From NCBI GenBank assembly GCA_016870115.1, contig VGCH01000010.1:62001-126000 (forward strand): 64,000 bases of DNA, written 5' to 3'. A model generated the notes under the pieces. The model was given only the letters and a program-made list of their open reading frames with translations. It was not told the origin of the DNA and did not search any database. This document shows positions 1 to 64,000 of this stretch, piece after piece (within the stretch, counting starts at the first letter, position 1; each line of letters opens with the position of its first letter). This stretch comes from Alphaproteobacteria bacterium. Its GTDB lineage: Bacteria > Pseudomonadota > Alphaproteobacteria > Reyranellales > Reyranellaceae. Made by a program: the position numbers and the translations under genes.

Positions 1-17
1 CGTGAGACCGCGCTCAT
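1..17 (-). CDS. 5' end of a gene leaving the window, probably CoA-transferase subunit B
   Basis: On the minus strand an ATG at 17-15 overlaps the TGA of the upstream CoA-transferase alpha-like gene (ATGA). It opens a frame reading Met-Ser-Ala-Val-Ser before the window ends. ATGA overlaps join many operon neighbours in this window, and family I CoA-transferase alpha genes are normally followed by their beta gene, which carries the catalytic glutamate. The identity is inferred from position only, because five codons carry no family signal. Confidence 0.4.
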
Positions 18-853
18 TCGGCGGCCTGGCGTCGCGGCGCGACATGGGTGTCGAGATAGCGCACGAACCCGTCGTCGCTGCGCGCGAGCTCGCCGTAGTG
101 CGCCATGTGGGCCTCGTCGATGCCGTAACGTTCGTCGAGACCGAGCGGCCAGGCGCCGCGCTCCGCGATCGCCACCGCGCGGGCGTAGATCGCGGGCAGG
201 GCGGCCGCCGCCGTCGTCTCGTCGGCCATCAGGTCCACATCCTCGCGAACCTCTTCCACGGTGACCAACGCGCCGTGACGGGCGGCCTGTGCCATCAGCG
301 CGGCATCGCGCCGGCGGCCGATGAAGACATGGCCGTTGCGGTCGGCATAGTCGGCGTGGATCAGCGCGAAATCGGGCCGGATCGCGGGCAGCAGCACGAT
401 GGGATCGCGCGCGGCCGCGAAGGGATTGTCCTGCACCTTCCAGTCCGGACGGTGCTTTAGCAGGTCGCTGCCGATCAGCCCGCGCAGCGGGATGAAGGGA
501 ATGTCCTTCCGCCCCGCCTCAAGCGCGGCGTAGATCGCGGGGCAAGTCGCATCGAACAGCCGGAGCGAGCCGCGTGCCACCGCCGCCTGGAAACGGTGCG
601 GCGTGCCGTACTCGCCGAAGGTGATGGCCGAGGTTTCGAGCGTCGCGACGGCACCGGCACCGATCAGCAGATCGACCGGCAGGCCCGCGATCGGCACGCA
701 CACGACATGCAGGTCTCGCGTGCCGCGCCGCACCAGGGCGCGGGCGAGCTCCATCGGCGCGCCGGAATTGTCGGTGCCGATTGCCACGCTCGCACCATCG
801 GGGACGAGGGCGGCCAGCGCGTCGGCCGAGGCGAGGAGCCAGTCTGGGGTCAT
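14..853 (-). CDS. CoA-transferase family I, alpha-like subunit (glutaconate CoA-transferase A type)
   Basis: 279-residue cytosolic protein. The N-terminal stretch with GAPMELARAL followed by a dense block RKDIPFIPLRGLIGSDLL and DWKVQDNPF is typical of the alpha chain of glutaconate/3-oxoacid CoA-transferases, which move CoA between carboxylic acids. The catalytic Glu of these enzymes lies in the beta subunit, probably encoded just downstream from base 17. The start at 853 is chosen because AAGAGG lies about 6 bases before this ATG; an upstream start at 919 would overlap the preceding hydrolase gene. The true acyl substrate cannot be told from sequence. Confidence 0.85.
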   Translation of the reverse strand: MTPDWLLASADALAALVPDGASVAIGTDNSGAPMELARALVRRGTRDLHVVCVPIAGLPVDLLIGAGAVATLETSAITFGEYGTPHRFQAAVARGSLRLFDATCPAIYAALEAGRKDIPFIPLRGLIGSDLLKHRPDWKVQDNPFAAARDPIVLLPAIRPDFALIHADYADRNGHVFIGRRRDAALMAQAARHGALVTVEEVREDVDLMADETTAAAALPAIYARAVAIAERGAWPLGLDERYGIDEAHMAHYGELARSDDGFVRYLDTHVAPRRQAAE

Positions 854-881
854 GCGAACCTCTTGGGCACGCGCAATCCTG

Positions 882-1844
882 TCAGGCGAGCGCGCGATTG
901 GCCAGCCGGTCCCACGCATGCCAGAAGCGCGCGCGGATCGCGTCGGTCTCCATCATGATCTCGTGCCGCGCGTCGTCGAAGCGTTCCAGCTCGCCGGCGG
1001 ACAGGCGCGCGGCGACCGGCGCGTGGCTCGCGGAGTCGACCAGCCGGTCCTGGCCGGCGCTGAGGAGGGTGAGGGGCGGCACGATCGTCTCAAGCAAGCC
1101 CGGCCGGTTCTGCTTGTCGACCGAGCGGATGGCCTGGCGGACCCAGCCGATGCTGGGACCGCCCAGCAGCAGGCGCGGCTCGGCGCCGTACCAGACGTCG
1201 GTGAAGCGGTAGCGGCGCTCGTCGTGGGTCACGCGGTTGATGGCGAACTCGCGGCCGATCACGCGGAAGGGGCCGGTTCCGTAGAGGTAGCGCTGGTCCA
1301 CGGCGGCGACCGGCGGCATCAGCAACAGGATGGTGCGCAGGATCGCCTCGCGCTTCAGCGCCGTCATGGGCGCGGCGAGCAGCCCACCGGTGAGCCAGGT
1401 CGATCCGCGCTCGGCCAGCGAGCGCAAGAGCACATGCCCGCCCATGGAATGGCAGAGCGCCAGCACCGGACCCCCGGTGGGCAGCGCCGCGCGCCGGACC
1501 GCGTCGAGGTCATTCATATAGGTTTCGAAATCGTCGATGTGGCCGGTTTGGCGATCGGGCAGCGGGCGGGTGGACAGGCCTTGCCCGCGCCAGTCCGTCG
1601 CAACCACCGCGAAGTCCCGGACCAGCAGCTCGCCCACGATCTCGGTGGCGTACTTCTCGATGAATTCGCCGCGGCCGGTCAGCACCAACACGGTGGCGCG
1701 CGGCGTGGCGGGGCCGGTCCAGCTCGCGACCCGGATGCGCCCGTCGCGGACGGCGACGAAGCCGGCGCGATCCGGCGGACGCCATGTCGCGGCATAGGCG
1801 GCCGGTACGGCGGCCGGTAGGGCATCGGGGTCGGCGGCGAACAT
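882..1844 (-). CDS. Alpha/beta hydrolase, lysophospholipase (PldB/monoacylglycerol lipase) type
   Basis: 320 residues, no signal peptide. The nucleophile elbow reads C-H-S-M-G-G with Ser at about 133; the first glycine of the usual GxSxG is Cys. A catalytic His sits in ARHEIMME at about 294, and the acid is probably the Asp in SAGQDRLVD. The N-terminal VLVLTGRGEFIEKY and DWRGQGLSTR blocks are those of the serine aminopeptidase S33/lysophospholipase family. It lies 28 bases upstream of the CoA-transferase gene, so the two are probably co-transcribed. Expected to hydrolyse a lysophospholipid or other fatty ester at the membrane surface; substrate unproven. Confidence 0.82.
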   Translation of the reverse strand: MFAADPDALPAAVPAAYAATWRPPDRAGFVAVRDGRIRVASWTGPATPRATVLVLTGRGEFIEKYATEIVGELLVRDFAVVATDWRGQGLSTRPLPDRQTGHIDDFETYMNDLDAVRRAALPTGGPVLALCHSMGGHVLLRSLAERGSTWLTGGLLAAPMTALKREAILRTILLLMPPVAAVDQRYLYGTGPFRVIGREFAINRVTHDERRYRFTDVWYGAEPRLLLGGPSIGWVRQAIRSVDKQNRPGLLETIVPPLTLLSAGQDRLVDSASHAPVAARLSAGELERFDDARHEIMMETDAIRARFWHAWDRLANRALA

Positions 1845-1978
1845 CGACCGCAGCCTTGTGACGAAACGCGCCGCCTTAGGCCAGCCTTGATTTGGGCATT
1901 TCCGCCCACTTCGCGTCCGCTCCCTTTACCGTCCGCGGGCCCAAGGCTATAGAGCCTGTGCGGAGCGTTCTGGCTGTC

Positions 1979-4753
1979 ATGGTCCGTCTGGCGTCGGTCC
2001 TTTTTCTCACTTTGGCGGCAACGTTCGCGGGCTGGCGCGCCTTCGATGCGCGCATCGATGCGGCCGACATCGAGGGCCCGCTGCACGGCGTCACCTACGC
2101 GCCCTGGGCCAAGGATCAGGACCCGCTCGAGGGCAAGGCCAGCGGCGTCTACTCGTTTCTCCGCACCGCCTTCACCGATGAACCGCCGCCGCCGGTGAAG
2201 CCGCGCCGCGAGCGGATGCAGGCCGATTTCGCGATGCTGGCCGGTCGTGTCGGGACGGTGCGCACCTATCGCGCGACCGACGGCGGCGAGGCGATGGCCG
2301 AGTTCGCCCGCACCTACGACCTCAAGCTGATGCCGGGCGCCTGGATCTACAGCAACTACGAAGCCAAGCTTCAGTTCGGCAAGGACAGCGCGGCCGAAGT
2401 GAACGGCGAGGAGACGCGGGCGCTGATCCGCATCGCCAACCAGAACCCCGGCATCGTCGAGCGCATTCTGGTCGGCAACGAGAACATCCTGCGCTGGGAC
2501 GGCGAGAAGAACCTGCGCGAGCCCCGCGCCGTCAGCCCGGCCCAGCTGATCCGCGAGATCCGCAACGTGAAGCGCAATGTGCGCGTGCCGGTCAGCACCG
2601 CCGAGCCCTGGCACGTCTGGCTGCACTATCCCGAGCTTGCCCGCGAGGTCGATTATCTCGCGGTCCATATCCTGCCCTACTGGGACGAGAAGTCCGACGA
2701 GGAGCCGCTCGACTATCTCAAGAACCGCATCGGGCTGCTGCGCCAGGCCTACCCCAACCGCAACATCATCATCACCGAGATCGGCTGGCCGTCGAACGGC
2801 GCGTCGCGGCGCAGCCCCGGGAGCGGTCTGGTGCGACACGCCACGCAAGCGGAGCAGGCGAAGCACATCCGCGACGCGATCGCGTGGCTGCGTGAACAGA
2901 AGATCGAGCACTACATCGTCGAGGCGGTGGATCAGCCCTGGAAGTCCTACGACCTTGAGGGCAAGGCTGGCGGCTACTGGGGCCTGTTCAACGCCGATCG
3001 CGAACAGAAGTTCCAGTGGACCGGGCCGATCCGGCGCTTCCCGGGATGGGCATCCTACGCCGGCGGGTCGGCGGCGCTCGCCCTGCCGATCCTGCTCTTC
3101 TTCCTCTGGAAGTGGCGCACCATGCGGACGGCCGGGCTCTTCGTGTTCTCGGGGCTGGTGGTGCTCTCGACCAGCTCGATGGTCTATGCCGCGAATCGCG
3201 CCGGCAGCAGCTACATGGTGACGAGCGAGGCCATCGGCTGGGCGGTTCTGGCGCTGTTCCTCGCGCTCAGTCTCGGCATGGCGCTGGTTCAGGCGCTGGA
3301 GTTCGTCGACACGATCTGGCGTCGGCGCTGGCTGCGTGAGGCGACACCGGCGGCGGAGATGGTGGCGAGCCAGCCGGCGAACCGGCACTGGCCCAAGGTG
3401 TCGCTGCATCTCGCGATCTGCAACGAGCCGCCGGCGATGGTGATCCAGACGTTGGACTCGCTCGCCCGCCTCGACTACCCCGACTACGAAGTCATCGTGA
3501 TCGACAACAACACGCGCGATCCGGCGGTGTGGCGTCCGGTGCAGGACTATTGCGCGTCGCTGGGTGAGCGCTTCCGCTTCTTCCACTTCGACACCATGAA
3601 GGGCTTCAAGGCGGGCGCGCTCAACTATGTGCTGACCCAGACCGCGAAGGACGCCCAGGTGATCGGCGTCATCGACAGCGACTACGAGGTCCGGCCCGAC
3701 TGGCTGAAGGCGCTGGTGCCGCATTTCGACGACCGTCGCATCGGCTATGTGCAGGCGCCGCAGGATCATCGCGATTGGCGCGGCGATCGCTTCAAGGAGA
3801 TGCTGAACTGGGAGTATGCCGGCTTCTTCGATATCGGCATGTGCCTGCGCAACGAGTACGACGCCATCATCCAGCACGGCACCATGACGCTGGTGCGCCG
3901 CGACCTGATGGAGGAGCTCGGCGGCTGGGCGACGTGGTGCATCACGGAAGACACCGAGTTCGGCCTGCGCCTGATGGAGAAGGGCTACGGCGCCATGTAC
4001 AGCCGCGAGCGCTTCGGCCATGGCCTGACCCCGGACCATTTCGCGGGCTACAAGAAGCAGCGCTTCCGCTGGGCCTACGGCGCCATGCAGATCATGAAGG
4101 CGCACGCCGGCAACATGCTGTCGAACCGCACGCAGCTCACGACGGCGCAGAAGTTCCATTTCGTCGCCGGCTGGCTGCCGTGGTTCGCCGATGCGCTGAA
4201 CCTCATTTTCACCTGGGCCGGGATCGCCTGGTTGCTCGCCGTGCTGCTGCCGCCGCTGGCGGGCATCAAGCCGGTGGGCCTGCCGCCGGCCGAGTTCATC
4301 ATCCCGACCATCGGCATCTTCGTCTGGAAGCTGGTCTATTCCTTCGGCCTCTATGCCGACCGGGTGAAATGCACCTTCCGCCAGAGTCTGGGCGCCGCCT
4401 TTGCCGGGCTTGCGCTCACCTACACGGTGGGGCGCGCCGTGATCTACGGGCTCTTCACCAGCCGGCTGCCCTTCATGCGCACGCCCAAGATGGACGAGCG
4501 CGCGACACTCGGCATGGCGCTCGGCATGGCGCGTGGCGAGGCGGTGCTGGCCGTGACGCTCTTGCTGGGCGCGGCCGTGCTCTGGATGCGCAACGGCCAG
4601 ATCGATCCCGAGGCCCGGCTGTGGGCGACGTTCATGGTCGTCCAGTCGCTGCCGTTCCTGGCCGCGGTCTATGTGTCGGTGGTGAACGCGCTGGAGCAGA
4701 TCCGCGCCGCGGCCGCCCCGTTCGAGGCGCCGACGTTGCAGCCCGCCGAGTAG
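1979..4753 (+). CDS. NdvB-like membrane beta-glucan synthase: GH17 transglycosylase fused to GT2 synthase
   Basis: 924 residues from the ATG at 1979. A signal-anchor helix is followed by a periplasmic GH17 domain (about 30-330) with both catalytic glutamates visible: E168 in VGNEN (acid/base) and E267 in TEIGWP (nucleophile). Three membrane helices (about 360-450) lead to a GT2 domain with D566-x-D568, TED 656-658 and QRFRW 694-698, all signatures of processive synthases, then more helices. Pseudomonas NdvB has this architecture and makes periplasmic cyclic beta-1,3-glucan, the GH17 part branching or cyclising the chain. The product here is inferred. A TTG at 1892 in the same frame is judged too far upstream. 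Confidence 0.88.
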   Translation: MVRLASVLFLTLAATFAGWRAFDARIDAADIEGPLHGVTYAPWAKDQDPLEGKASGVYSFLRTAFTDEPPPPVKPRRERMQADFAMLAGRVGTVRTYRATDGGEAMAEFARTYDLKLMPGAWIYSNYEAKLQFGKDSAAEVNGEETRALIRIANQNPGIVERILVGNENILRWDGEKNLREPRAVSPAQLIREIRNVKRNVRVPVSTAEPWHVWLHYPELAREVDYLAVHILPYWDEKSDEEPLDYLKNRIGLLRQAYPNRNIIITEIGWPSNGASRRSPGSGLVRHATQAEQAKHIRDAIAWLREQKIEHYIVEAVDQPWKSYDLEGKAGGYWGLFNADREQKFQWTGPIRRFPGWASYAGGSAALALPILLFFLWKWRTMRTAGLFVFSGLVVLSTSSMVYAANRAGSSYMVTSEAIGWAVLALFLALSLGMALVQALEFVDTIWRRRWLREATPAAEMVASQPANRHWPKVSLHLAICNEPPAMVIQTLDSLARLDYPDYEVIVIDNNTRDPAVWRPVQDYCASLGERFRFFHFDTMKGFKAGALNYVLTQTAKDAQVIGVIDSDYEVRPDWLKALVPHFDDRRIGYVQAPQDHRDWRGDRFKEMLNWEYAGFFDIGMCLRNEYDAIIQHGTMTLVRRDLMEELGGWATWCITEDTEFGLRLMEKGYGAMYSRERFGHGLTPDHFAGYKKQRFRWAYGAMQIMKAHAGNMLSNRTQLTTAQKFHFVAGWLPWFADALNLIFTWAGIAWLLAVLLPPLAGIKPVGLPPAEFIIPTIGIFVWKLVYSFGLYADRVKCTFRQSLGAAFAGLALTYTVGRAVIYGLFTSRLPFMRTPKMDERATLGMALGMARGEAVLAVTLLLGAAVLWMRNGQIDPEARLWATFMVVQSLPFLAAVYVSVVNALEQIRAAAAPFEAPTLQPAE

Positions 4754-4797
4754 TTTTCCCCTTTCGACGGCGTGGCGCGGTCTGTTAGCGTCGGCCG

Positions 4798-5424
4798 ATG
4801 CGGCTCACTTCCGACAATCGCGCGCTGTCGCGCGCCGGCACGGCGCTGTTTCTGAAGCGCTGGCTGAAACGGCCGCTCGGTCTCGGCGCGGTCGTGCCGA
4901 GCGGTTCGGCGCTTACGGGCAGCATGGCGCGCGCGGCGAGTGCGGCGCCGGCGGGCGGCTGGGTGGTGGAGCTCGGCGCCGGTACCGGCGTCGTGACGGC
5001 GGCCCTCAAGAGTGCGGGACTGGTGCGGCGCGGCCGCTTCGTCGCCGTCGAGCGCGATGCCGAGCTTGTGCGCTTCCTGCGCGGACAATTCCCCGATCTG
5101 TCGGTTCGCGAGGGCGATGCGGCGCGGCTGCCGGCGCTGCTCGCGGCGGATGGCGTGCGGACGGGTGACGTGGGGGCGGTCGTCTCCAGCCTGCCCCTGC
5201 TCTCGCTGCCGCGCGGCACGGTCGATGGCATCCTGCGCGGGGTGTTCGGTCTGCTGGCGCCGGGCGGCGTGTTCGTCCAGTTCACCTACGGGCCGAAATC
5301 GCCGGTCGCGCCGGGCTATTGCGAGGAGTTCGGATTGATCGCGAGCCGCGGTTCGCGCGTCTGGCGCAACGTGCCGCCGGCCGTGGTCTGGTCGTTCCGC
5401 AAGACCGGGCCGCGCGCCACGTGA
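4798..5424 (+). CDS. PmtA-like SAM-dependent phospholipid N-methyltransferase
   Basis: 208 residues. The N-terminal LKRPLGLGAVVPSGSAL block and the SAM-binding motif I VELGAGTG (about 57-64) are those of the short alphaproteobacterial PmtA family, related to rRNA adenine dimethylases. PmtA methylates phosphatidylethanolamine toward phosphatidylcholine at the inner membrane face. It starts 44 bases after the glucan synthase gene and its stop overlaps the GTG of the NUDIX gene (GTGA), so the three envelope-proximal genes may be co-transcribed. Some members of this family have other lipid substrates. Confidence 0.8.
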   Translation: MRLTSDNRALSRAGTALFLKRWLKRPLGLGAVVPSGSALTGSMARAASAAPAGGWVVELGAGTGVVTAALKSAGLVRRGRFVAVERDAELVRFLRGQFPDLSVREGDAARLPALLAADGVRTGDVGAVVSSLPLLSLPRGTVDGILRGVFGLLAPGGVFVQFTYGPKSPVAPGYCEEFGLIASRGSRVWRNVPPAVVWSFRKTGPRAT

Positions 5425-6062
5425 ACCCGGATTCTTTCGCATTCGACCCGCGGCTGCGCGACCACCTCGCCGGACATCTGGCGGCGTTCGAGCGGCGGCG
5501 CAAGACCGAAGCCGACCGGGCGCTGAAGCGCGCCGCCGTCGCGATCGCCATCGTGCCGGGCGATCGCCCCGGGGAAGCCGCCTTCCTCCTGACCCGCCGC
5601 GCCCCGCGGCTGCGTGCCCATGGCGGCCAATGGGCACTGCCAGGCGGACGGCGCGATCCCGGCGAGACGGTTGAGCGGGCCGCGCTGCGCGAGCTCAGCG
5701 AGGAGGTCGGGCTGGAGGCGGGCGAGGCGGATATCGTGGGCCGGCTCGACGACTATCCGACGCGGTCCGGCTACCTGATCGCACCGGTGGTGGTCTGGGC
5801 GCCGCAGGGGGCCCGGGTCGTCGCCAACCCGGCCGAGGTGGCCTCGGTCCATCGCATCGGTTTCGGCGAGTTGTTCCGGCCCGGCATGCCCGAGGTGGTG
5901 CCGATCCCCGAATCGGACCGGCCGATCATCCGGATGCGCCTGTCGGTCGAGACCGTGAACTCGCCCACGGCGGCGTTGATCTACCAGTTCAGGGAGGTCG
6001 CGCTGGCCGGCCGATCCACCCGGGTCGACTATTTCGACCAGCCGGTGTTTGCCTGGCGCTAA
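5421..6062 (+). CDS. NUDIX hydrolase, CoA-pyrophosphatase (NudL) type
   Basis: 213 residues from GTG at 5421, which overlaps the preceding TGA. The Nudix box is complete: G76-x5-E82-x7-R90-E91-L92-x-E94-E95-x-G97-L98, with GGQWALPGGRRDPGE leading in. The flanking NPDSFAFDPRLRDHL and RAPRLRAHGGQW segments resemble NudL-like CoA diphosphatases, which cut CoA or acyl-CoA to phosphopantetheine and 3',5'-ADP. Its stop codon overlaps the stop of the convergent MaoC gene (6059-6062), so there is no room for a terminator between them. Confidence 0.85.
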   Translation: MNPDSFAFDPRLRDHLAGHLAAFERRRKTEADRALKRAAVAIAIVPGDRPGEAAFLLTRRAPRLRAHGGQWALPGGRRDPGETVERAALRELSEEVGLEAGEADIVGRLDDYPTRSGYLIAPVVVWAPQGARVVANPAEVASVHRIGFGELFRPGMPEVVPIPESDRPIIRMRLSVETVNSPTAALIYQFREVALAGRSTRVDYFDQPVFAWR

Positions 6063-6523
6063 AGCGTCTTCGGATCCGGCGTTCGCCGCTTCAGAAACAC
6101 CGTCGTCTCCTGTTCCATCACGATCTCTTCGCGCTGGTTCAGGGTGACCTGCCGGATGCGGGCGAGGCCGCGGTCGGGGCGGCTCGACGAGGGGCGCAGC
6201 GAGACGATCTCGGTGCGCACTCGCAAGGTGTCGCCGGGGCGCACCGGTCGCGGAAAGCGCGTCTCCCCGAGGCCGGGCGCGCCGATGTTGCAGGCGCGGA
6301 AGACGCCGAGATCGAGCCAGAGCCGCAACGACGCGCACATGGTGTGGAGTCCGGACGCGATCAGTCCGCCGTAGTTCCAGCTGCGCGAGAACTCGGCGTC
6401 GATGTGGAAGGGCTGCGGATCCCATTGCCGCGCGAACTCGACGATGCCGGCCTCGGTGAAGGTGAGGCCGGCGCTCATGAAGGTCTCTCCGACCGAGAAG
6501 TCCTCAAAATAGCGATCGGTCAT
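6059..6523 (-). CDS. MaoC-like (R)-specific enoyl-CoA hydratase / hot-dog dehydratase
   Basis: 154 residues with a single hot-dog domain. The motif QPFHIDAEFS (about 37-46) supplies the Asp/His hydratase pair seen in MaoC-type (R)-hydratases, and GLIASGLHT follows as the usual hot-helix signature. It adds water to trans-2-enoyl-CoA to give an (R)-3-hydroxyacyl-CoA. Its ATG overlaps the TGA of the upstream GNAT gene, so translation is probably coupled. Which acyl chain it takes is unknown. Confidence 0.85.
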   Translation of the reverse strand: MTDRYFEDFSVGETFMSAGLTFTEAGIVEFARQWDPQPFHIDAEFSRSWNYGGLIASGLHTMCASLRLWLDLGVFRACNIGAPGLGETRFPRPVRPGDTLRVRTEIVSLRPSSSRPDRGLARIRQVTLNQREEIVMEQETTVFLKRRTPDPKTL

Positions 6524-7017
6524 CGTACTGCCTCAAGGTCGAGCTCAAGAAAGACCGTGCCCGGGATCGGGCTCGGGTAGTAGGGCGCGATCTCGACGAA
6601 GCCGAGCGCGCGGTAGAGGGCGAGCGCGCGCGCCATGCTGGCGTCCACCGTGTCGAGCCGCAGCCGGCGATGGCCACGCGAGCGGGCCTCGTCGATCAGG
6701 CGGAGGGTGAGGGCGCGACCGAGCCCGAGCGCGCGGAACGCGTGCCGGACATAGAGCCGCTTCATCTCGGCAATGCCGGGCGCCAGTTCGCGCAGCGCTC
6801 CGCAGCCGGCCGCCTCACCGCCGACCGTGGCAAGCAGCAGCGCGCCGGCGGGCGGCGCGTACTTGCCCGGAAGTGCCGCGAGCTCGCCGTCGAAATCCTG
6901 GTAGTCGAGCCCAAAATCGAGCGAAGCGGCGTACTCCCGGAACAGCGTGCGCACGGCCTCGAGCGCGGCGGCGTCGCGGGCGAAGTCGATGCGCGGAAAT
7001 GGAGTGTCGGACGCCAC
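6520..7017 (-). CDS. GNAT-family N-acetyltransferase
   Basis: About 165 residues from GTG at 7017, chosen because it gives the usual single-domain GNAT length; the Shine-Dalgarno is weak, so the start is uncertain. The acetyl-CoA pyrophosphate loop is RALGLGRALTLRL following MKRLYVRHAF, and the C-terminal ALALYRALGFVEI segment is the usual motif B. The substrate amine cannot be assigned. It is translationally coupled to the MaoC gene and divergent from the Bug receptor gene. Confidence 0.8.
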   Translation of the reverse strand: MASDTPFPRIDFARDAAALEAVRTLFREYAASLDFGLDYQDFDGELAALPGKYAPPAGALLLATVGGEAAGCGALRELAPGIAEMKRLYVRHAFRALGLGRALTLRLIDEARSRGHRRLRLDTVDASMARALALYRALGFVEIAPYYPSPIPGTVFLELDLEAVR

Positions 7018-7080
7018 ACGCCTATCTGCCCCAATTGACCGTCCGCGTGCTAGTTTTCCCCGCCTAAAGGGAGGAACAAG

Positions 7081-8061
7081 ATGACCATTCGTCTCCACCG
7101 CCGCGCCGCTCTCGCGGGCGCCGTCGGCTTGCTCGTCGCCCCTGCGATCGCCCAGGCCCCCTGGCCGAACCGGCCTGTGCGCTTCGTTGTGCCGTTCCCG
7201 CCGGGGCAAGCCGCCGACATCTTCGCGCGCCTGATGGCGGAGCGACTGACCGACGTGTGGAAGCAGCAGGTCATCGTGGAGAACAAGGGCGGTGGCAGCG
7301 GCATTCCGGCGACCGAGTTCGGCAAGGCGGCGACGCCCGACGGCTATACGCTGATGATCGTGTCGTCGGGCACCTTCGGCGTGAATCCGACCCTGTTCGA
7401 GAATCTGCCCTACAAGCCGCTGGTCGACTTCGCGCCGATTTCGAACATCTTCCTGGTGCCGCTGGTGATCGTCGCGCATCCGGACTTTCCGGCGAACACG
7501 CTCGCCGAGCTGATCGCGCTCGCGAAGAAGGAGCCGGGCAAGCACTCCTACGCCTCGGCCGGGCCCGGTACATCGCAGCATCTCAGCATGGAGCTGTTCA
7601 AGCTTAGGGCCGGCCTCGACATCGCGCATGTGCCCTATCGCGGCAGCGGGCCGGCGATGACCGATCTGCTGGGCGGCCACATCAAGTTGATGATGGACAG
7701 CACGGCAGCCGCACTTTCCCACATCCGCGAGAAGCGCGTGAAGGCGCTTGCCGTCACCACGGCGCGGCGCGCTCCGGCGCCGCTGGACGGCATTCCCTCG
7801 ATCTCCGAGGCGGTGCCCGGCTTCGACGCCGCCGGCTGGTCGGGTCTCGCCGCGCCGGCCAAGACGCCGCCCGAGATCGTGGCGAAGATTTCCGCCGACG
7901 TTCAGGCGCAGCTGCGCGATCCCGCGGTCATCCAGCGCATCCATGAACGGGCCGCCGTGCCGGCCCCGGGGACGCCGCAGGAGTTCCGCGACTTCATCGC
8001 GCGCGAGATCGAGACCTGGGGCACGGTCGTTCGCGCCACCGGAACCAAGCCCGGAACCTGA
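7081..8061 (+). CDS. Bug/TctC-family periplasmic solute receptor (orphan)
   Basis: 326 residues with an arginine-rich signal peptide ending near PAIAQA, followed by the family hallmark WPNRPVRFVVPFPPGQAADI. Other blocks (GSGIPATEFGKAATPDGYTL, HVPYRGSGPAMTDLLGGHI) are standard for Bug receptors that bind carboxylates or amides in the periplasm. A clear GGGAGGA-like ribosome site (GGGAGGAAC) precedes the ATG. No TctA/TctB membrane genes lie nearby, as is common for Bug genes. It is followed 11 bases later by a glutathione transferase gene, so the pair looks co-transcribed. Confidence 0.92.
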   Translation: MTIRLHRRAALAGAVGLLVAPAIAQAPWPNRPVRFVVPFPPGQAADIFARLMAERLTDVWKQQVIVENKGGGSGIPATEFGKAATPDGYTLMIVSSGTFGVNPTLFENLPYKPLVDFAPISNIFLVPLVIVAHPDFPANTLAELIALAKKEPGKHSYASAGPGTSQHLSMELFKLRAGLDIAHVPYRGSGPAMTDLLGGHIKLMMDSTAAALSHIREKRVKALAVTTARRAPAPLDGIPSISEAVPGFDAAGWSGLAAPAKTPPEIVAKISADVQAQLRDPAVIQRIHERAAVPAPGTPQEFRDFIAREIETWGTVVRATGTKPGT

Positions 8062-8072
8062 GAGGAAACGGC

Positions 8073-8684
8073 ATGAAGCTTTACAGCCTGAAGGACGGCG
8101 TCAATCCCCGGCGCGTGCGCATCTTCCTCGCCGAGAAGCGCGCCCAGGTGCCGATCGAGGAGTTCGACATGGACTCGCGCGGCCATCGGGAGGACGCGTT
8201 CCTCGCCAAGAACCCGCTCGGCACGCTGCCGGTGCTGGAGCTCGACGATGGCACCATCCTCTCGGAGTCGGTCGCGATCTGCCGCTACTTCGAGGAGATG
8301 ATGCCCGAACCGCCGCTGTTCGGTCGCTCGGCGCTGGAGCGTGCCCAGGTCGAGATGTGGAACCGGCGGATGGAGCTTGAGCTCCTGCTGCCGGTGATCG
8401 ACGTCTTCGTGCACAGCCATCCCTTCTGGGTTGGCCGCCGGCCGCAGATCCCGACCTTTGGCGATCTCCGGCGTCAGCAGGTGGTCGAGCGCATGCGCTG
8501 GCTGGATGGCGAGTTGCGGGATCGCGAGTTCATCGGCATCGACCGCTACAACGTGGCCGACATCACCGCGCAGGTGGCGCTGCTCACCGCGCGCGGGGCG
8601 CTGAAGCTGCCGGTGCCGGAGGACCATCGTCATCTTGCCCGGTGGTGGGCGGCCGTGAGCGCGCGCCCGAGCGCGCGGGCGTGA
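8073..8684 (+). CDS. Glutathione S-transferase
   Basis: 203 residues. The N-terminal thioredoxin-fold half carries NPLGTLPVLELDDGTIL with the cis-proline loop, then SESVAICRYFEE, the glutathione gamma-glutamyl binding motif. The C-terminal half is all-helical with the YNVADITAQVALL N-capping segment typical of GSTs. Expected cytosolic conjugation or isomerisation with glutathione; specific substrate unknown. GAGAGGAAA upstream supports the ATG at 8073. It follows the Bug receptor gene closely and converges on the YeiH gene, with 10 bases between the stops. Confidence 0.9.
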   Translation: MKLYSLKDGVNPRRVRIFLAEKRAQVPIEEFDMDSRGHREDAFLAKNPLGTLPVLELDDGTILSESVAICRYFEEMMPEPPLFGRSALERAQVEMWNRRMELELLLPVIDVFVHSHPFWVGRRPQIPTFGDLRRQQVVERMRWLDGELRDREFIGIDRYNVADITAQVALLTARGALKLPVPEDHRHLARWWAAVSARPSARA

Positions 8685-8694
8685 TGCCGGGCGT

Positions 8695-9720
8695 CTAGAC
8701 CAGACGCCAAGCGTAGATCACGGCGATCGCGAGGACCCCGACGAAGACCGTCTGCGCCACCAGGAGCAGGACCGGGGGCAAGCCGATGCGGGCGAGCGCG
8801 GTGAGCGAGGTCTTCATGCCGAGCGCCACGATCGCGGTCACGATCAGGAATTGGGACGCGAGGGCGAGGAACTTCTGCGCGTCGGGCGGGATGACGCCGA
8901 GCGAATTGATCCCGGCCAGCGCCAGGAACCCGAACAGGAAGAAGGGCGGCGCCGGGCGTGCGTCGCCCGCCTGGGCGCCGGAGCGCGCGACCAGCCAGGC
9001 GATGCCGATGATGGCCGGCAGCAGGAAGGCCACGCGCAGGAGCTTGGTGATGACGGCATCGCCCAGGACCTGCGGGCCCATGCTTTGTCCCGCGCCCGCG
9101 ACTTGCGCCACATCGTGAATGGCGCCGCCCAGGAACACCCCCATCTCGAAGCCCGAGAAGCCAAGCCAGGCCTGCATCGGCGGATAGGCCAACATCACCA
9201 CCGTGCTGAGGAAGTTCACGCCCATCACGGTGAAGGCGAGATCGCGAGCGGAATTCTCGTGGCGCGGCAGGACCGCGGAGGCCGCCGCAGCCGCGGCCGC
9301 GCCGCAGACGCCACTGGAACACCCGGTGAGCAGCCCGAAGTCGCGGCTGAGTCCGAACCAGCGCGCGGCCCAGGCGCCGAAACAGATCGTACCGGCGACC
9401 GAGAGGGCAGCGACCAGAACCGGCAACGGCCCCGCCTCGACGAGCTGCCCCACTGTGAGCCGTGCGCCCAGAAGGGCGACGCCGATGCGCAGGACGGTGC
9501 GCGCGGCGAAATCGGCGCCGGGTGCGAAGACCGGCTGCAGCGCGACCGGCCTCATCGCCATACCGACGATCAGCGCGAGAATCAGGGGCGGCAGACCGAC
9601 ACCCGCGATCGTCAGCCACCCGGCGAGGTGGGCGGCGGTGGCGAGTGCGGCAATCAGCGCACAGAGCGCCACGCCGGCGGCGACCTTGGCCAGATTGGCC
9701 GGCGACCAGAGAGCGAGCAC
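8695..9720 (-). CDS. YeiH-family putative sulfate/anion exporter (UPF0324)
   Basis: About 341 residues from GTG at 9720, giving the usual family length. Around ten hydrophobic helices alternate with the family-typical segments LLGARLTVGQL, TGCSSGVCGAAAAAAA, FLGGAIHDVAQVAGAG and ITKLLRVAFLLPAI. This is the PSE/YeiH family, whose members have been proposed to export sulfate or related anions; the substrate is unproven. The start lies 8 bases after the stop of the biotinyl-carrier gene on the same strand, so it is the third gene of a three-gene unit. Confidence 0.87.
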   Translation of the reverse strand: MLALWSPANLAKVAAGVALCALIAALATAAHLAGWLTIAGVGLPPLILALIVGMAMRPVALQPVFAPGADFAARTVLRIGVALLGARLTVGQLVEAGPLPVLVAALSVAGTICFGAWAARWFGLSRDFGLLTGCSSGVCGAAAAAAASAVLPRHENSARDLAFTVMGVNFLSTVVMLAYPPMQAWLGFSGFEMGVFLGGAIHDVAQVAGAGQSMGPQVLGDAVITKLLRVAFLLPAIIGIAWLVARSGAQAGDARPAPPFFLFGFLALAGINSLGVIPPDAQKFLALASQFLIVTAIVALGMKTSLTALARIGLPPVLLLVAQTVFVGVLAIAVIYAWRLV

Positions 9721-9728
9721 GCGCTGGA

Positions 9729-9950
9729 TCAGACGTCGAGAATGGCGACGAGCTGGCCCTCGCCGATGGCCTCGCCCTCGGCGACGCGCAGCTCGCGCAC
9801 GGTGCCGGCGCGCGGCGACAGCACCGGGATCTCCATCTTCATCGATTCCAGAATCATCAGCTCGCCGTCGACCTCGATCTTGTCGCCGGGCTTCACCTGG
9901 ATCTTCCAGACATTGCCCGCGATCTCCGACTTCACGTTCAGACTGGCCAT
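9729..9950 (-). CDS. Stand-alone biotin carboxyl carrier domain protein
   Basis: 73 residues, essentially one biotinyl/lipoyl domain. The biotin site is ESMKMEIP with the modified Lys at about 38, and the mirror hairpin ends GQLVAILDV. Such small proteins carry carboxybiotin between a carboxylase and a transcarboxylase or decarboxylase. No biotin carboxylase or carboxyltransferase gene is adjacent; the nearest, at 28.6 and 33.7 kb, belong to another operon whose carboxylase alpha already has its own biotin domain. It lies between a repeat protein of unknown family and a YeiH exporter. Confidence 0.9.
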   Translation of the reverse strand: MASLNVKSEIAGNVWKIQVKPGDKIEVDGELMILESMKMEIPVLSPRAGTVRELRVAEGEAIGEGQLVAILDV

Positions 9951-9967
9951 GGCGATTCGCGTCTCCC

Positions 9968-10756
9968 CTACGAGGGCGATTTGTCGGCCAGCCGGCGCGC
10001 CAGTTCAAGGGCGCCGCCACCGATCCGCGCGCCGAGCGCGATGGCGAGCGCGTTCGCGTCCGACACGATGCCCTGGGTCAAGGTCGAGCGGCCATCGCCG
10101 ATCCGCGCCGACATCGCCTGCACGGTGACACCCGCGAGCCCCGCCGCCTGCAATACGGCAAGCCCCGCAGAGCCCGCACGATCGGCGCCAAAGCCGGCAT
10201 CGTTGAAGAGCGAGAGACGCGGCGCGTACTTGGCGGCGGTCTCGCCCGCCGGCAAGCCGCCGTGGCTGCCGCTCGCGACGATTCGCCCGCGATCCGCCGG
10301 TCCGGCCAGCGAAATCGAATCGACGCAGACGACGCCCTCCACCTCGAAGCGGGTCTCGTCCAGCTTGTCGGGTGTGCGCGTCGTGGCCGGCCGCGCCTTC
10401 AGGCGCTCGACCGCCTCGGCCACCGTCATGCCCGGTGCCACGCCGGCGCCCGCGGCGAGCGGGTTGGCCCGGCTGATGCGACCCCGCGCCAGCATGTCGG
10501 CGCCATCGCCGATGCGGGCGGTCGCGGTCGCGACGGCGGCCATGGCCATGCCATGCCGCTCGGCCCAGTCGAGACCGCTCACGCCGGCCTCGTCGCGACC
10601 GATCCCGGCATCGTGATGGATCGCGGCGCGCGCGCCGGCCAGCGCCGAGAGGTAGGCCGCGTACACAGCGCCATGCGAGCCGCCGACCAGAACGGCGCCG
10701 CGTGTTTCAGGGGGCAGCTTGGTGACGCTGGGAACGACGACGAGGGCAGGGGTCAT
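9968..10756 (-). CDS. Unrecognised protein built of two tandem homologous halves
   Basis: 262 residues, no signal peptide and no family I recognise. The protein is an internal duplication: residues about 19-119 align without gaps to 157-257, offset exactly 137. Conserved in both halves are GSHG (26-29 and 163-166), DAG-x-G (49-53 and 186-190), ARIGDG (80-85 and 217-222) and an Ile-Ser/Val-Ser-x-x-Asn segment. The conserved Ser/His/Asp/Arg/Gly positions look like an active or ligand site in each half. It is the first gene of a unit with a biotin carrier and a YeiH exporter, 17 bases upstream of the carrier. A link to a carboxylated substrate is only inferred. Confidence 0.8.
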   Translation of the reverse strand: MTPALVVVPSVTKLPPETRGAVLVGGSHGAVYAAYLSALAGARAAIHHDAGIGRDEAGVSGLDWAERHGMAMAAVATATARIGDGADMLARGRISRANPLAAGAGVAPGMTVAEAVERLKARPATTRTPDKLDETRFEVEGVVCVDSISLAGPADRGRIVASGSHGGLPAGETAAKYAPRLSLFNDAGFGADRAGSAGLAVLQAAGLAGVTVQAMSARIGDGRSTLTQGIVSDANALAIALGARIGGGALELARRLADKSPS

Positions 10757-10770
10757 GGGGCAGCTATAGC

Positions 10771-11505
10771 ATGGCCGCCGCGCGAGGCCTTGGACCGGTC
10801 CTGCGGTATAACGTGGTCGTGTCCGACCTCTGCCCCTGCGCGCGACCGAAGGCGCTCTGCGTGTGTCCCGAGGGGCCGCCGCTCGCCAACGCCACGGCCG
10901 TGCTGGTGCTCCAGCATCCGCAGGAGCAGGACAAGCTCCTCGGCACTGCCGGCATCGTGGCGCGTCGCCTCGCGCGGGCGCGAGTGGCGGTGGGGCTGAG
11001 CTGGCGCGGCCTTGCGCAGGCCTGGGGCGACGCGGTGGAACCGGCCACGTGGGGCGTCCTCTATCTGGGGTCGGTGCGGGCGCCGGCCGGTGCGGGCCCG
11101 CTGGTGGCGCTCTCCCGCGGAGGCACACCGCTGGCCGACCAGGGCGGCGCCCGCGAAGGCTTGCAGGGGCTGGTGGCGCTCGATGGCAGCTGGTCGCAAG
11201 CCAAGGCGCTGTGGTGGCGCAATCCGTGGCTCTCGCGCCTGCGCCGCTTCGCGCTGGTGCCGGCCGCGCCGTCGCTCTATGGCGAGCTGCGACGCGAAGC
11301 CCGCGACGACGCGGTGTCCACACTGGAGGCCGTGGCGATGGCGCTGGTCGAGCTGGAGCGCGATCCCGCGCTGGGCGAGGGGTTGATGGCCCCGTTCCGC
11401 GACTTGCTGGCGCGGGCACGCGCGCAAGGACTGCGCCATGGCGCTGGGCCGGGACCCAACCGCCGCCCCAATGTGCGTCGTCGCGACCGCCGTTCCCGCC
11501 TATAG
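10771..11505 (+). CDS. DTW-domain tRNA-uridine aminocarboxypropyltransferase
   Basis: 244 residues. The N-terminal Cys cluster DLCPCARPKALCVC, HPQEQDKLLGTA, and the C-terminal signature LDGSWSQAKAL (the D-x-x-W motif, here DGSW, around residue 140) mark the DTW family. Characterised members transfer the 3-amino-3-carboxypropyl group of SAM to tRNA uridine (acp3U). The Cys cluster is usual in bacterial members. The ATG at 10771 is 14 bases from the divergent repeat-protein gene, so the two genes share a very short promoter region. The extreme C-terminus is Arg-rich and probably touches RNA. Confidence 0.82.
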   Translation: MAAARGLGPVLRYNVVVSDLCPCARPKALCVCPEGPPLANATAVLVLQHPQEQDKLLGTAGIVARRLARARVAVGLSWRGLAQAWGDAVEPATWGVLYLGSVRAPAGAGPLVALSRGGTPLADQGGAREGLQGLVALDGSWSQAKALWWRNPWLSRLRRFALVPAAPSLYGELRREARDDAVSTLEAVAMALVELERDPALGEGLMAPFRDLLARARAQGLRHGAGPGPNRRPNVRRRDRRSRL

Positions 11506-11511
11506 TGCGGC

Positions 11512-13680
11512 ATGCTCGATCAGCCGCCCGATCCGGTCGCCGCCCGCCGGACCAATCCCGAACGCTCCTTCTCGCATGAGGTGAAGTCGCTGCGTCTCGG
11601 AGCTGGCGAGACATTCCGGGGCGAGGGCGTGCTGGCCGTCACCAAGGCGATCCTGCAGGCCGGTGTCGGCTATGTCGGCGGCTATCAGGGCGCGCCGATG
11701 TCGCATCTGGTCGATGTGCTGGTCGAGGCGCAGGACCTGCTGGACGAGCTCGGCGTCCATCTCGAGACCTGCACCAACGAGGCGTCGGCGGCCGCGCTGC
11801 TCGGGGCCTCGATCAACTATCCGGTGCGCGGCTGCGTCACCTGGAAGTCGATCGTCGGAACGAATGTCGCTGCGGACGCGCTGTCGAACCTGGCGTCGCC
11901 CGGCGTGATCGGCGGCGCGCTGATCGTGGTCGGCGAGGATTACGGCGAGGGCGCCTCGATCATCCAGGAACGCGCCCACGCTTTCGCACTCAAGAGCTCG
12001 GTCTGGCTGCTCGATCCGCGGCCCAACCTGCCGACCATCGTGCGGCTCACCGAGGAAGCCTTCGAGCTGTCGGAGGCCAGCAACACGCCGGTGATGATGG
12101 AGCTGCGCATCCGCGCCTGCCACGTGACCGGCGAGTTCCCGGCCAAGGACAACCGGCCGCCGTCGGTGTCGCGCAATCGGCGGCTGGCCGAGCCGGCCGC
12201 CTACAATTACGACCGGATCTCGCATCCGCCTTCGACCTATATTCACGAGAAGCTGAAGGTCGAGGTGCGCCAGCCGGCGGCCGAGCGGTTCATTGTGGAG
12301 CGCGGTCTCAACGAGCTGCTGCCCGGCACGCGCCAGGATCTGGGCATCGTCGTCCAGGGTGGCATCGCCAATGTCCTGATGCGCGGCCTCGATCGGCTGG
12401 GCCTGGCCGACGACGACGGCGCGGGCAGCATCCCGACGCTGGTGTTGAACGTCACGCACCCGCTCTCGTCGGACCAGATCGCCGACTTCTGCCGCGGCAA
12501 GCGCGCCGTGCTCGTCGTCGAGGAGGGCGCGCCGGACTACATCGAGCAGTCGATCCACGCGATCCTGCGCAAGCGGGGCATCGACACGACGCTGCACGGC
12601 AAGGACATGCTCGCCATGGCCGGCGAGTACACCGCCGAGCTGGTGACCGACGGGCTGCTGAAGTTCTTCGCGCGCAACGCCAACGACATCGATCTTTCCG
12701 GCCCTCGCACCCGCTTCGAGGCGGCGCGCGCTGGTCGTGCCGAGGCGCAGCGCCTCTTGGGCCGGCCGCTGCCGCTGCGTCCGCCCGGTTTCTGCACCGG
12801 CTGCCCGGAGCGACCGGTCTTCTCGGCGATCAAGCTGCTCGAGCGCGAGGTCGGGAAGGTCCATATCTCGAGCGACATCGGCTGCCATTCCTTCGCGACG
12901 CTGGCGCCGTTCAACCTCGGCAACTCCATCCTGGGCTACGGCATGTCGCTCGCCGCCGCCGGTGCGGTCGCGCCGGTGATGGAGCGGCGAACCATCTCGG
13001 TGATGGGCGACGGCGGCTTTTGGCACAACGGGCTGCTGAGCGGCGTGTCGTCGGCGCTGTTCAATCGCGGCGATCGCGTGCTGGTGGTCATGCAGAATGG
13101 CTACACCTCGGCCACCGGCGCGCAGTTCATTCCCAATACCGAGGGCAATCGCCGAGACGGCCAGAACACCTCGGACATCGCCGCGACGCTGCAGGCGATG
13201 GGCGTGAAGTGGCTGCGCACGGTACGCACCTACGATGTCGGCCTGACGCTGCGCACGCTGCGCGAGGCGATGACGACGAAGGAGCGCGGCCTCAAGGTCA
13301 TCGTGGCGGACGGCGAATGCCAGCTCGCGCGCCAGCGTCGCATCCGGCCGCAGATCGCAGCGCAACTCAAGGCCGGCGAGCGCGTGGTGCGCACGCGCTA
13401 TGGCGTCGATGACGATGTCTGCACCGGCGATCACAGCTGCATAAGGCTGTCGGGCTGCCCGTCGCTGGTGGTGAAACCCAGTCCCGATCCGCTGCGCTCC
13501 GATCCGGTGGCGCACGTCAACAATGGCTGTGTGGGCTGCGGTCTCTGCGGCGAGGTGGCGGATGCGGCCGTGCTGTGCCCGTCCTTCTACAAGGCCGATA
13601 TCGTGCGCAATCCCACCTGGTGGGATCGGTTGAAGTGGCGCCTGCGCTCCACCGTCATCGGAGCGCTGGCCCGTGCCTGA
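11512..13680 (+). CDS. iorA: Indolepyruvate:ferredoxin oxidoreductase, alpha-type subunit
   Basis: 722 residues. The N-terminal half is a pyruvate-oxidoreductase-like domain (GYVGGYQGAPMSHLVDVL). The C-terminal half is a thiamine-diphosphate domain (VMGDGGFWHNG, then MQNGYTSATGAQ). A final two-cluster ferredoxin segment holds CTGDHSCIRLSGCP and CVGCGLCG, for 4Fe-4S centres. IorA-type enzymes oxidatively decarboxylate aryl-pyruvates to aryl-acetyl-CoA, passing electrons to ferredoxin. It heads an operon with a chlorite-dismutase-like gene, the beta subunit and a thioesterase, each overlapping the next. The exact 2-oxoacid is not determined. Confidence 0.88.
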   Translation: MLDQPPDPVAARRTNPERSFSHEVKSLRLGAGETFRGEGVLAVTKAILQAGVGYVGGYQGAPMSHLVDVLVEAQDLLDELGVHLETCTNEASAAALLGASINYPVRGCVTWKSIVGTNVAADALSNLASPGVIGGALIVVGEDYGEGASIIQERAHAFALKSSVWLLDPRPNLPTIVRLTEEAFELSEASNTPVMMELRIRACHVTGEFPAKDNRPPSVSRNRRLAEPAAYNYDRISHPPSTYIHEKLKVEVRQPAAERFIVERGLNELLPGTRQDLGIVVQGGIANVLMRGLDRLGLADDDGAGSIPTLVLNVTHPLSSDQIADFCRGKRAVLVVEEGAPDYIEQSIHAILRKRGIDTTLHGKDMLAMAGEYTAELVTDGLLKFFARNANDIDLSGPRTRFEAARAGRAEAQRLLGRPLPLRPPGFCTGCPERPVFSAIKLLEREVGKVHISSDIGCHSFATLAPFNLGNSILGYGMSLAAAGAVAPVMERRTISVMGDGGFWHNGLLSGVSSALFNRGDRVLVVMQNGYTSATGAQFIPNTEGNRRDGQNTSDIAATLQAMGVKWLRTVRTYDVGLTLRTLREAMTTKERGLKVIVADGECQLARQRRIRPQIAAQLKAGERVVRTRYGVDDDVCTGDHSCIRLSGCPSLVVKPSPDPLRSDPVAHVNNGCVGCGLCGEVADAAVLCPSFYKADIVRNPTWWDRLKWRLRSTVIGALARA

Positions 13681-14215
13681 TGCCGTCGTCTTCAGCGGCG
13701 GCGCTTCAGGTGCCTGGAAGGTCGTGCGTCAGGTGGCCGTGACCGGAGCGCCGCTTCCGCCGGTGGCGCGCATCGAGAAGGGTGGCAAAGCCGTGACCGA
13801 TGCCGCCTGGGTGCTGATGGGCGTCACCAGCAATCTGCGTTACACGACAGCGGCGGAGAAGCGCATCCTCGATGCCACGCCCTCGGTGCTCGGCCGGCCG
13901 TCGGCGACGCGGGGCGCGCTGATCCCGATCACCAAGTCGGCGCGCTGGTGGGGCCTGCCGCAGGATGAGCGCCGCGCCATCCTTGAAGAGCAGTCCCGCC
14001 ATATCGCGATTGGCAGCGCCTATCTTTCCAAGGTGTCGCGCCAGCTGGTGCATTGCCGGGACCAGGCCGGCGCTCGGTTTGACTTTCTCACTTGGTTCGA
14101 GTTCGCGCCTGCCGACGAACCCAGGTTCGACGAATTGTTGGCCGAGCTGCGCGCCTCGCCCGAATGGCGCTTCGTCGAACATGAGGTCGAGATCCGCCTG
14201 GACCGGGGCACATGA
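13673..14215 (+). CDS. cld: Short (clade-2-like) chlorite dismutase family heme protein
   Basis: 180 residues from GTG, overlapping the iorA stop by 8 bases. The sequence runs closely with the short dimeric chlorite dismutase of Nitrobacter as I recall it: FSGGASGAW at the start, ALIPITKSARWW, then the heme segment with proximal His110 (EEQSRHIA). Arg123 in VSRQLVHCRD follows 13 residues later, the same spacing as the His/distal-Arg pair of that enzyme. FDFLTWFEFAP and WRFVEHEVEIRL close the ferredoxin-like fold. Such enzymes bind heme b and split chlorite to chloride and O2; distal Arg is the mark of the active group. A role in guarding the oxygen-sensitive oxidoreductase is an inference. 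Confidence 0.82.
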   Translation: MPDAVVFSGGASGAWKVVRQVAVTGAPLPPVARIEKGGKAVTDAAWVLMGVTSNLRYTTAAEKRILDATPSVLGRPSATRGALIPITKSARWWGLPQDERRAILEEQSRHIAIGSAYLSKVSRQLVHCRDQAGARFDFLTWFEFAPADEPRFDELLAELRASPEWRFVEHEVEIRLDRGT

Positions 14216-15729
14216 GCCGTCCCGTCACCCTCCTGATCGGGGCGCTGGGCGGCGATGGCGGCGGGGTGCTGTGCGACTGGATCGTCGAGGCGGCACAGGC
14301 GCGCGGGCTCGGCGTGCAGGCGACGCAGATCCCGGGCGTCGCGCAGCGGACCGGTGCCACGACCTACTATCTCGAGGTGATGCCCCAGCCGGGCGCGCGG
14401 CCGCGCGTGCTGGCGCTCAATCCGGCGATCGGCGAAGTCGATGTGGCGCTGGCGTCGGAGCTGCTTGAGGCGGGCCGCATGATCTTCAACGGGTTCGTGA
14501 CACCCGACCGCACCGTGCTGATTGCCTCCACCCATCGCGTGCTCGCCATCGCCGAGCGCTCGGCCATGGGCGATGGCGCGTTCGACACCGGCAAGCTCCT
14601 GCGCGCGGTGAAGGAGCGCAGCAAGGCCCAGATCCTGTTCGACATGGATCAGGCGGCGGAGGAGTCCGGCGGCGTGCTGAACGCGGTCCTGCTGGGCGCG
14701 CTGGCGGGCTCGGGTCGGCTGCCGATTCCGGACGAGGCCTACGAGGCCGCGATCCGTGCCTCGGGCAAGTCGGTCGATTCCAACCTCGCGGGCTTCGCGT
14801 TCGGACGAGCGCATGCGCGGGGCGAACTCGACCAGGCGGTGCGCCAGCATCGCAAGCGACAGGCCGAAGCCGCGGGCGTCGAGGACCTGACGGCGCGCGC
14901 CCGCACAGCACTGCCGGCGGCGGCGCTCGATACCATCGAAGAGGGCGTGCGGCGGTTGGCGGCCTATCAGGATCGCCGCTATGCCGCGCTCTATCTCGAC
15001 CGGCTGGACGCGCTCGCTGCGGTGTCGGCCGACGCGGCGTTGCTGCGCGAGGTGGGCCGGCATCTCGCGGTGCGCATGTCGTTCGAGGACGCGATCCGCG
15101 TGGCGCAGGCCAAGGCCGCGCCGGACCGGATGGCGCGTATCCGCGCGGAGGTGCGTGCCGGCGCGGATGAACCCATCGAGGTCACGGAGCATTTCAAGCC
15201 GGGCATCGAGGAGCTGTGCGCGTTGCTGCCGCCGGCGCCTGCCCGCGCGATCGTCGGTTGGGCCGAGCGGACGGGGCGACTGGGGCGCGTGTTCTTCCCG
15301 ATGCGGCTGCGCACCACGACGGTGAGCGGCTATCTGCGGGTGCGGCTGCTGGCCGGCTTGCGCTGGTGGCGGCCCCGGACCTGGCGCTATGCCGAGGAGC
15401 AGGCGGAGATCGAACGCTGGCTCGGGGCCATTCGTTCCGCCGCCGCGCGCTCGCCCGCGCTGGCGCTGGAGATCGCGGAGTGCGCGCGGCTGGTGAAGGG
15501 CTATGGCGACACGCTGAAGCGCGGGCTGGCCAATTGGCGGCGCATCGAGGCGGAGCTGGTGGCACCGGCACTGGCGGGCACCCTGTCGCCGCAGGCCGCC
15601 ATCGATGCGATCGCAAGCGCGCGGGTCGCGGCGCTCGCGGACCCGGACGGCGAGACGCTGACGCGCACGCTCGCGTCTGCCGCGCAGCGGCTGGGCGGGG
15701 CGGGAGCGGTTCGGCATGCCGCCGAGTAA
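14212..15729 (+). CDS. iorB: Indolepyruvate oxidoreductase beta-type subunit with DUF6537 extension
   Basis: 505 residues. The N-terminal third is the gamma/beta catalytic domain of 2-oxoacid oxidoreductases (LLIGALGGDGGGVLCDWI, then VAQRTGATTYYLE). The long remainder, helical and rich in Arg and Ala, fits the DUF6537 region found on large bacterial indolepyruvate oxidoreductases. In those the three parts form one chain of over 1000 residues; here they are split into alpha and beta genes with the heme protein gene between. ATG overlaps the cld stop (ATGA), and the 3' end overlaps the thioesterase start by 14 bases. Confidence 0.84.
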   Translation: MSRPVTLLIGALGGDGGGVLCDWIVEAAQARGLGVQATQIPGVAQRTGATTYYLEVMPQPGARPRVLALNPAIGEVDVALASELLEAGRMIFNGFVTPDRTVLIASTHRVLAIAERSAMGDGAFDTGKLLRAVKERSKAQILFDMDQAAEESGGVLNAVLLGALAGSGRLPIPDEAYEAAIRASGKSVDSNLAGFAFGRAHARGELDQAVRQHRKRQAEAAGVEDLTARARTALPAAALDTIEEGVRRLAAYQDRRYAALYLDRLDALAAVSADAALLREVGRHLAVRMSFEDAIRVAQAKAAPDRMARIRAEVRAGADEPIEVTEHFKPGIEELCALLPPAPARAIVGWAERTGRLGRVFFPMRLRTTTVSGYLRVRLLAGLRWWRPRTWRYAEEQAEIERWLGAIRSAAARSPALALEIAECARLVKGYGDTLKRGLANWRRIEAELVAPALAGTLSPQAAIDAIASARVAALADPDGETLTRTLASAAQRLGGAGAVRHAAE

Positions 15730-16135
15730 CCGCCACAACGTGACCGTGGAGTGGGGCGACTGCGACCCCGCCGGGATCGTCTATTACCCCGCCTATTTCC
15801 GCTGGTGCGATCAGGCGACCGGACGGTTGCTGCAGGCGCTGGGCATCGTGCGCGATCCGCTGGTCGACGGGCAATGGAAGGAAGGCACGCCGCTGGTGAA
15901 GGCGGAGTGCTCGTTCCGCCGGCCCTCGCAGCCGGGCGAAGTGCTGACGATCGAGAGCAGCATCGCGCGGGTGGGGCGCAGCTCGTTCGAGATCGCGCAC
16001 CTCTTCCGCGACGCCACGGGTGCCGTCGCCGCGGAAGGCCGCGAGACACGGATCTATGCCCGCAAGGACGGCGATGCGCGCAGCCTCAAGGCGGTGGCCA
16101 TCCCGCCCGAGATGCGCCGGCGGCTGGGCGCCTAG
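15716..16135 (+). CDS. Acyl-CoA thioesterase, 4-hydroxybenzoyl-CoA thioesterase (YbgC) type
   Basis: 139-residue hot-dog protein. The catalytic motif WGDCDPAGIVYYPAYFRW contains the Asp of the 4HBT active site, followed by the expected F-x-R-P-S-x-P-G-E segment. It would hydrolyse an aryl- or acyl-CoA to free acid and CoA. Overlap with the oxidoreductase beta gene suggests it releases aryl-acetate from the aryl-acetyl-CoA made by that enzyme, possibly discarding the thioester energy. That coupling is inferred from the operon. Confidence 0.88.
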   Translation: MPPSNRHNVTVEWGDCDPAGIVYYPAYFRWCDQATGRLLQALGIVRDPLVDGQWKEGTPLVKAECSFRRPSQPGEVLTIESSIARVGRSSFEIAHLFRDATGAVAAEGRETRIYARKDGDARSLKAVAIPPEMRRRLGA

Positions 16136-16145
16136 GCGCGGACCC

Positions 16146-16182
16146 GAAAACGAAAACCCCGCCGGGGGAGCCGACGGGGCTT
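16146..16182 (-). terminator. Rho-independent terminator of the SDR gene
   Basis: On the minus strand a CCCCG...CGGGG hairpin is followed by TTTTCGTTTT. It lies about 140 bases after the stop of the minus-strand reductase gene and also backs the plus-strand thioesterase. The 16136-16319 spacer holds nothing else I can support. Confidence 0.7.
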
Positions 16183-16319
16183 CATCGCGGGCTTACGGTG
16201 CCGCGCTACGCGGGATGCTGCGGTGGAGTCATTGGCGGTTCCAACCCTCCTGCTGTCCCGAAACTCTGCGCCCGGCGCCGGTGGACAATCAAGACAGGCA
16301 TGCTGTCCCAATGGGCGCC

Positions 16320-17171
16320 TCACCGCTTGGGTCGGATCGCCTCCCACTGCTCGTCGCTCCAGTCCAGCATTGCCTGCGTACCGGCGCCGCCGCCCCCCGA
16401 CTGCAGCATCTTGCCACCATCGATGACGATGGCATCGCCATTGATGAAGGCGGCGCCATCGCTCACCAGGAACGCCGCAAGGTTGGCGAGCTCCGTGTGC
16501 TGGCCGACGCGCCGCAGCGGGATGGTCTTCACCAGCTCCTCGTTGCCGCCGCGCGCTGCGGGCATCAGACGGCTCCACGCGCCTTCGGTCGGGAAGGGGC
16601 CGGGCACGATCGCGACCGTGCGGATGCCTTTCGGTCCCCACTCGACGGCGAGGCACTTGGTCATGGCGAGCACGCCCGCCTTGGCCATCGCCGAAGGCAC
16701 GGTGAAGGGTGCGCCGGTCAGGGACGACACGGTCAGGATCGAGAGGACCACGCGGTCGCGCAGGCCGGCATCGATCCAGCGCCGACCGGCGGCCACCGTG
16801 CAATAGGCCGAGCCGTGCAGGACGATGTTCAGAACCGCGTCGATCGCGCGGCTGGACATCTTGTGGGTCTGGGCGAGGATCTGGCCCGCCGCGTTGTTGA
16901 CAAGGATATCGAGCGGGCGCTTGGCGAAAATGTTTTCCATCATCGCCTCGACCGCATCGGGCACGCGGACGTCGCAGCCCGCCGTCTCGATCTCGCCGCC
17001 GGTGCTCTTGGCGAGCTCCTCCGCGGTCTTGGCCAGCACGTCCTCGCGTCGGCCGCAGATCACGACTTTGGCGCCGAGCTGCAGGTAGCGTTCCGCCATG
17101 CTGCGGCCCAGTCCGGTGCCGCCGCCGGTGACGAGGATGCGCTTACCCTTGAGAAGATCGGCCTGGAACAT
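16320..17171 (-). CDS. 2,4-dienoyl-CoA reductase-like short-chain dehydrogenase
   Basis: 283 residues from ATG at 17171, chosen over 17195 because AAAGGGA lies just before it. The Rossmann loop is TGGGTGLG (15-22), with VNNAAGQ at 91-97. The usual YxxxK is absent; instead the sequence reads VPSAMAKAGV (Ser160, Lys164) and EWGPKGIRTVAIVPGPFPTEGAWSRL. This is the pattern of mitochondrial and peroxisomal 2,4-dienoyl-CoA reductases (DECR), which reduce dienoyl-CoA with NADPH during oxidation of unsaturated chains. Divergent from the dienelactone hydrolase operon and probably a single-gene transcript. Confidence 0.8.
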   Translation of the reverse strand: MFQADLLKGKRILVTGGGTGLGRSMAERYLQLGAKVVICGRREDVLAKTAEELAKSTGGEIETAGCDVRVPDAVEAMMENIFAKRPLDILVNNAAGQILAQTHKMSSRAIDAVLNIVLHGSAYCTVAAGRRWIDAGLRDRVVLSILTVSSLTGAPFTVPSAMAKAGVLAMTKCLAVEWGPKGIRTVAIVPGPFPTEGAWSRLMPAARGGNEELVKTIPLRRVGQHTELANLAAFLVSDGAAFINGDAIVIDGGKMLQSGGGGAGTQAMLDWSDEQWEAIRPKR

Positions 17172-17311
17172 GGTTTTCCCTTTCGTGTCGGTCATATCGC
17201 CCGGCGGCACGCTGCGTCCAGTGAGGGGCGCCGCGGTCGTGGCGCGTTTCCGTCCAGCGGGAGTCGCGTCGGCGGTTCCCTCCCGCCTGAAAAGGCTCTA
17301 GCGTCCGCGCC

Positions 17312-18055
17312 ATGATCGAACGCGAAATCGATATCCCGACCCCCGAGGGGTCCATGAACACCTTCATCGTGGCGCCCGAGCGGGACGGACCGCATCCGGC
17401 GGCCATCCTGCTGATGGACGCGCCGGGCGTGCGCGAAGGCCTGCGCGAGATCGCGCGCCGGGTCGCGCAGTCCGGCTATGTCGTGTTGCTGCCCAACCTC
17501 TACTACCGAACCACGCGGGACTTCGTGCTGGGACCGACGGGCGATCACCCCGAGGCCGCCGCCAATCTCAAGCGCATGTTCGGCATGATCGCCGGCATCT
17601 CCAACGCCAAGATCGCAGCCGATGTCGGGACGATCCTCGACTGGCTGCCGGGCGAGGCGGAGGTGCGGGACGGCAAGGTCGGGCTGTTCGGCTACTGCAT
17701 GAGCGGCGCGTTCGCGACCGTCGCGGCGGCGCGGCACGCCGATCGGGTGGGCTGCTTTGCGTCGTTCTACGGCACACGCATGATATCCGACGCGGCCGAC
17801 TCGCCGCATGCGCTTCTGGGCGACATCAAGTGCGAGGGCTACTACGCCTTCGCCGAGACCGACAGCTACGTCCCCCTCGAACAGGTCACGAAGTTCGAGG
17901 CGATGCTCGCACGCGCGCCTTTCCCCTCGCGCTCGGAAGTGGAGCCAGGCACGGAGCACGGATACGCCTTCTCCGATCGCGGCCACTATCACCGCGCCGC
18001 GGCGGAGAAGCACTATGAGCGCCTGCTGGCGCTGTTCCGACGCAATCTGGCCTGA
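17312..18055 (+). CDS. Dienelactone hydrolase family protein
   Basis: 247-residue alpha/beta hydrolase. The nucleophile is Cys129 in FGYCMSG, as in dienelactone hydrolase (GYCxGG), not Ser. The His is in TEHGYAFSDRG near 210 and the acid is probably in AETDSYVP. The family opens lactone rings such as 4-carboxymethylenebut-2-en-4-olide to maleylacetate. It is followed, with 3- and 6-base gaps, by a quinone-reductase-like and a maleylacetate-reductase-like gene, which fits an aromatic ring-cleavage side path. Confidence 0.85.
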   Translation: MIEREIDIPTPEGSMNTFIVAPERDGPHPAAILLMDAPGVREGLREIARRVAQSGYVVLLPNLYYRTTRDFVLGPTGDHPEAAANLKRMFGMIAGISNAKIAADVGTILDWLPGEAEVRDGKVGLFGYCMSGAFATVAAARHADRVGCFASFYGTRMISDAADSPHALLGDIKCEGYYAFAETDSYVPLEQVTKFEAMLARAPFPSRSEVEPGTEHGYAFSDRGHYHRAAAEKHYERLLALFRRNLA

Positions 18056-18058
18056 GGC

Positions 18059-19045
18059 GTGCGCGCCGCCTTCTATCGCCGCCACGGGGCCGCCGCCGAG
18101 GTGATCGAGATCGGCGAGCAGCCGACTCCGCAGGCGGGGCCGGGCGAGGTGCGGGTGCGCCTGCACGCCTCGGGCGTCAATCCCTCCGACGCCAACCGGC
18201 GCGGCGGGCGTTCGCCGGGGGCCGACTACCCGCTGGTGATCCCCAACAGCGATGGCGCGGGCGTCGTTGACCAGACGGGGCCCGGCGTGGATCCGGCATG
18301 GAACGGCCGGCGCGTCTGGCTGCACAACGGCCAGCGCGAACGCGCGCTCGGCACGGCAGCGGAGTGGATCGCGCTCGATGCGACGCTGGTCGCGCCGTTG
18401 CCTGATGGCGTGCCGTTCGATGTCGGCGCCTGTCTTGGGATTCCCGCTATGACCGCGCATCGCTGCCTGTTCGCCGACGGGCCGGTGCGCGGGCTCGATG
18501 TCCTGGTCGCGGGCGGCGCCGGCGCGGTCGGTCACTATGCGATCCAGCTCGCGAAGTGGGGTGGCGCGCGGGTGCTCACGACGGTGAGTGGCCCCGCCAA
18601 AGGCGATCACGCACGCAAGGCCGGGGCTGATGTGGTGATCGACTACAAGCGCGAGGATGTGGCGGCGCGGGTGCTGGCCGAGACGGGCGGCAAGGGCGTG
18701 GAGCGGCTGGTGGAGGTCGATTTCGGCGGCAACCTCGCGACCACGCTCCGGGTGATGGCGCTCAACGGGACGGTGGCCATGTATGCCTCGCGCGGTGAGC
18801 TCAGGCCCACCGTGCCGATTTACGACTTCATGCGCCGCAACGTGAATATCCGAACGGTGCTTCTGTATTCGGTTCCGCCGGCCGACCGCGCGCGGGCCCA
18901 GACGGATATCGGCCGCTGGCTGGCAACGGGCTCTGCGGTCCACACGATCGCCGGTCACTACGCGCTTGCCAAGACGGCGGCGGCGCATCAGGCGGTGGAG
19001 AGCGGTGGCAAGCTCGGGACCGTCGTCGTCGAGTGCACTCGGTAG
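18059..19045 (+). CDS. Quinone oxidoreductase-like medium-chain dehydrogenase (zeta-crystallin type)
   Basis: 328 residues from a GTG placed 3 bases after the hydrolase stop. The N-terminal GroES-like domain has HASGVNPSDANRR and lacks the structural zinc Cys set. The nucleotide-binding domain has VAGGAGAVGHYAIQLAKWGGARVLTTV. This indicates the NADPH:quinone reductase branch of the MDR superfamily. It lies between the dienelactone hydrolase and Fe-ADH genes. Substrate could be a quinone or an enone from ring cleavage. Confidence 0.82.
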   Translation: MRAAFYRRHGAAAEVIEIGEQPTPQAGPGEVRVRLHASGVNPSDANRRGGRSPGADYPLVIPNSDGAGVVDQTGPGVDPAWNGRRVWLHNGQRERALGTAAEWIALDATLVAPLPDGVPFDVGACLGIPAMTAHRCLFADGPVRGLDVLVAGGAGAVGHYAIQLAKWGGARVLTTVSGPAKGDHARKAGADVVIDYKREDVAARVLAETGGKGVERLVEVDFGGNLATTLRVMALNGTVAMYASRGELRPTVPIYDFMRRNVNIRTVLLYSVPPADRARAQTDIGRWLATGSAVHTIAGHYALAKTAAAHQAVESGGKLGTVVVECTR

Positions 19046-19051
19046 GGACAT

Positions 19052-20227
19052 ATGCTGAACGGTATCCACGGACATCAGGACATCGAGCGCGTGGTCTATG
19101 GCCGACCCGCCGGCGCGGCGGTCGCGGTCGAGGCCGAGCGCCTGGGCGCGACGCGCGTCTTTCTCACCACCTCGAAGTCGGTCGCGGGGACCGCGTTGCT
19201 GGCGTCGGTGGCGGGGGCGCTGGGGCCCCGCCATGCCGGGACCTATGCCGGCATCACGGCCCACTCGCCGCGCGCCTGCGTGATCGAGGGCGCGGCGGCG
19301 GCTCGGGCGGCGAAGGCCGATCTGATTGTGGCGGTGGGCGGCGGGTCGGTGATCGATGCGACCAAGACGATCCTGATCGCCCTCTGGCACGGCGTGACGA
19401 CGAGCGACGGGCTTGATCCCTATCGTGCAGGGCGGCCGCGCGGCGGTGCGGCGCCGTCTTCGCCCGCGATCGCGCCGGGCCCGGCGCCGTTGCGCATGCT
19501 CGCGGTCCCCACCACGCTCTCGGCGGCGGAGTTCAACGCCTTCGCCGGCATCAGCGATACCCGTCTCGGCATCAAGGAGAGTTTCGGCCACCCGCAGGCC
19601 GTGCCGCGAGTCATCATTCTTGATCCGGCGGCGACGCTTCACACGCCACTCGACCTGATGCTCTCGACCGGGCTCAAGGCCGTGGACCATGCCGTCGAGC
19701 GCCTGTGCTCGACGCTCGCGCATCCCTTCGCGATCGGTTTGGGCGTCGAGGCCCTGCGCTTGTTGACGAAGGCCCTGCCGCGGCACCGTGCCGATCCCGG
19801 CGACATGGCGGCCCGCCTCGATCTGCAGTTCGGGATGTGGCTCTCGATCGGCGCGGGCACCTCGGGCGTCGGTGTTGGCGCCAGTCACGGCATCGGCCAT
19901 GTGCTGGGGGCGGCGTGCGGCGTGCCGCACGGCCATACCTCCTGCGTGATGCTGCCCTCGGTTCTGCGTTGGAACAGCGTGGTGAACGCCGAACGCCAGC
20001 GCCGTGTCAGCGAGGCCTTCGGACAGCCCGCCGCCGCCGCCGCGGACCTGGTCGCCGGGCTGGTCGGCGATCTCGGTCTGCCGCGCAGGCTCGCCGATGT
20101 CGGTGTCGGCCGCGACCGGTTTCGCGAGATCGGCGAGAAGTCGATGCATGACCGCGCGGTGTTGAATAACCCGCGTCCCATCGACCGGCCGGAACAGGTG
20201 ATGGAGATCCTGGAGTTGGCGGCCTGA
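19052..20227 (+). CDS. Iron-type alcohol dehydrogenase, maleylacetate reductase-like
   Basis: 391 residues. NAD(P) binding is marked by VAVGGGSVIDATK (about 92-104). In the metal-site helix the usual G-M-D-A-x-x-H-A is G-L-K-A-V-D-H-A, with Lys in place of the first metal-binding Asp. A comparable change is known in maleylacetate reductases, which do not need iron. His residues in GASHGIGHVLGAACGVPHGHTS are kept. Placed after dienelactone hydrolase, it would reduce maleylacetate to 3-oxoadipate; this pathway is inferred. Confidence 0.78.
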   Translation: MLNGIHGHQDIERVVYGRPAGAAVAVEAERLGATRVFLTTSKSVAGTALLASVAGALGPRHAGTYAGITAHSPRACVIEGAAAARAAKADLIVAVGGGSVIDATKTILIALWHGVTTSDGLDPYRAGRPRGGAAPSSPAIAPGPAPLRMLAVPTTLSAAEFNAFAGISDTRLGIKESFGHPQAVPRVIILDPAATLHTPLDLMLSTGLKAVDHAVERLCSTLAHPFAIGLGVEALRLLTKALPRHRADPGDMAARLDLQFGMWLSIGAGTSGVGVGASHGIGHVLGAACGVPHGHTSCVMLPSVLRWNSVVNAERQRRVSEAFGQPAAAAADLVAGLVGDLGLPRRLADVGVGRDRFREIGEKSMHDRAVLNNPRPIDRPEQVMEILELAA

Positions 20228-20296
20228 TGCGCGCATGAGGTCATTTCATCGTCGCGCCCTCTGGCGCGGCGAGGGGCGGGGCGTACCTTCAGGGTC

Positions 20297-21106
20297 ATGC
20301 AAACCCAAGATGTCATCGCCTCGGTGAACTATCTCGCCGACCTCTCGATCAAGCCCGTGACCTACAATCCGCCGGCCGGGACGGGCATGCCGCGCCGGGT
20401 CGGCAACTACCGCGACTTCGACGTTCGAATCGCCGACGCGCGACCGGAGGCGGCGCATCTGTCGCTCGATCGCCAGGGCGTACGGTTGGTCGAGCACCAG
20501 ACTGCCGTCCGCGACTTCCTGGATTCCGCCATTGTCCGGGATGTCTACTACCCCGAAGTCGAAGCTTTGCTCCGGCGCGAGACCGGCGCGGCTCGGATCG
20601 TCATCTTCGATCACACCGTGCGGTCGGGCCGGGACGGGGTGGCGCGCGGCCTGCGCACGCCGGTGTTCAGCGTTCACAACGACTATACCGAGAGGTCGGG
20701 CCCGCAGCGCTTGCGGGAGCTGATCTGCGCGGAAGACGCGGAGCGGGCGCTCCGCGGCCGGGTCGCCGAGTACAATGTCGGGCGCAACATCGCGGACCGG
20801 CCGATCGAACGCACGCCGTTGGGGTTCGTGGACTCGCGTACGCTGGCGCCGCGCGATCTGGCGGTGTGCGATCTGGTCTACGCCGATCGCACCGGCGAGA
20901 TCTACCAGGGTGTGCGCAACGCGGACCATCGCTAAATCTGGTTCCCGCGCATGACCCGCGACGAGGCCGTGCTGATCAAGTGCTTTGACAGCGCGCAAGA
21001 CGGGCGCGCCCGCTTTTCGCTGCACAGCGCCTTCGAGTTGCCGGGGTCCGAGCAGGCCGCGCCGCGCGAGAGCATCGAGGTCCGCGCCTTCGCCCTCTTC
21101 GACTGA
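20297..21106 (+). pseudogene. CmcJ/NvfI-family oxidoreductase gene interrupted by in-frame TAA
   Basis: The first 212 codons (20297-20932) read as a CmcJ-family protein: VHNDYTERSGPQRLRELI, NVGRNIADRP, APRDLAVCDLVYADRTGEIYQ, ending NADHR. Codon 213 is TAA (20933-20935). The same frame then continues as IWFPRMTRDEAVLIKCFDS through RESIEVRAFALFD to TGA at 21104-21106, which is the expected conserved C-terminus (family proteins continue after HR with an aromatic, then FPRM). Total 269 codons, the normal size. So one nonsense codon, or one base error, splits an otherwise intact gene. It follows the Fe-ADH gene by 69 bases. Confidence 0.82.
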
Positions 21107-21164
21107 GGCCTTGAGCGCGCCTCGTCGTTCCGATCCGGCGTGTTCGACCCGGATCGGGAAGCCT

Positions 21165-21884
21165 CTAGGCGCGGGCGATCGAGTCGAGGTGGTCAGCCAG
21201 TTCGTCGGGGTGGCTGTAGAAGGGCGAGTGGCCGCAGTCCATCGTGATGGATCGGCAGGGCAGGGCCGCCTGCATGCGCCGCTGCAGATCGATCGAGATC
21301 GCGTTGTCGCGCGTGCACTCGATGTACCAACGCGGCACCGACCCGTAGCGTTCATCGGTCAGTGACATCGGCGTGGCAGAGATCGCCGTCGGCTGCGGCC
21401 GCAGACGCTCGATGGCGCGGAACCGGTCCTCGGGCGGCACATCGTTGTAGAAGAGCGTCGGAACGTGCGCGCGCGCGAAGGTGTAGGTGCTGCCGTCGCC
21501 GCTCATCTCGATCGCACGGCGGATCAGCGCGTCCGGCTCGGTCAGCGTCATGTCGCGGCCTGTGCGCCCGTTGGGCGGCATGATGGCGGTGAGGTAGACC
21601 AGCGCGGACACCCGCTTGCGCCGTGCCTCGGCGACCGCGCCGATGGTGATGCCGCCGAGCGAGTGGCCGACGAGAATGGCCGGCTCGGCGCGCGCATCGA
21701 GCAGGCGCGCGATGACCTGGACATTGGACGACAGCGACACGCAGGCCGGCGGCGTGGCATCGGCGCCCAGACCCGGGAGATCGGGGGCCTCGACCGTGTG
21801 GCCGCGCGCTGTCAGAAGCGGCGCGATCCGCTCCCAGCACCAGCCGCCGTGCCCCGCACCGTGGACCAGGATGAATTGCGCCAT
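21165..21884 (-). CDS. Alpha/beta hydrolase, esterase of the salicylate/pyrethroid esterase type
   Basis: 239 residues. Opens with FILVHGAGHGGWCWERIAPLL, which holds the oxyanion-hole HGA. The nucleophile is in VGHSLGG (about Ser79) and the catalytic His in CGHSPFYSHPDEL near the C-terminus. This is the small plant-like methyl-salicylate/pyrethroid esterase subgroup. The ATG lies 2 bases after the stop of the SDR gene, making it the last gene of the long minus-strand train. Ester substrate unknown. Confidence 0.84.
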   Translation of the reverse strand: MAQFILVHGAGHGGWCWERIAPLLTARGHTVEAPDLPGLGADATPPACVSLSSNVQVIARLLDARAEPAILVGHSLGGITIGAVAEARRKRVSALVYLTAIMPPNGRTGRDMTLTEPDALIRRAIEMSGDGSTYTFARAHVPTLFYNDVPPEDRFRAIERLRPQPTAISATPMSLTDERYGSVPRWYIECTRDNAISIDLQRRMQAALPCRSITMDCGHSPFYSHPDELADHLDSIARA

Positions 21885-21886
21885 GC

Positions 21887-22741
21887 TCAGCTCCGCCCGA
21901 CCACCGTGCGCGCGCCGGCGGCGGGGACGAAGAAGTCCGGCAGCAGGTCGGCGCCCGGTGTCACCGCGTAGCGCGCGAAGTCGGTGACGCCCTCGGCCGC
22001 CAGCACCTCGTCGTCGATGAAGAAATTGCCGGTGCAGCTGCGCGCCGGCCGGTTGAGGATGGCGTGGGCGGCGTCGGCCATGATCTCGGGTTTGCGACAG
22101 CGCTTCATCGCGTCCTCGCCACCCAGCACGTTCTGGATCGCGGCGGTCGCGATGGCGGTCCGCGGCCACAGGCAGTTGAAGGCGATGCCATCGTCGCGGA
22201 ACTCTTCCGCCATCGCCCAGGCGAAGACCGACATGCCGTACTTGGCGAGCGTATAGGCCGCGTGTCCGCGGAACCAATTGACGTCGAAATCGAGCGGCGG
22301 CGAGAGATTCAACACGTGGGGGTTGGCGGCGCGCCGCAGATGCGGGATGCATTTCTGCGAGACCAGGAAGGTGCCGCGCGCGTTCACCTGGTGCATCAGG
22401 TCGTAGCGCTTCATCGGCGTCGAGAGCGTGCTCGTGAGGCTGATCGCGCTGGCATTGTTCACCAGAACGTCGATGCCGCCGAAGGTGGCGACGGTCTCGG
22501 CCACCGCCCTTTCGACGCCCTGCTCGTCGCGGATGTCGCACGGGATCACGAGGGCGCGACCGCCGGCGGCCTCGATCTCGGCCTTGGCGGTGAAGATGGT
22601 GCCCGGCAGGCGCGGGTCGGGCGCCGCCGTCTTGGCCACGATCGCGAAGTTGGCGCCATCGCGCGCGGCGCGCAGCGCGATCGCGAGCCCGATACCGCGG
22701 CTCGCGCCGGTGATGAACAGGGTCTTGCCGGCCAGACTCAT
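21887..22741 (-). CDS. HSDL2-like short-chain dehydrogenase
   Basis: 284 residues. TGASRGIGLAIALRAARDGAN gives the cofactor loop, VNNASAI the Asn motif, LNLSPPL the Ser and YTLAKYG the catalytic Tyr-x-x-x-Lys. The insertion after the first strand (TAAPDPRLPGTIFTAKAEIEAAGG) and the LNLSPPL block are characteristic of hydroxysteroid-dehydrogenase-like protein 2, usually tied to lipid metabolism, though the SCP2 tail of animal HSDL2 is absent. It lies between a crotonase and an esterase gene. GAGAGGAACCC precedes the ATG. Confidence 0.83.
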   Translation of the reverse strand: MSLAGKTLFITGASRGIGLAIALRAARDGANFAIVAKTAAPDPRLPGTIFTAKAEIEAAGGRALVIPCDIRDEQGVERAVAETVATFGGIDVLVNNASAISLTSTLSTPMKRYDLMHQVNARGTFLVSQKCIPHLRRAANPHVLNLSPPLDFDVNWFRGHAAYTLAKYGMSVFAWAMAEEFRDDGIAFNCLWPRTAIATAAIQNVLGGEDAMKRCRKPEIMADAAHAILNRPARSCTGNFFIDDEVLAAEGVTDFARYAVTPGADLLPDFFVPAAGARTVVGRS

Positions 22742-22832
22742 GGGTTCCTCTCGACGTGTCCGCTCCTACTTGGCGCGACCCGTCGGGGCGGGGTAGCCCG
22801 CACCCGCAAGGGAGCCATGCGGGCGGTATGGC

Positions 22833-23702
22833 TCAATTGTTGCGCGGCGGCTTGCTGCCGGGGATGGGCGCGCCGGAGTCGCGCTCTTTGACGGCCTGGT
22901 GGAAGCCGGTCTCCTCGGCCCGCGCCTTGAACCACATCCCCTCGGGCGAGTGGCGGGTGAGGCCGTCGAACACCGTGGCGAGCGTCTGGGTGGTGCGCAG
23001 CCCCATATTGTCGAAGGCCGCGTTGATCGCGGTCTTCTGCATCCAGAGCTGGTTCTTGGGCACACCGACGATGCGGTCGAGCAGGCGGCCGACCTCGCCG
23101 TCCAGTTCGGCTTCCGGCACCGCCTTGGTGATGAGGCCGATGCGCTCGGCCTCGCGGCCATCGATCAGATCACCGGTGAAGAGCAGTCGCTTGGCCCGCT
23201 CGGCGCCGACGCGATAGACCCACATCATCGTGGTCGGGCAGCCCCAGACGCGGGCGGGCGGATAGCCGATCTTCGCGTCCTCGGCCATCATCACGAGATC
23301 GCAGGACAGCGCGATGTCGCTGCCGCCGGCCACGGCATAGCCGTGGATCTGGGCGATGGTCGGCTTGTAGCTGCGCCACAGGCTCGCGAAGCACTGGGTG
23401 TAGTGGTCCATCCATTGATAGTCGATGAACGGGTCCCAGGGCATGTCCTGGCTGCCCGAGACACCGCGAGGATGTTCGGCATAGGCCTTGAGATCGTAGC
23501 CGGCACAGAACGCGCGGCCCGCGCCCTTGAGCAGGATCGCGTGAACGAGATCGTCGCGGTTGGAGCGCTCGACGGCGGCGCGGATTTCCTCCGGCATCCG
23601 GCTGGAGATGGCGTTCAAACGCTCGGGGCGATTCAGGGTGACGATGGCGACGCGATCGCGACGCTCGTAGAGCAGGGTCTCGTAGCCCTCGTCCGACATC
23701 AC
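22833..23702 (-). CDS. Enoyl-CoA hydratase/isomerase (crotonase) family protein
   Basis: 289 residues. Crotonase oxyanion segments are GAGRAFCAGYDLKAYAEHP (about 62-80) and IHGYAVAGGSDIALSCDLVMMAEDAKIGYPPARVWG. The usual catalytic Glu of hydratases is not obvious at the second site (VWGCPTTM), so isomerase, thioesterase or other crotonase chemistry is possible. Its ATG overlaps the TGA of the Bug receptor gene, so translation of receptor and enzyme is coupled. A C-terminal extension after the trimerisation helices contains charged residues. Confidence 0.82.
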   Translation of the reverse strand: MMSDEGYETLLYERRDRVAIVTLNRPERLNAISSRMPEEIRAAVERSNRDDLVHAILLKGAGRAFCAGYDLKAYAEHPRGVSGSQDMPWDPFIDYQWMDHYTQCFASLWRSYKPTIAQIHGYAVAGGSDIALSCDLVMMAEDAKIGYPPARVWGCPTTMMWVYRVGAERAKRLLFTGDLIDGREAERIGLITKAVPEAELDGEVGRLLDRIVGVPKNQLWMQKTAINAAFDNMGLRTTQTLATVFDGLTRHSPEGMWFKARAEETGFHQAVKERDSGAPIPGSKPPRNN

Positions 23703-24673
23703 TCGACCTTCACATTCGCCTCATCGATGATCGGCTTCCATTGCGCGAACTGGGCGCGCTGGAACGCCCCGAACGCCGCCGGCGCCATCTCGGCGGGCGT
23801 CGGCAGCTCCTGACCCAGGTCCTCGAGCTTGCGCCGCACCTCGGGATCGCCGAGCGCGGCGACCGCCGCGCGGTTCAGCCGGTCAACGATGGCGGCGGGT
23901 GTTCCCTTGGGCGCCCACAGCCCATGCCAGATCGCGACCTCGGCTCCGGGCGCGCCCGCTTCGGCCACAGTCGGGATGTCGGGCGCCGCGGGCGAACGTC
24001 GGGGCGCGGTGACGGCATAGGCCCGCACCTTGCCGGCCCGAACATGCGGCAGGGCGTTCGACGACTGGTCGACCATGATCTGGATTTGGTTGGCGATGAG
24101 GTCCTGGATCGCCGGCCCGGTGCCGCGATAGGGCACCAGCTGGTATTTGGTCCCGGTCACCTTGTTGAAGAGCAGCGCGCCGATGTGCGAGCCCGAGCCG
24201 ACGCCCGCGGTGCCGCCCGAGACCTTGTCGGCATTGGCCTTCAGGTAGGCGATCAGCTCGGCCAGCGTGTTGGCCGGCACCTGGTTTGAGGTGACCACCA
24301 ACATGGGATTGCTGGGCAGGCGCGCGATCGGGGCCAAGTCGTCGACCACGTTGAAGGTCAGCTGGCGGTAGATGGCGCCGTTCACGACATTCGTGCCGAG
24401 ATGCCCGATGCCGATCGTGTATCCGTCGGGGGCCGCGCGGACGAGCTTGCCGACGGCGATCGTGCCCGCGGCGCCGGCGGTGTTATCGATGATGAATTGC
24501 TGGGCGAGTTCGCGGCCCATGCGCTCACCCATGATGCGGGCCATCACGTCGGTCGGGCCGCCGGCGGCGAAAGGCACGATGATCGAGATCGGCTTGGTGG
24601 GGTAGGCCTGGGCCAAGGCCGGCGCGGCGAGGCCGGTGGCGGCGAGGGCGAGGCTGAACTGGCGGCGCTTCAT
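23699..24673 (-). CDS. Bug/TctC-family periplasmic solute receptor, within an ABC-transporter operon
   Basis: 324 residues from ATG 24673. The signal peptide MKRRQFSLALAATGLAAPALAQA precedes mature YPTKPISIIVPFAAGGPTDVMARI, the Bug hallmark; LVPYRGTGPAIQDLI and IMVDQSSNALPHVRAGKVRAYA follow. It lies downstream of an FAD oxidoreductase and of a NitT/TauT-type ABC ATPase and permease pair with no receptor of the expected SsuA/NMT1 type. Whether it serves those proteins or another membrane partner is open. Confidence 0.9.
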   Translation of the reverse strand: MKRRQFSLALAATGLAAPALAQAYPTKPISIIVPFAAGGPTDVMARIMGERMGRELAQQFIIDNTAGAAGTIAVGKLVRAAPDGYTIGIGHLGTNVVNGAIYRQLTFNVVDDLAPIARLPSNPMLVVTSNQVPANTLAELIAYLKANADKVSGGTAGVGSGSHIGALLFNKVTGTKYQLVPYRGTGPAIQDLIANQIQIMVDQSSNALPHVRAGKVRAYAVTAPRRSPAAPDIPTVAEAGAPGAEVAIWHGLWAPKGTPAAIVDRLNRAAVAALGDPEVRRKLEDLGQELPTPAEMAPAAFGAFQRAQFAQWKPIIDEANVKVE

Positions 24674-24704
24674 CGGCGGCTCCACGGCGGTCGGGACAGC
24701 GGGA

Positions 24705-26003
24705 TTAGTCGCACCTCTCCAGATTGTCGTAAAGCCGGCGCTGCAGCGCCGCGACATCGATCTGGCGCACCGAGCCCGCGCCCGCGAGGTCGAGCGCATG
24801 GGCCGCCGCGGCGCCGGTCGCAATGCAGGGACCCATGACCCGTACGCTCGAGAGTGCCGCGGGATCGCCATCGATACAGCGGCCCGCCGCCACCAGATTG
24901 TCGGCATCGGGCGGAACCAGCGCGCCAAGCGGCACATAGTGCATGTGGTCGTCGGCGAACTCCTCCCAATGCACGTCATCCGCGCGATTGTGCAGCTCGA
25001 TCGGCCAGCTGCAGCGCGCGATGGCGTCGGGATAGCGCAGCCCGGCGCGGACCTCGTCGGCCTGCATATGGTGCCGGCCCGCGATCCAGCGCGTCATGCG
25101 CACACCGGGCAGGCCATAAACCCGCACGCGCGCGCGGCCGAAAGCGGCGGGGTAGTGGTCCTTGAGGAACCCCATCAGGCGATCCACCTGGTCGCGCCCG
25201 TCGATCGCCATGCGCGCGGCGCCCAGCGGATCGAGCGGCGTCGGCATGTGGGTCATGTTGATGAGACAGAGGCCACGGCCCGGACGCGCGAAGACGAAGC
25301 CGTCATGCCGGCGCAGACCGCGCGCGGCGCTCTCGCGGACGAGCCGTGCCTTCAGCTCGGCGCGATCGATGGCCGCGACCGCGGCCTCATCGGCATGCTC
25401 GACGATGGTCATCAGCGTGCCGAACACCGGCTCCTCGGGCTCGCGGCAGGCGAACCCCGCCATCCAGGCGAGCGCCGCGTCGCCCGACGCGTCGACGAAT
25501 CCTCGGGCGCGCACTTCGACCGCGCCATAGCGCGTGGCGAAGCTCGCCGACGTCACGCGGCCCCCGGAGCGCGCGACCTGGGTCAGGACCGCGCCCGTCA
25601 GGGGGACCACGCCGGCCGCGTCGATCGCCGTCTCCACCCAGCGCGACAACACGCCTTCGTCATAGAGGGCAATGGTGGTGCGGCGGCGGTTGCGGATGTA
25701 GTCGACCGCATCGTGGCGCTCGAGATGGGCCAGGATGTCGTCGACGATGCCGTGGGTCACCAGCTTGGGGTCCGGGCCGTTCGCGAACATGCCGCAGAAG
25801 GAGCCGATGATCGACCCGACGGCCTGGCCGCCCAGCGCCGGTGCGGCGTCGCACAGCACCGTCCGCCGGCCGAGCCGCGCCGCCTCGATCGCCGCCGACA
25901 CCCCGGCGATGCCGGCGCCAACCACGCAGATGTCGGCTTCGACGACCAGCGGTGCGGGGTTCGCGGGTCGGACGGAAAGCCGGGTCGCGAGAGTTAGCGC
26001 CAT
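24705..26003 (-). CDS. FAD-dependent oxidoreductase (FAD_oxidored / GIDA-like flavoprotein)
   Basis: 432 residues from ATG at 26003. An N-terminal dinucleotide fold reads ADICVVGAGIAGVSAAIEAARLGRRTVLCD, followed by APALGGQAVGSIIGSFCGMF. A second motif ARGFVDASGDAALAWMAG and the C-terminal VAAGRCIDGDPAALSSVRVMGPC close the FAD site. This is the family with the pattern of succinate-dehydrogenase-like flavoproteins of unassigned substrate. It overlaps the end of the ABC permease gene, placing it in the same operon as transporter and receptor, so it probably acts on the imported compound. Confidence 0.84.
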   Translation of the reverse strand: MALTLATRLSVRPANPAPLVVEADICVVGAGIAGVSAAIEAARLGRRTVLCDAAPALGGQAVGSIIGSFCGMFANGPDPKLVTHGIVDDILAHLERHDAVDYIRNRRRTTIALYDEGVLSRWVETAIDAAGVVPLTGAVLTQVARSGGRVTSASFATRYGAVEVRARGFVDASGDAALAWMAGFACREPEEPVFGTLMTIVEHADEAAVAAIDRAELKARLVRESAARGLRRHDGFVFARPGRGLCLINMTHMPTPLDPLGAARMAIDGRDQVDRLMGFLKDHYPAAFGRARVRVYGLPGVRMTRWIAGRHHMQADEVRAGLRYPDAIARCSWPIELHNRADDVHWEEFADDHMHYVPLGALVPPDADNLVAAGRCIDGDPAALSSVRVMGPCIATGAAAAHALDLAGAGSVRQIDVAALQRRLYDNLERCD

Positions 26004-26782
26004 CGCAGCACCCAACGTTCGAGATGGCCGAGGCCAAAGGAAATCAGCAGGCCCAGGATCGAGAGCAGCGCCACACCGGCCACCAGATGGTCGGTCTGCA
26101 TGAGATTGCCGGCTTGCAGCACGAAGGCGCCGATGCCGAACTCGGCACCGATCATTTCGGCCGCGACGAGCAGCAGCAGCGCGACCGAGGCGGTGATGCG
26201 AAATCCTGCGAGGATTCCGGGCATGGCGCCGGGCAGCAGGATCTTGCGCACGATGTCGGCGCCGGGCAGGCCGAAGCTCTGACCCATGCGGATGAGGTTG
26301 CGCGGCACCGAATCGCAGGCCGAGTAGGCGGAGATCGCCGTCGGGAAAAACACCCCGAGCGCGATGGTCGCGATCTTGGACGGCTCGCCGATGCCGAACC
26401 ACAGGATCAGCAGCGGCAAGAGAGCGATCTTGGGGATCGGGAACAGCGCGGAGACGATCGGCAGGCCGCTCGCCCGAGCCGTCGAGAAAATGCCCATGGC
26501 GATGCCGACCGCGAGACCCGCGGCGGTGCCGATCAGCCAACCGGGGATCATCCGGCGGAGCGAGGCTTCGATATGGCGCGGGATCGTGCCGTCGGCCGAG
26601 AGGTCGACCAGCGCGCGCATGACGGTGGCGGGGCTCGGCATGAAGAGTGGCGGGAGGAGCCCGGTGCTCGACGCGACCTGCCACAGTCCGAGGATGGCCA
26701 CGAGCGCCAGCCAGGGCACGATGGGCCGCGGCACCGGATCGAAGCCGCCGCCGCGAAACGGGATCGGCCGGCGCTCAGCCAT
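25994..26782 (-). CDS. ABC transporter permease, NitT/TauT/SsuC type
   Basis: 262 residues from ATG 26782. About six membrane helices, with the cytoplasmic EAA loop visible around FGLPGADIVRKILLPGAMPGILAGFRI. IPKIALLPLLILWFGIGEPSKIATI is a signature of SsuC/TauC/NitT permeases for sulfonates, taurine or nitrate-like solutes. Overlaps the ATPase gene by 8 bases upstream and the flavoprotein gene downstream. No SsuA-type binding protein gene is present; a Bug receptor occupies the operon. Confidence 0.88.
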   Translation of the reverse strand: MAERRPIPFRGGGFDPVPRPIVPWLALVAILGLWQVASSTGLLPPLFMPSPATVMRALVDLSADGTIPRHIEASLRRMIPGWLIGTAAGLAVGIAMGIFSTARASGLPIVSALFPIPKIALLPLLILWFGIGEPSKIATIALGVFFPTAISAYSACDSVPRNLIRMGQSFGLPGADIVRKILLPGAMPGILAGFRITASVALLLLVAAEMIGAEFGIGAFVLQAGNLMQTDHLVAGVALLSILGLLISFGLGHLERWVLRWR

Positions 26783-27548
26783 CGACCATCTCGCGATCGG
26801 CGGTGGCGGCCTCATCACGGATCAGGTCCCACAAGCGGCGCTGCACCTCGGCGAGCCGCGCGGCATGCTCGGGGCGGGCGCGGTCGGCCACCGGCACGTC
26901 GATCCGCAGCACCTCGCGCACCCGGCCGGGCCGGCGCGACAGCACCACGACGCGATCGGCGAGCCGCGCGGCTTCCTCGAGATTGTGGGTGACGTAGATC
27001 TTGGTCGCGGGTTCGCGCCCCCAGATCGCGAGCAGATCGTCCATCAGGAGCTGTCGCGTCTGGGCGTCGAGCGCCGATAGCGGCTCGTCCAGCAACAGCA
27101 CCGCCGGTCGCACCACCAGCGCCCGCGCGATGCCGACGCGCTGGCGCATGCCGCCGGAGAGTTGGCGCGGATAGGCGTCGGCGAAATCGGTGAGGCCGGT
27201 GAGGGCGAGCGCCGCGGCGACGCGACCGGCGCGGTCCGCCGCCGGGATGGCGCGATGCTCGAGCGGCAGGCCGACATTGTCGCGCACGCTGCGCCAGGGC
27301 AGGAGCGCGAAGTCCTGGAAGATGTAGGTGAAGGGGTTGAGCGACTCGACGGGCGGCGTGCCCGACAGGCTCACCACGCCGTCGCTGGGCTTCAGGAGCC
27401 CGCCGATGATCCCGAGCAACGTGCTCTTGCCGCAGCCCGATGGGCCGATCAGCACCACCGTCTCGCCGTCGGCGATATCGAGGTCGACACCCTCCAGCGC
27501 CGCCACGGTGCCGTAGCGATGCGACACGCTTTCGATGTGCACGGGCAT
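26775..27548 (-). CDS. ABC transporter ATP-binding protein, SsuB/TauB type
   Basis: 257 residues. Walker A is IGPSGCGKSTLLG (about 34-46), the signature LSGGMRQRVGIARAL (about 137) and Walker B VLLLDEPLSALDAQT. D-loop and H-loop (YVTHNLEEA) are intact. It pairs with the overlapping permease gene as the engine of an importer of the sulfonate/nitrate/taurine class. Its start is 33 bases after the secreted hydrolase gene, so it may be reached by read-through from the catabolic operon upstream. Confidence 0.9.
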   Translation of the reverse strand: MPVHIESVSHRYGTVAALEGVDLDIADGETVVLIGPSGCGKSTLLGIIGGLLKPSDGVVSLSGTPPVESLNPFTYIFQDFALLPWRSVRDNVGLPLEHRAIPAADRAGRVAAALALTGLTDFADAYPRQLSGGMRQRVGIARALVVRPAVLLLDEPLSALDAQTRQLLMDDLLAIWGREPATKIYVTHNLEEAARLADRVVVLSRRPGRVREVLRIDVPVADRARPEHAARLAEVQRRLWDLIRDEAATADREMVDG

Positions 27549-27581
27549 GGCGGGCGACCCTAGCGACCGGTCATCGGGCGG

Positions 27582-28607
27582 TCAACGCGCGGACTGGATC
27601 GTCGCGCAATCGTGCAGGCCGGGCGCGAGCGCGGGCAGCGCCACAAAGCGGGCAAGACAGCCGCGGAAGCGCAGCGCGAACGGCACGCCCCGTCCCGCAT
27701 CGTGTCCCGCCAGACCGTCGGGCCGGTCGATCAGAAGCAACGGCCAGCCGGGATCGCGGGCCCGCGATCGCAGTGTGGCGAGCCGGCGCGCGGGCTCGGG
27801 ATCGAAATCGTCGCCTTCGAACAGGGCCACGGCGAGCCGGGTCGCCGGGTTGGCGCGGCGCGCGAACAGGGAATCGAACTCCGCGAGCGCGCGGTCCTTC
27901 AGCGGACCCGCAAGGTCGCGGTTGCCGTGGATCGCGGGCGCAAGCGCGATGGCGGCCTCGATGTCGGGTCGCCGAGCGGCGACCTCGATGGAGAGCCAGC
28001 CACCGGCCGACTGGCCCGCGAGCACGAGCCGGCTGTACCCGGCCTCGCGCAGGCGGGTGGCGGCAAGGTCGAGATGCGTCCGGGCGGGCTCATGCCGTCG
28101 CAGTGCGGGCTCGGTCCGGTCGGCGCGCCAGACATCCCAGCCGGCCTCGTTGAGGGCGCGCACGAAGGCGGCGGTATGGGTGCGGGCGTCGGTATCCTGG
28201 CCGCGCGCGCCGTGGCTCCACAGCACGGCGCCCGTGGCCGACGCGGGGCCGCGATGGCGGAAGCTCGGATCGCGCAGTGCCGGTCGCATTTCGGCGGGAG
28301 TCGCGGCCTCACGATCCGGCACATCAGGCGAGCGTGCGACGATGCTGCAGGCGCTGCCGCAATGGCGCAGCGCCAGCGCTTCGGCATCAGCCCGCGTGCC
28401 CGCACCGCCGGCGTAGCCGCAGGTGCCGGTGGGCGAGGCCGCGAAGGCGCGCGGATAGCCGGTCAGCAGATAGGCTTCGTAGCGTTCGCGGCAGTTCGCC
28501 CCCAGGCGCTGCTGCAAGGCCTCGTCGCGCGGCTCGTCGGCGAGCGCCGGGGCTCTCGCGAGAAGCGCGAGCGCGGCGAGCAGGATCGAGCGCGCCCGCG
28601 CGCTCAT
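27582..28607 (-). CDS. Exported alpha/beta hydrolase-like protein
   Basis: 341 residues with a signal peptide (MSARARSILLAALALLARAPALA, cleavage near ADE). The mature part has several Cys residues, then VLWSHGARGQDTD, a nucleophile elbow LAGQSAGGW (Ser about 211) and a likely acid in FEGDDFDPE. Resembles periplasmic dienelactone-hydrolase-like or CocE-like esterases, but I cannot name a family. Its ATG overlaps the TGA of the carboxylase alpha gene (ATGA), so it is translated as part of that operon. A periplasmic ester hydrolase feeding the pathway is possible. Confidence 0.7.
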   Translation of the reverse strand: MSARARSILLAALALLARAPALADEPRDEALQQRLGANCRERYEAYLLTGYPRAFAASPTGTCGYAGGAGTRADAEALALRHCGSACSIVARSPDVPDREAATPAEMRPALRDPSFRHRGPASATGAVLWSHGARGQDTDARTHTAAFVRALNEAGWDVWRADRTEPALRRHEPARTHLDLAATRLREAGYSRLVLAGQSAGGWLSIEVAARRPDIEAAIALAPAIHGNRDLAGPLKDRALAEFDSLFARRANPATRLAVALFEGDDFDPEPARRLATLRSRARDPGWPLLLIDRPDGLAGHDAGRGVPFALRFRGCLARFVALPALAPGLHDCATIQSAR

Positions 28608-30535
28608 CCCGCTGGCGTGAGGGTGAGGAGCAATGCCCGGTTCGCCACCTGCTGGCCCTCGGCGACCGATACCGCCTCGACGGTGCCATCGAACGCGGCC
28701 TTGATCTGGTGCTGGATCTTCATCGCCTCCAGCACGACCAGCGTGTCGCCGCGCGCGACCGTCGCGCCCGCGGCGACCTTCACCGCCACGATGCGACCGT
28801 CCATCGGGGCCCGGAGCTTGCCATCGCTGCCAGCCTCGGCGATGGCCGGTGGTGCGAACGTCGCGTCGTTGAAGGAGACGGCGAGGCCGTCGTGATCGAC
28901 AATCACGCGTGTTCCGTCGAGATGGAGCCGCGCCTCACGCATCAACGGTCCGTCGAAGTCGATCGCCACACCATCGACCGCGACGCCGGCGGCGCCGCGC
29001 GGCAGCACCGCGAGGGTGCGACGCGCGTCTCCGGCCACAAGCACGACCGGCGAGGGCGCGGGGTTCGAGTTGCGCCAGCCGCGCAACGCGGGGGGATGAC
29101 GCTCGGCATCGCGCCGCCACAGCGCGGCGGCGGCGAGCGACCAGTGCGCGTCGGTCGGGGGCGGGGCGGTGAGACGCTCGGGCGGAAAATGCGCCGGGAT
29201 GAAGCCGGTCGTGGCTCGACCGGCGGCGAACTCGGAATGCTCCAGCAGCGCGATCAGGAAATGCCGGTTGGTCGTCGGACCCAGCACGACCGTGTCGCGA
29301 AGCGCGCGCACCAGGCGAACGCGGGCTTCCTCGCGCGTCGTTCCGTGGGCAATCACCTTGGCGATCATCGGATCGTACCAGGGGGAAATCTCCAACCCGT
29401 CGGCCATCCCGTGATCGACGCGGATGCCCGGCCCTTCGGCCGGCTGCCAGCGCGCCACACGCCCGGTTTGCGGCAGGAAGCCGCCATACGCATCCTCGGC
29501 ATAGAGCCGCACCTCGATGGCGTGGCCGGCCAGCGCGACATCGGCTTGTGACAGAGGCAGCGCCTCACCGGCGGCGACCTTGAGCTGCCAGGCGACCAGA
29601 TCGAGCCCGGTGATCGCTTCGGTCACCGGGTGTTCGACCTGGAGGCGCGTGTTCATCTCGAGAAAGTAGAAAGCGCCGTCGGCGCCCAGCAGGAACTCGA
29701 CAGTGCCCGCGCCGCGATAGCCGATCGCGCGCGCCGCCGCGACGGCGGCTTCGCCCATGGCACGGCGAAGGTTGGCATCGACCACGGGCGAGGGCGCTTC
29801 CTCGATCACTTTCTGGTGTCGGCGCTGTACCGAGCAGTCGCGCTCGCCAAGATGGATCGTGTTGCCGTGATTGTCGGCGAAGACCTGGATCTCGACGTGT
29901 CGCGCGTCGACCACGGCCTTCTCGAGGATCAGCTCGCCTGACCCGAAGGCGGATGCCGCCTCGGCGCGGGCCGTGCGGGTCGCCTCCAGCAGGCCGGCGC
30001 GATCCGTCACCAGCCGCATGCCGCGTCCACCCCCGCCAGCCGCCGCCTTCACCATGACCGGCAGGCCGATGGCGAGCGCTTCGCGCTCAAGCGCGGCATC
30101 GTCCTGGTTGGCGCCCTGGTATCCCGGGACGCAGGGTACGCCCGCCGCGATCATGCGGCGCTTGGCGGCCGCCTTGTTGCCCATGGCGGCGATGGCTGCG
30201 GGTGGCGGGCCGATGAAGACAAGACCCGCATCGGCGCAGGCCTGGGCGAACTCGGCGTTCTCCGACAGGAACCCGTAACCGGGATGGATGGCGTCGGCGC
30301 CGCTCTCGCGCGCCGCGGCGATGATCCGGGCGGGGTCGAGGTAGCTCTCGCCCACCGGCGGGGGACCGATGCGGACCGCGCGGTCCGCGTAGGCGACATG
30401 CGGGGCGTGGCGGTCGGCGTCGGAGTGCACGGCCACGGTGCGATAGCCCATCGCGCGCGCGGTGCGCATGACACGCCAGGCGATCTCGCCGCGATTGGCG
30501 ACCAGGACGGTGCCGAAGCCCATGGCGGCGCTCAC
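28604..30535 (-). CDS. Biotin-dependent acyl-CoA carboxylase alpha subunit (geranyl-/3-methylcrotonyl-CoA type)
   Basis: 643 residues from GTG 30535, overlapping the hydratase stop. Domains in order: biotin carboxylase N-domain (VLVANRGEIAWRVMRTARAMG), ATP-grasp (VKAAAGGGGRGMRLV; the EMNTRLQVEHPVTE loop with catalytic Glu/Arg), biotin carboxylase C-domain, a linker, and a C-terminal biotinyl domain with the modified Lys in EAMKIQHQI. EAMK is followed by IQ rather than the common ME. It carboxylates biotin for the beta chain at 33711. Gene order supports geranyl-CoA carboxylase (AtuF-like), but 3-methylcrotonyl-CoA cannot be excluded from sequence. Confidence 0.85.
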   Translation of the reverse strand: MSAAMGFGTVLVANRGEIAWRVMRTARAMGYRTVAVHSDADRHAPHVAYADRAVRIGPPPVGESYLDPARIIAAARESGADAIHPGYGFLSENAEFAQACADAGLVFIGPPPAAIAAMGNKAAAKRRMIAAGVPCVPGYQGANQDDAALEREALAIGLPVMVKAAAGGGGRGMRLVTDRAGLLEATRTARAEAASAFGSGELILEKAVVDARHVEIQVFADNHGNTIHLGERDCSVQRRHQKVIEEAPSPVVDANLRRAMGEAAVAAARAIGYRGAGTVEFLLGADGAFYFLEMNTRLQVEHPVTEAITGLDLVAWQLKVAAGEALPLSQADVALAGHAIEVRLYAEDAYGGFLPQTGRVARWQPAEGPGIRVDHGMADGLEISPWYDPMIAKVIAHGTTREEARVRLVRALRDTVVLGPTTNRHFLIALLEHSEFAAGRATTGFIPAHFPPERLTAPPPTDAHWSLAAAALWRRDAERHPPALRGWRNSNPAPSPVVLVAGDARRTLAVLPRGAAGVAVDGVAIDFDGPLMREARLHLDGTRVIVDHDGLAVSFNDATFAPPAIAEAGSDGKLRAPMDGRIVAVKVAAGATVARGDTLVVLEAMKIQHQIKAAFDGTVEAVSVAEGQQVANRALLLTLTPAG

Positions 30536-31350
30536 TCGACCGTCCAGCGGGGCGGCCGCTTCTCGGCGAAGGCGCGCAGGCCTTCGGCGGCCTCAGGTCC
30601 GCGCCGCGCCTCGGCGAACCGGTCGGCGGCGAAGTCGAGGGTGGCGGAGAGCGGCTCGGCGCCCACCCGCATCACCACGGCCTTTGTGAGCGCGTTGGCG
30701 ATCGGCGCGCAGCGGTCGATCTGTTTCAGGATTTCCTCCAGCTTGGCGTCGAGAGCGGCGCTGTCCTTCACGAGGTGGTGCGCAATGCCGAGCCGGTGGG
30801 CCTCAGGCCCCTTGAAGCGGGCGGCGGTCAGGGTGAGGTGCCGGGTTTGCGAGACGCCGATGCGCGCGGCGACGAACGGCGCGATCTGGGCGGGCACGAT
30901 ACCGAGCGCGGTTTCGCTCATGGCGAAGCCCGCCTCCTCGGTGCAGATCGCGACATCGGACACGCACATGATGCCGAACCCGCCGGCGATGGCGAAGCCC
31001 TCGACCGCCGCGACCACGACCTGCGGCGTGGTGTTCACCATCTCCAGGAAGTCGCCGAAGCCGCGGTTCCAGACGGCGATGGGGTCCTTCTCGCCGGGCT
31101 TCGGGGCGTCGGTGAAGCTCTGCTCCATGTTCTTGAGATCGGCACCGGCGCAAAAGGTGCCGCCTGCGCCGCGCAGGACGATCACCTTGATGTCGCGGCG
31201 GTCGCGCACCGCCGTGAAGACCGCGCGCAGCTCGCCGATCAGGGTCGGGTTCAGCGCGTTCTTCACCTCCGGACGGTTCAACGTGACGTAGAGGCGCGCG
31301 CGCTCGCGGCGCAGCAGCAGCGTGTGGTAGCTCGCGGCGAGATCGGTCAT
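30532..31350 (-). CDS. Enoyl-CoA hydratase (isohexenylglutaconyl-/methylglutaconyl-CoA hydratase candidate)
   Basis: 272 residues. Crotonase oxyanion loops GAGGTFCAGADLKNMEQS (about 62-79) and EGFAIAGGFGIMCVSDVAI, with a Glu in FAMSETALGIVPAQIAPFV near the catalytic position. In atu and liu gene clusters the hydratase acts on the product of the biotin carboxylase. Here it sits between the acyl-CoA dehydrogenase pair and the carboxylase alpha gene, the position of atuE. It starts 14 bases after the dehydrogenase stop and overlaps the carboxylase start. Confidence 0.83.
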   Translation of the reverse strand: MTDLAASYHTLLLRRERARLYVTLNRPEVKNALNPTLIGELRAVFTAVRDRRDIKVIVLRGAGGTFCAGADLKNMEQSFTDAPKPGEKDPIAVWNRGFGDFLEMVNTTPQVVVAAVEGFAIAGGFGIMCVSDVAICTEEAGFAMSETALGIVPAQIAPFVAARIGVSQTRHLTLTAARFKGPEAHRLGIAHHLVKDSAALDAKLEEILKQIDRCAPIANALTKAVVMRVGAEPLSATLDFAADRFAEARRGPEAAEGLRAFAEKRPPRWTVE

Positions 31351-31364
31351 GGCTGCTCCGGCGG

Positions 31365-32525
31365 TCAGCGGTTCTCGAGGCGGGGCAGGGTGCCCATCAG
31401 CTTGGAAATGATCTGCAGCATCACCTCGTCAGCGCCACCGCCGATCGAGGCGAGGCGCGAGTCGCGGAAGCTGCGCGCCACGGGGTTCTCCCAGAGATAG
31501 CCGGCGCCGCCCCAATACTGGATGCAGGCGTCGGTCACCAAGCGCAGCGCCCGGCCGGCCTTGAGCTTGGCCATCGAGGCCAACATCGTCACGTCCTTGC
31601 CGTCGAGATACTCCTCGCACGCGCGATAGCAGAGCGAGCGAACCAGCTCGACCTCGGTGCGCAACTCGGCCAGGCGGAAATGGATTACCTGGTTGTCGAG
31701 CAGCGGCCGGCCGAACACCTTGCGTTCGCGCGTGTACTCGACAGTGCGGTCGATGGTCTTTTCCATCCCGACCACGGCGCTGACAGCACCCCACAGCCGC
31801 TCCTCCTGGAACTGCTGCATCTGATAGATGAAGCCGAGTCCGGGTTGGCCGATGGTGTGGCGCACCGGCACCTTCACGTTGTCGAAGAAGGTTTGCACCG
31901 TGTCGGACGAGCGCATCCCGAGCTTGTCCATGGTGGCGACGATCTGCACGCCGCGGGTCTTCATCGGCAGGATGATCAGCGACTTGTTCTTGTGGGCGGG
32001 TCCGTCGCCGGTGTTGGCAAGCAGGCACATCCAGTCGGCCTGCGCGCCGTTGGTGGTCCACATCTTGCCGCCATCGATCACCCAATCGTCGCCGACCCGG
32101 CGCGCGGTGGTCTTGATAGACGCCACGTCCGAGCCCGCGCCGGTCTCCGAAACGCCGAGGCAGGCGACGTAGTCGCCGGCGATCGATGGCGCCAGGAACT
32201 CGCGGCGCAGCTCGTCGGAGCCGTAGCGGGCCAAGGCGGGCGTCGCCATGTCGGTCTGCACGCCGATCGCCATCGGGACGGAGCCGCAATCGATGCCGCC
32301 CAGCTCCTCGGCCATGGCGAAGGCGTAGGAGTAATCGAGGCCCATGCCGCCGAACGCCGTCGGCTTGTTGATGCCGAGCAGCCCGGCGTTGCCGAGCTTC
32401 TTGAACATCTCATGGGCGGGGAACTGGCCGGCTTCCTCCCACGCCTCGACGTGGGGGTTGATGTCCTTCTCGATGATCGTCCGCAGGGTGCGGCGGATCT
32501 CGTCGTGTTCCTGGGTAAAGAGCAC
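31365..32525 (-). CDS. Acyl-CoA dehydrogenase, second of a tandem pair (citronellyl-CoA dehydrogenase-like)
   Basis: 386 residues from GTG at 32525, preceded by GGGAGC. FAD and acyl sites: CLGVSETGAGSDVASIKTT and GKMWTTNGAQADWMCLLA. The C-terminal loop that carries Glu in medium-chain enzymes is Gly-rich (SIGGGADEVM). A Glu lies instead in QFQEERLW on helix G, the arrangement of isovaleryl- and long-chain acyl-CoA dehydrogenases, which fits 3-methyl-branched substrates. It is an obvious paralogue of the gene just upstream, with the same length and long identical blocks. Position matches atuD. Confidence 0.88.
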   Translation of the reverse strand: MLFTQEHDEIRRTLRTIIEKDINPHVEAWEEAGQFPAHEMFKKLGNAGLLGINKPTAFGGMGLDYSYAFAMAEELGGIDCGSVPMAIGVQTDMATPALARYGSDELRREFLAPSIAGDYVACLGVSETGAGSDVASIKTTARRVGDDWVIDGGKMWTTNGAQADWMCLLANTGDGPAHKNKSLIILPMKTRGVQIVATMDKLGMRSSDTVQTFFDNVKVPVRHTIGQPGLGFIYQMQQFQEERLWGAVSAVVGMEKTIDRTVEYTRERKVFGRPLLDNQVIHFRLAELRTEVELVRSLCYRACEEYLDGKDVTMLASMAKLKAGRALRLVTDACIQYWGGAGYLWENPVARSFRDSRLASIGGGADEVMLQIISKLMGTLPRLENR

Positions 32526-32536
32526 CGGACGCTCCC

Positions 32537-33697
32537 TCAGCGGTTTTCGAGACGGGGCATGGTGCCCATCAGCTTGGAAATGATTTGCAGCATCACCTCG
32601 TCGGCACCACCGCCGATCGAGCCGACTCGGCCGTCGCGATAGCTGCGCGCGACCGGATTGTCCCAGAGGTAGCCGGCGCCGCCCCAGTATTGCAGGCAGG
32701 CGTCCGAGACTTCGCGGCGCAGACGGCCAGCCTTGAGTTTGGCCATCGAGGCCAGCATCGTGACATCTTTGCCGGCGAGGTAGTCCTCGCAGGCCCGATA
32801 GACCAGCGAGCGCAACGCCTCGACCTCGGCGCGAAGCTCTGCCATGCGGAAATGCACCACCTGATTGTCGAGCAGCGGCCGGCCGAACACCTGCCGCTCG
32901 CGTGTGTAGTCGATGGTGGCGTTGATGATGCGGTCGCAGCCCATGATCGTGCCGGCGCCCGCCCACAGCCGCTCCTCCTGGAACTGCTGCATCTGATAGA
33001 CGAAGCCCATGCCCGGCTGACCGATGGTGTTACGGACGGGCACCTTCACATTGTCGAAGAAGGTCTGAACGGTGTCGGAGGCGCGCATGCCAAGCTTGTT
33101 AAGCTTCTTCACGATCTGCACACCCTTGGTCTTCATGGGCAGGACGATCAGCGACTTGTTGCGATGAACCGGGCCCTCGCCGGTGTTGGCCAGCAGGCAC
33201 ATCCAGTCGGCTTGAGCGCCGTTGGTGGTCCACATCTTGCCCCCGTCGATCACCCAGTCGCCGCCCACCCGCCGCGCCGTGGTCTTGATCGAGGCGACGT
33301 CGGAGCCGGCGCCGGTTTCCGAAACGCCGAGGCAGGCCACGTAGTCGCCGGTGATGGAGGGCGCGAGATACTCGCCTCGCAGCTCGTCGGAGCCGTAGCG
33401 GGCGAGCGCCGGCGTCGCCATGGAGATCTGCACGCCCACCGCCATCGGCACCGAGCCGCCATTCACGAGGCCGAGCGACTCCGAGCACACCATGGCGTAG
33501 GAAAAATCGAGGCCCGAGCCGCCGAACTCGACCGGCTTGTCGACGCCCAGCAAGCCCGCGGCGCCGAGCTTGCGGAACAGCTCATGGGCGGGAAAGCTGC
33601 CGGCGCGATCCCACTCGTCCATGTGGGGATTGATCTCGCGGTCGATCAGCGTCTTCCAGGTTTGACGCAGCGCCTCATGCTCGGGTGTGAACTTCAT
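32537..33697 (-). CDS. Acyl-CoA dehydrogenase, first of a tandem pair (citronellyl-CoA dehydrogenase-like)
   Basis: 386 residues from ATG 33697 with AGGATCGCG before it. Same catalytic pattern as its neighbour: Glu in QFQEERLWAG on helix G and a Glu-less SIGGGADEVM loop. The two proteins share runs such as GSDVASIKTTARRVG and IQYWGG/LQYWGG and end in the same PRLENR. They differ mostly in the N-terminal 100 residues (GLDFSYAMVCSESLG versus GLDYSYAFAMAEELG) and after the helix-G Glu. Both would form the 2,3-double bond needed by the carboxylase. It lies 13 bases after the carboxyltransferase gene. Confidence 0.88.
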   Translation of the reverse strand: MKFTPEHEALRQTWKTLIDREINPHMDEWDRAGSFPAHELFRKLGAAGLLGVDKPVEFGGSGLDFSYAMVCSESLGLVNGGSVPMAVGVQISMATPALARYGSDELRGEYLAPSITGDYVACLGVSETGAGSDVASIKTTARRVGGDWVIDGGKMWTTNGAQADWMCLLANTGEGPVHRNKSLIVLPMKTKGVQIVKKLNKLGMRASDTVQTFFDNVKVPVRNTIGQPGMGFVYQMQQFQEERLWAGAGTIMGCDRIINATIDYTRERQVFGRPLLDNQVVHFRMAELRAEVEALRSLVYRACEDYLAGKDVTMLASMAKLKAGRLRREVSDACLQYWGGAGYLWDNPVARSYRDGRVGSIGGGADEVMLQIISKLMGTMPRLENR

Positions 33698-33710
33698 TTC
33701 GCGATCCTTC

Positions 33711-35327
33711 CTACATCCGGGCGACGCCGAAGGTGATGGGGTTGAGCGGCCGCACCACCGACTCGCGGGCGATCGAGAGCGTGTAGGCCAGCACGCGACG
33801 CGTATCGCGCGGATCGATGATGCCGTCGTCCCAGAGGTTCGCCGTGCTGTAGAGCGCCGTCGATTCGCGGTCGAACTGCGCCACGATGGCATCGTACATC
33901 TTGCCGATCTGCTCCGTGGGCGCGGGCTTGCCTTCGCGTTCGAACTTCTGCTCCGTCACGATCTTCATCACCGTCGCCGCCTGCTCGCCCCCCATGACGG
34001 CGGTTCGGCTGTTGGGCCAGGCGAAGATGAAGCGCGGATCGTAGGCGCGGCCGCACATGCCGTAGTTGCCGGCGCCGAACGAGCCGCCGATTACGATGGT
34101 GATCTGCGGCACGGTGGCGTTGGCCACCGCCTGGATCATCTTGGAGCCGTGCTTCACGATGCCGCCACGCTCCGACTCCGTGCCGACCATGTAACCGGTG
34201 GTGTTCTGCAGATAGACGATCGGCACGCCCTGCTGGCAGCAGAGCTGGATGAACTGGGCGGCCTTCACCGATCCCTTGACCGTGATCGGCCCGTTGTTGC
34301 CGATCAGCCCCAGCGGCTCGCCCTCGATGGTCGCCCAGCCGCAGATCGTATGCTGGTCGAACAGTCCCTTGAACTCGAGGAAGTCCGATCCGTCGACCAG
34401 ACGGGCGATCACCTCGCGCACGTCGTAGGGGTCCTTGTGCGATGGCGGCACGACGCCAGCGAGCTCGTCGATGTCGTAGAGGGGTTCGCGGAACTCGCGG
34501 GCCGTGCGGGCCGGCAGCCGCTGGTTCCAGTTCCACTTGGCGATCACGTCGCGCGCCATGCGGATGGCGTCGGCGTCGTTGTCGGCCATCCATTCGGCGA
34601 CGCCCGAGACAGTGGCGTGCATTTCCGCGCCACCCAGCTCCTCGTCGGTCGCGATCTCGCCGGTCGCCGCCTTGAGGAGCGGCGGGCCGGCCAGGAACAC
34701 CTTGGCCTGGTTGCGCACCATGATGGTGTAGTCCGACAGGCCCGGCAGATAGGCGCCGCCCGCGGTCGACGAGCCGTGGACCACCGTCACCTGCGGGATG
34801 CCGCGCGCCGACATGCGCGCCTGGTTGGCGAAGCCGCGGCCGCCCGGCACGAAGATCTCGGCCTGGTAGAGGAGATTGGCGCCGCCGGACTCGACCAGGT
34901 TCACGACCGGCAGCTTGTTCTCCATCACGACCTGCTGCATGCGCTGGCCCTTGCGCTGGCCGGAAGGCGAGATCGTGCCGCCCTTCACCGCGCTGTTGGA
35001 CGCGCTCACCATGCAGCGCACACCCTCGACATAGCCGATGCCGACGATCGCGCCGCCGCCCGCGCCATCGCCGTCCTTGTCGTCGTGCATCCGGTAGCCG
35101 GCGAGACTCATCAGCTCGAGGAAGGGCGCGCCGCGATCGACCAGCATGGCGATGCGCTCGCGCGGCATCAGCTGGCCGCGCTTGGCGAAGCGTGCCTTGG
35201 ACTTGGCCGCCGCCGCCTGCACCGCGCCCTCGGCCGCGCGGAAGCTGTCGATGGCGGCCAGCATGGCCTCGCGGTTGCGGCGGAACTCCTCGCCGTTGCG
35301 GTCGATCTTGGTTTCGATGACAGGCAT
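33711..35327 (-). CDS. Acyl-CoA carboxylase beta (carboxyltransferase) subunit, geranyl-/3-methylcrotonyl-CoA type
   Basis: 538 residues from ATG 35327. Two crotonase-like carboxyltransferase halves: the N half has GGGAIVGIGYVEGVRCMV, NLVESGGANLLYQAEIF and GSSTAGGAYLPGLSDY; the C half has GFLVNTTGYM-like QNTTGYMVGTESERGGIVKHG, GGSFGAGNYGMCGRAYDP and AVMGGEQAATVM. These match the beta chains of methylcrotonyl- and geranyl-CoA carboxylases, not acetyl- or propionyl-CoA. It accepts the carboxyl group from the alpha chain at 28604. The SDR gene precedes it by 4 bases and the dehydrogenases follow, the order of atuB-atuC-atuD. Confidence 0.87.
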   Translation of the reverse strand: MPVIETKIDRNGEEFRRNREAMLAAIDSFRAAEGAVQAAAAKSKARFAKRGQLMPRERIAMLVDRGAPFLELMSLAGYRMHDDKDGDGAGGGAIVGIGYVEGVRCMVSASNSAVKGGTISPSGQRKGQRMQQVVMENKLPVVNLVESGGANLLYQAEIFVPGGRGFANQARMSARGIPQVTVVHGSSTAGGAYLPGLSDYTIMVRNQAKVFLAGPPLLKAATGEIATDEELGGAEMHATVSGVAEWMADNDADAIRMARDVIAKWNWNQRLPARTAREFREPLYDIDELAGVVPPSHKDPYDVREVIARLVDGSDFLEFKGLFDQHTICGWATIEGEPLGLIGNNGPITVKGSVKAAQFIQLCCQQGVPIVYLQNTTGYMVGTESERGGIVKHGSKMIQAVANATVPQITIVIGGSFGAGNYGMCGRAYDPRFIFAWPNSRTAVMGGEQAATVMKIVTEQKFEREGKPAPTEQIGKMYDAIVAQFDRESTALYSTANLWDDGIIDPRDTRRVLAYTLSIARESVVRPLNPITFGVARM

Positions 35328-35331
35328 GGGT

Positions 35332-36198
35332 CTACTCGCCGCCCAGCACCTTGGGCGTGCGGGCGAGGTGGAAGCCGTTGTAGGGAACCGAGCGATCGTG
35401 CTCGGGCAATTCCATCGAGCGGTTGCCGAGCGGCACGCCGCCGTCGATGCGCAATTCGGTGCCGGTGATGTAGGCGCTGGCGTCGCTCCACAGGAAGCAC
35501 ACCGCCGCCGACACCTCGCTCTCGGTGCCGAGACGGCCGAGCGGCGCGAAGCGCTTGAGGCGCGGGATGCGTTCCTTGAACTCACCCGTGTAGGTGTCCA
35601 TGCCCGACGAGGCGACCCAGCCGGGCGAGACGACGTTCACACGCACGCCGGCGGGACCCCACTCGAAGGCGAGCGTCATGGCAAGATTGACCATGCCGGC
35701 GCGCGCGGCGCCGGTATGCGCCATGGTGGGGAAGCCGTTGCGCATGTCGGCCGCCATGCAGACGATCGAGCCGCCGTGGCGCTCCATCGACTGGGTGAAG
35801 ACCTCGCGGCTCACGATGAAGCCGCCGGTGAGGTTGTTTCGCACCACGACGTCGAAGCCCTTGGCGCTCATCTGCGTCGCAAGCGCGGGGAACTGGCCGC
35901 CGGCGTTGTTGAAGAGGCCGTCGATGCGGCCATTGGCGGCGATGATGCGCTGGACGGCTTCCTTGACCTCGCCCTCCTCGCGGATGTCGAAAGCGTGGGT
36001 CTCGCAGCTTCCGCCCGAGGCCTCGATCTCGGCCTTTACCGTCGCGAGTTTTTCGATCTTGCGGCCGGTGATGACGACGTGAGCCCCCAGGGCCGCAGCC
36101 TCGTGCGCCGTACAGCGGCCGATGCCGCTGCCGCCCCCGGTCACCATCATCACGCGGCCGGCGAAGAGCCCCGGCTTGAAGACCGAGCGATACGACAT
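35332..36198 (-). CDS. Short-chain dehydrogenase heading the atu-like operon
   Basis: 288 residues from ATG 36198, with GGAGGA immediately upstream. Cofactor loop VTGGGSGIGRCTAHEAAALGAHVVITGRK, NNAGGQFPA, then HTGAARAGMVNL in the place of YxxxK, where Tyr is replaced (dienoyl-CoA-reductase-like). EWGPAGVRVNVVSPGWV and TGTELRIDGGVPLG complete it. It is the promoter-proximal gene of a 16-gene minus-strand train and corresponds to atuB by position. It probably reduces or oxidises a terpenoid acyl-CoA or alcohol. Two palindromic operators lie directly upstream. Confidence 0.84.
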   Translation of the reverse strand: MSYRSVFKPGLFAGRVMMVTGGGSGIGRCTAHEAAALGAHVVITGRKIEKLATVKAEIEASGGSCETHAFDIREEGEVKEAVQRIIAANGRIDGLFNNAGGQFPALATQMSAKGFDVVVRNNLTGGFIVSREVFTQSMERHGGSIVCMAADMRNGFPTMAHTGAARAGMVNLAMTLAFEWGPAGVRVNVVSPGWVASSGMDTYTGEFKERIPRLKRFAPLGRLGTESEVSAAVCFLWSDASAYITGTELRIDGGVPLGNRSMELPEHDRSVPYNGFHLARTPKVLGGE

Positions 36199-36218
36199 TC
36201 TTCCTCCGCGCGACGGCC

Positions 36219-36232
36219 TGAACGACCGTTCA
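36219..36232. promoter_or_regulatory. TetR-type palindromic operator before the atu-like operon
   Basis: TGAACG-AC-CGTTCA is a perfect inverted repeat with a 2-base centre, 20 bases upstream of the SDR ATG, where it would block transcription or initiation. The form is that of fatty-acid/acyl-CoA TetR regulators. A near copy lies before the acyl-CoA ligase gene (41750-41763). No TetR gene is in the window. Confidence 0.6.
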
Positions 36233-36294
36233 TATCGGCTCCCGCACGACGCGAAAAGCGCCGACACGGGTCCGGAATTTGGGCTCGGCTCTAG

Positions 36295-36316
36295 TTGACG
36301 TTTACGTAAAGGTCAA
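36295..36316. promoter_or_regulatory. LiuR/MerR-type palindromic operator between the atu-like operon and the SCP2-like gene
   Basis: A 22-base inverted repeat with arms TTGACGTTTAC and GTAAAGGTCAA, one mismatched pair. Each outer TTGAC could serve as a -35 box: on the plus strand TAACCG follows at 17 bases, on the minus strand TAGAGC follows at 17 bases. It would thus control both divergent genes. A perfect version lies beside the MerR gene at 51425. Confidence 0.72.
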
Positions 36317-36354
36317 GTAACCGGGCGGGGATCAGAAGTTCCAGGGAGCTCGCG

Positions 36355-36651
<297 letters not shown>

Positions 36652-36677
36652 TCGAGGGCCACCGGCCTTCGCCACAA

Positions 36678-36704
36678 GGGCCCCGCGAGGGGCCCTTTTC
36701 TTTT
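36678..36704 (+). terminator. Rho-independent terminator of the SCP2-like gene
   Basis: GGGCCCC-GCGA-GGGGCCC followed by TTTTCTTTT, 27 bases after the stop codon. Perfect 7-pair G/C stem with a U tract. It also lies just beyond the end of the convergent CGNR gene. Confidence 0.9.
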
Positions 36705-36709
36705 GCGGC

Positions 36710-37267
36710 TCAATCGCCCTTGTGCTTGGCGTAGTGACGCCGCGCTTTGGCGCGATTGCCGCAGCTTTCCATGAAACACCAAAGCCGCTTGGCCGCGCGG
36801 CTTTCGTCGAGGAACAGCCAGCCACAGGCCGGATTGGCGCAGCGCCGCAACCGTGCGCGCTGCGGGCCCGTCGCGAGATCGGCCGCCGACCAGAGCTCCG
36901 CCGACAGGATGCTCTCGGCTGTGAGCGCCGCCCGCGGTTTCTCCCATACGAGCGCCTTGCCCTCGCGTGCGAGGCGCGATCGCGCTGGCGCGGCGGCGAG
37001 CGCGTCGTTCAGCGCGGCGACCGCCCGGGGCGGGGGCGCCGCGTTGACCGCCAGCGCATCCAGGACGGCATACATCGTCTCGCGCAGTTCCAGCACGCTG
37101 GCGTGGGTGGCGCGCGGCACGCCCCCGGCCGGCAGACGCGCGCCCCGACCGCGCAGCCATTTGCTGAGGTCGGCCGGCGTGGCGAGCGTCTCGGTCGGCT
37201 GCGCCTCGCCGCGCCAGTAGCGCGTGTTCACCAGATCGAGGCAGGGCGGAGGGGCGGCCATCGCCAC
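36710..37267 (-). CDS. CGNR zinc-finger / ABATE-domain protein, putative transcription regulator
   Basis: 185 residues. The N-terminal stress-responsive ABATE domain begins CLDLVNTRYWRG. The C-terminal CGNR finger is CANPACGWLFLDESRAAKRLWCFMESCGNRAKARRHY, with four zinc-binding Cys and the CGNR box. Members are thought to be DNA-binding regulators. It diverges from the VOC gene, and a perfect 7-base inverted repeat lies between them, making that gene a likely target. It ends just after the terminator of the SCP2-like gene. Confidence 0.85.
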   Translation of the reverse strand: MAMAAPPPCLDLVNTRYWRGEAQPTETLATPADLSKWLRGRGARLPAGGVPRATHASVLELRETMYAVLDALAVNAAPPPRAVAALNDALAAAPARSRLAREGKALVWEKPRAALTAESILSAELWSAADLATGPQRARLRRCANPACGWLFLDESRAAKRLWCFMESCGNRAKARRHYAKHKGD

Positions 37268-37289
37268 CAGTTAGGCACACCCCTGCGGA

Positions 37290-37318
37290 TTGACAAGCCG
37301 TCTGGTGCATCCTAACGG
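37290..37318 (+). promoter_or_regulatory. Candidate promoter of the VOC gene
   Basis: TTGACA at 37290-37295, then 17 bases, then TAACGG at 37313-37318. The -10 is imperfect and is embedded in the inverted repeat 37313-37330. The first arm of that repeat therefore covers the -10, as a repressor site would. Confidence 0.45.
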
Positions 37319-37330
37319 GCTAACCCGTTA
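37313..37330. promoter_or_regulatory. Inverted-repeat operator between CGNR regulator and VOC gene
   Basis: TAACGGG-CTAA-CCCGTTA, a perfect palindrome with 7-base arms, about 45 bases before the CGNR start and 20 bases before the VOC start. Its place between a divergent regulator and its neighbour is typical of an autoregulated switch. It has not been seen elsewhere in the window. Confidence 0.6.
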
Positions 37331-37350
37331 ATCAGTTATGGGAGGAATGC

Positions 37351-37722
37351 TTGCTCGACCATGTCTCGATTGGCGTCGCCGACATCGCGCGCTCGCGGAA
37401 ATTCTACGACGCAACACTGAGGCCGCTCGGCTTCGCATTGTTGAGCGACGGCGACACGTCGCTGGGCTACGGCGCCGGGGAGGTCCGGTTCTGGATTGGC
37501 GCGGCGAAGCGCCCTGTGCAGGCCGACATGGAGTCGGGTCTGCATTTCTGCTTCACGGCGAAGGACCAGGCGTCGGTCGACGCCTTTCATGCCGCGGCGC
37601 TCAAGGCAGGCGCGAAGGACAACGGCAAACCCGGCCTGCGCGCCGACTACGGTCCGAACTACTACGCCGCTTACGCCATCGACCCCGACGGCTACCGCAT
37701 CGAGGCTTATTGCGGCGCGTGA
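37351..37722 (+). CDS. VOC-family (glyoxalase/bleomycin-resistance-like) protein
   Basis: 123 residues from TTG at 37351; GGAGGA at 37341 decides this start. Two beta-alpha-beta-beta-beta modules: LDHVSIGVADIARSRKFYDATLRPLGF at the start, and DYGPNYYAAYAIDPDGYRIEAYC at the end, with metal-ligand candidates His4 and the final Glu. Dioxygenase, lyase or antibiotic-binding roles are all possible for such proteins. Diverges from the CGNR regulator gene. The likely operator overlaps its promoter. Confidence 0.85.
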   Translation: MLDHVSIGVADIARSRKFYDATLRPLGFALLSDGDTSLGYGAGEVRFWIGAAKRPVQADMESGLHFCFTAKDQASVDAFHAAALKAGAKDNGKPGLRADYGPNYYAAYAIDPDGYRIEAYCGA

Positions 37723-37732
37723 CGGGGCACGA

Positions 37733-39331
37733 TCAGAAGCCGACCGCCGCGCCGTCGCGGCGGCTTTCGGAGGCGCCGAGATAGGGGCCGCCGTCGGCAA
37801 AGCGCCAGATGATCTGGCTCGATCCGAAATCGAAGGAAGGGGAGGCGGTGCGCGTGAGGCGGTGGCCCATCGCCTCGAGGCCCGCGAGCGTGGCGGCCGG
37901 CATGTGCTCCTCGGTCCAAACCGTGCCGTCACTTTCGTGCAGGCGCCAGCGCGGCGCGTCGATGGCCGCCTGCGGGTTCTGGCCGAAATCGACGATGCGC
38001 GAGAACACCTGCATGTGGCCCTGAGGCTGCATGCCGCCGCCCATCAAACCGAACGTCGCGACCGGGCGGCCGTCCTTGGTGATGAAGGCGGGGATGATCG
38101 TGTGGAAGGGTCGCTTGCCGGGCGCGACCTCGTTGGGGTGCCCGGGCTTCACGGAGAAGCCGGTGGCGCGGTTCTGCAACGCAATGCCGGTGCCCGGCAC
38201 GACGATGCCCGAGCCGAAGCCGGTGAAGTTGGACTGGATCAGCGACACCATCATGCCCGACGCGTCCGCGGTGCCGAGATAGATCGTGCCGCCCTGGCCC
38301 GGCACGCCCGGTCCGAACTGCTGCGCCTTGCGCGGGTCGATCAGCTTGGCGCGGCGCTTCAGGTAGGCCTTGTCCAGCATCTGGGCGGGCGTCACCTCCA
38401 TGAAGCGCGGATCGGCGACGTAGCGATGCGTGTCGGCGAAGGCGAGCTTCATCGCCTCGATGCGCAGATGCGCGACTTCCGGCCCGTCGGGATCGCGGCC
38501 GGCGAGTTCGAAGTTCTCGAGGATGCCCAGCGCCATACATGCGGCGATCCCCTGGCCGTTGGGCGGGATCTCGTGCAGCGACGTGCCGCGATAGGCGAGC
38601 CCGATGGGATCGACCCAATCCGGCGTGTGGGCGGCGAGATCGGACGCGCGCAGGGCGCCGCCGGTGGCGCGGGCGTGGGCATCCATCGCGGCCGCGAGCT
38701 CGCCGCGATAGAACGACTCGCCGCCGCTCTCGGCGATCTTGCGCAGCGTCTCGGCTTGTGCGGGAAACTTCCACAGCTCGCCCGGTTGCGGCGCGCGACC
38801 GCCGGGCAGGAACGCGGCGACCCAATCGGGTTGGCCCTTCAGGCGCTCGATCGCGCGCTGCCACTGCCTCGCCACCATGAAGGAGACGCGAAGCCCGTCG
38901 CGGGCATAGGCGATGCCGGGTTCGAACAGGTCGGCGAACGGCAGTTTGCCATAGCGTTTATGCAGGGTGACCCAGAGCGACACCGCGCCTGGGACGGTGA
39001 CGCTGCCCCAGCCGGTGTCCGGCATGCGCGTCTGGCCGGCATAGTCCTTGGCGGTCATCAGCGCGGGCGAGCGGCCCGAGGCGTTGAGGCCAACGAGCTT
39101 CTGGCCGTCCCACAGAATGCAGAAGGCATCGGCACCGATGCCGTTCATCGTCGGTTCGACGACGGTGATGGCAATTGCCGTCGCGATCGCGGCGTCGACG
39201 GCATTGCCGCCGCGCGCCAGCATGCGCAGACCGGCCGTCGCGGCGAGATGCTGGGACGTGGCGACCATGTTGCCGGCGAACACCGGCAATTTCTTCGAGG
39301 CGTAGGGAAAGTCGTAGGTGAAGCTCGGCAC
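37733..39331 (-). CDS. Gamma-glutamyltransferase family protein, cytosolic
   Basis: 532 residues with no signal peptide. The large-subunit start GNMVATSQHLAATAGLRMLARGGNAVDAAIA is followed by the autocleavage and catalytic Thr349 in GQGGTIYLG, and MGGGMQPQGHMQVF near the end. The N-terminal nucleophile enzymes of this family cut themselves at that Thr and hydrolyse or transfer gamma-glutamyl amides. The cytosolic YwrD-like branch often works on other amides. Stop is 10 bases from the convergent VOC gene stop. It follows a membrane-anchored hypothetical by 9 bases. Confidence 0.86.
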   Translation of the reverse strand: MPSFTYDFPYASKKLPVFAGNMVATSQHLAATAGLRMLARGGNAVDAAIATAIAITVVEPTMNGIGADAFCILWDGQKLVGLNASGRSPALMTAKDYAGQTRMPDTGWGSVTVPGAVSLWVTLHKRYGKLPFADLFEPGIAYARDGLRVSFMVARQWQRAIERLKGQPDWVAAFLPGGRAPQPGELWKFPAQAETLRKIAESGGESFYRGELAAAMDAHARATGGALRASDLAAHTPDWVDPIGLAYRGTSLHEIPPNGQGIAACMALGILENFELAGRDPDGPEVAHLRIEAMKLAFADTHRYVADPRFMEVTPAQMLDKAYLKRRAKLIDPRKAQQFGPGVPGQGGTIYLGTADASGMMVSLIQSNFTGFGSGIVVPGTGIALQNRATGFSVKPGHPNEVAPGKRPFHTIIPAFITKDGRPVATFGLMGGGMQPQGHMQVFSRIVDFGQNPQAAIDAPRWRLHESDGTVWTEEHMPAATLAGLEAMGHRLTRTASPSFDFGSSQIIWRFADGGPYLGASESRRDGAAVGF

Positions 39332-39340
39332 AGGTGTCCT

Positions 39341-39958
39341 CTAGACGCGCGGCGGCGGGGCGATGGCGTCTATACGGGCAAGAAATCGCGGTGTCTGCAA
39401 GAACTGCCGACTCTCGGTTTCGCTGCGGCCCAGCAGCTTGCCAAGGTCGGCGAGCGCGCTGCCGGCGATCTCGCCGAACCGCCCCGCGAGCATGACGGTC
39501 TCTCCGAGCCGCATCGCCTTCAGCGCCGTTATCGCCGCGTCGGTGAGACCGGGCGGCGGCGCTTCCTTCTTCGTGCCCAGAATCTTGTCGAGCAGCGATC
39601 CCGCCGTCGAGAGCGCCCAGTCGTTAAATGCGTAGAGCGAGACCTGCGGGCCGATCTCGAACGTGACCGCGACGTTGCGGTCGTTGCCTTCGATCTTGCG
39701 CAAGGTCGCGCACCAATCGCTGAAGGCCGCCTGGCGCTCCGCAAGCGCCAGAGTCTGCTTCACCGCCTCCTGGACGGCGAGCGGGTTCTGCGACCCGAGC
39801 GCGGGCCGGGCCAATGCCTGGAGGTCGTCGAGAAACGCCTTCTGTGCCGGATTGCGCTGGAAGCAGGGGCGGCCGGCGAGGCGCTCCATTAGGAGCCCCC
39901 CGCCGCCCACCGCCAGAAGTCCGGCGCCGCCGATCAAGAGACCGCGCCGCGCCGCCAC
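39341..39958 (-). CDS. Hypothetical exported or membrane-anchored protein
   Basis: 205 residues from GTG 39958. An N-terminal Arg pair and hydrophobic stretch (MAARRGLLIGGAGLLAVGGGGLLM) act as signal or anchor; there is no lipobox. The rest is a helical and beta mixture with FEIGPQVSLYAFNDWAL in the middle. I do not recognise a family. It lies 4 bases after the acyl-CoA ligase gene and 9 bases before the gamma-glutamyltransferase gene, so it is read in the same transcript. Possibly a periplasmic partner, but nothing in the sequence proves it. Confidence 0.7.
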   Translation of the reverse strand: MAARRGLLIGGAGLLAVGGGGLLMERLAGRPCFQRNPAQKAFLDDLQALARPALGSQNPLAVQEAVKQTLALAERQAAFSDWCATLRKIEGNDRNVAVTFEIGPQVSLYAFNDWALSTAGSLLDKILGTKKEAPPPGLTDAAITALKAMRLGETVMLAGRFGEIAGSALADLGKLLGRSETESRQFLQTPRFLARIDAIAPPPRV

Positions 39959-39962
39959 GGGA

Positions 39963-41684
39963 TCACGCCGCCTTGGACTGGGCCTTGGCGCGCTCCTCTT
40001 CCTTCAGCTCCTTCTTGGAGAGCTTGCCGACCGGGGTCTTGGGCAGCTCCGGCCGGACCTCGAGCGCCACCGGCATCTCGTGCTTGCCGACGCGGCTCTC
40101 CAGATGCGCCTTCAGCTCGTCGAAGGTGAGCGAGGTGCCGGGCTTCAGCTTCACGAACACCTTGGGCGCCTCCTGGCGGTGCGGGTGCGGGATGCCGATC
40201 ACGATGCACTCGTCGACCGCCGGATGCTCGTAGGTCGCTTCCTCGATCATGCGCGGATAGACGTTGTAGCCCGACGAGATGATGAGGTCCTTGGAGCGGT
40301 CGACCAGATAGAGCCAGCCGTCCGAGTCCATGTAGCCCATGTCGCCGGTGCGCAGGCCCTTCCAGTTGCTGGCGGGATGGGAGAACAGGACCTTGTCGGT
40401 CTCGTCCTGCTTCTTCCAGTAGCCCTTCATCACCTGCGGGCCGATGATGCAGACCTCGCCGACATTCTCCTTGCCGGGCGGCAGCACGCGATCGCCATTC
40501 TCCATGTCGCGGATCTCGATCACGGTGCCGGGCATCGGCACGCCGCAGGCGCCGACGCGCCGTACCGACTTGTCGACCGGGCAGATCGCGCCGGTCGGCG
40601 ACGTCTCGGTGAGCCCGTAGCCCTCGATCAGCGTGGCGCCGGTCAGCTTCTCGAAGCTCTGCTGGACCTCGACCGGCAGGGGCGCGCCGCCCGACATGCA
40701 GATCTTGAGCGACTTGAGGTCAAGCGCCTGGGCTTTCGGATGCTTGTTGATCGCGGTGTAGAGCGTCGGCACGCCGGGCAGGAAGCTCGGACGCTTGGTC
40801 GCGAGGTCCTTCACGATCATGTCGATGTCGGGCCGCGGATAGAGGATCAGCTGGTTGCCGCTGCGCATCGCGCCCAGCATGATTCCCGACAGGGCGTAGA
40901 TGTGGAAGAGCGGCAGCACGCAGACGATCTTCTCGGTGCCGGGCGTGGTGTAGGGCAGCGTCCAGGCCTGGCCCTGGGACATCGCCGACATGATGCTCCC
41001 GTGGGTCAGCATGGCGGCCTTGGGCAGGCCGGTCGTGCCGCCGGTGTATTGCAGCAGCGCCACCTCGTCCCAGATGTTCTCGCCGACTGGATGGGCCGTG
41101 TACTTGCCGTCGTTGGCGAGCAGGTCCTTGAACGACATGTGCCAGTCGTCGCGCGGCCAGGTCGAGATCTCTTTCTTCTTGGCGATCGGGTAGAGCCAGT
41201 TCTTGGGCCACGGCAGATAGTCCGCGATCGAACCCACGATCAGCTTCTTGAGGCGCGTATTGCCGCGCATCTTGGCCATCTTGGGATAGAGCGCCGCCAC
41301 GTCGAGCGTGACCAGGATGTCGGTCTCGGAGTCGCCGATCTTGAACTCAAGCTCGCGGTCGGCGTCGAGCGGGCTGTAGTTCACCACCTTGCCGCCGGCC
41401 TTCAGCACGCCGAAGAAGGCGACGATGTAGTGCGGGGTGTTGGGCAGATAGAGGCCGACATGGACACCGGGCTTCACGCCCAGCTTCTGGAAGCCGGCCG
41501 CCGCGCGATCCGTCGCTTCCTTGTACTCCTTGAACGACGTCACCTTGTCGAGGAAGTCGGTGAAGGGCCGGTCGCCGAATTGCGCGCAGCTTTCCTCGAA
41601 CACCTGCTGGATGCTCTTGCGCGGCACATCGAGCTCCCACGTCACGCCCGGCGGATAGCTCCTTTCCCAGGAATAGTTCGCCAT
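39963..41684 (-). CDS. Long-chain (or terpenoid) fatty-acid-CoA ligase, FadD type
   Basis: 573-residue adenylate-forming enzyme. AMP motif LLQYTGGTTGLPKAAMLTHG, then EGYGLTETSPTG, GLRTGDMGYMDSDGWLYLVDRSKDLIISSGYNVYP, and the C-terminal catalytic Lys in TPVGKLSKKEL. No signal or membrane segment. It activates a carboxylic acid with ATP and CoA. A TetR-type palindrome like that before the atu-like operon lies about 65 bases upstream, which suggests it supplies acyl-CoA to that pathway in the manner of AtuH. That link is an inference. Confidence 0.86.
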   Translation of the reverse strand: MANYSWERSYPPGVTWELDVPRKSIQQVFEESCAQFGDRPFTDFLDKVTSFKEYKEATDRAAAGFQKLGVKPGVHVGLYLPNTPHYIVAFFGVLKAGGKVVNYSPLDADRELEFKIGDSETDILVTLDVAALYPKMAKMRGNTRLKKLIVGSIADYLPWPKNWLYPIAKKKEISTWPRDDWHMSFKDLLANDGKYTAHPVGENIWDEVALLQYTGGTTGLPKAAMLTHGSIMSAMSQGQAWTLPYTTPGTEKIVCVLPLFHIYALSGIMLGAMRSGNQLILYPRPDIDMIVKDLATKRPSFLPGVPTLYTAINKHPKAQALDLKSLKICMSGGAPLPVEVQQSFEKLTGATLIEGYGLTETSPTGAICPVDKSVRRVGACGVPMPGTVIEIRDMENGDRVLPPGKENVGEVCIIGPQVMKGYWKKQDETDKVLFSHPASNWKGLRTGDMGYMDSDGWLYLVDRSKDLIISSGYNVYPRMIEEATYEHPAVDECIVIGIPHPHRQEAPKVFVKLKPGTSLTFDELKAHLESRVGKHEMPVALEVRPELPKTPVGKLSKKELKEEERAKAQSKAA

Positions 41685-41749
41685 TTTGATTTGCCTCCCT
41701 AACGCCGCCTATGTGTGGCCCGGCCGAGGGCGGGTCAAGCGCCACCGAC

Positions 41750-41763
41750 TGAATGACCGTTCA
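41750..41763. promoter_or_regulatory. TetR-type operator before the acyl-CoA ligase gene
   Basis: TGAATG-AC-CGTTCA, one pair off the perfect repeat found at 36219-36232. It lies about 66 bases upstream of the ligase ATG and covers the stop codon of the GNAT gene (41761-41763). The same centre AC is kept. Together the two copies suggest common control. Confidence 0.5.
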
Positions 41764-42510
41764 GGGCACCAGGTAGCGATAGCGGTAAACCGGCCGGAAT
41801 CCCTGGGCGGCATAGAGCGCCTTGGCGGGCGTGTTTGTCGCCACGACCTGCAACCACGCGAACCGGGCGCCGTGCGCAAAGCCCCAGGCATAGACCGACT
41901 CGGTCAGTCTCCGGGCGAGGCCCTGGCGGCGTGCCGCCGGCGCGATGATGACGTCGCAGAGCCCGACATGATCGCCATCCAGCACGCCGAGCGCGCAGCC
42001 GAGCGGGTCGTGGGCGGGCCCGATCGACAGGAAGGCGGCGGGGGCCGGGACGGCGCGGACTAGCCGCTCCATCGCGGGTCGCTGGGCCGGCGCGACGTTG
42101 TTGTGCCGTTGTTGCGCGGTGATCCAGCCCGCGCCGGGCGCCTCCTCAATGTGCGCTTCGGGATCGAGGGTCGCGCTGCCATCGAGCTGGGCAAGCTGGA
42201 CCTCGCTCTCCTCGATCTCCCGGTATCCGAGGCGGCGTAGCTCCTCTGCCATGGCGGGCGGTGCCAGTGGACTGAGCCGCCACGCAGGCATCCTGCCGGC
42301 GGCGCGGTAGGGCGCCTCAAGGGCTGCGATGGCGCCGGCGGAGACTTCAGCAGAGGCCGACAACGCATTGATAGAATTGGATCTTTTTGTGTATCCGTCC
42401 GCGAATCGCTGGCGCCATCCGGCAAAATCCCGGGTTTCGAAGGCCGGCCATGCGCGAAAGGCACGTTCCTCGAAGGCCCGGATCGCGGCGGGGTCAGGCG
42501 CGAATGACAT
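41761..42510 (-). CDS. GNAT-family N-acetyltransferase with long N-terminal extension
   Basis: 249 residues. The acetyl-CoA loop is CDVIIAPAARRQGLARRLTESVYAWG, and the end TNTPAKALYAAQGFRPVYRYRY is the usual motif B. The first 110 residues form a second, degenerate GNAT-like half. Substrate unknown. It is read toward the ligase gene but separated by a 75-base spacer with a palindrome, so the ligase has its own promoter. It diverges from the first DUF2272 gene across an unusually AT-rich 70-base spacer. Confidence 0.78.
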   Translation of the reverse strand: MSFAPDPAAIRAFEERAFRAWPAFETRDFAGWRQRFADGYTKRSNSINALSASAEVSAGAIAALEAPYRAAGRMPAWRLSPLAPPAMAEELRRLGYREIEESEVQLAQLDGSATLDPEAHIEEAPGAGWITAQQRHNNVAPAQRPAMERLVRAVPAPAAFLSIGPAHDPLGCALGVLDGDHVGLCDVIIAPAARRQGLARRLTESVYAWGFAHGARFAWLQVVATNTPAKALYAAQGFRPVYRYRYLVP

Positions 42511-42580
42511 TGTTCATCCAGTCTGTTAATATGGGTCTTTAGTTATTTCAGTCGCTTATAGTGCAGGTCTCATTTTTGAT

Positions 42581-43300
42581 ATGAGGTCAGACGTGACCCT
42601 CCGCCCTCTCTTCGTGCTTCTGTTCGCCCTTGGCCTCACTGCCTGCGGCTCCGTCGAGCATAGACCATCGGAGCGCGCGCCTAACAATCGCGTCGCCGCC
42701 GTGGCATGGCAGGAATGGACCAAGTTCGGCCGGTCGACCGTCGTCTATGGTGGGTCAGCGGCGGGGCACACCAACCGCAGCGGCCTGTCGGAGCGCAGCG
42801 AGCCACTCGCGAGCCGCGTGGGCGAGTACTGGGCGACCTGCGGGCGGCCGGAGTGGAACGGCCGGTCGGGCAAGCCTTGGTCGGGCGCCTTCGTCTCATG
42901 GACGATGACGAAGGCGGGAGTGAGTTCCCGCGACTTCCCGGCATCGGGCCGACACGGCTCCTATCTGGCCGACCTCTACGATCGCGACCGGTCGGGTCGG
43001 GCCGGCTTCCGCCTGCACGGGCCGGACGAGTACGCCCCCAAGGCCGGCGATCTGGTCTGCACCGGGACGACCGGCGCGTCGTGGCGCAACGCGGATCGGG
43101 CGACGGCGCGGCGGCGGATCGATCAGTCGGCGAGCCACTGCGACATCGTCGTGGACGTGCGCGGTGGTTACGTGCACGCGGTCGGAGGCAATGTCCGCAA
43201 CAGCGTCAGCATGAGTCTCTATCCCGTGGATTCCCGCGGCCGGCTGGTCGCGGTGGCGGGCCGACCCTGGCTGCTGGTGGCCGAGAACCGCGCCGATTGA
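42581..43300 (+). CDS. DUF2272 lipoprotein
   Basis: 239 residues with a lipoprotein signal (LFALGLTAC, lipobox LTAC). The DUF2272 domain, an NlpC/P60-like fold, has PWSGAFVSWTMTKAG where a catalytic Cys might be expected but Ser is found. It continues with HCDIVVDVRGGYVHAVGGNVRNSVSMSLYP. A second start GTG at 42593 has the better ribosome site (GAGG). Upstream 42511-42580 is AT-rich and must hold divergent promoters. It is a paralogue of the gene at 44982, with the GMC oxidoreductase gene between. Confidence 0.78.
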   Translation: MRSDVTLRPLFVLLFALGLTACGSVEHRPSERAPNNRVAAVAWQEWTKFGRSTVVYGGSAAGHTNRSGLSERSEPLASRVGEYWATCGRPEWNGRSGKPWSGAFVSWTMTKAGVSSRDFPASGRHGSYLADLYDRDRSGRAGFRLHGPDEYAPKAGDLVCTGTTGASWRNADRATARRRIDQSASHCDIVVDVRGGYVHAVGGNVRNSVSMSLYPVDSRGRLVAVAGRPWLLVAENRAD

Positions 43301-43387
43301 GCCGCGGTCCGCTCACTTTCACACCGTTACGCTGCACGCCCACGAGGCGTTCCGCGCTGATGCATGGGACGACGGCAGCGCGGTGCG

Positions 43388-44971
43388 TCAGGCCGCCTTC
43401 TTCATCAGGTCGGCCACGCGTTCGGCGATCATGATGGTCGGAGCATTGGTGTTGCCGCCCACCAGTGTCGGCATGATCGAGGCATCGACAACGCGCAGCC
43501 CCTCGACCTCGCGGACCCGGAGATGATTGTCGACGACGGCCATGCGGTCGTTGTCGGGGCCCATCTTGCAGGTGCCCACCGGGTGATAGATCGTCTCGCA
43601 CTTGGCGCGCACCCACGCCTCGATCTCGGCGTCGGTCCGGACAGCCGCGCCGGGCGCGTACTCCTCGCCGCGGTACGGATCGAGTCCGGCCTGGGCGAAA
43701 ATCTCGCGGCCCATTTTCACGCCGGCCATCAGGGCGTCGAGGTCGGCGCGCTCGGCCAGATAGTTGGCATCGATCGCGGGGTGCGCGGCGGGATCGTCGC
43801 TCTTCAACCGGATCGTGCCCGTGCTCTGCGGGCGCAGCGTGCAGATATGCAGGCTGAAGCCGTTCTTCTTGAGGCGCGTGCGGCCGTGGTCGATCACCAG
43901 CACCGGCAGGAAATGGAGCTGGATGTCCGGCGCGGCGAGGCCCGGCCGGGTGCTGAGAAAACCGCCGGACTCGGCGATAGGCGAGCTGCCCGGTCCCTTG
44001 CGGGCCATCAGGTAGCGGGCCAGCGACACAAGCTGGTTGGCGCGGTCGTAGCTGTCGGACGTCGTGCAGAACTGCAGCAGCGCTGCGTCGAGATGATCCT
44101 GCAGGTTGGCGCCGACGCCGGGCAGATCGACCAAGGGTCGGATGCCCATGGCCTTCGCGTGATCGGCCGGGCCGATCCCCGATAGCAGCAGGAGCTGGGG
44201 CGAGTTCACCGCGCCGCCGCTCAGCACGATCTCGCGCTCGCAGCGCGCGACTTCCGCACGCCCCTCGTGGCGATAGCGCACGCCCATCGCGCGCTTGCCA
44301 TCGAGGATGATCCGCTCGGTGAGCGCGTTGGTGATCACCGTCACATTGCCGCGCGCCACCGCCGGCCGCAGATAGGCCGAGGCCGTGCTCCAGCGCTGTT
44401 GCGCGCGCTGGGTCACCTGATAGACGCCGACGCCCTCTTGTTCGGCGCCGTTGAAATCGGGATTGCGCTTGTGGCCGGCCTGCTCGCACGCCGTCAGAAA
44501 CGCCTCGTTCAGGCGTGAGGGATCGACCTGGTCGGCGACATTGAGCGGACCGCCGGTGCCGTGGAACTCGCTCCCGCCACGCTCCTGGTTCTGGGCCTTG
44601 CGAAAATAGGGCAGGACTTCGCGGAAGCTCCAGCCGTCATTGCCGAGCTGGCGCCAGTGATCGTAGTCCCAGGCGTGGCCGCGCACATAGAGCATGGCGT
44701 TGATCGAGGACGAGCCGCCCAGCGTCTTGCCGCGCGGCCAATACATGCGCCGACCGTTGCAGTGGACCTGCGGTTCGGTCTCGTAGCGCCAGTTGTAGGG
44801 CGAGGTATCGCCGAGGCTGGCGAAGCCCGCGGGCATGCGCAGCAGGAACGACTTGTCGGGACCGCCGGCCTCCAGCACCAGAACCTTGACCTTGGGATCC
44901 TCACCCAGCCGGTTCGCGAGCGTGCAGCCGGCCGAACCGGCGCCGATGATGATGTAGTCGTAGAGCGACAT
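43388..44971 (-). CDS. GMC-family FAD oxidoreductase (choline/alcohol dehydrogenase type)
   Basis: 527 residues. FAD motif YIIIGAGSAGCTLANRL at the start, then GMC signature 1 PRGKTLGGSSSINAMLYVRG and signature 2 region SGGAVNSPQLLLLSGIGP. The C-terminal active-site pair is His in IYHPVGTCKMG and an Asn in GGNTNAPTIMIAER. Oxidises an alcohol with transfer of electrons to O2 or a quinone. No signal peptide. It ends the operon that begins with the iron-type ABC transporter and starts 10 bases after the second DUF2272 gene. Confidence 0.9.
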   Translation of the reverse strand: MSLYDYIIIGAGSAGCTLANRLGEDPKVKVLVLEAGGPDKSFLLRMPAGFASLGDTSPYNWRYETEPQVHCNGRRMYWPRGKTLGGSSSINAMLYVRGHAWDYDHWRQLGNDGWSFREVLPYFRKAQNQERGGSEFHGTGGPLNVADQVDPSRLNEAFLTACEQAGHKRNPDFNGAEQEGVGVYQVTQRAQQRWSTASAYLRPAVARGNVTVITNALTERIILDGKRAMGVRYRHEGRAEVARCEREIVLSGGAVNSPQLLLLSGIGPADHAKAMGIRPLVDLPGVGANLQDHLDAALLQFCTTSDSYDRANQLVSLARYLMARKGPGSSPIAESGGFLSTRPGLAAPDIQLHFLPVLVIDHGRTRLKKNGFSLHICTLRPQSTGTIRLKSDDPAAHPAIDANYLAERADLDALMAGVKMGREIFAQAGLDPYRGEEYAPGAAVRTDAEIEAWVRAKCETIYHPVGTCKMGPDNDRMAVVDNHLRVREVEGLRVVDASIMPTLVGGNTNAPTIMIAERVADLMKKAA

Positions 44972-44981
44972 TTGGCGTTCC

Positions 44982-45731
44982 TCAGGGCAGGCGATTTTCC
45001 AGGACGGCGAAGAAAGGCCGCTGCGGCAGCGGCGTCAAGAAGCCGTTGGCGTCGCGGGGAAACACGGAACGACTGACGCTATCGCGCACGTTGCCGCCAA
45101 TGGCATGGACTTCGCCGGGCCGCAGTTCAACGACGATGTCGCAATGGCCGGCGCCGCGATTCAGTCTGTCGAGCGAGACGCCGCTGCCCTCGCGTTCGGC
45201 ACAGACAATGTCGCCGACGGCCGGCGGCCGTTCGCCGACCCGACGCGGCACGAAACCCGCGCCTGCTTGCCGTGCCCGATCGACCAGCCGCTCCACATAG
45301 ATGCTGTGGCGCGCGTCGGGGCAGAAGCGGTCGCGGTCCACACCCGCATTGGCGGCGACCCACGAGACGAAGGTCGCGGACCACGGCACATCATCGAGCC
45401 CGCTGAGGTCGGGGCGACCGGTGGCACGCCAGTAGTCGCGCACGCGCTCGGGCACATCGACCTCGATGATACCCGGCCTCTGGACGGAGACGGAGCCGTC
45501 GACGCCGAAGCGCACTTCCTGGCGGCCGAACCGCGCCCACTCCTGGATCGCGACGAGAACCAGCGAGTCGCGGGTGCTAGCGGTGGGGGGTGGCGCCTCG
45601 GGGGCCCAGCCCGGATCGGCACAGGGCCCCAGCGGCGGCAGTCCAGTCCGCAGCGACACGCGTGCCGCGCCCGCGCATCCGCTGAGCGCCAGCAGGATCA
45701 CCAGGAGGAGGGCGGTCCGCGCGTCAACCAT
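44982..45731 (-). CDS. DUF2272 lipoprotein, paralogue of the gene at 42581
   Basis: 249 residues with lipobox LSGC after [15 protein letters not shown]. The domain has PWSATFVSWVAANAG, HSIYVERLVDRA and HCDIVVELRPGEVHAIGGNVRDSVSRSVFP, clearly homologous to the other copy. Ser occupies the likely NlpC/P60 nucleophile position in both. Its start overlaps the end of the ABC ATPase gene by 8 bases, so it is translated with the transporter. Function of the family is unknown; a cell-wall or envelope role is guessed from fold and lipidation. Confidence 0.82.
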   Translation of the reverse strand: MVDARTALLLVILLALSGCAGAARVSLRTGLPPLGPCADPGWAPEAPPPTASTRDSLVLVAIQEWARFGRQEVRFGVDGSVSVQRPGIIEVDVPERVRDYWRATGRPDLSGLDDVPWSATFVSWVAANAGVDRDRFCPDARHSIYVERLVDRARQAGAGFVPRRVGERPPAVGDIVCAEREGSGVSLDRLNRGAGHCDIVVELRPGEVHAIGGNVRDSVSRSVFPRDANGFLTPLPQRPFFAVLENRLP

Positions 45732-46785
45732 CGACCAGAATCACGCCGCGCGGCTCCAACAGCAGGTCGACCTCGTGGCCGACCGGCAACGGTCGCTCCA
45801 CCCGGGGGCAGACCACAAACAGCGACCCGACTGTCGTCGCGATGCCGTACTCCATGTGCGTGCCGACATAGCTCGCGGCCTCAACGCGGCCGGTGAGACC
45901 ACCGCTGTTTGGCACGCGCGACTCCACGCGCACCGTCTCCGGCCGGATCGCGACCGTGACCGAACCCGACACGACGCGCGGCGAGGCTACGGCGATCTCC
46001 GCCTCGCCCAGACGAACCGCGATACGGCCGTTGCCCAGCGGACGCGCGATGCCCGTGGCCGGATTTGACTCGCCCATGAAACGCGCGAGGAAGGGTGTTG
46101 CCGGCCGCTCGTAGAGGTCGCGCGGCGTGCCGTCCTGCTCGATCGCGCCCTTGTTCATGACGATGATCCGGTCAGAGACCGCCATCGCCTCTTGCTGATC
46201 GTGAGTCACGTAGACGACGGTGAGGCCGAGCGACTGTTGGAGGGTACGAATCTCCTGACGCATCTGGCGTCGCAGACGCGCATCGAGATTGCTGAGTGGC
46301 TCGTCGAACAGCAGCACCGATGGTCGCAGCACCAGCGCGCGTGCGACGGCGACGCGTTGCTGCTGGCCGCCCGACAGCTCCGACGGCTGGCGCTCCTCGT
46401 ATCCGGCAAGACCGACTTGCGCGAGGCCCTCGCGGGCGCGTCGGCCGGCCTCCTCGCGCGCGATCCCCGAACGACGCAAGCCGTAGCAGACGTTCTCCAG
46501 CACGCTCATGTGCGGGAAGAGCGCGTAGGACTGGAACACCATGCTGACGTCGCGCTGGGTCGCGCCCACGGCGGTGACATCTCGCCCCGCGATCTCGATC
46601 CGGCCCTCGCTCGCCAGTTCCAATCCGGCGATCATGCGGAGTGTCGTGGTCTTGCCGCACCCAGAGGGGCCGAGCAGCGTCACCAGGGTTCCGGCGTCGA
46701 CTCGGAAACTGACTCCGGTCACCGCGGCGACGTCGCCGTAGCGTTTCACGACATTGTGGAACTCGACGCCGGCGGGTTGGGTCAC
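45724..46785 (-). CDS. ABC transporter ATP-binding protein, FbpC/PotA type
   Basis: 353 residues. Walker [19 protein letters not shown], signature [15 protein letters not shown], Walker [21 protein letters not shown], and a C-terminal TOBE domain (about 240-353). This is the ferric-iron/spermidine/phosphonate class of importer ATPases. It overlaps the permease gene by 4 bases and the lipoprotein gene by 8. Substrate is best judged from the receptor (ferric-type). Confidence 0.88.
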
Positions 46786-49016
46786 GCACGCGCTCCCTGA
46801 GTCGGGCCGGCGCGTCGGCCGAGTCGCCGATCGCCAACCGCAAGCTGGATCGCCAGAATGGCGACCAGCATCAGGGCGATCAGCGCGCAGCTATAGGCAA
46901 CGGCGAGGCCATAGTCGCCGTTGATGACGCGCAGGATGATGTAAGTGGTGGCGAGCTCGTATTCGGCGGTGACGAGGAACACGACGGCGCTCACCGTGGT
47001 CACGGCGCGCACGAAGCCGTAGATCAGCGAACCGACGATCGCGGGCCGCAACAACGGGAGGACCACAAACGCGAGCGTTTGCGGCGCGCGGCCGCGCAAG
47101 GTCGCCGAGGCTTCGTCGAGACTGCGGTCGATCTGGCTCATCGCGGCCATGCCGGCCCGCACGCCGACCGGCATGTTCCTGAAAATGAAGCACAGGACGA
47201 TGATCAACGCGGATCCCGTGATCTCGAGCGGCGGGACGTTGAAGGCGAAGACATAGGCAACGCCGATCACGGTGCCTGGTACGGCGAAGGACAGCATGGT
47301 GGCGAACTCAAGCGCTGCGCGACCGGCGAAGCGTTGACGGACCAGAAGCCACGCGGCGAGGAGACCGAGCAGCGCGGTGAGTGGCGCCGCGACCGCCGCA
47401 AGTTTCACGGTGGTCCAGAACGAATGCCAGGCCGCGCCCGACCAGATGAGGCCGTTCGCGCCATGCTCGACGGCGAACGCCTTGACGTAGTGCTCGAGCG
47501 TGAGCGTGTAGTCGCGCCCCCACACTTTCACGACTCCGCCCAGGAACGCGAAGCCGTAGAGCAGCGCGGTGATGGCGGCCCAGGGCAGCGCCACCGCCAT
47601 CGCCACGCGACGGGCGGCGGCGGGCAGGGGCGTCGGCAGACCGGCGTCACCCTTGCCGGAGATCGTCGCGTAGGAGCCGGTCCCCACGATCCGGCGCTGC
47701 AGGAAGAACGCGCCCAACGCGAAGGCGAGAAGCAGCAAGCCGAGCGCGGCGGCGCGGCCGTAGTCGAGCTGCGCGCCCACGACCGCGAAGTAGATCTCGG
47801 TGGACAGCACGCGATAGTCGCCACCCAGCACGATCGGATTGCCGAAGTCGGCGATGCTCTCGATGAAGCCGACAAGAAAGGCGTTCGCGAGGCCCGGCTT
47901 CATCAGCGGCAGCGATACGGTGGTGAAGGTCGCCCAGCGATCGGCGCGCAGGGTTTGCGATGCCTCCTCGAGCGTCGGGCTCACGCCCTCGACGACGCCG
48001 ATCAACACCAGGAACGCCACCGGCGTGAAGGCGAACAGCTGCGCGAGAAACACGCCCTGGAACCCGTAGATCCAGCGCGTCGGCGGCACGGCGAAGGCCC
48101 ATTCGAGGAACTGGTTCACGAGGCCGGACCGGCCGAACACCAGGATCAGCGCCAGCCCGATCACGAAGGGGGGCGTGATGATCGGCAGCACGGTGAGGAC
48201 ACGCAGCGTCCGCTTGTAGCGAAAGCCGGTGCGGGTCGCGATCAGCGCGAAGGCGAGGCCGAGCGCCGTGGTCCCGACGCCGCAACAGACCGCGAGAAAC
48301 AGCGTGTTCCACGCCACGCCGCACCGTCCGCCGCCCAACAGGCAGCGCAGCGTCCAGATCTTGGGCGCGGATAGCCGCTCCAGCAGAAGCGACGGCACGA
48401 ATGCGCCATCGCCGTTCTGGAACGCCTGCACCAGGATGCGCAGGATCGGCCAGGCGGTGAAGAGAACGATCGAGGCGATCACGGCGGCGACCGCGCCGGC
48501 CACGAAGGCATCGCCGCCGAACGCGCCGCGCAGGGCGAGGCCGCTGGCCACGATGCCGACGCAGGCAATCCCGGCCACCGCGCCGCCCGCACCGATGCCG
48601 AACTGGCGGCCGTCAAGTTCGCCGAACAGACCCGTCAGCCAGTCGGCGGTCCAGCCGCGCAAGCCGATCCCCAGCGCCTGGGCCACGAAGCAGGCGATGC
48701 CCGCGGCGCCGCACAGCGCCAACAAGGTGCCCCGGCGCGCGCGCGGCAGCGGGAGGAGCGCGGTGATCGCGGCGGCGAAAAGACAGGCGATGGTCGGCAG
48801 GAGCCACCAGCGGCCGAGCGACAGGCCCAGCGCGAAAGCGGCGCCCGACTCCTCGGAGTTCCACAGCTCCCGCGCCCACCCGAGCGATCCCAAGCCGTCC
48901 TGCAGCGCATACCAGGGCAGCAGCACGCAGGCCGCGAGGCCAAGCGCCGGCCACGCCAGCGCCGCGCCGCGTTCGCCCGCCCGGGTCACGCGCCGGTCAC
49001 TGCTTGGGCAGGCCAC
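46782..49016 (-). CDS. ABC transporter permease, FbpB type with two fused membrane domains
   Basis: 744 residues from GTG 49016 (ribosome site GAGG just upstream); a GTG at 48989 would remove the 20-base overlap with the receptor gene and is also possible. Two BPD-type permease halves: the first has FALIATRTGFRYKRTLRVLTVLP and an EAA loop near SQTLRADRWATFTTVSLPLMKPG. The second has one near DEASATLRGRAPQTLAFVVLPLLRPA. The N-terminal 190 residues add extra helices. Such double permeases serve iron(III) or aminoethylphosphonate receptors. Confidence 0.88.
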   Translation of the reverse strand: MACPSSDRRVTRAGERGAALAWPALGLAACVLLPWYALQDGLGSLGWARELWNSEESGAAFALGLSLGRWWLLPTIACLFAAAITALLPLPRARRGTLLALCGAAGIACFVAQALGIGLRGWTADWLTGLFGELDGRQFGIGAGGAVAGIACVGIVASGLALRGAFGGDAFVAGAVAAVIASIVLFTAWPILRILVQAFQNGDGAFVPSLLLERLSAPKIWTLRCLLGGGRCGVAWNTLFLAVCCGVGTTALGLAFALIATRTGFRYKRTLRVLTVLPIITPPFVIGLALILVFGRSGLVNQFLEWAFAVPPTRWIYGFQGVFLAQLFAFTPVAFLVLIGVVEGVSPTLEEASQTLRADRWATFTTVSLPLMKPGLANAFLVGFIESIADFGNPIVLGGDYRVLSTEIYFAVVGAQLDYGRAAALGLLLLAFALGAFFLQRRIVGTGSYATISGKGDAGLPTPLPAAARRVAMAVALPWAAITALLYGFAFLGGVVKVWGRDYTLTLEHYVKAFAVEHGANGLIWSGAAWHSFWTTVKLAAVAAPLTALLGLLAAWLLVRQRFAGRAALEFATMLSFAVPGTVIGVAYVFAFNVPPLEITGSALIIVLCFIFRNMPVGVRAGMAAMSQIDRSLDEASATLRGRAPQTLAFVVLPLLRPAIVGSLIYGFVRAVTTVSAVVFLVTAEYELATTYIILRVINGDYGLAVAYSCALIALMLVAILAIQLAVGDRRLGRRAGPTQGARA

Positions 49017-50031
49017 CGACCTCGGCGTCCCAGCGCGCGATCAGGCGACGCCGTTCCGCCGACTTGCCGTACTTCGCGAAGTCGTAGTCGATCAGCTTCA
49101 TCGAGGTGAGCTTCGGCGCGTTGTCGGGCACCGGAGTCGCCTTGTTCGACGGCACCTGGAACTGCTTGGCCTGAGCGCCGAGCTGCTGTGCCGCCGGCGT
49201 GAGCGCCCAGTCGTAGAACTTGCGCGCGTTGGCGAGATTGCGCGCGCCCTTGATGATGCTCATCGAGCCGATTTCGTAGCCGGTGCCCTCGCACGGCGTC
49301 GCGGTCTTCACCGGAAAGCCCGCCAGCGCCTCGGTGACGCCGTCATGCACGAAGCTGATGGACACGGCGGTCTCGCCGCGCGCCACCGCCTTCATGGGGG
49401 CGGTGCCCGACCGCGTGTAGGCGTTCACGTTGACATGCATCTTCTTCAGGAAGTCGAAGGCCTGGTTCTCGCCCATGACCTGCACCAGCGTGGCGATCGC
49501 CACATAGGCCGTGCCTGACGAGTTGGGATTGGCCATCTGGATCTCGCCCTTGAGGTTGGGCTTCAGCAGATCGGCCCAGCAGGCCGGCAGCGGCACGTTC
49601 TTCTTGGCAAGCAGCTCCGTGTTGAGCCCGAAGCCCAGCGCGCCGGCGTAGATGCCCACGGTCTTGCCGCTGGAGTCGTTCGACTGCTTCACCGCCCAGG
49701 GATGGAGCTCGGCGAGCTTCGGCGACTTGTAGGGCTCGGTGAGGTTTTCCTCGGCCGCCTGGAGATGCGGATCGCCGGTGCCGCCGAACCAGACGTCGCC
49801 CTTGGGGTTCTGCGCCTCGGCCTTCATCTGGGCGATGGTCTCGCCCGATCCCTTTTGCGTGATCGCGACACGGACCCCGGTGGCCTTCTGGAACTCGGTC
49901 GCGATCGCCGTGCACCACTCGACCTGCACCGAGCAGTAGACATTCACCGTGCCCTGGGCGTGCGCAGGCGAAGCAAGCGACGCCAATGCGGTTGATGCCG
50001 CGACGATGGCGGCCAGTGGCGCGATTTTCAT
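48997..50031 (-). CDS. ABC transporter periplasmic receptor, ferric-iron (FbpA/AfuA) type
   Basis: 344 residues, signal peptide ending PAHAQG. Mature YCSVQVEWCTAIATEFQKATGVRVAITQKGSGETIAQMKAEAQNPKGDVWFGG is the pattern of the AfuA/IdiA/phosphonate receptor class. MANPNSSGTAYVAIATLVQVMGE follows in the hinge. Some members bind Fe3+, others phosphosugars or 2-aminoethylphosphonate. I see no clear Tyr-Tyr iron pair, so the ligand is open. First gene of a five-gene operon (receptor, permease, ATPase, DUF2272, GMC). Confidence 0.85.
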   Translation of the reverse strand: MKIAPLAAIVAASTALASLASPAHAQGTVNVYCSVQVEWCTAIATEFQKATGVRVAITQKGSGETIAQMKAEAQNPKGDVWFGGTGDPHLQAAEENLTEPYKSPKLAELHPWAVKQSNDSSGKTVGIYAGALGFGLNTELLAKKNVPLPACWADLLKPNLKGEIQMANPNSSGTAYVAIATLVQVMGENQAFDFLKKMHVNVNAYTRSGTAPMKAVARGETAVSISFVHDGVTEALAGFPVKTATPCEGTGYEIGSMSIIKGARNLANARKFYDWALTPAAQQLGAQAKQFQVPSNKATPVPDNAPKLTSMKLIDYDFAKYGKSAERRRLIARWDAEVGGLPKQ

Positions 50032-50047
50032 GTTTTCCTCCCCGGCG

Positions 50048-50060
50048 GGTCCTTAGGACC
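50048..50060. promoter_or_regulatory. Small inverted repeat upstream of the ABC receptor gene
   Basis: GGTCC-TTA-GGACC, perfect 5-base arms, 17 bases before the receptor ATG and next to three tandem TTGA/TGAT units (50061-50074). Could be an operator or mRNA leader hairpin. No classical Fur box is visible. Confidence 0.35.
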
Positions 50061-50098
50061 TTGATTGATTGATCCAGATTGGCACGGCCGGTGGTGGT

Positions 50099-50833
50099 CT
50101 ACCAGCGCCCCAGCCCGCCGATCATGATGGTGGGCACGTCGGCGGTGTGGCTGCGCACGGTGAAGACTTCGGTGCCCGGGCGGCGACCGGTGCGGATCTC
50201 CGATGTCGCGATGCCACTCGCGCCAAGGCGGGCATGGACGCGCTTGATGTCCGATGCGCGCCAGCTCAGCCCCCAAAGCCGATCCGGCCCGTCGCCGCGA
50301 CCCTTCTTCAGATCGTGCGCCACCTCGACCACGAGATCGCCGCAGCGGAAGAAAAGGAGTCGCGCGCCCCAATCAGGATTGCTGCGATCGAGCCGAAGAT
50401 CGAGACCGAGCCGTCCGGCGTAGAGCGCGACCGCACGATCAGGATCGGGCGTCCGGACTACCACGTGATCCAGCCCGACGATCGCCGCGGCGTCGTCACT
50501 GTCGAGAAGCGGGGAGGGGGACTCGCCCGTGCCGCGCCCCAGCGCCATGACGACGCCGTGGGTCTTCTCTACGGGCAGCGCGATCCGCTCCTGCGTGAGG
50601 CCTGGCGACAGGCCTCGACGTTCAAGCAGCCGCGCGGCCTGATCCGGTGTGTCGGTCGCGAACGCCAGCAACGACAGACCCGCGGGGCCGGGGCTCGCGC
50701 GCAGCTCGATGCCGAGATTGGCAAGACGCACCCGGTTCCCGTCGAAGCGCCGTCCGAGCAAGAGGCCAAGGTCGGTCGCCGCGCGGGCGGGGTCGGGAAC
50801 ATCCAGCGCAACGTGATCGAGACCGGTGATCAT
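50099..50833 (-). CDS. Two-module VOC-family protein (glyoxalase-like)
   Basis: 244 residues, two glyoxalase-fold halves: ITGLDHVALDVPDPARAATDLGLLLGRRF and VGLDHVVVRTPDPDRAVALYAGRLGLDLRLD, each with the first metal-type His. The end has PTIMIGGLGRW. The family includes extradiol dioxygenases and glyoxalase I, but no specific member is recognised. It lies 4 bases after the gamma carbonic anhydrase gene on the same strand, so the two are co-transcribed. Confidence 0.84.
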   Translation of the reverse strand: MITGLDHVALDVPDPARAATDLGLLLGRRFDGNRVRLANLGIELRASPGPAGLSLLAFATDTPDQAARLLERRGLSPGLTQERIALPVEKTHGVVMALGRGTGESPSPLLDSDDAAAIVGLDHVVVRTPDPDRAVALYAGRLGLDLRLDRSNPDWGARLLFFRCGDLVVEVAHDLKKGRGDGPDRLWGLSWRASDIKRVHARLGASGIATSEIRTGRRPGTEVFTVRSHTADVPTIMIGGLGRW

Positions 50834-50837
50834 CGTC

Positions 50838-51362
50838 TCAGCCGATCCGCTTGAGGTTCGCCTTGTAGTTCGCGCCGCGCTTCACGTAGCTCTCCGCGCT
50901 CATCCGCAGGCGCAGCGCGTTCTCCTCGTTCAGTTCGCGCACCGCCTTGGCAGGCGATCCGAAGATCACGGATCGATCCGGAAAACTCTTGCCCTCGGTG
51001 ACGACGGCGCCCGCGCCCACGAGGCAATCCTTGCCGATGACGGCGCGGTTCAGCACCACGGCCTGGATTCCGATCAAAGCGCCATCGCCAACCGTGCAGC
51101 CATGCAACATCACCTGGTGGCCGACCGTGACGCCCTTGCCGATGGTAAGCGGGGCGCCCGGGTCGGTGTGCAGCACGCACCCTTCCTGGATGTTGCTGTC
51201 GTCGCCGATCACGATGGGCTCATTGTCGCCGCGCAGCACCGCGCCGAACCAGATGTTGACCCGTTCACCCAGCACCACCGATCCGATGATGGTCGCCTCC
51301 TCGGCGATGTAGCAGGACTTGGGAATCACCGGGACGCGGTCGTTCAGCTGGTAGATCGCCAT
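50838..51362 (-). CDS. Gamma-class carbonic anhydrase family protein
   Basis: 174 residues from ATG 51362, supported by GGAAGG upstream; another ATG at 51374 is too close to the operator. Left-handed beta-helix hexapeptide repeats with zinc ligands His65 (VLHTD), His82 and His87 (GHQVMLHG). Family members interconvert CO2 and bicarbonate or bind CoA esters. It diverges from the MerR gene, with a tandem MerR-type palindrome between, so it may be under the same regulator as the acyl-CoA carboxylase operon, which needs bicarbonate. Confidence 0.87.
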   Translation of the reverse strand: MAIYQLNDRVPVIPKSCYIAEEATIIGSVVLGERVNIWFGAVLRGDNEPIVIGDDSNIQEGCVLHTDPGAPLTIGKGVTVGHQVMLHGCTVGDGALIGIQAVVLNRAVIGKDCLVGAGAVVTEGKSFPDRSVIFGSPAKAVRELNEENALRLRMSAESYVKRGANYKANLKRIG

Positions 51363-51372
51363 GGGCCCTTCC

Positions 51373-51384
51373 AATTACGTAAAG
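51373..51384. promoter_or_regulatory. Secondary MerR-type half operator
   Basis: AATTACGTAAAG, with core TTAC-GTAA, centred 22 bases (two helical turns) from the perfect palindrome at 51390-51411. Suggests a tandem, weaker site on the same DNA face. Located between the divergent carbonic anhydrase and MerR genes. Confidence 0.5.
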
Positions 51385-51389
51385 CTGCA

Positions 51390-51411
51390 TTGACGTTTAC
51401 GTAAACGTCAA
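51390..51411. promoter_or_regulatory. Perfect LiuR/MerR-type palindromic operator
   Basis: Perfect 22-base inverted repeat with arms TTGACGTTTAC and GTAAACGTCAA. TTGACG could be the -35 of the MerR gene, with TTAGAT at 51412 as -10, the palindrome filling the spacer as MerR activators require. It lies 13 bases before the MerR ATG. A one-mismatch copy is found at 36295-36316. The form agrees with published LiuR motifs, as I recall them. Confidence 0.78.
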
Positions 51412-51424
51412 TTAGATCGATGCC

Positions 51425-51865
51425 ATGCCGTTGCCCCAGATCGCGACCGATCCCGCGTCCGGAGAAAAGACGCGCATCTATAGCATCGCCGAACTGGCGC
51501 GCGAGTTCGCCATCACCCCGCGAACCATCCGCTTTTACGAGGATGAGGGGCTGATCAGCCCGCGTCGCGAGGGGCTGGCGCGCCTCTATAGCCCCGGAGA
51601 CCGGACACGGTTGGGCTGGATCCTGCGCGGCAAGCGGCTGGGCTTCTCGCTCGCCGAGATCAAGGAATTGCTCGACCTCTACCGGGTCGATCGCACCGGT
51701 GTGCAGCAACTGCGCGAGTTGCTGCGGCGTTGTCGGGTTCACGTCGCGGACCTCGAACGGCGCCGCGCCGATCTCGACCAGCACATCGTGGAGTTCCGCG
51801 ACGTCGCGGGACAGGTTTCGTCGGAACTGAAACGCCGCGGCGTCGACCCCGCGGCCAGCGACTGA
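51425..51865 (+). CDS. MerR-family regulator, LiuR-like
   Basis: 146 residues. The winged helix-turn-helix is YSIAELAREFAITPRTIRFYEDEGLISPRREGLARLYSPGDRTRLGWILRGKRLGFSLAEIKELLDLY, followed by a coiled dimer helix with no Cys metal site, as in LiuR and other acyl-CoA-responsive MerR proteins. The perfect operator is 13 bases upstream, implying autoregulation. It precedes a DmdC-like acyl-CoA dehydrogenase gene by 10 bases. Likely controls branched-chain or terpenoid acyl-CoA breakdown, including the SCP2 and atu-like genes 15 kb away. Confidence 0.87.
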   Translation: MPLPQIATDPASGEKTRIYSIAELAREFAITPRTIRFYEDEGLISPRREGLARLYSPGDRTRLGWILRGKRLGFSLAEIKELLDLYRVDRTGVQQLRELLRRCRVHVADLERRRADLDQHIVEFRDVAGQVSSELKRRGVDPAASD

Positions 51866-51875
51866 GGAGCGTACC

Positions 51876-53663
51876 ATGGCCGTCTACAAGGCGCCGTTGA
51901 AGGATATCCGCTTCGTGATGAACGAGGTGCTCGACGTGTCGCGGCTGGCGACGTTGCCGGGCTGCGAGGACGCCACGCCCGAAACCATCGAGGCGGTCGT
52001 CGGCGAGGCGGCGAAGGTTTGCGAGAACCTGCTGTTCCCGCTCAACCGCTCGGGCGACGAGGAGGGCTGCACCTACGAGAACGGTGTCGTCCGCACGCCC
52101 AAGGGCTTCAAGGATGCCTATGTCCAGTATCGCGAGGGCGGCTGGACGTCGGTGACGGCGGACCCCGCCTATGGCGGCCAGGGCCTGCCGGCGACGGTGG
52201 GGTTTGCGATCCAGGAGCTGATCACGGCGGCCAACCAGGCCTTCGGCATGTATCCCGGTCTCAGCCACGGCGCCTACGAGGCGCTCCACCGCCATGGCAG
52301 CGAGGAACTCAAGAAGCGCTTCCTGCCCAAGCTGGTGGACGGAACCTGGACCGGCACCATGTGCCTGACCGAGCCGCATTGTGGCACCGACCTCGGCATG
52401 CTGCGCACCCGCGCCGAGCCGCGGTCGGATGGCAGCTACGCCATCACCGGCACGAAGATCTTCATCAGCGCGGGCGAGCACGATCTTGCGGAGAACATCG
52501 TCCATCTGGTACTGGCACGCCTGCCGGACGCGCCGGGCGGCACCAAGGGCATCACGCTCTTCATCGTTCCGAAGTTCATGCCGACCTCGTCGGGCGCCGT
52601 CGGCGAGCGCAACGGCGTGCGCTGCGGGGCGATCGAGCACAAGATGGGCATCAAGGCGTCGTCGACCTGCGTGATGAACTTCGACGGCGCGATCGGCTGG
52701 ATGGTGGGGGAGGCCAACAAGGGCCTCAACGCCATGTTCGTGATGATGAACGCCGCGCGCCTCGGCGTTGGCATGCAGGGCCTCGGCATCGCCGAGACCG
52801 CGTATCAGAGCTCGGTGGGCTATGCCCGCGACCGCATACAGGGCCGCTCGCTGACCGGACCGAAGAATGCCGGCGGGCCGGCCGATCCGATCATCTTCCA
52901 CCCCGATGTGCGGCGCATGCTGATGATCCAGCGCTCCTTCACCGAAGGCGCGCGGGCGCTGGCGCTGTGGGTCGGCATGCTGATCGACGAGGCGCACCGC
53001 CACCCCGACGCCGACAAGCGCGAGGCGGCGGACGACCTGATCCAGCTCCTGACACCGATCATCAAGGCCTACTTCACCGACATGGGCAGCGAGTGCGCCA
53101 ACCTCGCGGTGCAGACGTTCGGCGGCCACGGCTTCATCCGCGAGCATGGCGTCGAACAGCTGGTGCGCGACGCGCGCATCACGCAGCTGTACGAGGGCAC
53201 CAACGGCATCCAGGCGCTCGATCTCGTCGGCCGCAAGCTGCCGATGAAGGGTGGGCGCGCCGCGCAACGGCTGTTGGGCGAGATGTCGGGTTTCGTGGCG
53301 GCGCACAAGGACGACGCGCGGATGGCCGAGTTCGTGGCGCCGCTCGAAAAGGCGCTGGGTCGGGTCCAGGACTCGGCGCTGTTCCTGATGCAGAACGCGA
53401 TGAAGAACCCCGACGAAGCGGGCGCGGCCGCGACCGACCTCCTGCGGCTGATGGCGCTCACCGCCATGGCGTTCATGTGGAACCGCATCGCGCTCGCGTC
53501 GCTGAAGGGTCTCGCGACCGGCGGCGACAACGGCTTCTACGAGGCCAAGCTCGCGACCGCCCGCTTCTTCATGGCGCGCGTGCTGCCCCAGACCGTGTCG
53601 CTCAACCACCAGATCAAGGCGGGCGGCGCCACCCTGATGGCGCTGCCGGCGGAAGCGTTCTGA
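51876..53663 (+). CDS. DmdC-type acyl-CoA dehydrogenase with C-terminal extension
   Basis: 595 residues, the long FadE12/DmdC class: N-terminal MAVYKAPLKDIRFVMNEVL, then middle motif MCLTEPHCGTDLGMLRTRA. The catalytic Glu is in LYEGTNGIQALDL (about 445), and the C-terminal extension is PMKGGRAAQRL onwards. Unlike the tandem pair at 31-34 kb it keeps the Glu in the C-terminal loop. DmdC acts on methylmercaptopropionyl-CoA, but most members are of unknown acyl specificity. Follows the MerR gene with GAGGAG-like AGGAGC before the ATG. Confidence 0.88.
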   Translation: MAVYKAPLKDIRFVMNEVLDVSRLATLPGCEDATPETIEAVVGEAAKVCENLLFPLNRSGDEEGCTYENGVVRTPKGFKDAYVQYREGGWTSVTADPAYGGQGLPATVGFAIQELITAANQAFGMYPGLSHGAYEALHRHGSEELKKRFLPKLVDGTWTGTMCLTEPHCGTDLGMLRTRAEPRSDGSYAITGTKIFISAGEHDLAENIVHLVLARLPDAPGGTKGITLFIVPKFMPTSSGAVGERNGVRCGAIEHKMGIKASSTCVMNFDGAIGWMVGEANKGLNAMFVMMNAARLGVGMQGLGIAETAYQSSVGYARDRIQGRSLTGPKNAGGPADPIIFHPDVRRMLMIQRSFTEGARALALWVGMLIDEAHRHPDADKREAADDLIQLLTPIIKAYFTDMGSECANLAVQTFGGHGFIREHGVEQLVRDARITQLYEGTNGIQALDLVGRKLPMKGGRAAQRLLGEMSGFVAAHKDDARMAEFVAPLEKALGRVQDSALFLMQNAMKNPDEAGAAATDLLRLMALTAMAFMWNRIALASLKGLATGGDNGFYEAKLATARFFMARVLPQTVSLNHQIKAGGATLMALPAEAF

Positions 53664-53827
53664 CGTCCGATAAAGCGGCGGCTGCAGCCGGCGCCCCGCT
53701 GCTTTCGCTCGGAGGCAACCCGCCCGTCACGAGGTCTCGCTCGTCGCCCGTCCGATCCGGCTGATTCCAGCCGGAGCGGAAAGACGCTAGGCTCAGACGT
53801 TGTCCCGCATTGCAAGGAACCGCTCGA

Positions 53828-54628
53828 ATGTCCGCTCCGCACGTGCTTGCTGAAATCGCCGACGGCATCGGTTGGCTGACGCTCAACCGGCCCGACCAGC
53901 TGAACGCGCTGTCGGCGGAGATGACCGATCTCCTGATCCGCCACAGCGCCGAGTTCGAGCGCGATCCGGCGGTCCGCTGCGTGGTGATCCGCGGCGCCGG
54001 CACGCACTTCATGGCGGGCGGCGACATCAAGGGCTTCCACAAGTCTCTGACGGAACAGCGCGCGCAGCATCTCGCCAACTTCGAGATGCGCGTCGTGAAG
54101 GCGCACCAGATGATCTACCAGTTCCGCCGCATGGCGAAGCCGGTGGTCGCCTCGGTGCAGGGCGCCGCCGCCGGGTTCGGCCTGTCGCTGATCCTGAACT
54201 GCGACCTCGCGATCGCCTCCGAGGACTCGTTCTTCACGCTGGCCTATCGCCATATCGGGCTGTCGGCCGATGGCGGCGCGACCTACTTCCTGCCGCGCAT
54301 CGTGGGCGAGCGGAAGGCGCTCGAGATCGCGCTGCTGGGCGAGCGCTTCACGGCGCGCGATGCCAAGGACAACAACATCCTGAACTGGATCGTGCCGCGG
54401 GCCGATCTCGCCGCGGAGACGCTGAAGCTCGCGCGCAAGCTCGCCGATGGTCCGACATTCGCGCTCGGCGTCGCCAAGAAGCTGCTGCGCGGCTCGCTCG
54501 ACAATTCCTGGGACGAGCACTCACATCGCGAGGCCGAGGGACTCGCCGCCTGCGCGGCGACCGAGGACCACTTCGAAGGGCTGAACGCTTTTCTCGAAAA
54601 GCGGCCGGCGCGCTTCCAGGGACGATGA
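53828..54628 (+). CDS. Enoyl-CoA hydratase/isomerase
   Basis: 266 residues from ATG 53828, AAGGAAC upstream. Crotonase loops GAGTHFMAGGDIKGFHKSL (about 57-75) and QGAAAGFGLSLILNCDLAIASEDSFFTLAYRHIGLSADGGATYFLP, with acidic positions near the active site. It starts 164 bases after the dehydrogenase; the spacer holds no obvious terminator, so co-transcription is possible. Its stop overlaps the ATG of the OmpA-like gene (ATGA). Confidence 0.86.
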   Translation: MSAPHVLAEIADGIGWLTLNRPDQLNALSAEMTDLLIRHSAEFERDPAVRCVVIRGAGTHFMAGGDIKGFHKSLTEQRAQHLANFEMRVVKAHQMIYQFRRMAKPVVASVQGAAAGFGLSLILNCDLAIASEDSFFTLAYRHIGLSADGGATYFLPRIVGERKALEIALLGERFTARDAKDNNILNWIVPRADLAAETLKLARKLADGPTFALGVAKKLLRGSLDNSWDEHSHREAEGLAACAATEDHFEGLNAFLEKRPARFQGR

Positions 54629-55113
54629 CCGTGCGTTGGCCGGCGCTGGCGCGGGCCGTGTCCGCGGCGTCGATCCTTGCCGCGATGGCCGGCGCGTCTC
54701 CGGCGGCCGCGTCCGGCGGTGTTGTGTCCGGCTTCGACGGCTCGATCCTGAGCACGGGCGCTTACCTGTTCTTTGATCGCGGGAGTGCCGTGCTGCCGAC
54801 GGTCGGCGAACGCGATCTCCTGCGTCTGATGCCGCAGCTTCGCGCCGGACTGGCGGCCCAGCCGGCGGCCGAGTGTCGGCTTTGCGTGTCGGGCCATACC
54901 GACGAGGCGGGACCCGAGGCCGGCACGCCGGAACTGGCCGAGGCACGGGCGCGTGCGGTCGCGTCGCGCCTGATGGATCACAGCCTGCCGCCGGCGCAGA
55001 TCGTGACGCGCGGCTTCGGCGCGCGACGGCCCTTGCGGCCGGGCACCGACCCCGAGCTCGACGGCCTCAACCGCTTCGTCCGGATCGGTCTCGCCGGCTA
55101 CTGCCACGACTGA
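54625..55113 (+). CDS. Small exported OmpA-domain protein
   Basis: 162 residues with signal peptide (VSAASILAAMAGASPAAA). One OmpA C-terminal domain: YLFFDRGSAVLPTVGERDLL, then CRLCVSGHTDEAGPEAGTPELAEARARAVASRL, where the Asp/Arg that bind diaminopimelate peptidoglycan are kept. A Cys pair in CRLC is unusual. It lacks a beta barrel or lipobox, so it would be a soluble periplasmic peptidoglycan binder. Coupled by ATGA to a crotonase gene, an odd pairing. Confidence 0.83.
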   Translation: MTVRWPALARAVSAASILAAMAGASPAAASGGVVSGFDGSILSTGAYLFFDRGSAVLPTVGERDLLRLMPQLRAGLAAQPAAECRLCVSGHTDEAGPEAGTPELAEARARAVASRLMDHSLPPAQIVTRGFGARRPLRPGTDPELDGLNRFVRIGLAGYCHD

Positions 55114-55194
55114 CGGCGTCGCGTTCTCGTAGCGGGCCAAGCGCGGTGTGCGCTATGGTCCCGCTGCCTATCCCTGCTTGGAGAGAAACGCGCC

Positions 55195-56202
55195 ATGACC
55201 GTTCGTCGCTCGACAGACCGTCCCCTCGGCCGCCGCCGTGCGCTCGCCCTTGCCGGCGGTGTTCTCGCCAGCCCCGCCCTTGTGGGCCAGGCCAATGCCC
55301 AAGCGGAGTGGCCGGTCCGGCCGGTCCGCTACATCGTCCCCTTTCCGGCGGGCGGCCCGACCGACACGCTCTCGCGGATTGTCTGCGCCGAGCTCGAGAA
55401 AGTGACCGGGCAGCAATTCATCATCGAGAATCGCAGCGGGTCGGGCGGCGTGACCGGCGCCGACGCTCTCGCGAAATCCACGCCGGACGGATACACGATC
55501 GGGCTCTACACCATCGCCGCCCATGCCATCGCGCCGACACTCTACGCGCGGCTGCCGTTCGACGCCGGCAAGGATTTCACCGCGATCTCCATCCTCTGGG
55601 AGGTGCCCAACTTCCTGATGACGCGGCTGGATTTTCCGGCCAACACGCTGGAGGAGTTCATCAAGGTGGTGAAGGCGAGCCCCGGCAAGTTCTCCTTCGC
55701 GTCGTCGGGGGCCGGCACCAGCCCGCACATCACCGGCGAACTCTTCAAGGCGATGGCGGGCGTCAACATCCTGCACGTTCCCTATCGCGGCAGCGCGCCC
55801 GCCCATCAAGACATTCTGGCCGGAGCGGTCGACATGATGTTCGACAACATTCCGGGCCCGCTCGGCCTGATGCGGGGTGGCCGGGTGAAGGGTTTTGCCG
55901 TCACCTCCGCGGCGCGCCATCCCGCCGTGCCCAACCTGCCGACAGTTGGGGAGTTGCTGCCCGGCTTCGAGATCACGTCGTGGGGTGGCATCTGCGGGCC
56001 GGCCGGCTTGCCGCCGGCCATGGTCAACCGGCTCTCCGGCTTGCTCAAGACGGCGCTGGAGAGCCCTACCGTGAAGGAAGCCTTCGACAAGCAGGGTGCC
56101 GAGCGCAAATGGCTGTCGCCCGCGGATTCGGCCAAGTACCGGGCCGACAACGAGGCGCGCCTGGCGCCGACGATCCGCGCGTCGGGCGCGAAGGTCGAGT
56201 AG
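55195..56202 (+). CDS. Bug/TctC-family periplasmic solute receptor
   Basis: 335 residues with a Tat-like signal (RPLGRRRALALAGGVLASPALVGQANAQ), then WPVRPVRYIVPFPAGGPTDTLSRI. Further Bug blocks are GSGGVTGADALAKSTPDGYTI and HVPYRGSAPAHQDILAGAVDMMFDN. GGAGAGA precedes the ATG. The next gene, an SDR, starts 16 bases on. No TctA/TctB genes are in the window. Third intact Bug gene here. Confidence 0.92.
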   Translation: MTVRRSTDRPLGRRRALALAGGVLASPALVGQANAQAEWPVRPVRYIVPFPAGGPTDTLSRIVCAELEKVTGQQFIIENRSGSGGVTGADALAKSTPDGYTIGLYTIAAHAIAPTLYARLPFDAGKDFTAISILWEVPNFLMTRLDFPANTLEEFIKVVKASPGKFSFASSGAGTSPHITGELFKAMAGVNILHVPYRGSAPAHQDILAGAVDMMFDNIPGPLGLMRGGRVKGFAVTSAARHPAVPNLPTVGELLPGFEITSWGGICGPAGLPPAMVNRLSGLLKTALESPTVKEAFDKQGAERKWLSPADSAKYRADNEARLAPTIRASGAKVE

Positions 56203-56218
56203 AGACGCTCCGGCCCCG

Positions 56219-56986
56219 ATGGGTAGGCTGGACGGACGCATCGCGCTGGTGACGGGCGCGGCGTCGGGCATTGGGCGCGCGACGGCGGAGCTCTTTGCCG
56301 CCGAGGGCGCGATCGTGGTGGGCACCGACATCGCGCCGCCCCCGGCGGCGATCGCAGAGGCGATCGTCGGGCCGGGCGGCCGCTTCCTGGCGCAGGACGT
56401 CGCGTCGGAGGAGGGCTGGCGGCGGATCGAGCGGGAGATCGCCGAGCGTCACGGTCGCCTCGACGTGCTGTTCAACAATGCCGGCACTGGCGCGGCGGAA
56501 GATCCCGAAACCGGCACGCTGGAGAGCTGGCGCCGGGTGATGTCGGTCAACGCCGACTCGGTGTTTCTCGGATGCCGCACCGGGATCGCGCTGATGAAGG
56601 CCCATGGCGGCTCGATCGTGAACACATCGTCCTGCGCCGCCTACGGCGGCTATCCGGCGTCGACCAGCTATGGCGCGAGCAAGGCGGCGGTGCGGCAATT
56701 CACCAAGAGCGTGGCGCTCTACTGCGCGCGCGCGGGCTATCGCATCCGTTGCAATTCCATCCATCCCGGCCCGACGCTCACCGGCCTGATGGAACGCAGT
56801 CTCGCCCGCGGGGATCGTGCGGCGCGCGAGAAATTCTGGATGGACCAGACGCCGCTCGGCCGGTTTGCCGAGCCGCGCGAGATGGCCGCGATGGTGCTGT
56901 TCCTCGCGTCCGACGACAGCGCCTACGCGACCGGCGGCGAGTTCATCGTCGACGGCGGCATGACGGCGGTGATGAGCGCCGGCTGA
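56219..56986 (+). CDS. Short-chain dehydrogenase (3-oxoacyl reductase / 3-hydroxysteroid type)
   Basis: 255 residues from ATG 56219. TGAASGIGRATAELFAAEGAIVVGTDIAP cofactor loop with Asp favouring NAD, NNAGTG, SSCAAYGGYPASTSYGASKAAV with intact Ser-Tyr-x-x-x-Lys. The C-terminal FIVDGGMTAV is standard. Follows the Bug receptor gene by 16 bases, and converges on the next crotonase gene with 10 bases between stops. Could act on the compound the receptor binds. Confidence 0.87.
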   Translation: MGRLDGRIALVTGAASGIGRATAELFAAEGAIVVGTDIAPPPAAIAEAIVGPGGRFLAQDVASEEGWRRIEREIAERHGRLDVLFNNAGTGAAEDPETGTLESWRRVMSVNADSVFLGCRTGIALMKAHGGSIVNTSSCAAYGGYPASTSYGASKAAVRQFTKSVALYCARAGYRIRCNSIHPGPTLTGLMERSLARGDRAAREKFWMDQTPLGRFAEPREMAAMVLFLASDDSAYATGGEFIVDGGMTAVMSAG

Positions 56987-56996
56987 GCTGCTGCGC

Positions 56997-57788
56997 TCAG
57001 CGCCCCTTCCAGTCGGGCTTGCGCTTCTCGGCGAACGCCTTGGGTCCCTCGACCGTGTCCTCGCTGCGCGTCATGGCGACGAACGCGGGGTAATGGAGAT
57101 TGTGGGTGGCGATCTCGAGCGCCGGCACATCGAGCGAGCGCATCACCACCTGCTTGGTCGCGCGCACCGACATCGGCGAGCAGGCGAGGATCTCACCCGC
57201 CCAGCGCCGCGCCTCCTTCATCAGGTCCGCATGCGGCACCACCGCGGTGACGAAGCCGAGTTCGTAGCCTTCGCGCGCCGGCACATGCCGTCCCGTCAGC
57301 ATCATCCCCATCGCCTTCTTGAGAGGGATCATGCGCGACAGCCGCTGCATGCCGCCCGCGCCGGCCGCCAGCCCGACGCGCGGTTCAGGCAGCGCAAAGG
57401 TCGCCTTCTCCGACGCCACGATGATGTCGCACGCCAGCGCGATCTCGAAGCCGCCGCCCATGGCGACGCCGTTCACCGCGGCAATGACTGGCTTGTCGAG
57501 GTCGTGGCGATTGGTGAGGCCGCCAAAACCCTTGAGCGGATGCACCGGCCGCTTGCCGGTCCGGGCCTGGAGTTCGGCGTGATACTTGAGGTCGTTGCCG
57601 GCGCAGAAAGCCTTGTCGCCCGCGCCGGTGATGATCGCGACCCACAACTCGGGGTTGGCATGGAAGTCGTCGAACGCCGCGGTCAGCTCCTCGTTGGCCA
57701 TCGGATGGCAGGCGTTGAAGACCTCGGGCCGATTGATCGTGACGACCATCAGGCGCCCGTCGATTTCGACCTTGCTGAACTGACCCAT
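56997..57788 (-). CDS. Enoyl-CoA hydratase/isomerase
   Basis: 263 residues from ATG 57788. Crotonase motifs GAGDKAFCAGNDLKYHAELQ (about 54-73) and NGVAMGGGFEIALACDIIVASEKATFALPEPRVGLAAGAGG, with an acidic residue in ALPEPRVGL near the hydratase Glu. Alone on its strand here. Upstream 57789-57909 is a divergent promoter region shared with the exported proline-rich protein gene. Confidence 0.87.
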   Translation of the reverse strand: MGQFSKVEIDGRLMVVTINRPEVFNACHPMANEELTAAFDDFHANPELWVAIITGAGDKAFCAGNDLKYHAELQARTGKRPVHPLKGFGGLTNRHDLDKPVIAAVNGVAMGGGFEIALACDIIVASEKATFALPEPRVGLAAGAGGMQRLSRMIPLKKAMGMMLTGRHVPAREGYELGFVTAVVPHADLMKEARRWAGEILACSPMSVRATKQVVMRSLDVPALEIATHNLHYPAFVAMTRSEDTVEGPKAFAEKRKPDWKGR

Positions 57789-57909
57789 GACGCGGCTCCG
57801 GCTCGGTGTTGTGAGGGCGCGCATCTTACCGGCGTTACAAAAAGTTGCACCGCCGCGCGGTGGCATTGACCAGCGGAATGGCCTACTCTCGTCGGCTGGG
57901 GGAAGTTCA

Positions 57910-58425
57910 ATGCCGGTCCGCACGATCCTGTCGGCCCTGACGGCGGCCGCCGCGATGGCCACGCCGGCCGCGGCGCAGAGCCTCGGCCTGTGGGCGGAGC
58001 GTGTCGGCGAGGGCGTGCGTTATCTCGCGCCGGCGCCCGGGGCGGAACTGAGCGCCAGCGACCCCGTTTCCAGCTTGCCCCCTCTGCCGGCAAGCCCGGT
58101 GGCCGCCCCCGTGGCGCGTCCTGTGGCCGCCATCCGGGGGCCGGACCCTACTCCGGCGCCCGCCGTAGCGCCGGTGACTGTGGGTAACTTGATGGCCGTG
58201 CGACCGCACGATCCGTCGGTGCCCCTGCCGCATCCCGACCTCCAGGCCCTTTCTGGCAGCCGGGCGCGTGACGAGGGGCCGCGCCCCTTTTTCCGCGGGG
58301 GAGACGGGGGTGGGGTTCTCGGATTCCGGCTTCCCATCAAGGTTGATCGGGGCTCGGTGGCGGGCCGCGACACAACATCTGGGGGTTCGGGAGACCGTCC
58401 GGTTTCCTCGGCGGCGGGTCGCTAG
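57910..58425 (+). CDS. Exported Pro/Ala-rich protein of unknown function
   Basis: 171 residues from ATG 57910, with GGGGGAAG before it. Signal peptide ILSALTAAAAMATPAAAQS. The mature chain is low complexity: PLPASPVAAPVARPVAAIRG, then DPTPAPAVAPVTVGNLMAV, and a Gly/Arg-rich end (FFRGGDGGGVLGFRL). No fold recognised; proline-rich spacer or wall-associated protein is likely. It lies before the major OmpA gene, which has its own promoter. Confidence 0.6.
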   Translation: MPVRTILSALTAAAAMATPAAAQSLGLWAERVGEGVRYLAPAPGAELSASDPVSSLPPLPASPVAAPVARPVAAIRGPDPTPAPAVAPVTVGNLMAVRPHDPSVPLPHPDLQALSGSRARDEGPRPFFRGGDGGGVLGFRLPIKVDRGSVAGRDTTSGGSGDRPVSSAAGR

Positions 58426-58478
58426 CAGGCGCGGTGTAGCGAGGGCGCCACACCCGGTCCGGTAAAGGACTCCTTTGG

Positions 58479-58506
58479 TTGCGCCTCACAAGCTCTGGTG
58501 TATATT
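58479..58506 (+). promoter_or_regulatory. Promoter of the major OmpA-like porin gene
   Basis: TTGCGC at 58479-58484, 16 bases, then TATATT at 58501-58506, about 70 bases before the ATG. TATATT is a strong -10 in this GC-rich genome and fits the high expression suggested by the codon bias of the gene (more GCT and other T-ending codons). The leader ends with AGGGGAAA before the ATG. Confidence 0.6.
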
Positions 58507-58576
58507 CCGGCGGCAGTTGGTGCTGATCCGGCCCCGCCAACGCGTATCGGTTTCTCAAAAACGAGGGGAAAAACTC

Positions 58577-59539
58577 ATGAAGAAGGCTCTTGTGGCGGCT
58601 GCAGCTATTGTCGCTCTGCCGGCCCTGGCCCAGGCGCAGTCGGCTAAGCCCGGCTTCTACGCCGGCGTCGAAGGCGGTCTGAACTGGCTGCTCAGCAACA
58701 CGGTGTCTGGCGCGGCCATCGCCGGCGGTTCGGCCGGCATGTCGGACTCCACTGGCTTCGCGGCCGGTGGCGTGTTGGGCTACGACTTCGTCGGCCCGCG
58801 CGTCGAACTCGAGGGTGTCTATCGCTCGAACGACCACAATGTCCGCGTTCCGGGTCAGGCGTTCAGCAACCGCGCCGGCCAGCTCGCCGTGCTCGCCAAC
58901 CTCCTCTACGACTTCGCTCCGTCGTCCACCATCACGCCGTACATCGGTGCCGGTGCGGGTGTCGCGTTCGTCGATGGCTCCGGCTCGATGACCAGCACGC
59001 AGTTCGCCTATCAGGGCATCCTGGGTCTCGGCTGGAATGCCAGCGAGATGTTCCGCATCAACCTGGACGGCCGTTATCACGGCACTACCAACCCGAGCGG
59101 GACGAACTTCACCTGGACCAACAACAACCTCAGCCTGATGCTCGGCCTCACGCTGAAGTTCGTTGCCGCCGCGGCTCCGCCGCCGCCGCCCGCGCCGCCG
59201 CCGGCTGCTCCGCCGTCCTTCATGGTGTTCTTCGACTTCGATCGGTCGAACCTGTCGGCTCAGGCCGTCAGCACCATCAAGCAGGCTGCCGCCGCCTACA
59301 AGACCCGCGGCCAGGCTCGCGTGACCGCCACCGGCCACGCCGACCGATCGGGTCCGGATGCCTACAACATGGCGCTGTCGCTGCGCCGCGCCAACACCGT
59401 CAAGGACCAGCTGGTTCGCGAAGGTGTCCCGGCGACGGCCATCGCGGTTGTCGGCCGCGGCGAGTCGATGCCGCTGGTGAAGACCGCTGACGGTGTCCGC
59501 GAGCCGCAGAACCGCCGCGTCGAGATCGTGATCCAGTAA
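58577..59539 (+). CDS. OmpA-family outer-membrane porin
   Basis: 320 residues from ATG 58577. Signal peptide MKKALVAAAAIVALPALAQAQ; N-terminal 8-strand barrel (about 22-195) with alternating aromatic beta strands such as GFYAGVEGGLNWLL and IRINL-like FRINLDGRYHG; Pro-rich hinge APPPPPAPPPAAPP. The C-terminal OmpA domain is SFMVFFDFDRSNLSAQAVSTI, then ATGHADRSGPDAYNMALSLRRANTV with the Asp and Arg that hold peptidoglycan. It ties outer membrane to wall. A strong terminator follows. Confidence 0.93.
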   Translation: MKKALVAAAAIVALPALAQAQSAKPGFYAGVEGGLNWLLSNTVSGAAIAGGSAGMSDSTGFAAGGVLGYDFVGPRVELEGVYRSNDHNVRVPGQAFSNRAGQLAVLANLLYDFAPSSTITPYIGAGAGVAFVDGSGSMTSTQFAYQGILGLGWNASEMFRINLDGRYHGTTNPSGTNFTWTNNNLSLMLGLTLKFVAAAAPPPPPAPPPAAPPSFMVFFDFDRSNLSAQAVSTIKQAAAAYKTRGQARVTATGHADRSGPDAYNMALSLRRANTVKDQLVREGVPATAIAVVGRGESMPLVKTADGVREPQNRRVEIVIQ

Positions 59540-59564
59540 GCGGATCACACCTCAAGCTTCAGGG

Positions 59565-59595
59565 ACGGCCGGGTTAATCCCGGCCGTTTCTTTTT
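59565..59595 (+). terminator. Rho-independent terminator of the OmpA porin gene
   Basis: ACGGCCGGG-TTAAT-CCCGGCCGT followed by TTCTTTTT. Nine perfect pairs, 5-base loop, clear U tract, 25 bases after the stop. Confidence 0.93.
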
Positions 59596-59648
59596 GCGGT
59601 TGGCGCGGGGGCCGCCGGGCCCTATATCCGGCGCCGGAGAGTGAATTC

Positions 59649-60287
59649 ATGTCGCAAGTGCTGATGCCCAAGGCGACCGCCGTGTGGCTGGTCGAAAACA
59701 CGACCCTGACGTTCGAGCAGATTTCGGACTTCACGGGTCTCCACGCGCTCGAGGTCCAGGCGATCGCCGACGGCGAGGTCGCCACCGGAATGACCGGTCT
59801 CGATCCGACCACCAACGGCCAGCTGACCAAGGAAGAGGTCAAGCGCTGCGAAGCCGACCCGACGGCGCGCCTCAAACTCACGCCGCGCGACATTCCGATG
59901 CCGGCGGCGCGCTCGGGTGGCCCGCGCTACACCCCGGTGGCCAAGCGCCAGGATCGCCCCGACGCGATTGCCTGGCTGCTGAAGGTCCATCCCGAACTGC
60001 AGGACAGCCAGATCGCGAAGCTGGTCGGTTCGACCAAAGGCACGGTCGTGAGCGTGCGCGACCGGTCGCACTGGAACATGCAGAACATCCGGGCGCGCGA
60101 CCCGCTGACGCTCGGGCTGTGTTCGCTCAAGGACCTCAACACCGCGGTCGACAAGGCCCGCCGCAAGGCGGCGCGCGAGGATGCCGCCCGCAAGAAGGCG
60201 GCGGCCGCCGCCGGTCAGCCGATCGACGAGGCGCCGGTACCGGGCGCGCTCGACCCCGCGGAGGCGGATCAGCCCGACATCGGCTGA
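59649..60287 (+). CDS. trcR: TrcR (DUF1013) cell-cycle transcriptional regulator
   Basis: 212 residues. Starts MSQVLMPKATAVWLVENTTLTFEQISDFTGLHALEVQAIADGEVA, a helix-turn-helix opening of the alphaproteobacterial DUF1013 family. The second conserved block is RPDAIAWLLKVHPELQDSQIAKLVGSTKGTVVSVRDRSHWNMQNI, and a charged tail (AREDAARKKAAAAAG) follows. TrcR is known as a conserved cell-cycle-linked DNA-binding protein in this class. It has its own spacer after the OmpA terminator. Confidence 0.9.
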   Translation: MSQVLMPKATAVWLVENTTLTFEQISDFTGLHALEVQAIADGEVATGMTGLDPTTNGQLTKEEVKRCEADPTARLKLTPRDIPMPAARSGGPRYTPVAKRQDRPDAIAWLLKVHPELQDSQIAKLVGSTKGTVVSVRDRSHWNMQNIRARDPLTLGLCSLKDLNTAVDKARRKAAREDAARKKAAAAAGQPIDEAPVPGALDPAEADQPDIG

Positions 60288-60414
60288 GGGCGCGGGATTC
60301 CGACGCGACCGTCAACTTCTTCCTCGCCTTGGCCTGCGAAGGCGGGCAAGATGCGCGCGGGGCAAAGGCGCCGCCAGCGCGCCATCCCGGCCCATCGGAG
60401 GCGGACACGGTACG

Positions 60415-61443
60415 ATGATTCGCATTTCAGGAACGATTCTGGCCGCCGGCACCGCGCTGTCGCTGGCGCTCGCCGGCGCCGCGCAGGCGTAGACCAAGCC
60501 GACCGAACTGCGCTACACCACAGGCGCGCCGCCGCGCACGCCCTGGGTGATGCAGCTCGAACGCTTCGCCAAGGACCTCGATGAGGAATCCCAGGGCAAG
60601 CTGAAGATCATCCCGTTCATCAATGCCCAGCTCGGCAACGAGCAGGACACGATGCAGCAGACCGCGCGCGGTCGCATCGACATGGGCGGCTTCTCGACGT
60701 CCGCCGCCGCGGCGCTGGCGCCGGAGCTGGCGATCGCCAACATGCCGTTCTTCTATGACAACGCGCAGGTCCAGGACTGCGTCTACGACCAGCACCTCAC
60801 CAACATCGCGCGCGACCTGCTGACGCGCCGCGGCGTGGTGTTCCTCGGCTGGACCCATGTCGGCGCGGTCGATGTGGTGGGCAAGAAGGCCTATGTCTCG
60901 CCGGCCGATGTGAAGGGGCTGAAGGCTCGCAGCGCGCCGACCAAGCTGGGCGCGGCCTTCTGGCAGACGCTCGGCGCCAATCCCGTGCCGCTTGGCATCA
61001 CGGAGTGGGCGTCGGCGCACCAGACCGGCCTGGTCGAGGTGTCGGACGCGCCGATCACCTACTACTTCCCGTCGGGGCTGGGCAAGATCGCGTCGGTGAT
61101 GACGCGCACCAACCACGTGGACTCGAGCGGCGTCGTCGTGATCTCCAAGACGGTCTACGACAAGCTGAGCGTCGACGATCGCAACGTGATGGAGCGCGCG
61201 ATCAACAAGCGCCCGGCCTCGCAACTGCGCGCCGAGATCCGCGGCTTTGAGGATGCGATCCGCAAGATGCATCTGGATTCGGGCGGTCAGATCGTCCAGC
61301 TGACGCCGGCGCAGCGCGATGAGTGGCGCAAGGTGATCCAGCCGGCATGGCCCGAGATCGTGAAGGGCGCCGGTGGCGAGGCCCAGCGGATTTGGGACGC
61401 CATGCAAAAGGGACGCGTCGCCTGCGGCGGCAGGACGGCCTAA
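60415..61443 (+). pseudogene. dctP: TRAP transporter receptor gene (dctP) with in-frame TAG after the signal peptide
   Basis: ATG 60415 begins a normal signal peptide (MIRISGTILAAGTALSLALA, then GAAQA). Codon 26 (60490-60492) is TAG; the same frame goes on as TKPTELRYTTGAPPRTPWVM, then the DctP domain through HVGAVDVVGKKAYVSPADVKGLKAR to TAA at 61441-61443. Signal peptides of this family often end AQAQ, so a single C-to-T change (CAG to TAG) explains it. Without read-through the receptor is not exported. A GTG at 60547 could restart but gives no signal peptide. Downstream dctQ and dctM are intact. GGAGG at 60396 serves the ATG. Confidence 0.86.
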
Positions 61444-61519
61444 CAAGAAAAACGACGACGACCGGCGGGGCGCTCCTCAGGGCGCCCCGCCGCCACGTTC
61501 GGAGCGCGGGGGAAATGCG

Positions 61520-62089
61520 ATGACTGGCAACGGAGGGGCGGCTGCGGCCGCGCCGTCTGGCGCGGTGCGCCTTCTGGATGTTTGGCACAAGGCGGAGTGC
61601 TGGCTGGCGGTGGCGTGCTTCTCGTTCATCGCGGTGATCCTCGTGCTCGACGTGCTGGGGCGCGAAGTCCTCGCGCCGCTGCTGCAACTCCTCAGCATCG
61701 ATGCCGGTCCGACCGGCATTTTCGGCGCCCAGCGCTATTCGCTGTTCGCGCTGGTGATCGGCAGCTTTGCCGGCATCGGTATCGCGACCGCGACCGGCAG
61801 CCACCTGGTGCCGCGCGTGGCGTTCGGCTGGGTGCCGGCTCACTGGGGGCCGGCCATGGACCGGCTGGCCGATGTGCTCACCGGGCTGATTTTGTTGGCG
61901 GTGACCTACTTCGGATTCATCTTCGTGGAATCGACTCACGCCGCGCAGCTTCGCACGCCGGTGATCGACTGGCTGCTCTGGCCGTTCCAGCTCGCGATAC
62001 CGCTCGGCTTCCTGTCGGCGGCGCTGCGCTATCTCGTCTTCGCGGTCTGGCCCTCCCTCCGACCGAAGCCGCCGGAGTTCCAGGAATGA
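61520..62089 (+). CDS. dctQ: TRAP transporter small permease (DctQ)
   Basis: 189 residues from ATG 61520 (GGGGGAAAT before it). Four membrane helices: ECWLAVACFSFIAVILVLDVLGREV, a second after AQRYSLFALVIGSFAGIGIA, one at DVLTGLILLAVTYFGFIFV, one at PFQLAIPLGFLSAALRYLVFAV. Stop overlaps the start of dctM (ATGA). It pairs with the large permease to import a C4-type or other carboxylate driven by Na+ or H+; the receptor gene upstream is interrupted. Confidence 0.85.
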   Translation: MTGNGGAAAAAPSGAVRLLDVWHKAECWLAVACFSFIAVILVLDVLGREVLAPLLQLLSIDAGPTGIFGAQRYSLFALVIGSFAGIGIATATGSHLVPRVAFGWVPAHWGPAMDRLADVLTGLILLAVTYFGFIFVESTHAAQLRTPVIDWLLWPFQLAIPLGFLSAALRYLVFAVWPSLRPKPPEFQE

Positions 62090-63354
62090 CCACGATCCTG
62101 CTGATCGCTCTGATCGTCGGGCTGCTGGTTCTTCGCCAGCCGCTGCTGATCGTGCTGCTGGGCGCCACCGCCTATGTCCATATGGTCTGGGGGCGGGGTC
62201 AGCTCGACTACATCGTCGAGGACATGTGGGTTGGGCTCGACAAGGAGCTGATCCTCTCCATCCCGCTCTTCATCCTGTGCGGCAACGTCATGACGCGCGG
62301 CTCGATCGCGCAGCGCCTGATCGACCTTCTGGCGTCGGTCACGCGGCCCCTGCCAGGCGGCATGGCGGTCGCCTGCGTGCTTGCTTGTGCGGTCTTCTCC
62401 GCGATTTCGGGCTCGTCGATCGTGACCATGCTGGCGATCGGCTCGGTGATGTTCCCGGCGATGCGTCAGGCCGGCTACGACATCAAGTTCTCGCTCGGCG
62501 CCATCATGTCGGGCGGCACGCTCGGCATCATCATCCCGCCATCGATTCCGATGATCATCTACGGTCTTGTCACCGAGACCTCGATCACCGACCTCTTCGC
62601 GGCAGGCTTCGGTCCCGGGTTCCTGCTCACGCTGGTCCTCTCGCTCTATTCGATCTGGTTCAACCGGCGCATGCCGTCGCAGCGGTTCGATCCGGCGGAG
62701 TTCGTGAAGGCCTTCCGGAACGGCATCTGGGCGGTGATGATGCCGGTGATCATGCTGGGCGGCATCTACTCCGGCTGGTTCACCGCCACCGAAGCCGCGG
62801 CGATCGCGCTCGCCTACGCCATGATCGTTGAGATCTTCATCCACAAAGAACTGAAGTTCATCGATTTCTACAAGGTGGTACTCGAGGCCTCGAAACTGGG
62901 CGGATCGCTGTTTCCCGTGCTCGCCGTCGCCCTCAGCCTGAACATCATCCTGATCGAGCACCAGGTGCCCCAGAACATGGTCGGCTTCCTGCAGGGCTAC
63001 ATCTCGAGCCCGCTCGCCTTCATGCTGGTGGTGAACGTGCTGCTGCTGGTCGTGGGCTGCCTGATGACCACTGGCGAGGCGATTCTCGTGCTGGCGCCGC
63101 TCCTGGCGCCGGTCGCAGCGGCCTACGGCTACGACAAGGTCCTGTTCGGCGTGATCATGATTCTGAACCTCGAGATCGGCTATCTGACGCCGCCGGTGGG
63201 GCTGAACCTGATCGTGGCGATGAGCGCCTTCAAGCAGCCGTTCGGGCTACTCTGTCGTGCCGCGATTCCATTCATCCTGCTGATGCTGGGCTGCCTGATT
63301 CTCGTCGTCTGGCAGCCCTGGATCGCGATGTACATGGTGACCGGAACGTTCTGA
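62086..63354 (+). CDS. dctM: TRAP transporter large permease (DctM)
   Basis: 422 residues, about 12 helices. DctM signatures: FILCGNVMTRGSIAQRLIDLLASVTRPLPGGMAVACVLACAVFSAISGSSIVTMLAIGSVMFP, and GGTLGIIIPPSIPMIIYG with the Pro-rich hairpin. The C-terminal LNLEIGYLTPPVGLNLIVAMSAF holds the second hairpin. It begins within the dctQ stop. Converges on the quinone reductase gene with 7 bases between stops. Confidence 0.92.
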   Translation: MTTILLIALIVGLLVLRQPLLIVLLGATAYVHMVWGRGQLDYIVEDMWVGLDKELILSIPLFILCGNVMTRGSIAQRLIDLLASVTRPLPGGMAVACVLACAVFSAISGSSIVTMLAIGSVMFPAMRQAGYDIKFSLGAIMSGGTLGIIIPPSIPMIIYGLVTETSITDLFAAGFGPGFLLTLVLSLYSIWFNRRMPSQRFDPAEFVKAFRNGIWAVMMPVIMLGGIYSGWFTATEAAAIALAYAMIVEIFIHKELKFIDFYKVVLEASKLGGSLFPVLAVALSLNIILIEHQVPQNMVGFLQGYISSPLAFMLVVNVLLLVVGCLMTTGEAILVLAPLLAPVAAAYGYDKVLFGVIMILNLEIGYLTPPVGLNLIVAMSAFKQPFGLLCRAAIPFILLMLGCLILVVWQPWIAMYMVTGTF

Positions 63355-63361
63355 CGGCGGC

Positions 63362-64000
63362 CTACACCGCCATCATCACCTTTCCGACATGGTCGGCGCG
63401 CTCGAGTTCGGCGTGCGCCGCCGCCGCCTCGCGCAGCGGGAAGGTCTTGAACAGGATCGGCCGGATCTTGCCCGCCTCGAGCAGCGGCCAGACATGCTCG
63501 CGCAGGCCCTTCGCCATGCGCCCCTTGTTGGCGATCGACTGCGGCCGCAGGGTTGAGCCCGTCAACGTCTGGCGATTGAACATCAGCGCCGCGACATTCA
63601 CCTCGGCCTTGGCGCCGAGCTGCGTGGCGATCACCACGCAGCGACCATCCTGCCTCAACAGCCCGAGGTTCTTCGCCACATAGTCGCCGGCCACCATGTC
63701 GAGCACGACATCGACGCCGCCCGCGAGTTTCTTCGCCTCGGCCGCCCAGTCATTGTCCTTGTAGAGAATGGCATGATCGGCGCCGAGCTTGCGCACGGCG
63801 GCGGCCTTGTCGGCAGTGCGCACCGTCGTCAGCACGGTCGCGCCAAAGGCCTTGGCGAGCTGGATCGCGGTCGTGCCGATGCCGCTCGCGCCACCATGGA
63901 TCAGCACCGTCTCGCCCGCCTTGAGCTGGCCGCGCTCGAAGAGATTGTGCCAGACGGTGAAGTAGTTCTCCGGCAGGGCGGCGGCCTGCGCCATATCGAG
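63362..64000 (-). CDS. NAD(P)H quinone oxidoreductase (PIG3/QorA-like), 5' end outside the window
   Basis: At least 213 codons of an MDR enzyme, truncated at base 64000. Visible: LPENYFTVWHNLFERGQLKAGETVLIHGGASGIGTTAIQLAKAFG (cofactor loop AGGSASG-like GGASGIG), LDMVAGDYVAKNLGLLRQDGRCVVI, and the end HVGKVMMAV. No zinc-binding Cys. The frame is open to the window edge, so the start lies beyond it. Typical substrate: quinones or enones. Confidence 0.88.
   Translation of the reverse strand, partial: LDMAQAAALPENYFTVWHNLFERGQLKAGETVLIHGGASGIGTTAIQLAKAFGATVLTTVRTADKAAAVRKLGADHAILYKDNDWAAEAKKLAGGVDVVLDMVAGDYVAKNLGLLRQDGRCVVIATQLGAKAEVNVAALMFNRQTLTGSTLRPQSIANKGRMAKGLREHVWPLLEAGKIRPILFKTFPLREAAAAHAELERADHVGKVMMAV

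Follow-up and report, generated by a model that had tools for sequence, protein, structure and literature searches.

Chlorite dismutase (Cld) is present in many bacteria with no chlorate respiration, and the locus described here bears on why they have it. The window, a 64,000-nucleotide stretch of contig VGCH01000010.1 (assembly GCA_016870115.1) from an alphaproteobacterium of the family Reyranellaceae, holds a cld gene between iorA and iorB, the two genes of an indolepyruvate oxidoreductase (IOR). Does this Cld serve the oxidoreductase, or does it carry out ordinary chlorite chemistry from within the operon? The setting allows a test for a Cld partner beyond chlorite chemistry. It is a natural experiment in which close relatives differ in whether cld occupies a single precise junction, the rest of the operon being conserved, and a further comparison comes from other family genomes, which keep a different cld elsewhere. 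We favour ordinary chlorite detoxification, and we find that the position of cld in the operon is lineage-specific, long-lived and dispensable.

Organization of the operon

The features of the operon, drawn from the open reading frame (ORF) listing, family scans and junction comparison, are as follows.

11512..13680, plus strand: iorA, indolepyruvate oxidoreductase alpha-type subunit, 722 aa, with a TPP domain and a C-terminal Fe-S domain (CTGDHSC...CVGCGLC); ORF listing and family scans
13673..13680, plus strand: 8-nt overlap of the iorA stop and the cld start, GTGCCTGA; junction comparison
13673..14215, plus strand: cld, clade 2 (lineage 2a-type) chlorite dismutase, 180 aa, GTG start; K88, H110, R123 and E164, with Pro70 for Gln74 of CCld
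14212..14215, plus strand: 4-nt overlap of the cld stop and the iorB start, ATGA; ORF listing and junction comparison
14212..15729, plus strand: iorB, POR domain and DUF6537, NF006179 family, 505 aa; ORF listing and family scans
15716..16135, plus strand: YbgC/FadM-type hot-dog acyl-CoA thioesterase, 139 aa; 4HBT_2 / YbgC-FadM family

The ORF listing and family scans agree with the original prediction of four overlapping plus-strand genes (iorA-type, a heme protein, a beta-DUF6537 type and a hot-dog thioesterase), with iorB and the thioesterase gene overlapping by 14 nt (15716-15729). The cld product matched Chlor_dismutase PF06778 with 33.7 bits (cut-off 25) and the iorB product matched NF006179 with 549.6 bits (cut-off 348). 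The two subunits have the expected IOR features, a TPP domain and C-terminal Fe-S cysteines in alpha and a POR domain in beta. iorA matched TPP_enzyme_C and the IOR_alpha-like model TIGR03336, the latter with 259.9 bits against a cut-off of 650.9; because IorA lies under this equivalog cut-off, indolepyruvate is only a candidate substrate of the IOR. Sequence searches found no solved relative of IorA at 1e-5. A scan for promoters and terminators across the operon gave no signal exceeding that of shuffled sequences.

The same note had described a large oxidoreductase split around cld. We found instead that every relative examined encodes IorA and IorB separately, usually in directly adjacent genes, so there is no split; cld is an insert. 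The operon cld is the sole PF06778 gene of its 3.56-Mb genome, which also encodes two fused IORs with open frames of ~1200 aa each.

Predicted fold and active site of the embedded Cld

Full-length matches of the Cld in the PDB (phmmer) were 9gtj (1.7e-54), 3qpi (9e-47) and 5k8z (8e-46). An AlphaFold model (pLDDT 93.3, pTM 0.90) was closest in an AF2/Foldseek comparison to the dimeric Cld 9gtj (1.2e-25, TM 0.93). The model gave TM values of 0.89-0.94 with clade 2 structures and only 0.5-0.67 with clade 1, and it aligned far less well with coproheme decarboxylases than with clade 2 Clds. By this model the 180-residue protein is a short Cld with a predicted dimeric-type clade 2 fold, for which ~180-190 aa is typical.

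Barnum and Coates define active Clds by four residues, R127, K92, H114 and E167 (PMC9751292). The alignment equivalents of these CCld residues in the window are R123, K88, H110 and E164, and all four are invariant in 11/11 embedded Clds. The 13-residue spacing of His110 and Arg123 that had been noticed from the sequence is right, the pair aligning with H114 and R127 of CCld. The evidence thus supports an embedded Cld of clade 2 whose predicted heme site is intact. A HemQ identity found no backing in the window, where the Cld scored only 12.6 bits against NF042928 (cut-off 235) and no hem genes are adjacent.

The window Cld resembles the clade 2 / lineage 2a enzymes of Nitrobacter winogradskyi (NwCld, 3qpi), Cyanothece (CCld, 5k8z) and Pseudomonas (9gtj) in length and fold, and it shares with them the proximal His/Lys/Glu, the distal Arg, and the WW and FDFLTWFE blocks. 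Unlike these three, the embedded clade lies in an IOR operon and has several changes in common: one extra residue following RDQ, a Ser that immediately precedes the catalytic Arg (A122S), Ser or Ala for the Pro four residues upstream of that Arg (P119S/A), and Pro at the position of CCld Gln74. This Pro (Pro70 in the window) is present in 11/11 embedded Clds, while the position in 83 other Clds is Gln in 72, Ser or Thr in 10 and Pro in 1. Gln74 is a feature typical of clade 2 rather than one that defines it, and the copies with Pro lack it. In CCld, Gln74 keeps the distal Arg "out" via a hydrogen bond; the Q74V substitution frees the Arg and lowers KM, with a similar or higher kcat/KM for chlorite (PMC7931450). 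Since Q74V CCld remains active, we do not expect Pro70 to inactivate the enzyme.

Distribution of cld and of iorA-iorB

A homologue scan of 84,980 species genomes found at least 494 stretches that encode relatives of the Cld, of which the best 80 loci were kept. Genes for ior adjoin cld in 9 of these best 80, all nine from genomes of the window's own family. The other 71 belong to lineages outside the family, and their examined flanks (up to 6 kb) contain no ior gene. For the Cld family at large, then, homologues lie mostly outside oxidoreductase operons, which the original prediction had named as evidence against itself. The survey of gene order that it had proposed nevertheless showed recurrence within the family: among 75 genomes of Reyranella and its kin, the window's included, 10 have the order iorA-cld-iorB. 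IorB (NF006179) is above cut-off in 67 of the 75 and Cld is present in 22. Standalone cld, away from ior genes, occurs in 12, and the neighbours at the two such loci inspected are an M48 peptidase gene and other unrelated genes. The remaining 65 family genomes lack the embedded Cld, though nearly all possess IOR.

In a class-wide sample of 385 Alphaproteobacteria genomes, IorB was over cut-off in 59 and PF06778 matched in 11, the two being adjacent only in the window's genome. Neither this sample nor the best 80 homologue loci contained iorA-cld-iorB outside the window's family. Viewed against other two-gene IORs with IorB-DUF6537 (NF006179), the window's IorB is over the family cut-off and iorA and iorB are adjacent in the relatives examined, whereas cld lies between the genes only in some members of the window's family.

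We considered and set aside two further patterns. No family genome (n=75) holds both an embedded and a standalone cld, but such mutual exclusion is expected by chance at ~13-15% (0.126 for 11 and 12 of 75, and slightly more for 10). An apparent second, independent ior-cld link came from 3 genomes of another alphaproteobacterial family, in which iorB has a PF06778 gene 11 kb upstream. The gene proved to be HemQ-like and part of a hem operon, and TonB receptor genes separate it from iorB. This gene (L125:4181-4969, also in L126 and L127) scores ~45 bits and lies within an operon of the type hemC-hemD-hemB-hemE-x-hemH-hemY; its bearers are diderms, a group in which HemQ is unusual.

The Cld neighbourhoods described in the main text of Barnum and Coates 2022 (PMC9751292) include clade 2 Clds without an adjacent perchlorate or chlorate reductase, as here, and oxidoreductases of unknown relevance beside Cld; that main text mentions neither indolepyruvate, DUF6537 nor Reyranella. 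Our literature search found no paper tying Reyranella to chlorite dismutase, and searching for chlorite dismutase and indolepyruvate jointly returned archaeal work only.

Age and history of the proposed insertion

The embedded Clds are monophyletic (support 100/100) with a stem length of 0.73, and 11 of the 12 standalone family Clds form a separate Cld clade. Embedded cld is under purifying selection, with dN/dS mostly 0.12-0.19 (range 0.05-0.29). When the window is compared with the other genus, cld (pS 0.54-0.55) and iorB (0.53-0.55) have the same synonymous divergence. The equal pS of the two genes, together with monophyly and low dN/dS, indicates an old, vertically inherited and functional gene.

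All ten readable junctions of cld-containing genomes have an 8-nt iorA/cld overlap, GTGCCTGA or ATGGCTGA, and most have the 4-nt overlap of the cld stop with the iorB start. In genomes without cld, either a gap of 11-162 nt separates iorA from iorB, or the two genes meet or overlap at GTGCCTAA, a motif that agrees with the first bases of cld (GTGCCT). Candidate cld remnants between iorA and iorB in these genomes were discarded, the tblastn hits all being at chance level. Short palindromic repeat-like sequences were seen in the iorA-iorB gap of several of them (L096, L097, L099, L117, L119, L121 and L123).

Genomes with cld are scattered on the IorA and IorB trees (none of 200 bootstraps fits one change, and three is the minimum number required). 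One old insertion followed by repeated loss would be the simplest history; its polarity depends on outgroups that lack cld and on the placement of the window's genus, which has weak support (80/33, 88/58). Alternatively, each host could have gained cld in its operon by a separate move, or recombination around iorA-iorB could have spread the gene among Reyranella strains. The scatter would also agree with such moves, as would the GTGCCTAA junction, which is identical in non-sister genomes without cld. However, the embedded Clds form one clade with a common 8-nt overlap and a tree that largely tracks that of IorA, and between the genera cld has diverged as much as iorB; we consider separate moves or recombination doubtful. 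In one genome (G013), two near-identical iorA-cld pieces (L087 and L088) lie on two contigs that end within the operon, from either two strains or a duplication.

The oxidoreductase and its thioesterases

The Fe-S motif of IorA, CTGDHSC...GCP...CVGCGLC...CP, is identical in relatives with and without cld. In CTGDHSC, Asp sits where a ferredoxin motif would have its second Cys. At the C-terminus (window ~13430-13640; L120-L125), CTGDHSC and CVGCGLC(x9)CP are found across all two-gene IORs seen.

Many relatives have a PaaI-like gene between iorB and the YbgC-like thioesterase gene (L085:5924-6331, and L087, L090-L092, L095-L097, L100, L101, L103, L104 and L123). It is absent from the window, where, as in L086, L089, L098, L099 and L102, iorB overlaps the thioesterase gene. 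The product of this gene in relatives scored 98.6 bits against TIGR02286 (hydroxyphenylacetyl-CoA thioesterase), below the cut-off of 118.9, and is PaaI-like only. Internal stop codons that seemed present in some relatives' IorB were an artefact of a match that ran beyond the true IorB stop; the next gene there is PaaI-like.

Phaeobacter ior1, an aerobic alphaproteobacterial IOR, reportedly converts phenylpyruvate to phenylacetyl-CoA (PMC5577590). By analogy with this description of Ior1, arylacetyl-CoA is a plausible product of the window IOR; no cld is reported for the Phaeobacter enzyme, unlike the window operon. A candidate phenylacetyl-CoA epoxidase of the canonical kind in the window's own genome was rejected, the PaaA match being only 84 bits against a cut-off of 280, so a full Paa route is not supported for this genome.

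Function of the embedded Cld

The original prediction proposed that the heme protein guards or tunes the oxidoreductase in air, and a Cld that clears chlorite, hypochlorite or peroxides near the Fe-S clusters would fit with gene overlaps at both ends and with long persistence inside the operon across two genera. The embedded Clds form a single old clade that has stayed within the operon, which leaves room for a link to IOR, and Clds do react with hypochlorite to give Compound I (PMC9910045). Yet IORs with the identical Fe-S motif manage without cld in most relatives, so any air tolerance of IOR does not need it, and 12 family genomes carry cld elsewhere instead. Published Clds, moreover, are reported to have neither catalase nor H2O2-peroxidase activity, and their product is O2 (PMC9910045), the wrong one for shielding an oxygen-sensitive enzyme. 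Taken together, this evidence does not support the proposal, and protection of IOR by Cld appears unlikely. A more specialised role, in which a freed catalytic Arg lets Cld act on an IOR by-product such as an aryl-peracid as a dedicated aerobic partner, strikes us as quite improbable. A version in which the clade has switched substrate altogether and disposes of aryl-peracids or organic peroxides formed by O2 attack on the TPP-bound intermediate of IOR is very improbable. It has a precedent in another TPP enzyme, acetohydroxyacid synthase, which makes ThDP-peracetate and free peracetate (PMC9188596), and it would accommodate the long stem, the invariant Pro and the changes beside the catalytic Arg. 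On the other hand, all residues for chlorite activity are retained, our literature search found no documented oxygenase side reaction of IOR, and the many IOR-bearing relatives do without an embedded Cld.

It had also been suggested that IOR and the thioesterase form an auxin-like route from indolepyruvate through indoleacetyl-CoA to indoleacetate, with Cld incidental. The order of genes agrees with this, in that one or two hot-dog thioesterases, one of them PaaI-like, are encoded after the IOR-type enzyme, and the part of the suggestion that concerns arylacetyl-CoA and a thioesterase is plausible. Specificity for indole is not supported: phenylalanine and tyrosine breakdown uses the same chemistry, as with the phenylpyruvate-converting Phaeobacter enzyme (PMC5577590), and the PaaI match is below cut-off and the gene is missing from the window. 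The PaaI-like gene in relatives suggests arylacetyl-CoA generally, rather than auxin specifically, and we regard an auxin route with a bystander Cld as improbable.

The reading we prefer, with a probability of roughly 0.6, is an old insertion of a chlorite-detoxifying cld that is co-expressed with an IOR not dependent on it. A single insertion, before the window's genus split from the main Reyranella-type genus, would have placed a clade 2 cld precisely between iorA and iorB in the operon of a two-gene oxidoreductase acting on aryl-pyruvates (indolepyruvate/phenylpyruvate type). The gene would then have been inherited with the operon and lost several times. The overlapping start and stop codons may couple translation of cld to that of the operon. 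As judged from its residues, Cld most likely still converts chlorite to chloride and O2. IOR would yield arylacetyl-CoA, hydrolysable by the thioesterase or thioesterases, and would give cld its expression context, not its substrate, the two activities being independent. Because of the long stem and the common changes near the catalytic Arg, the substrate of the embedded clade could have shifted. Ten genomes retain cld at exactly one place, which a mere passenger need not do. Overall, embedded cld resembles a detoxification gene carried along by an operon that suits its expression more than it resembles a dedicated protector of IOR.

The chlorite could come from incoming reactive chlorine or from side reactions in the cytoplasm, for example when molybdenum enzymes reduce chlorate. 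Enzymes of the DMSO reductase superfamily are known to reduce chlorate co-metabolically, and PMC9751292 places such enzymes in Cld neighbourhoods elsewhere. In the window's own genome we identified no dedicated or proven chlorate reductase. It encodes two enzymes of this superfamily, formate dehydrogenase-N and a homologue of BisC/TorA-family S/N-oxide reductases (977 bits, cut-off 1017.55), along with further molybdopterin enzymes. The formate dehydrogenase-N frame (G000:C19:11647-13107) contains one in-frame TGA, probably encoding selenocysteine.
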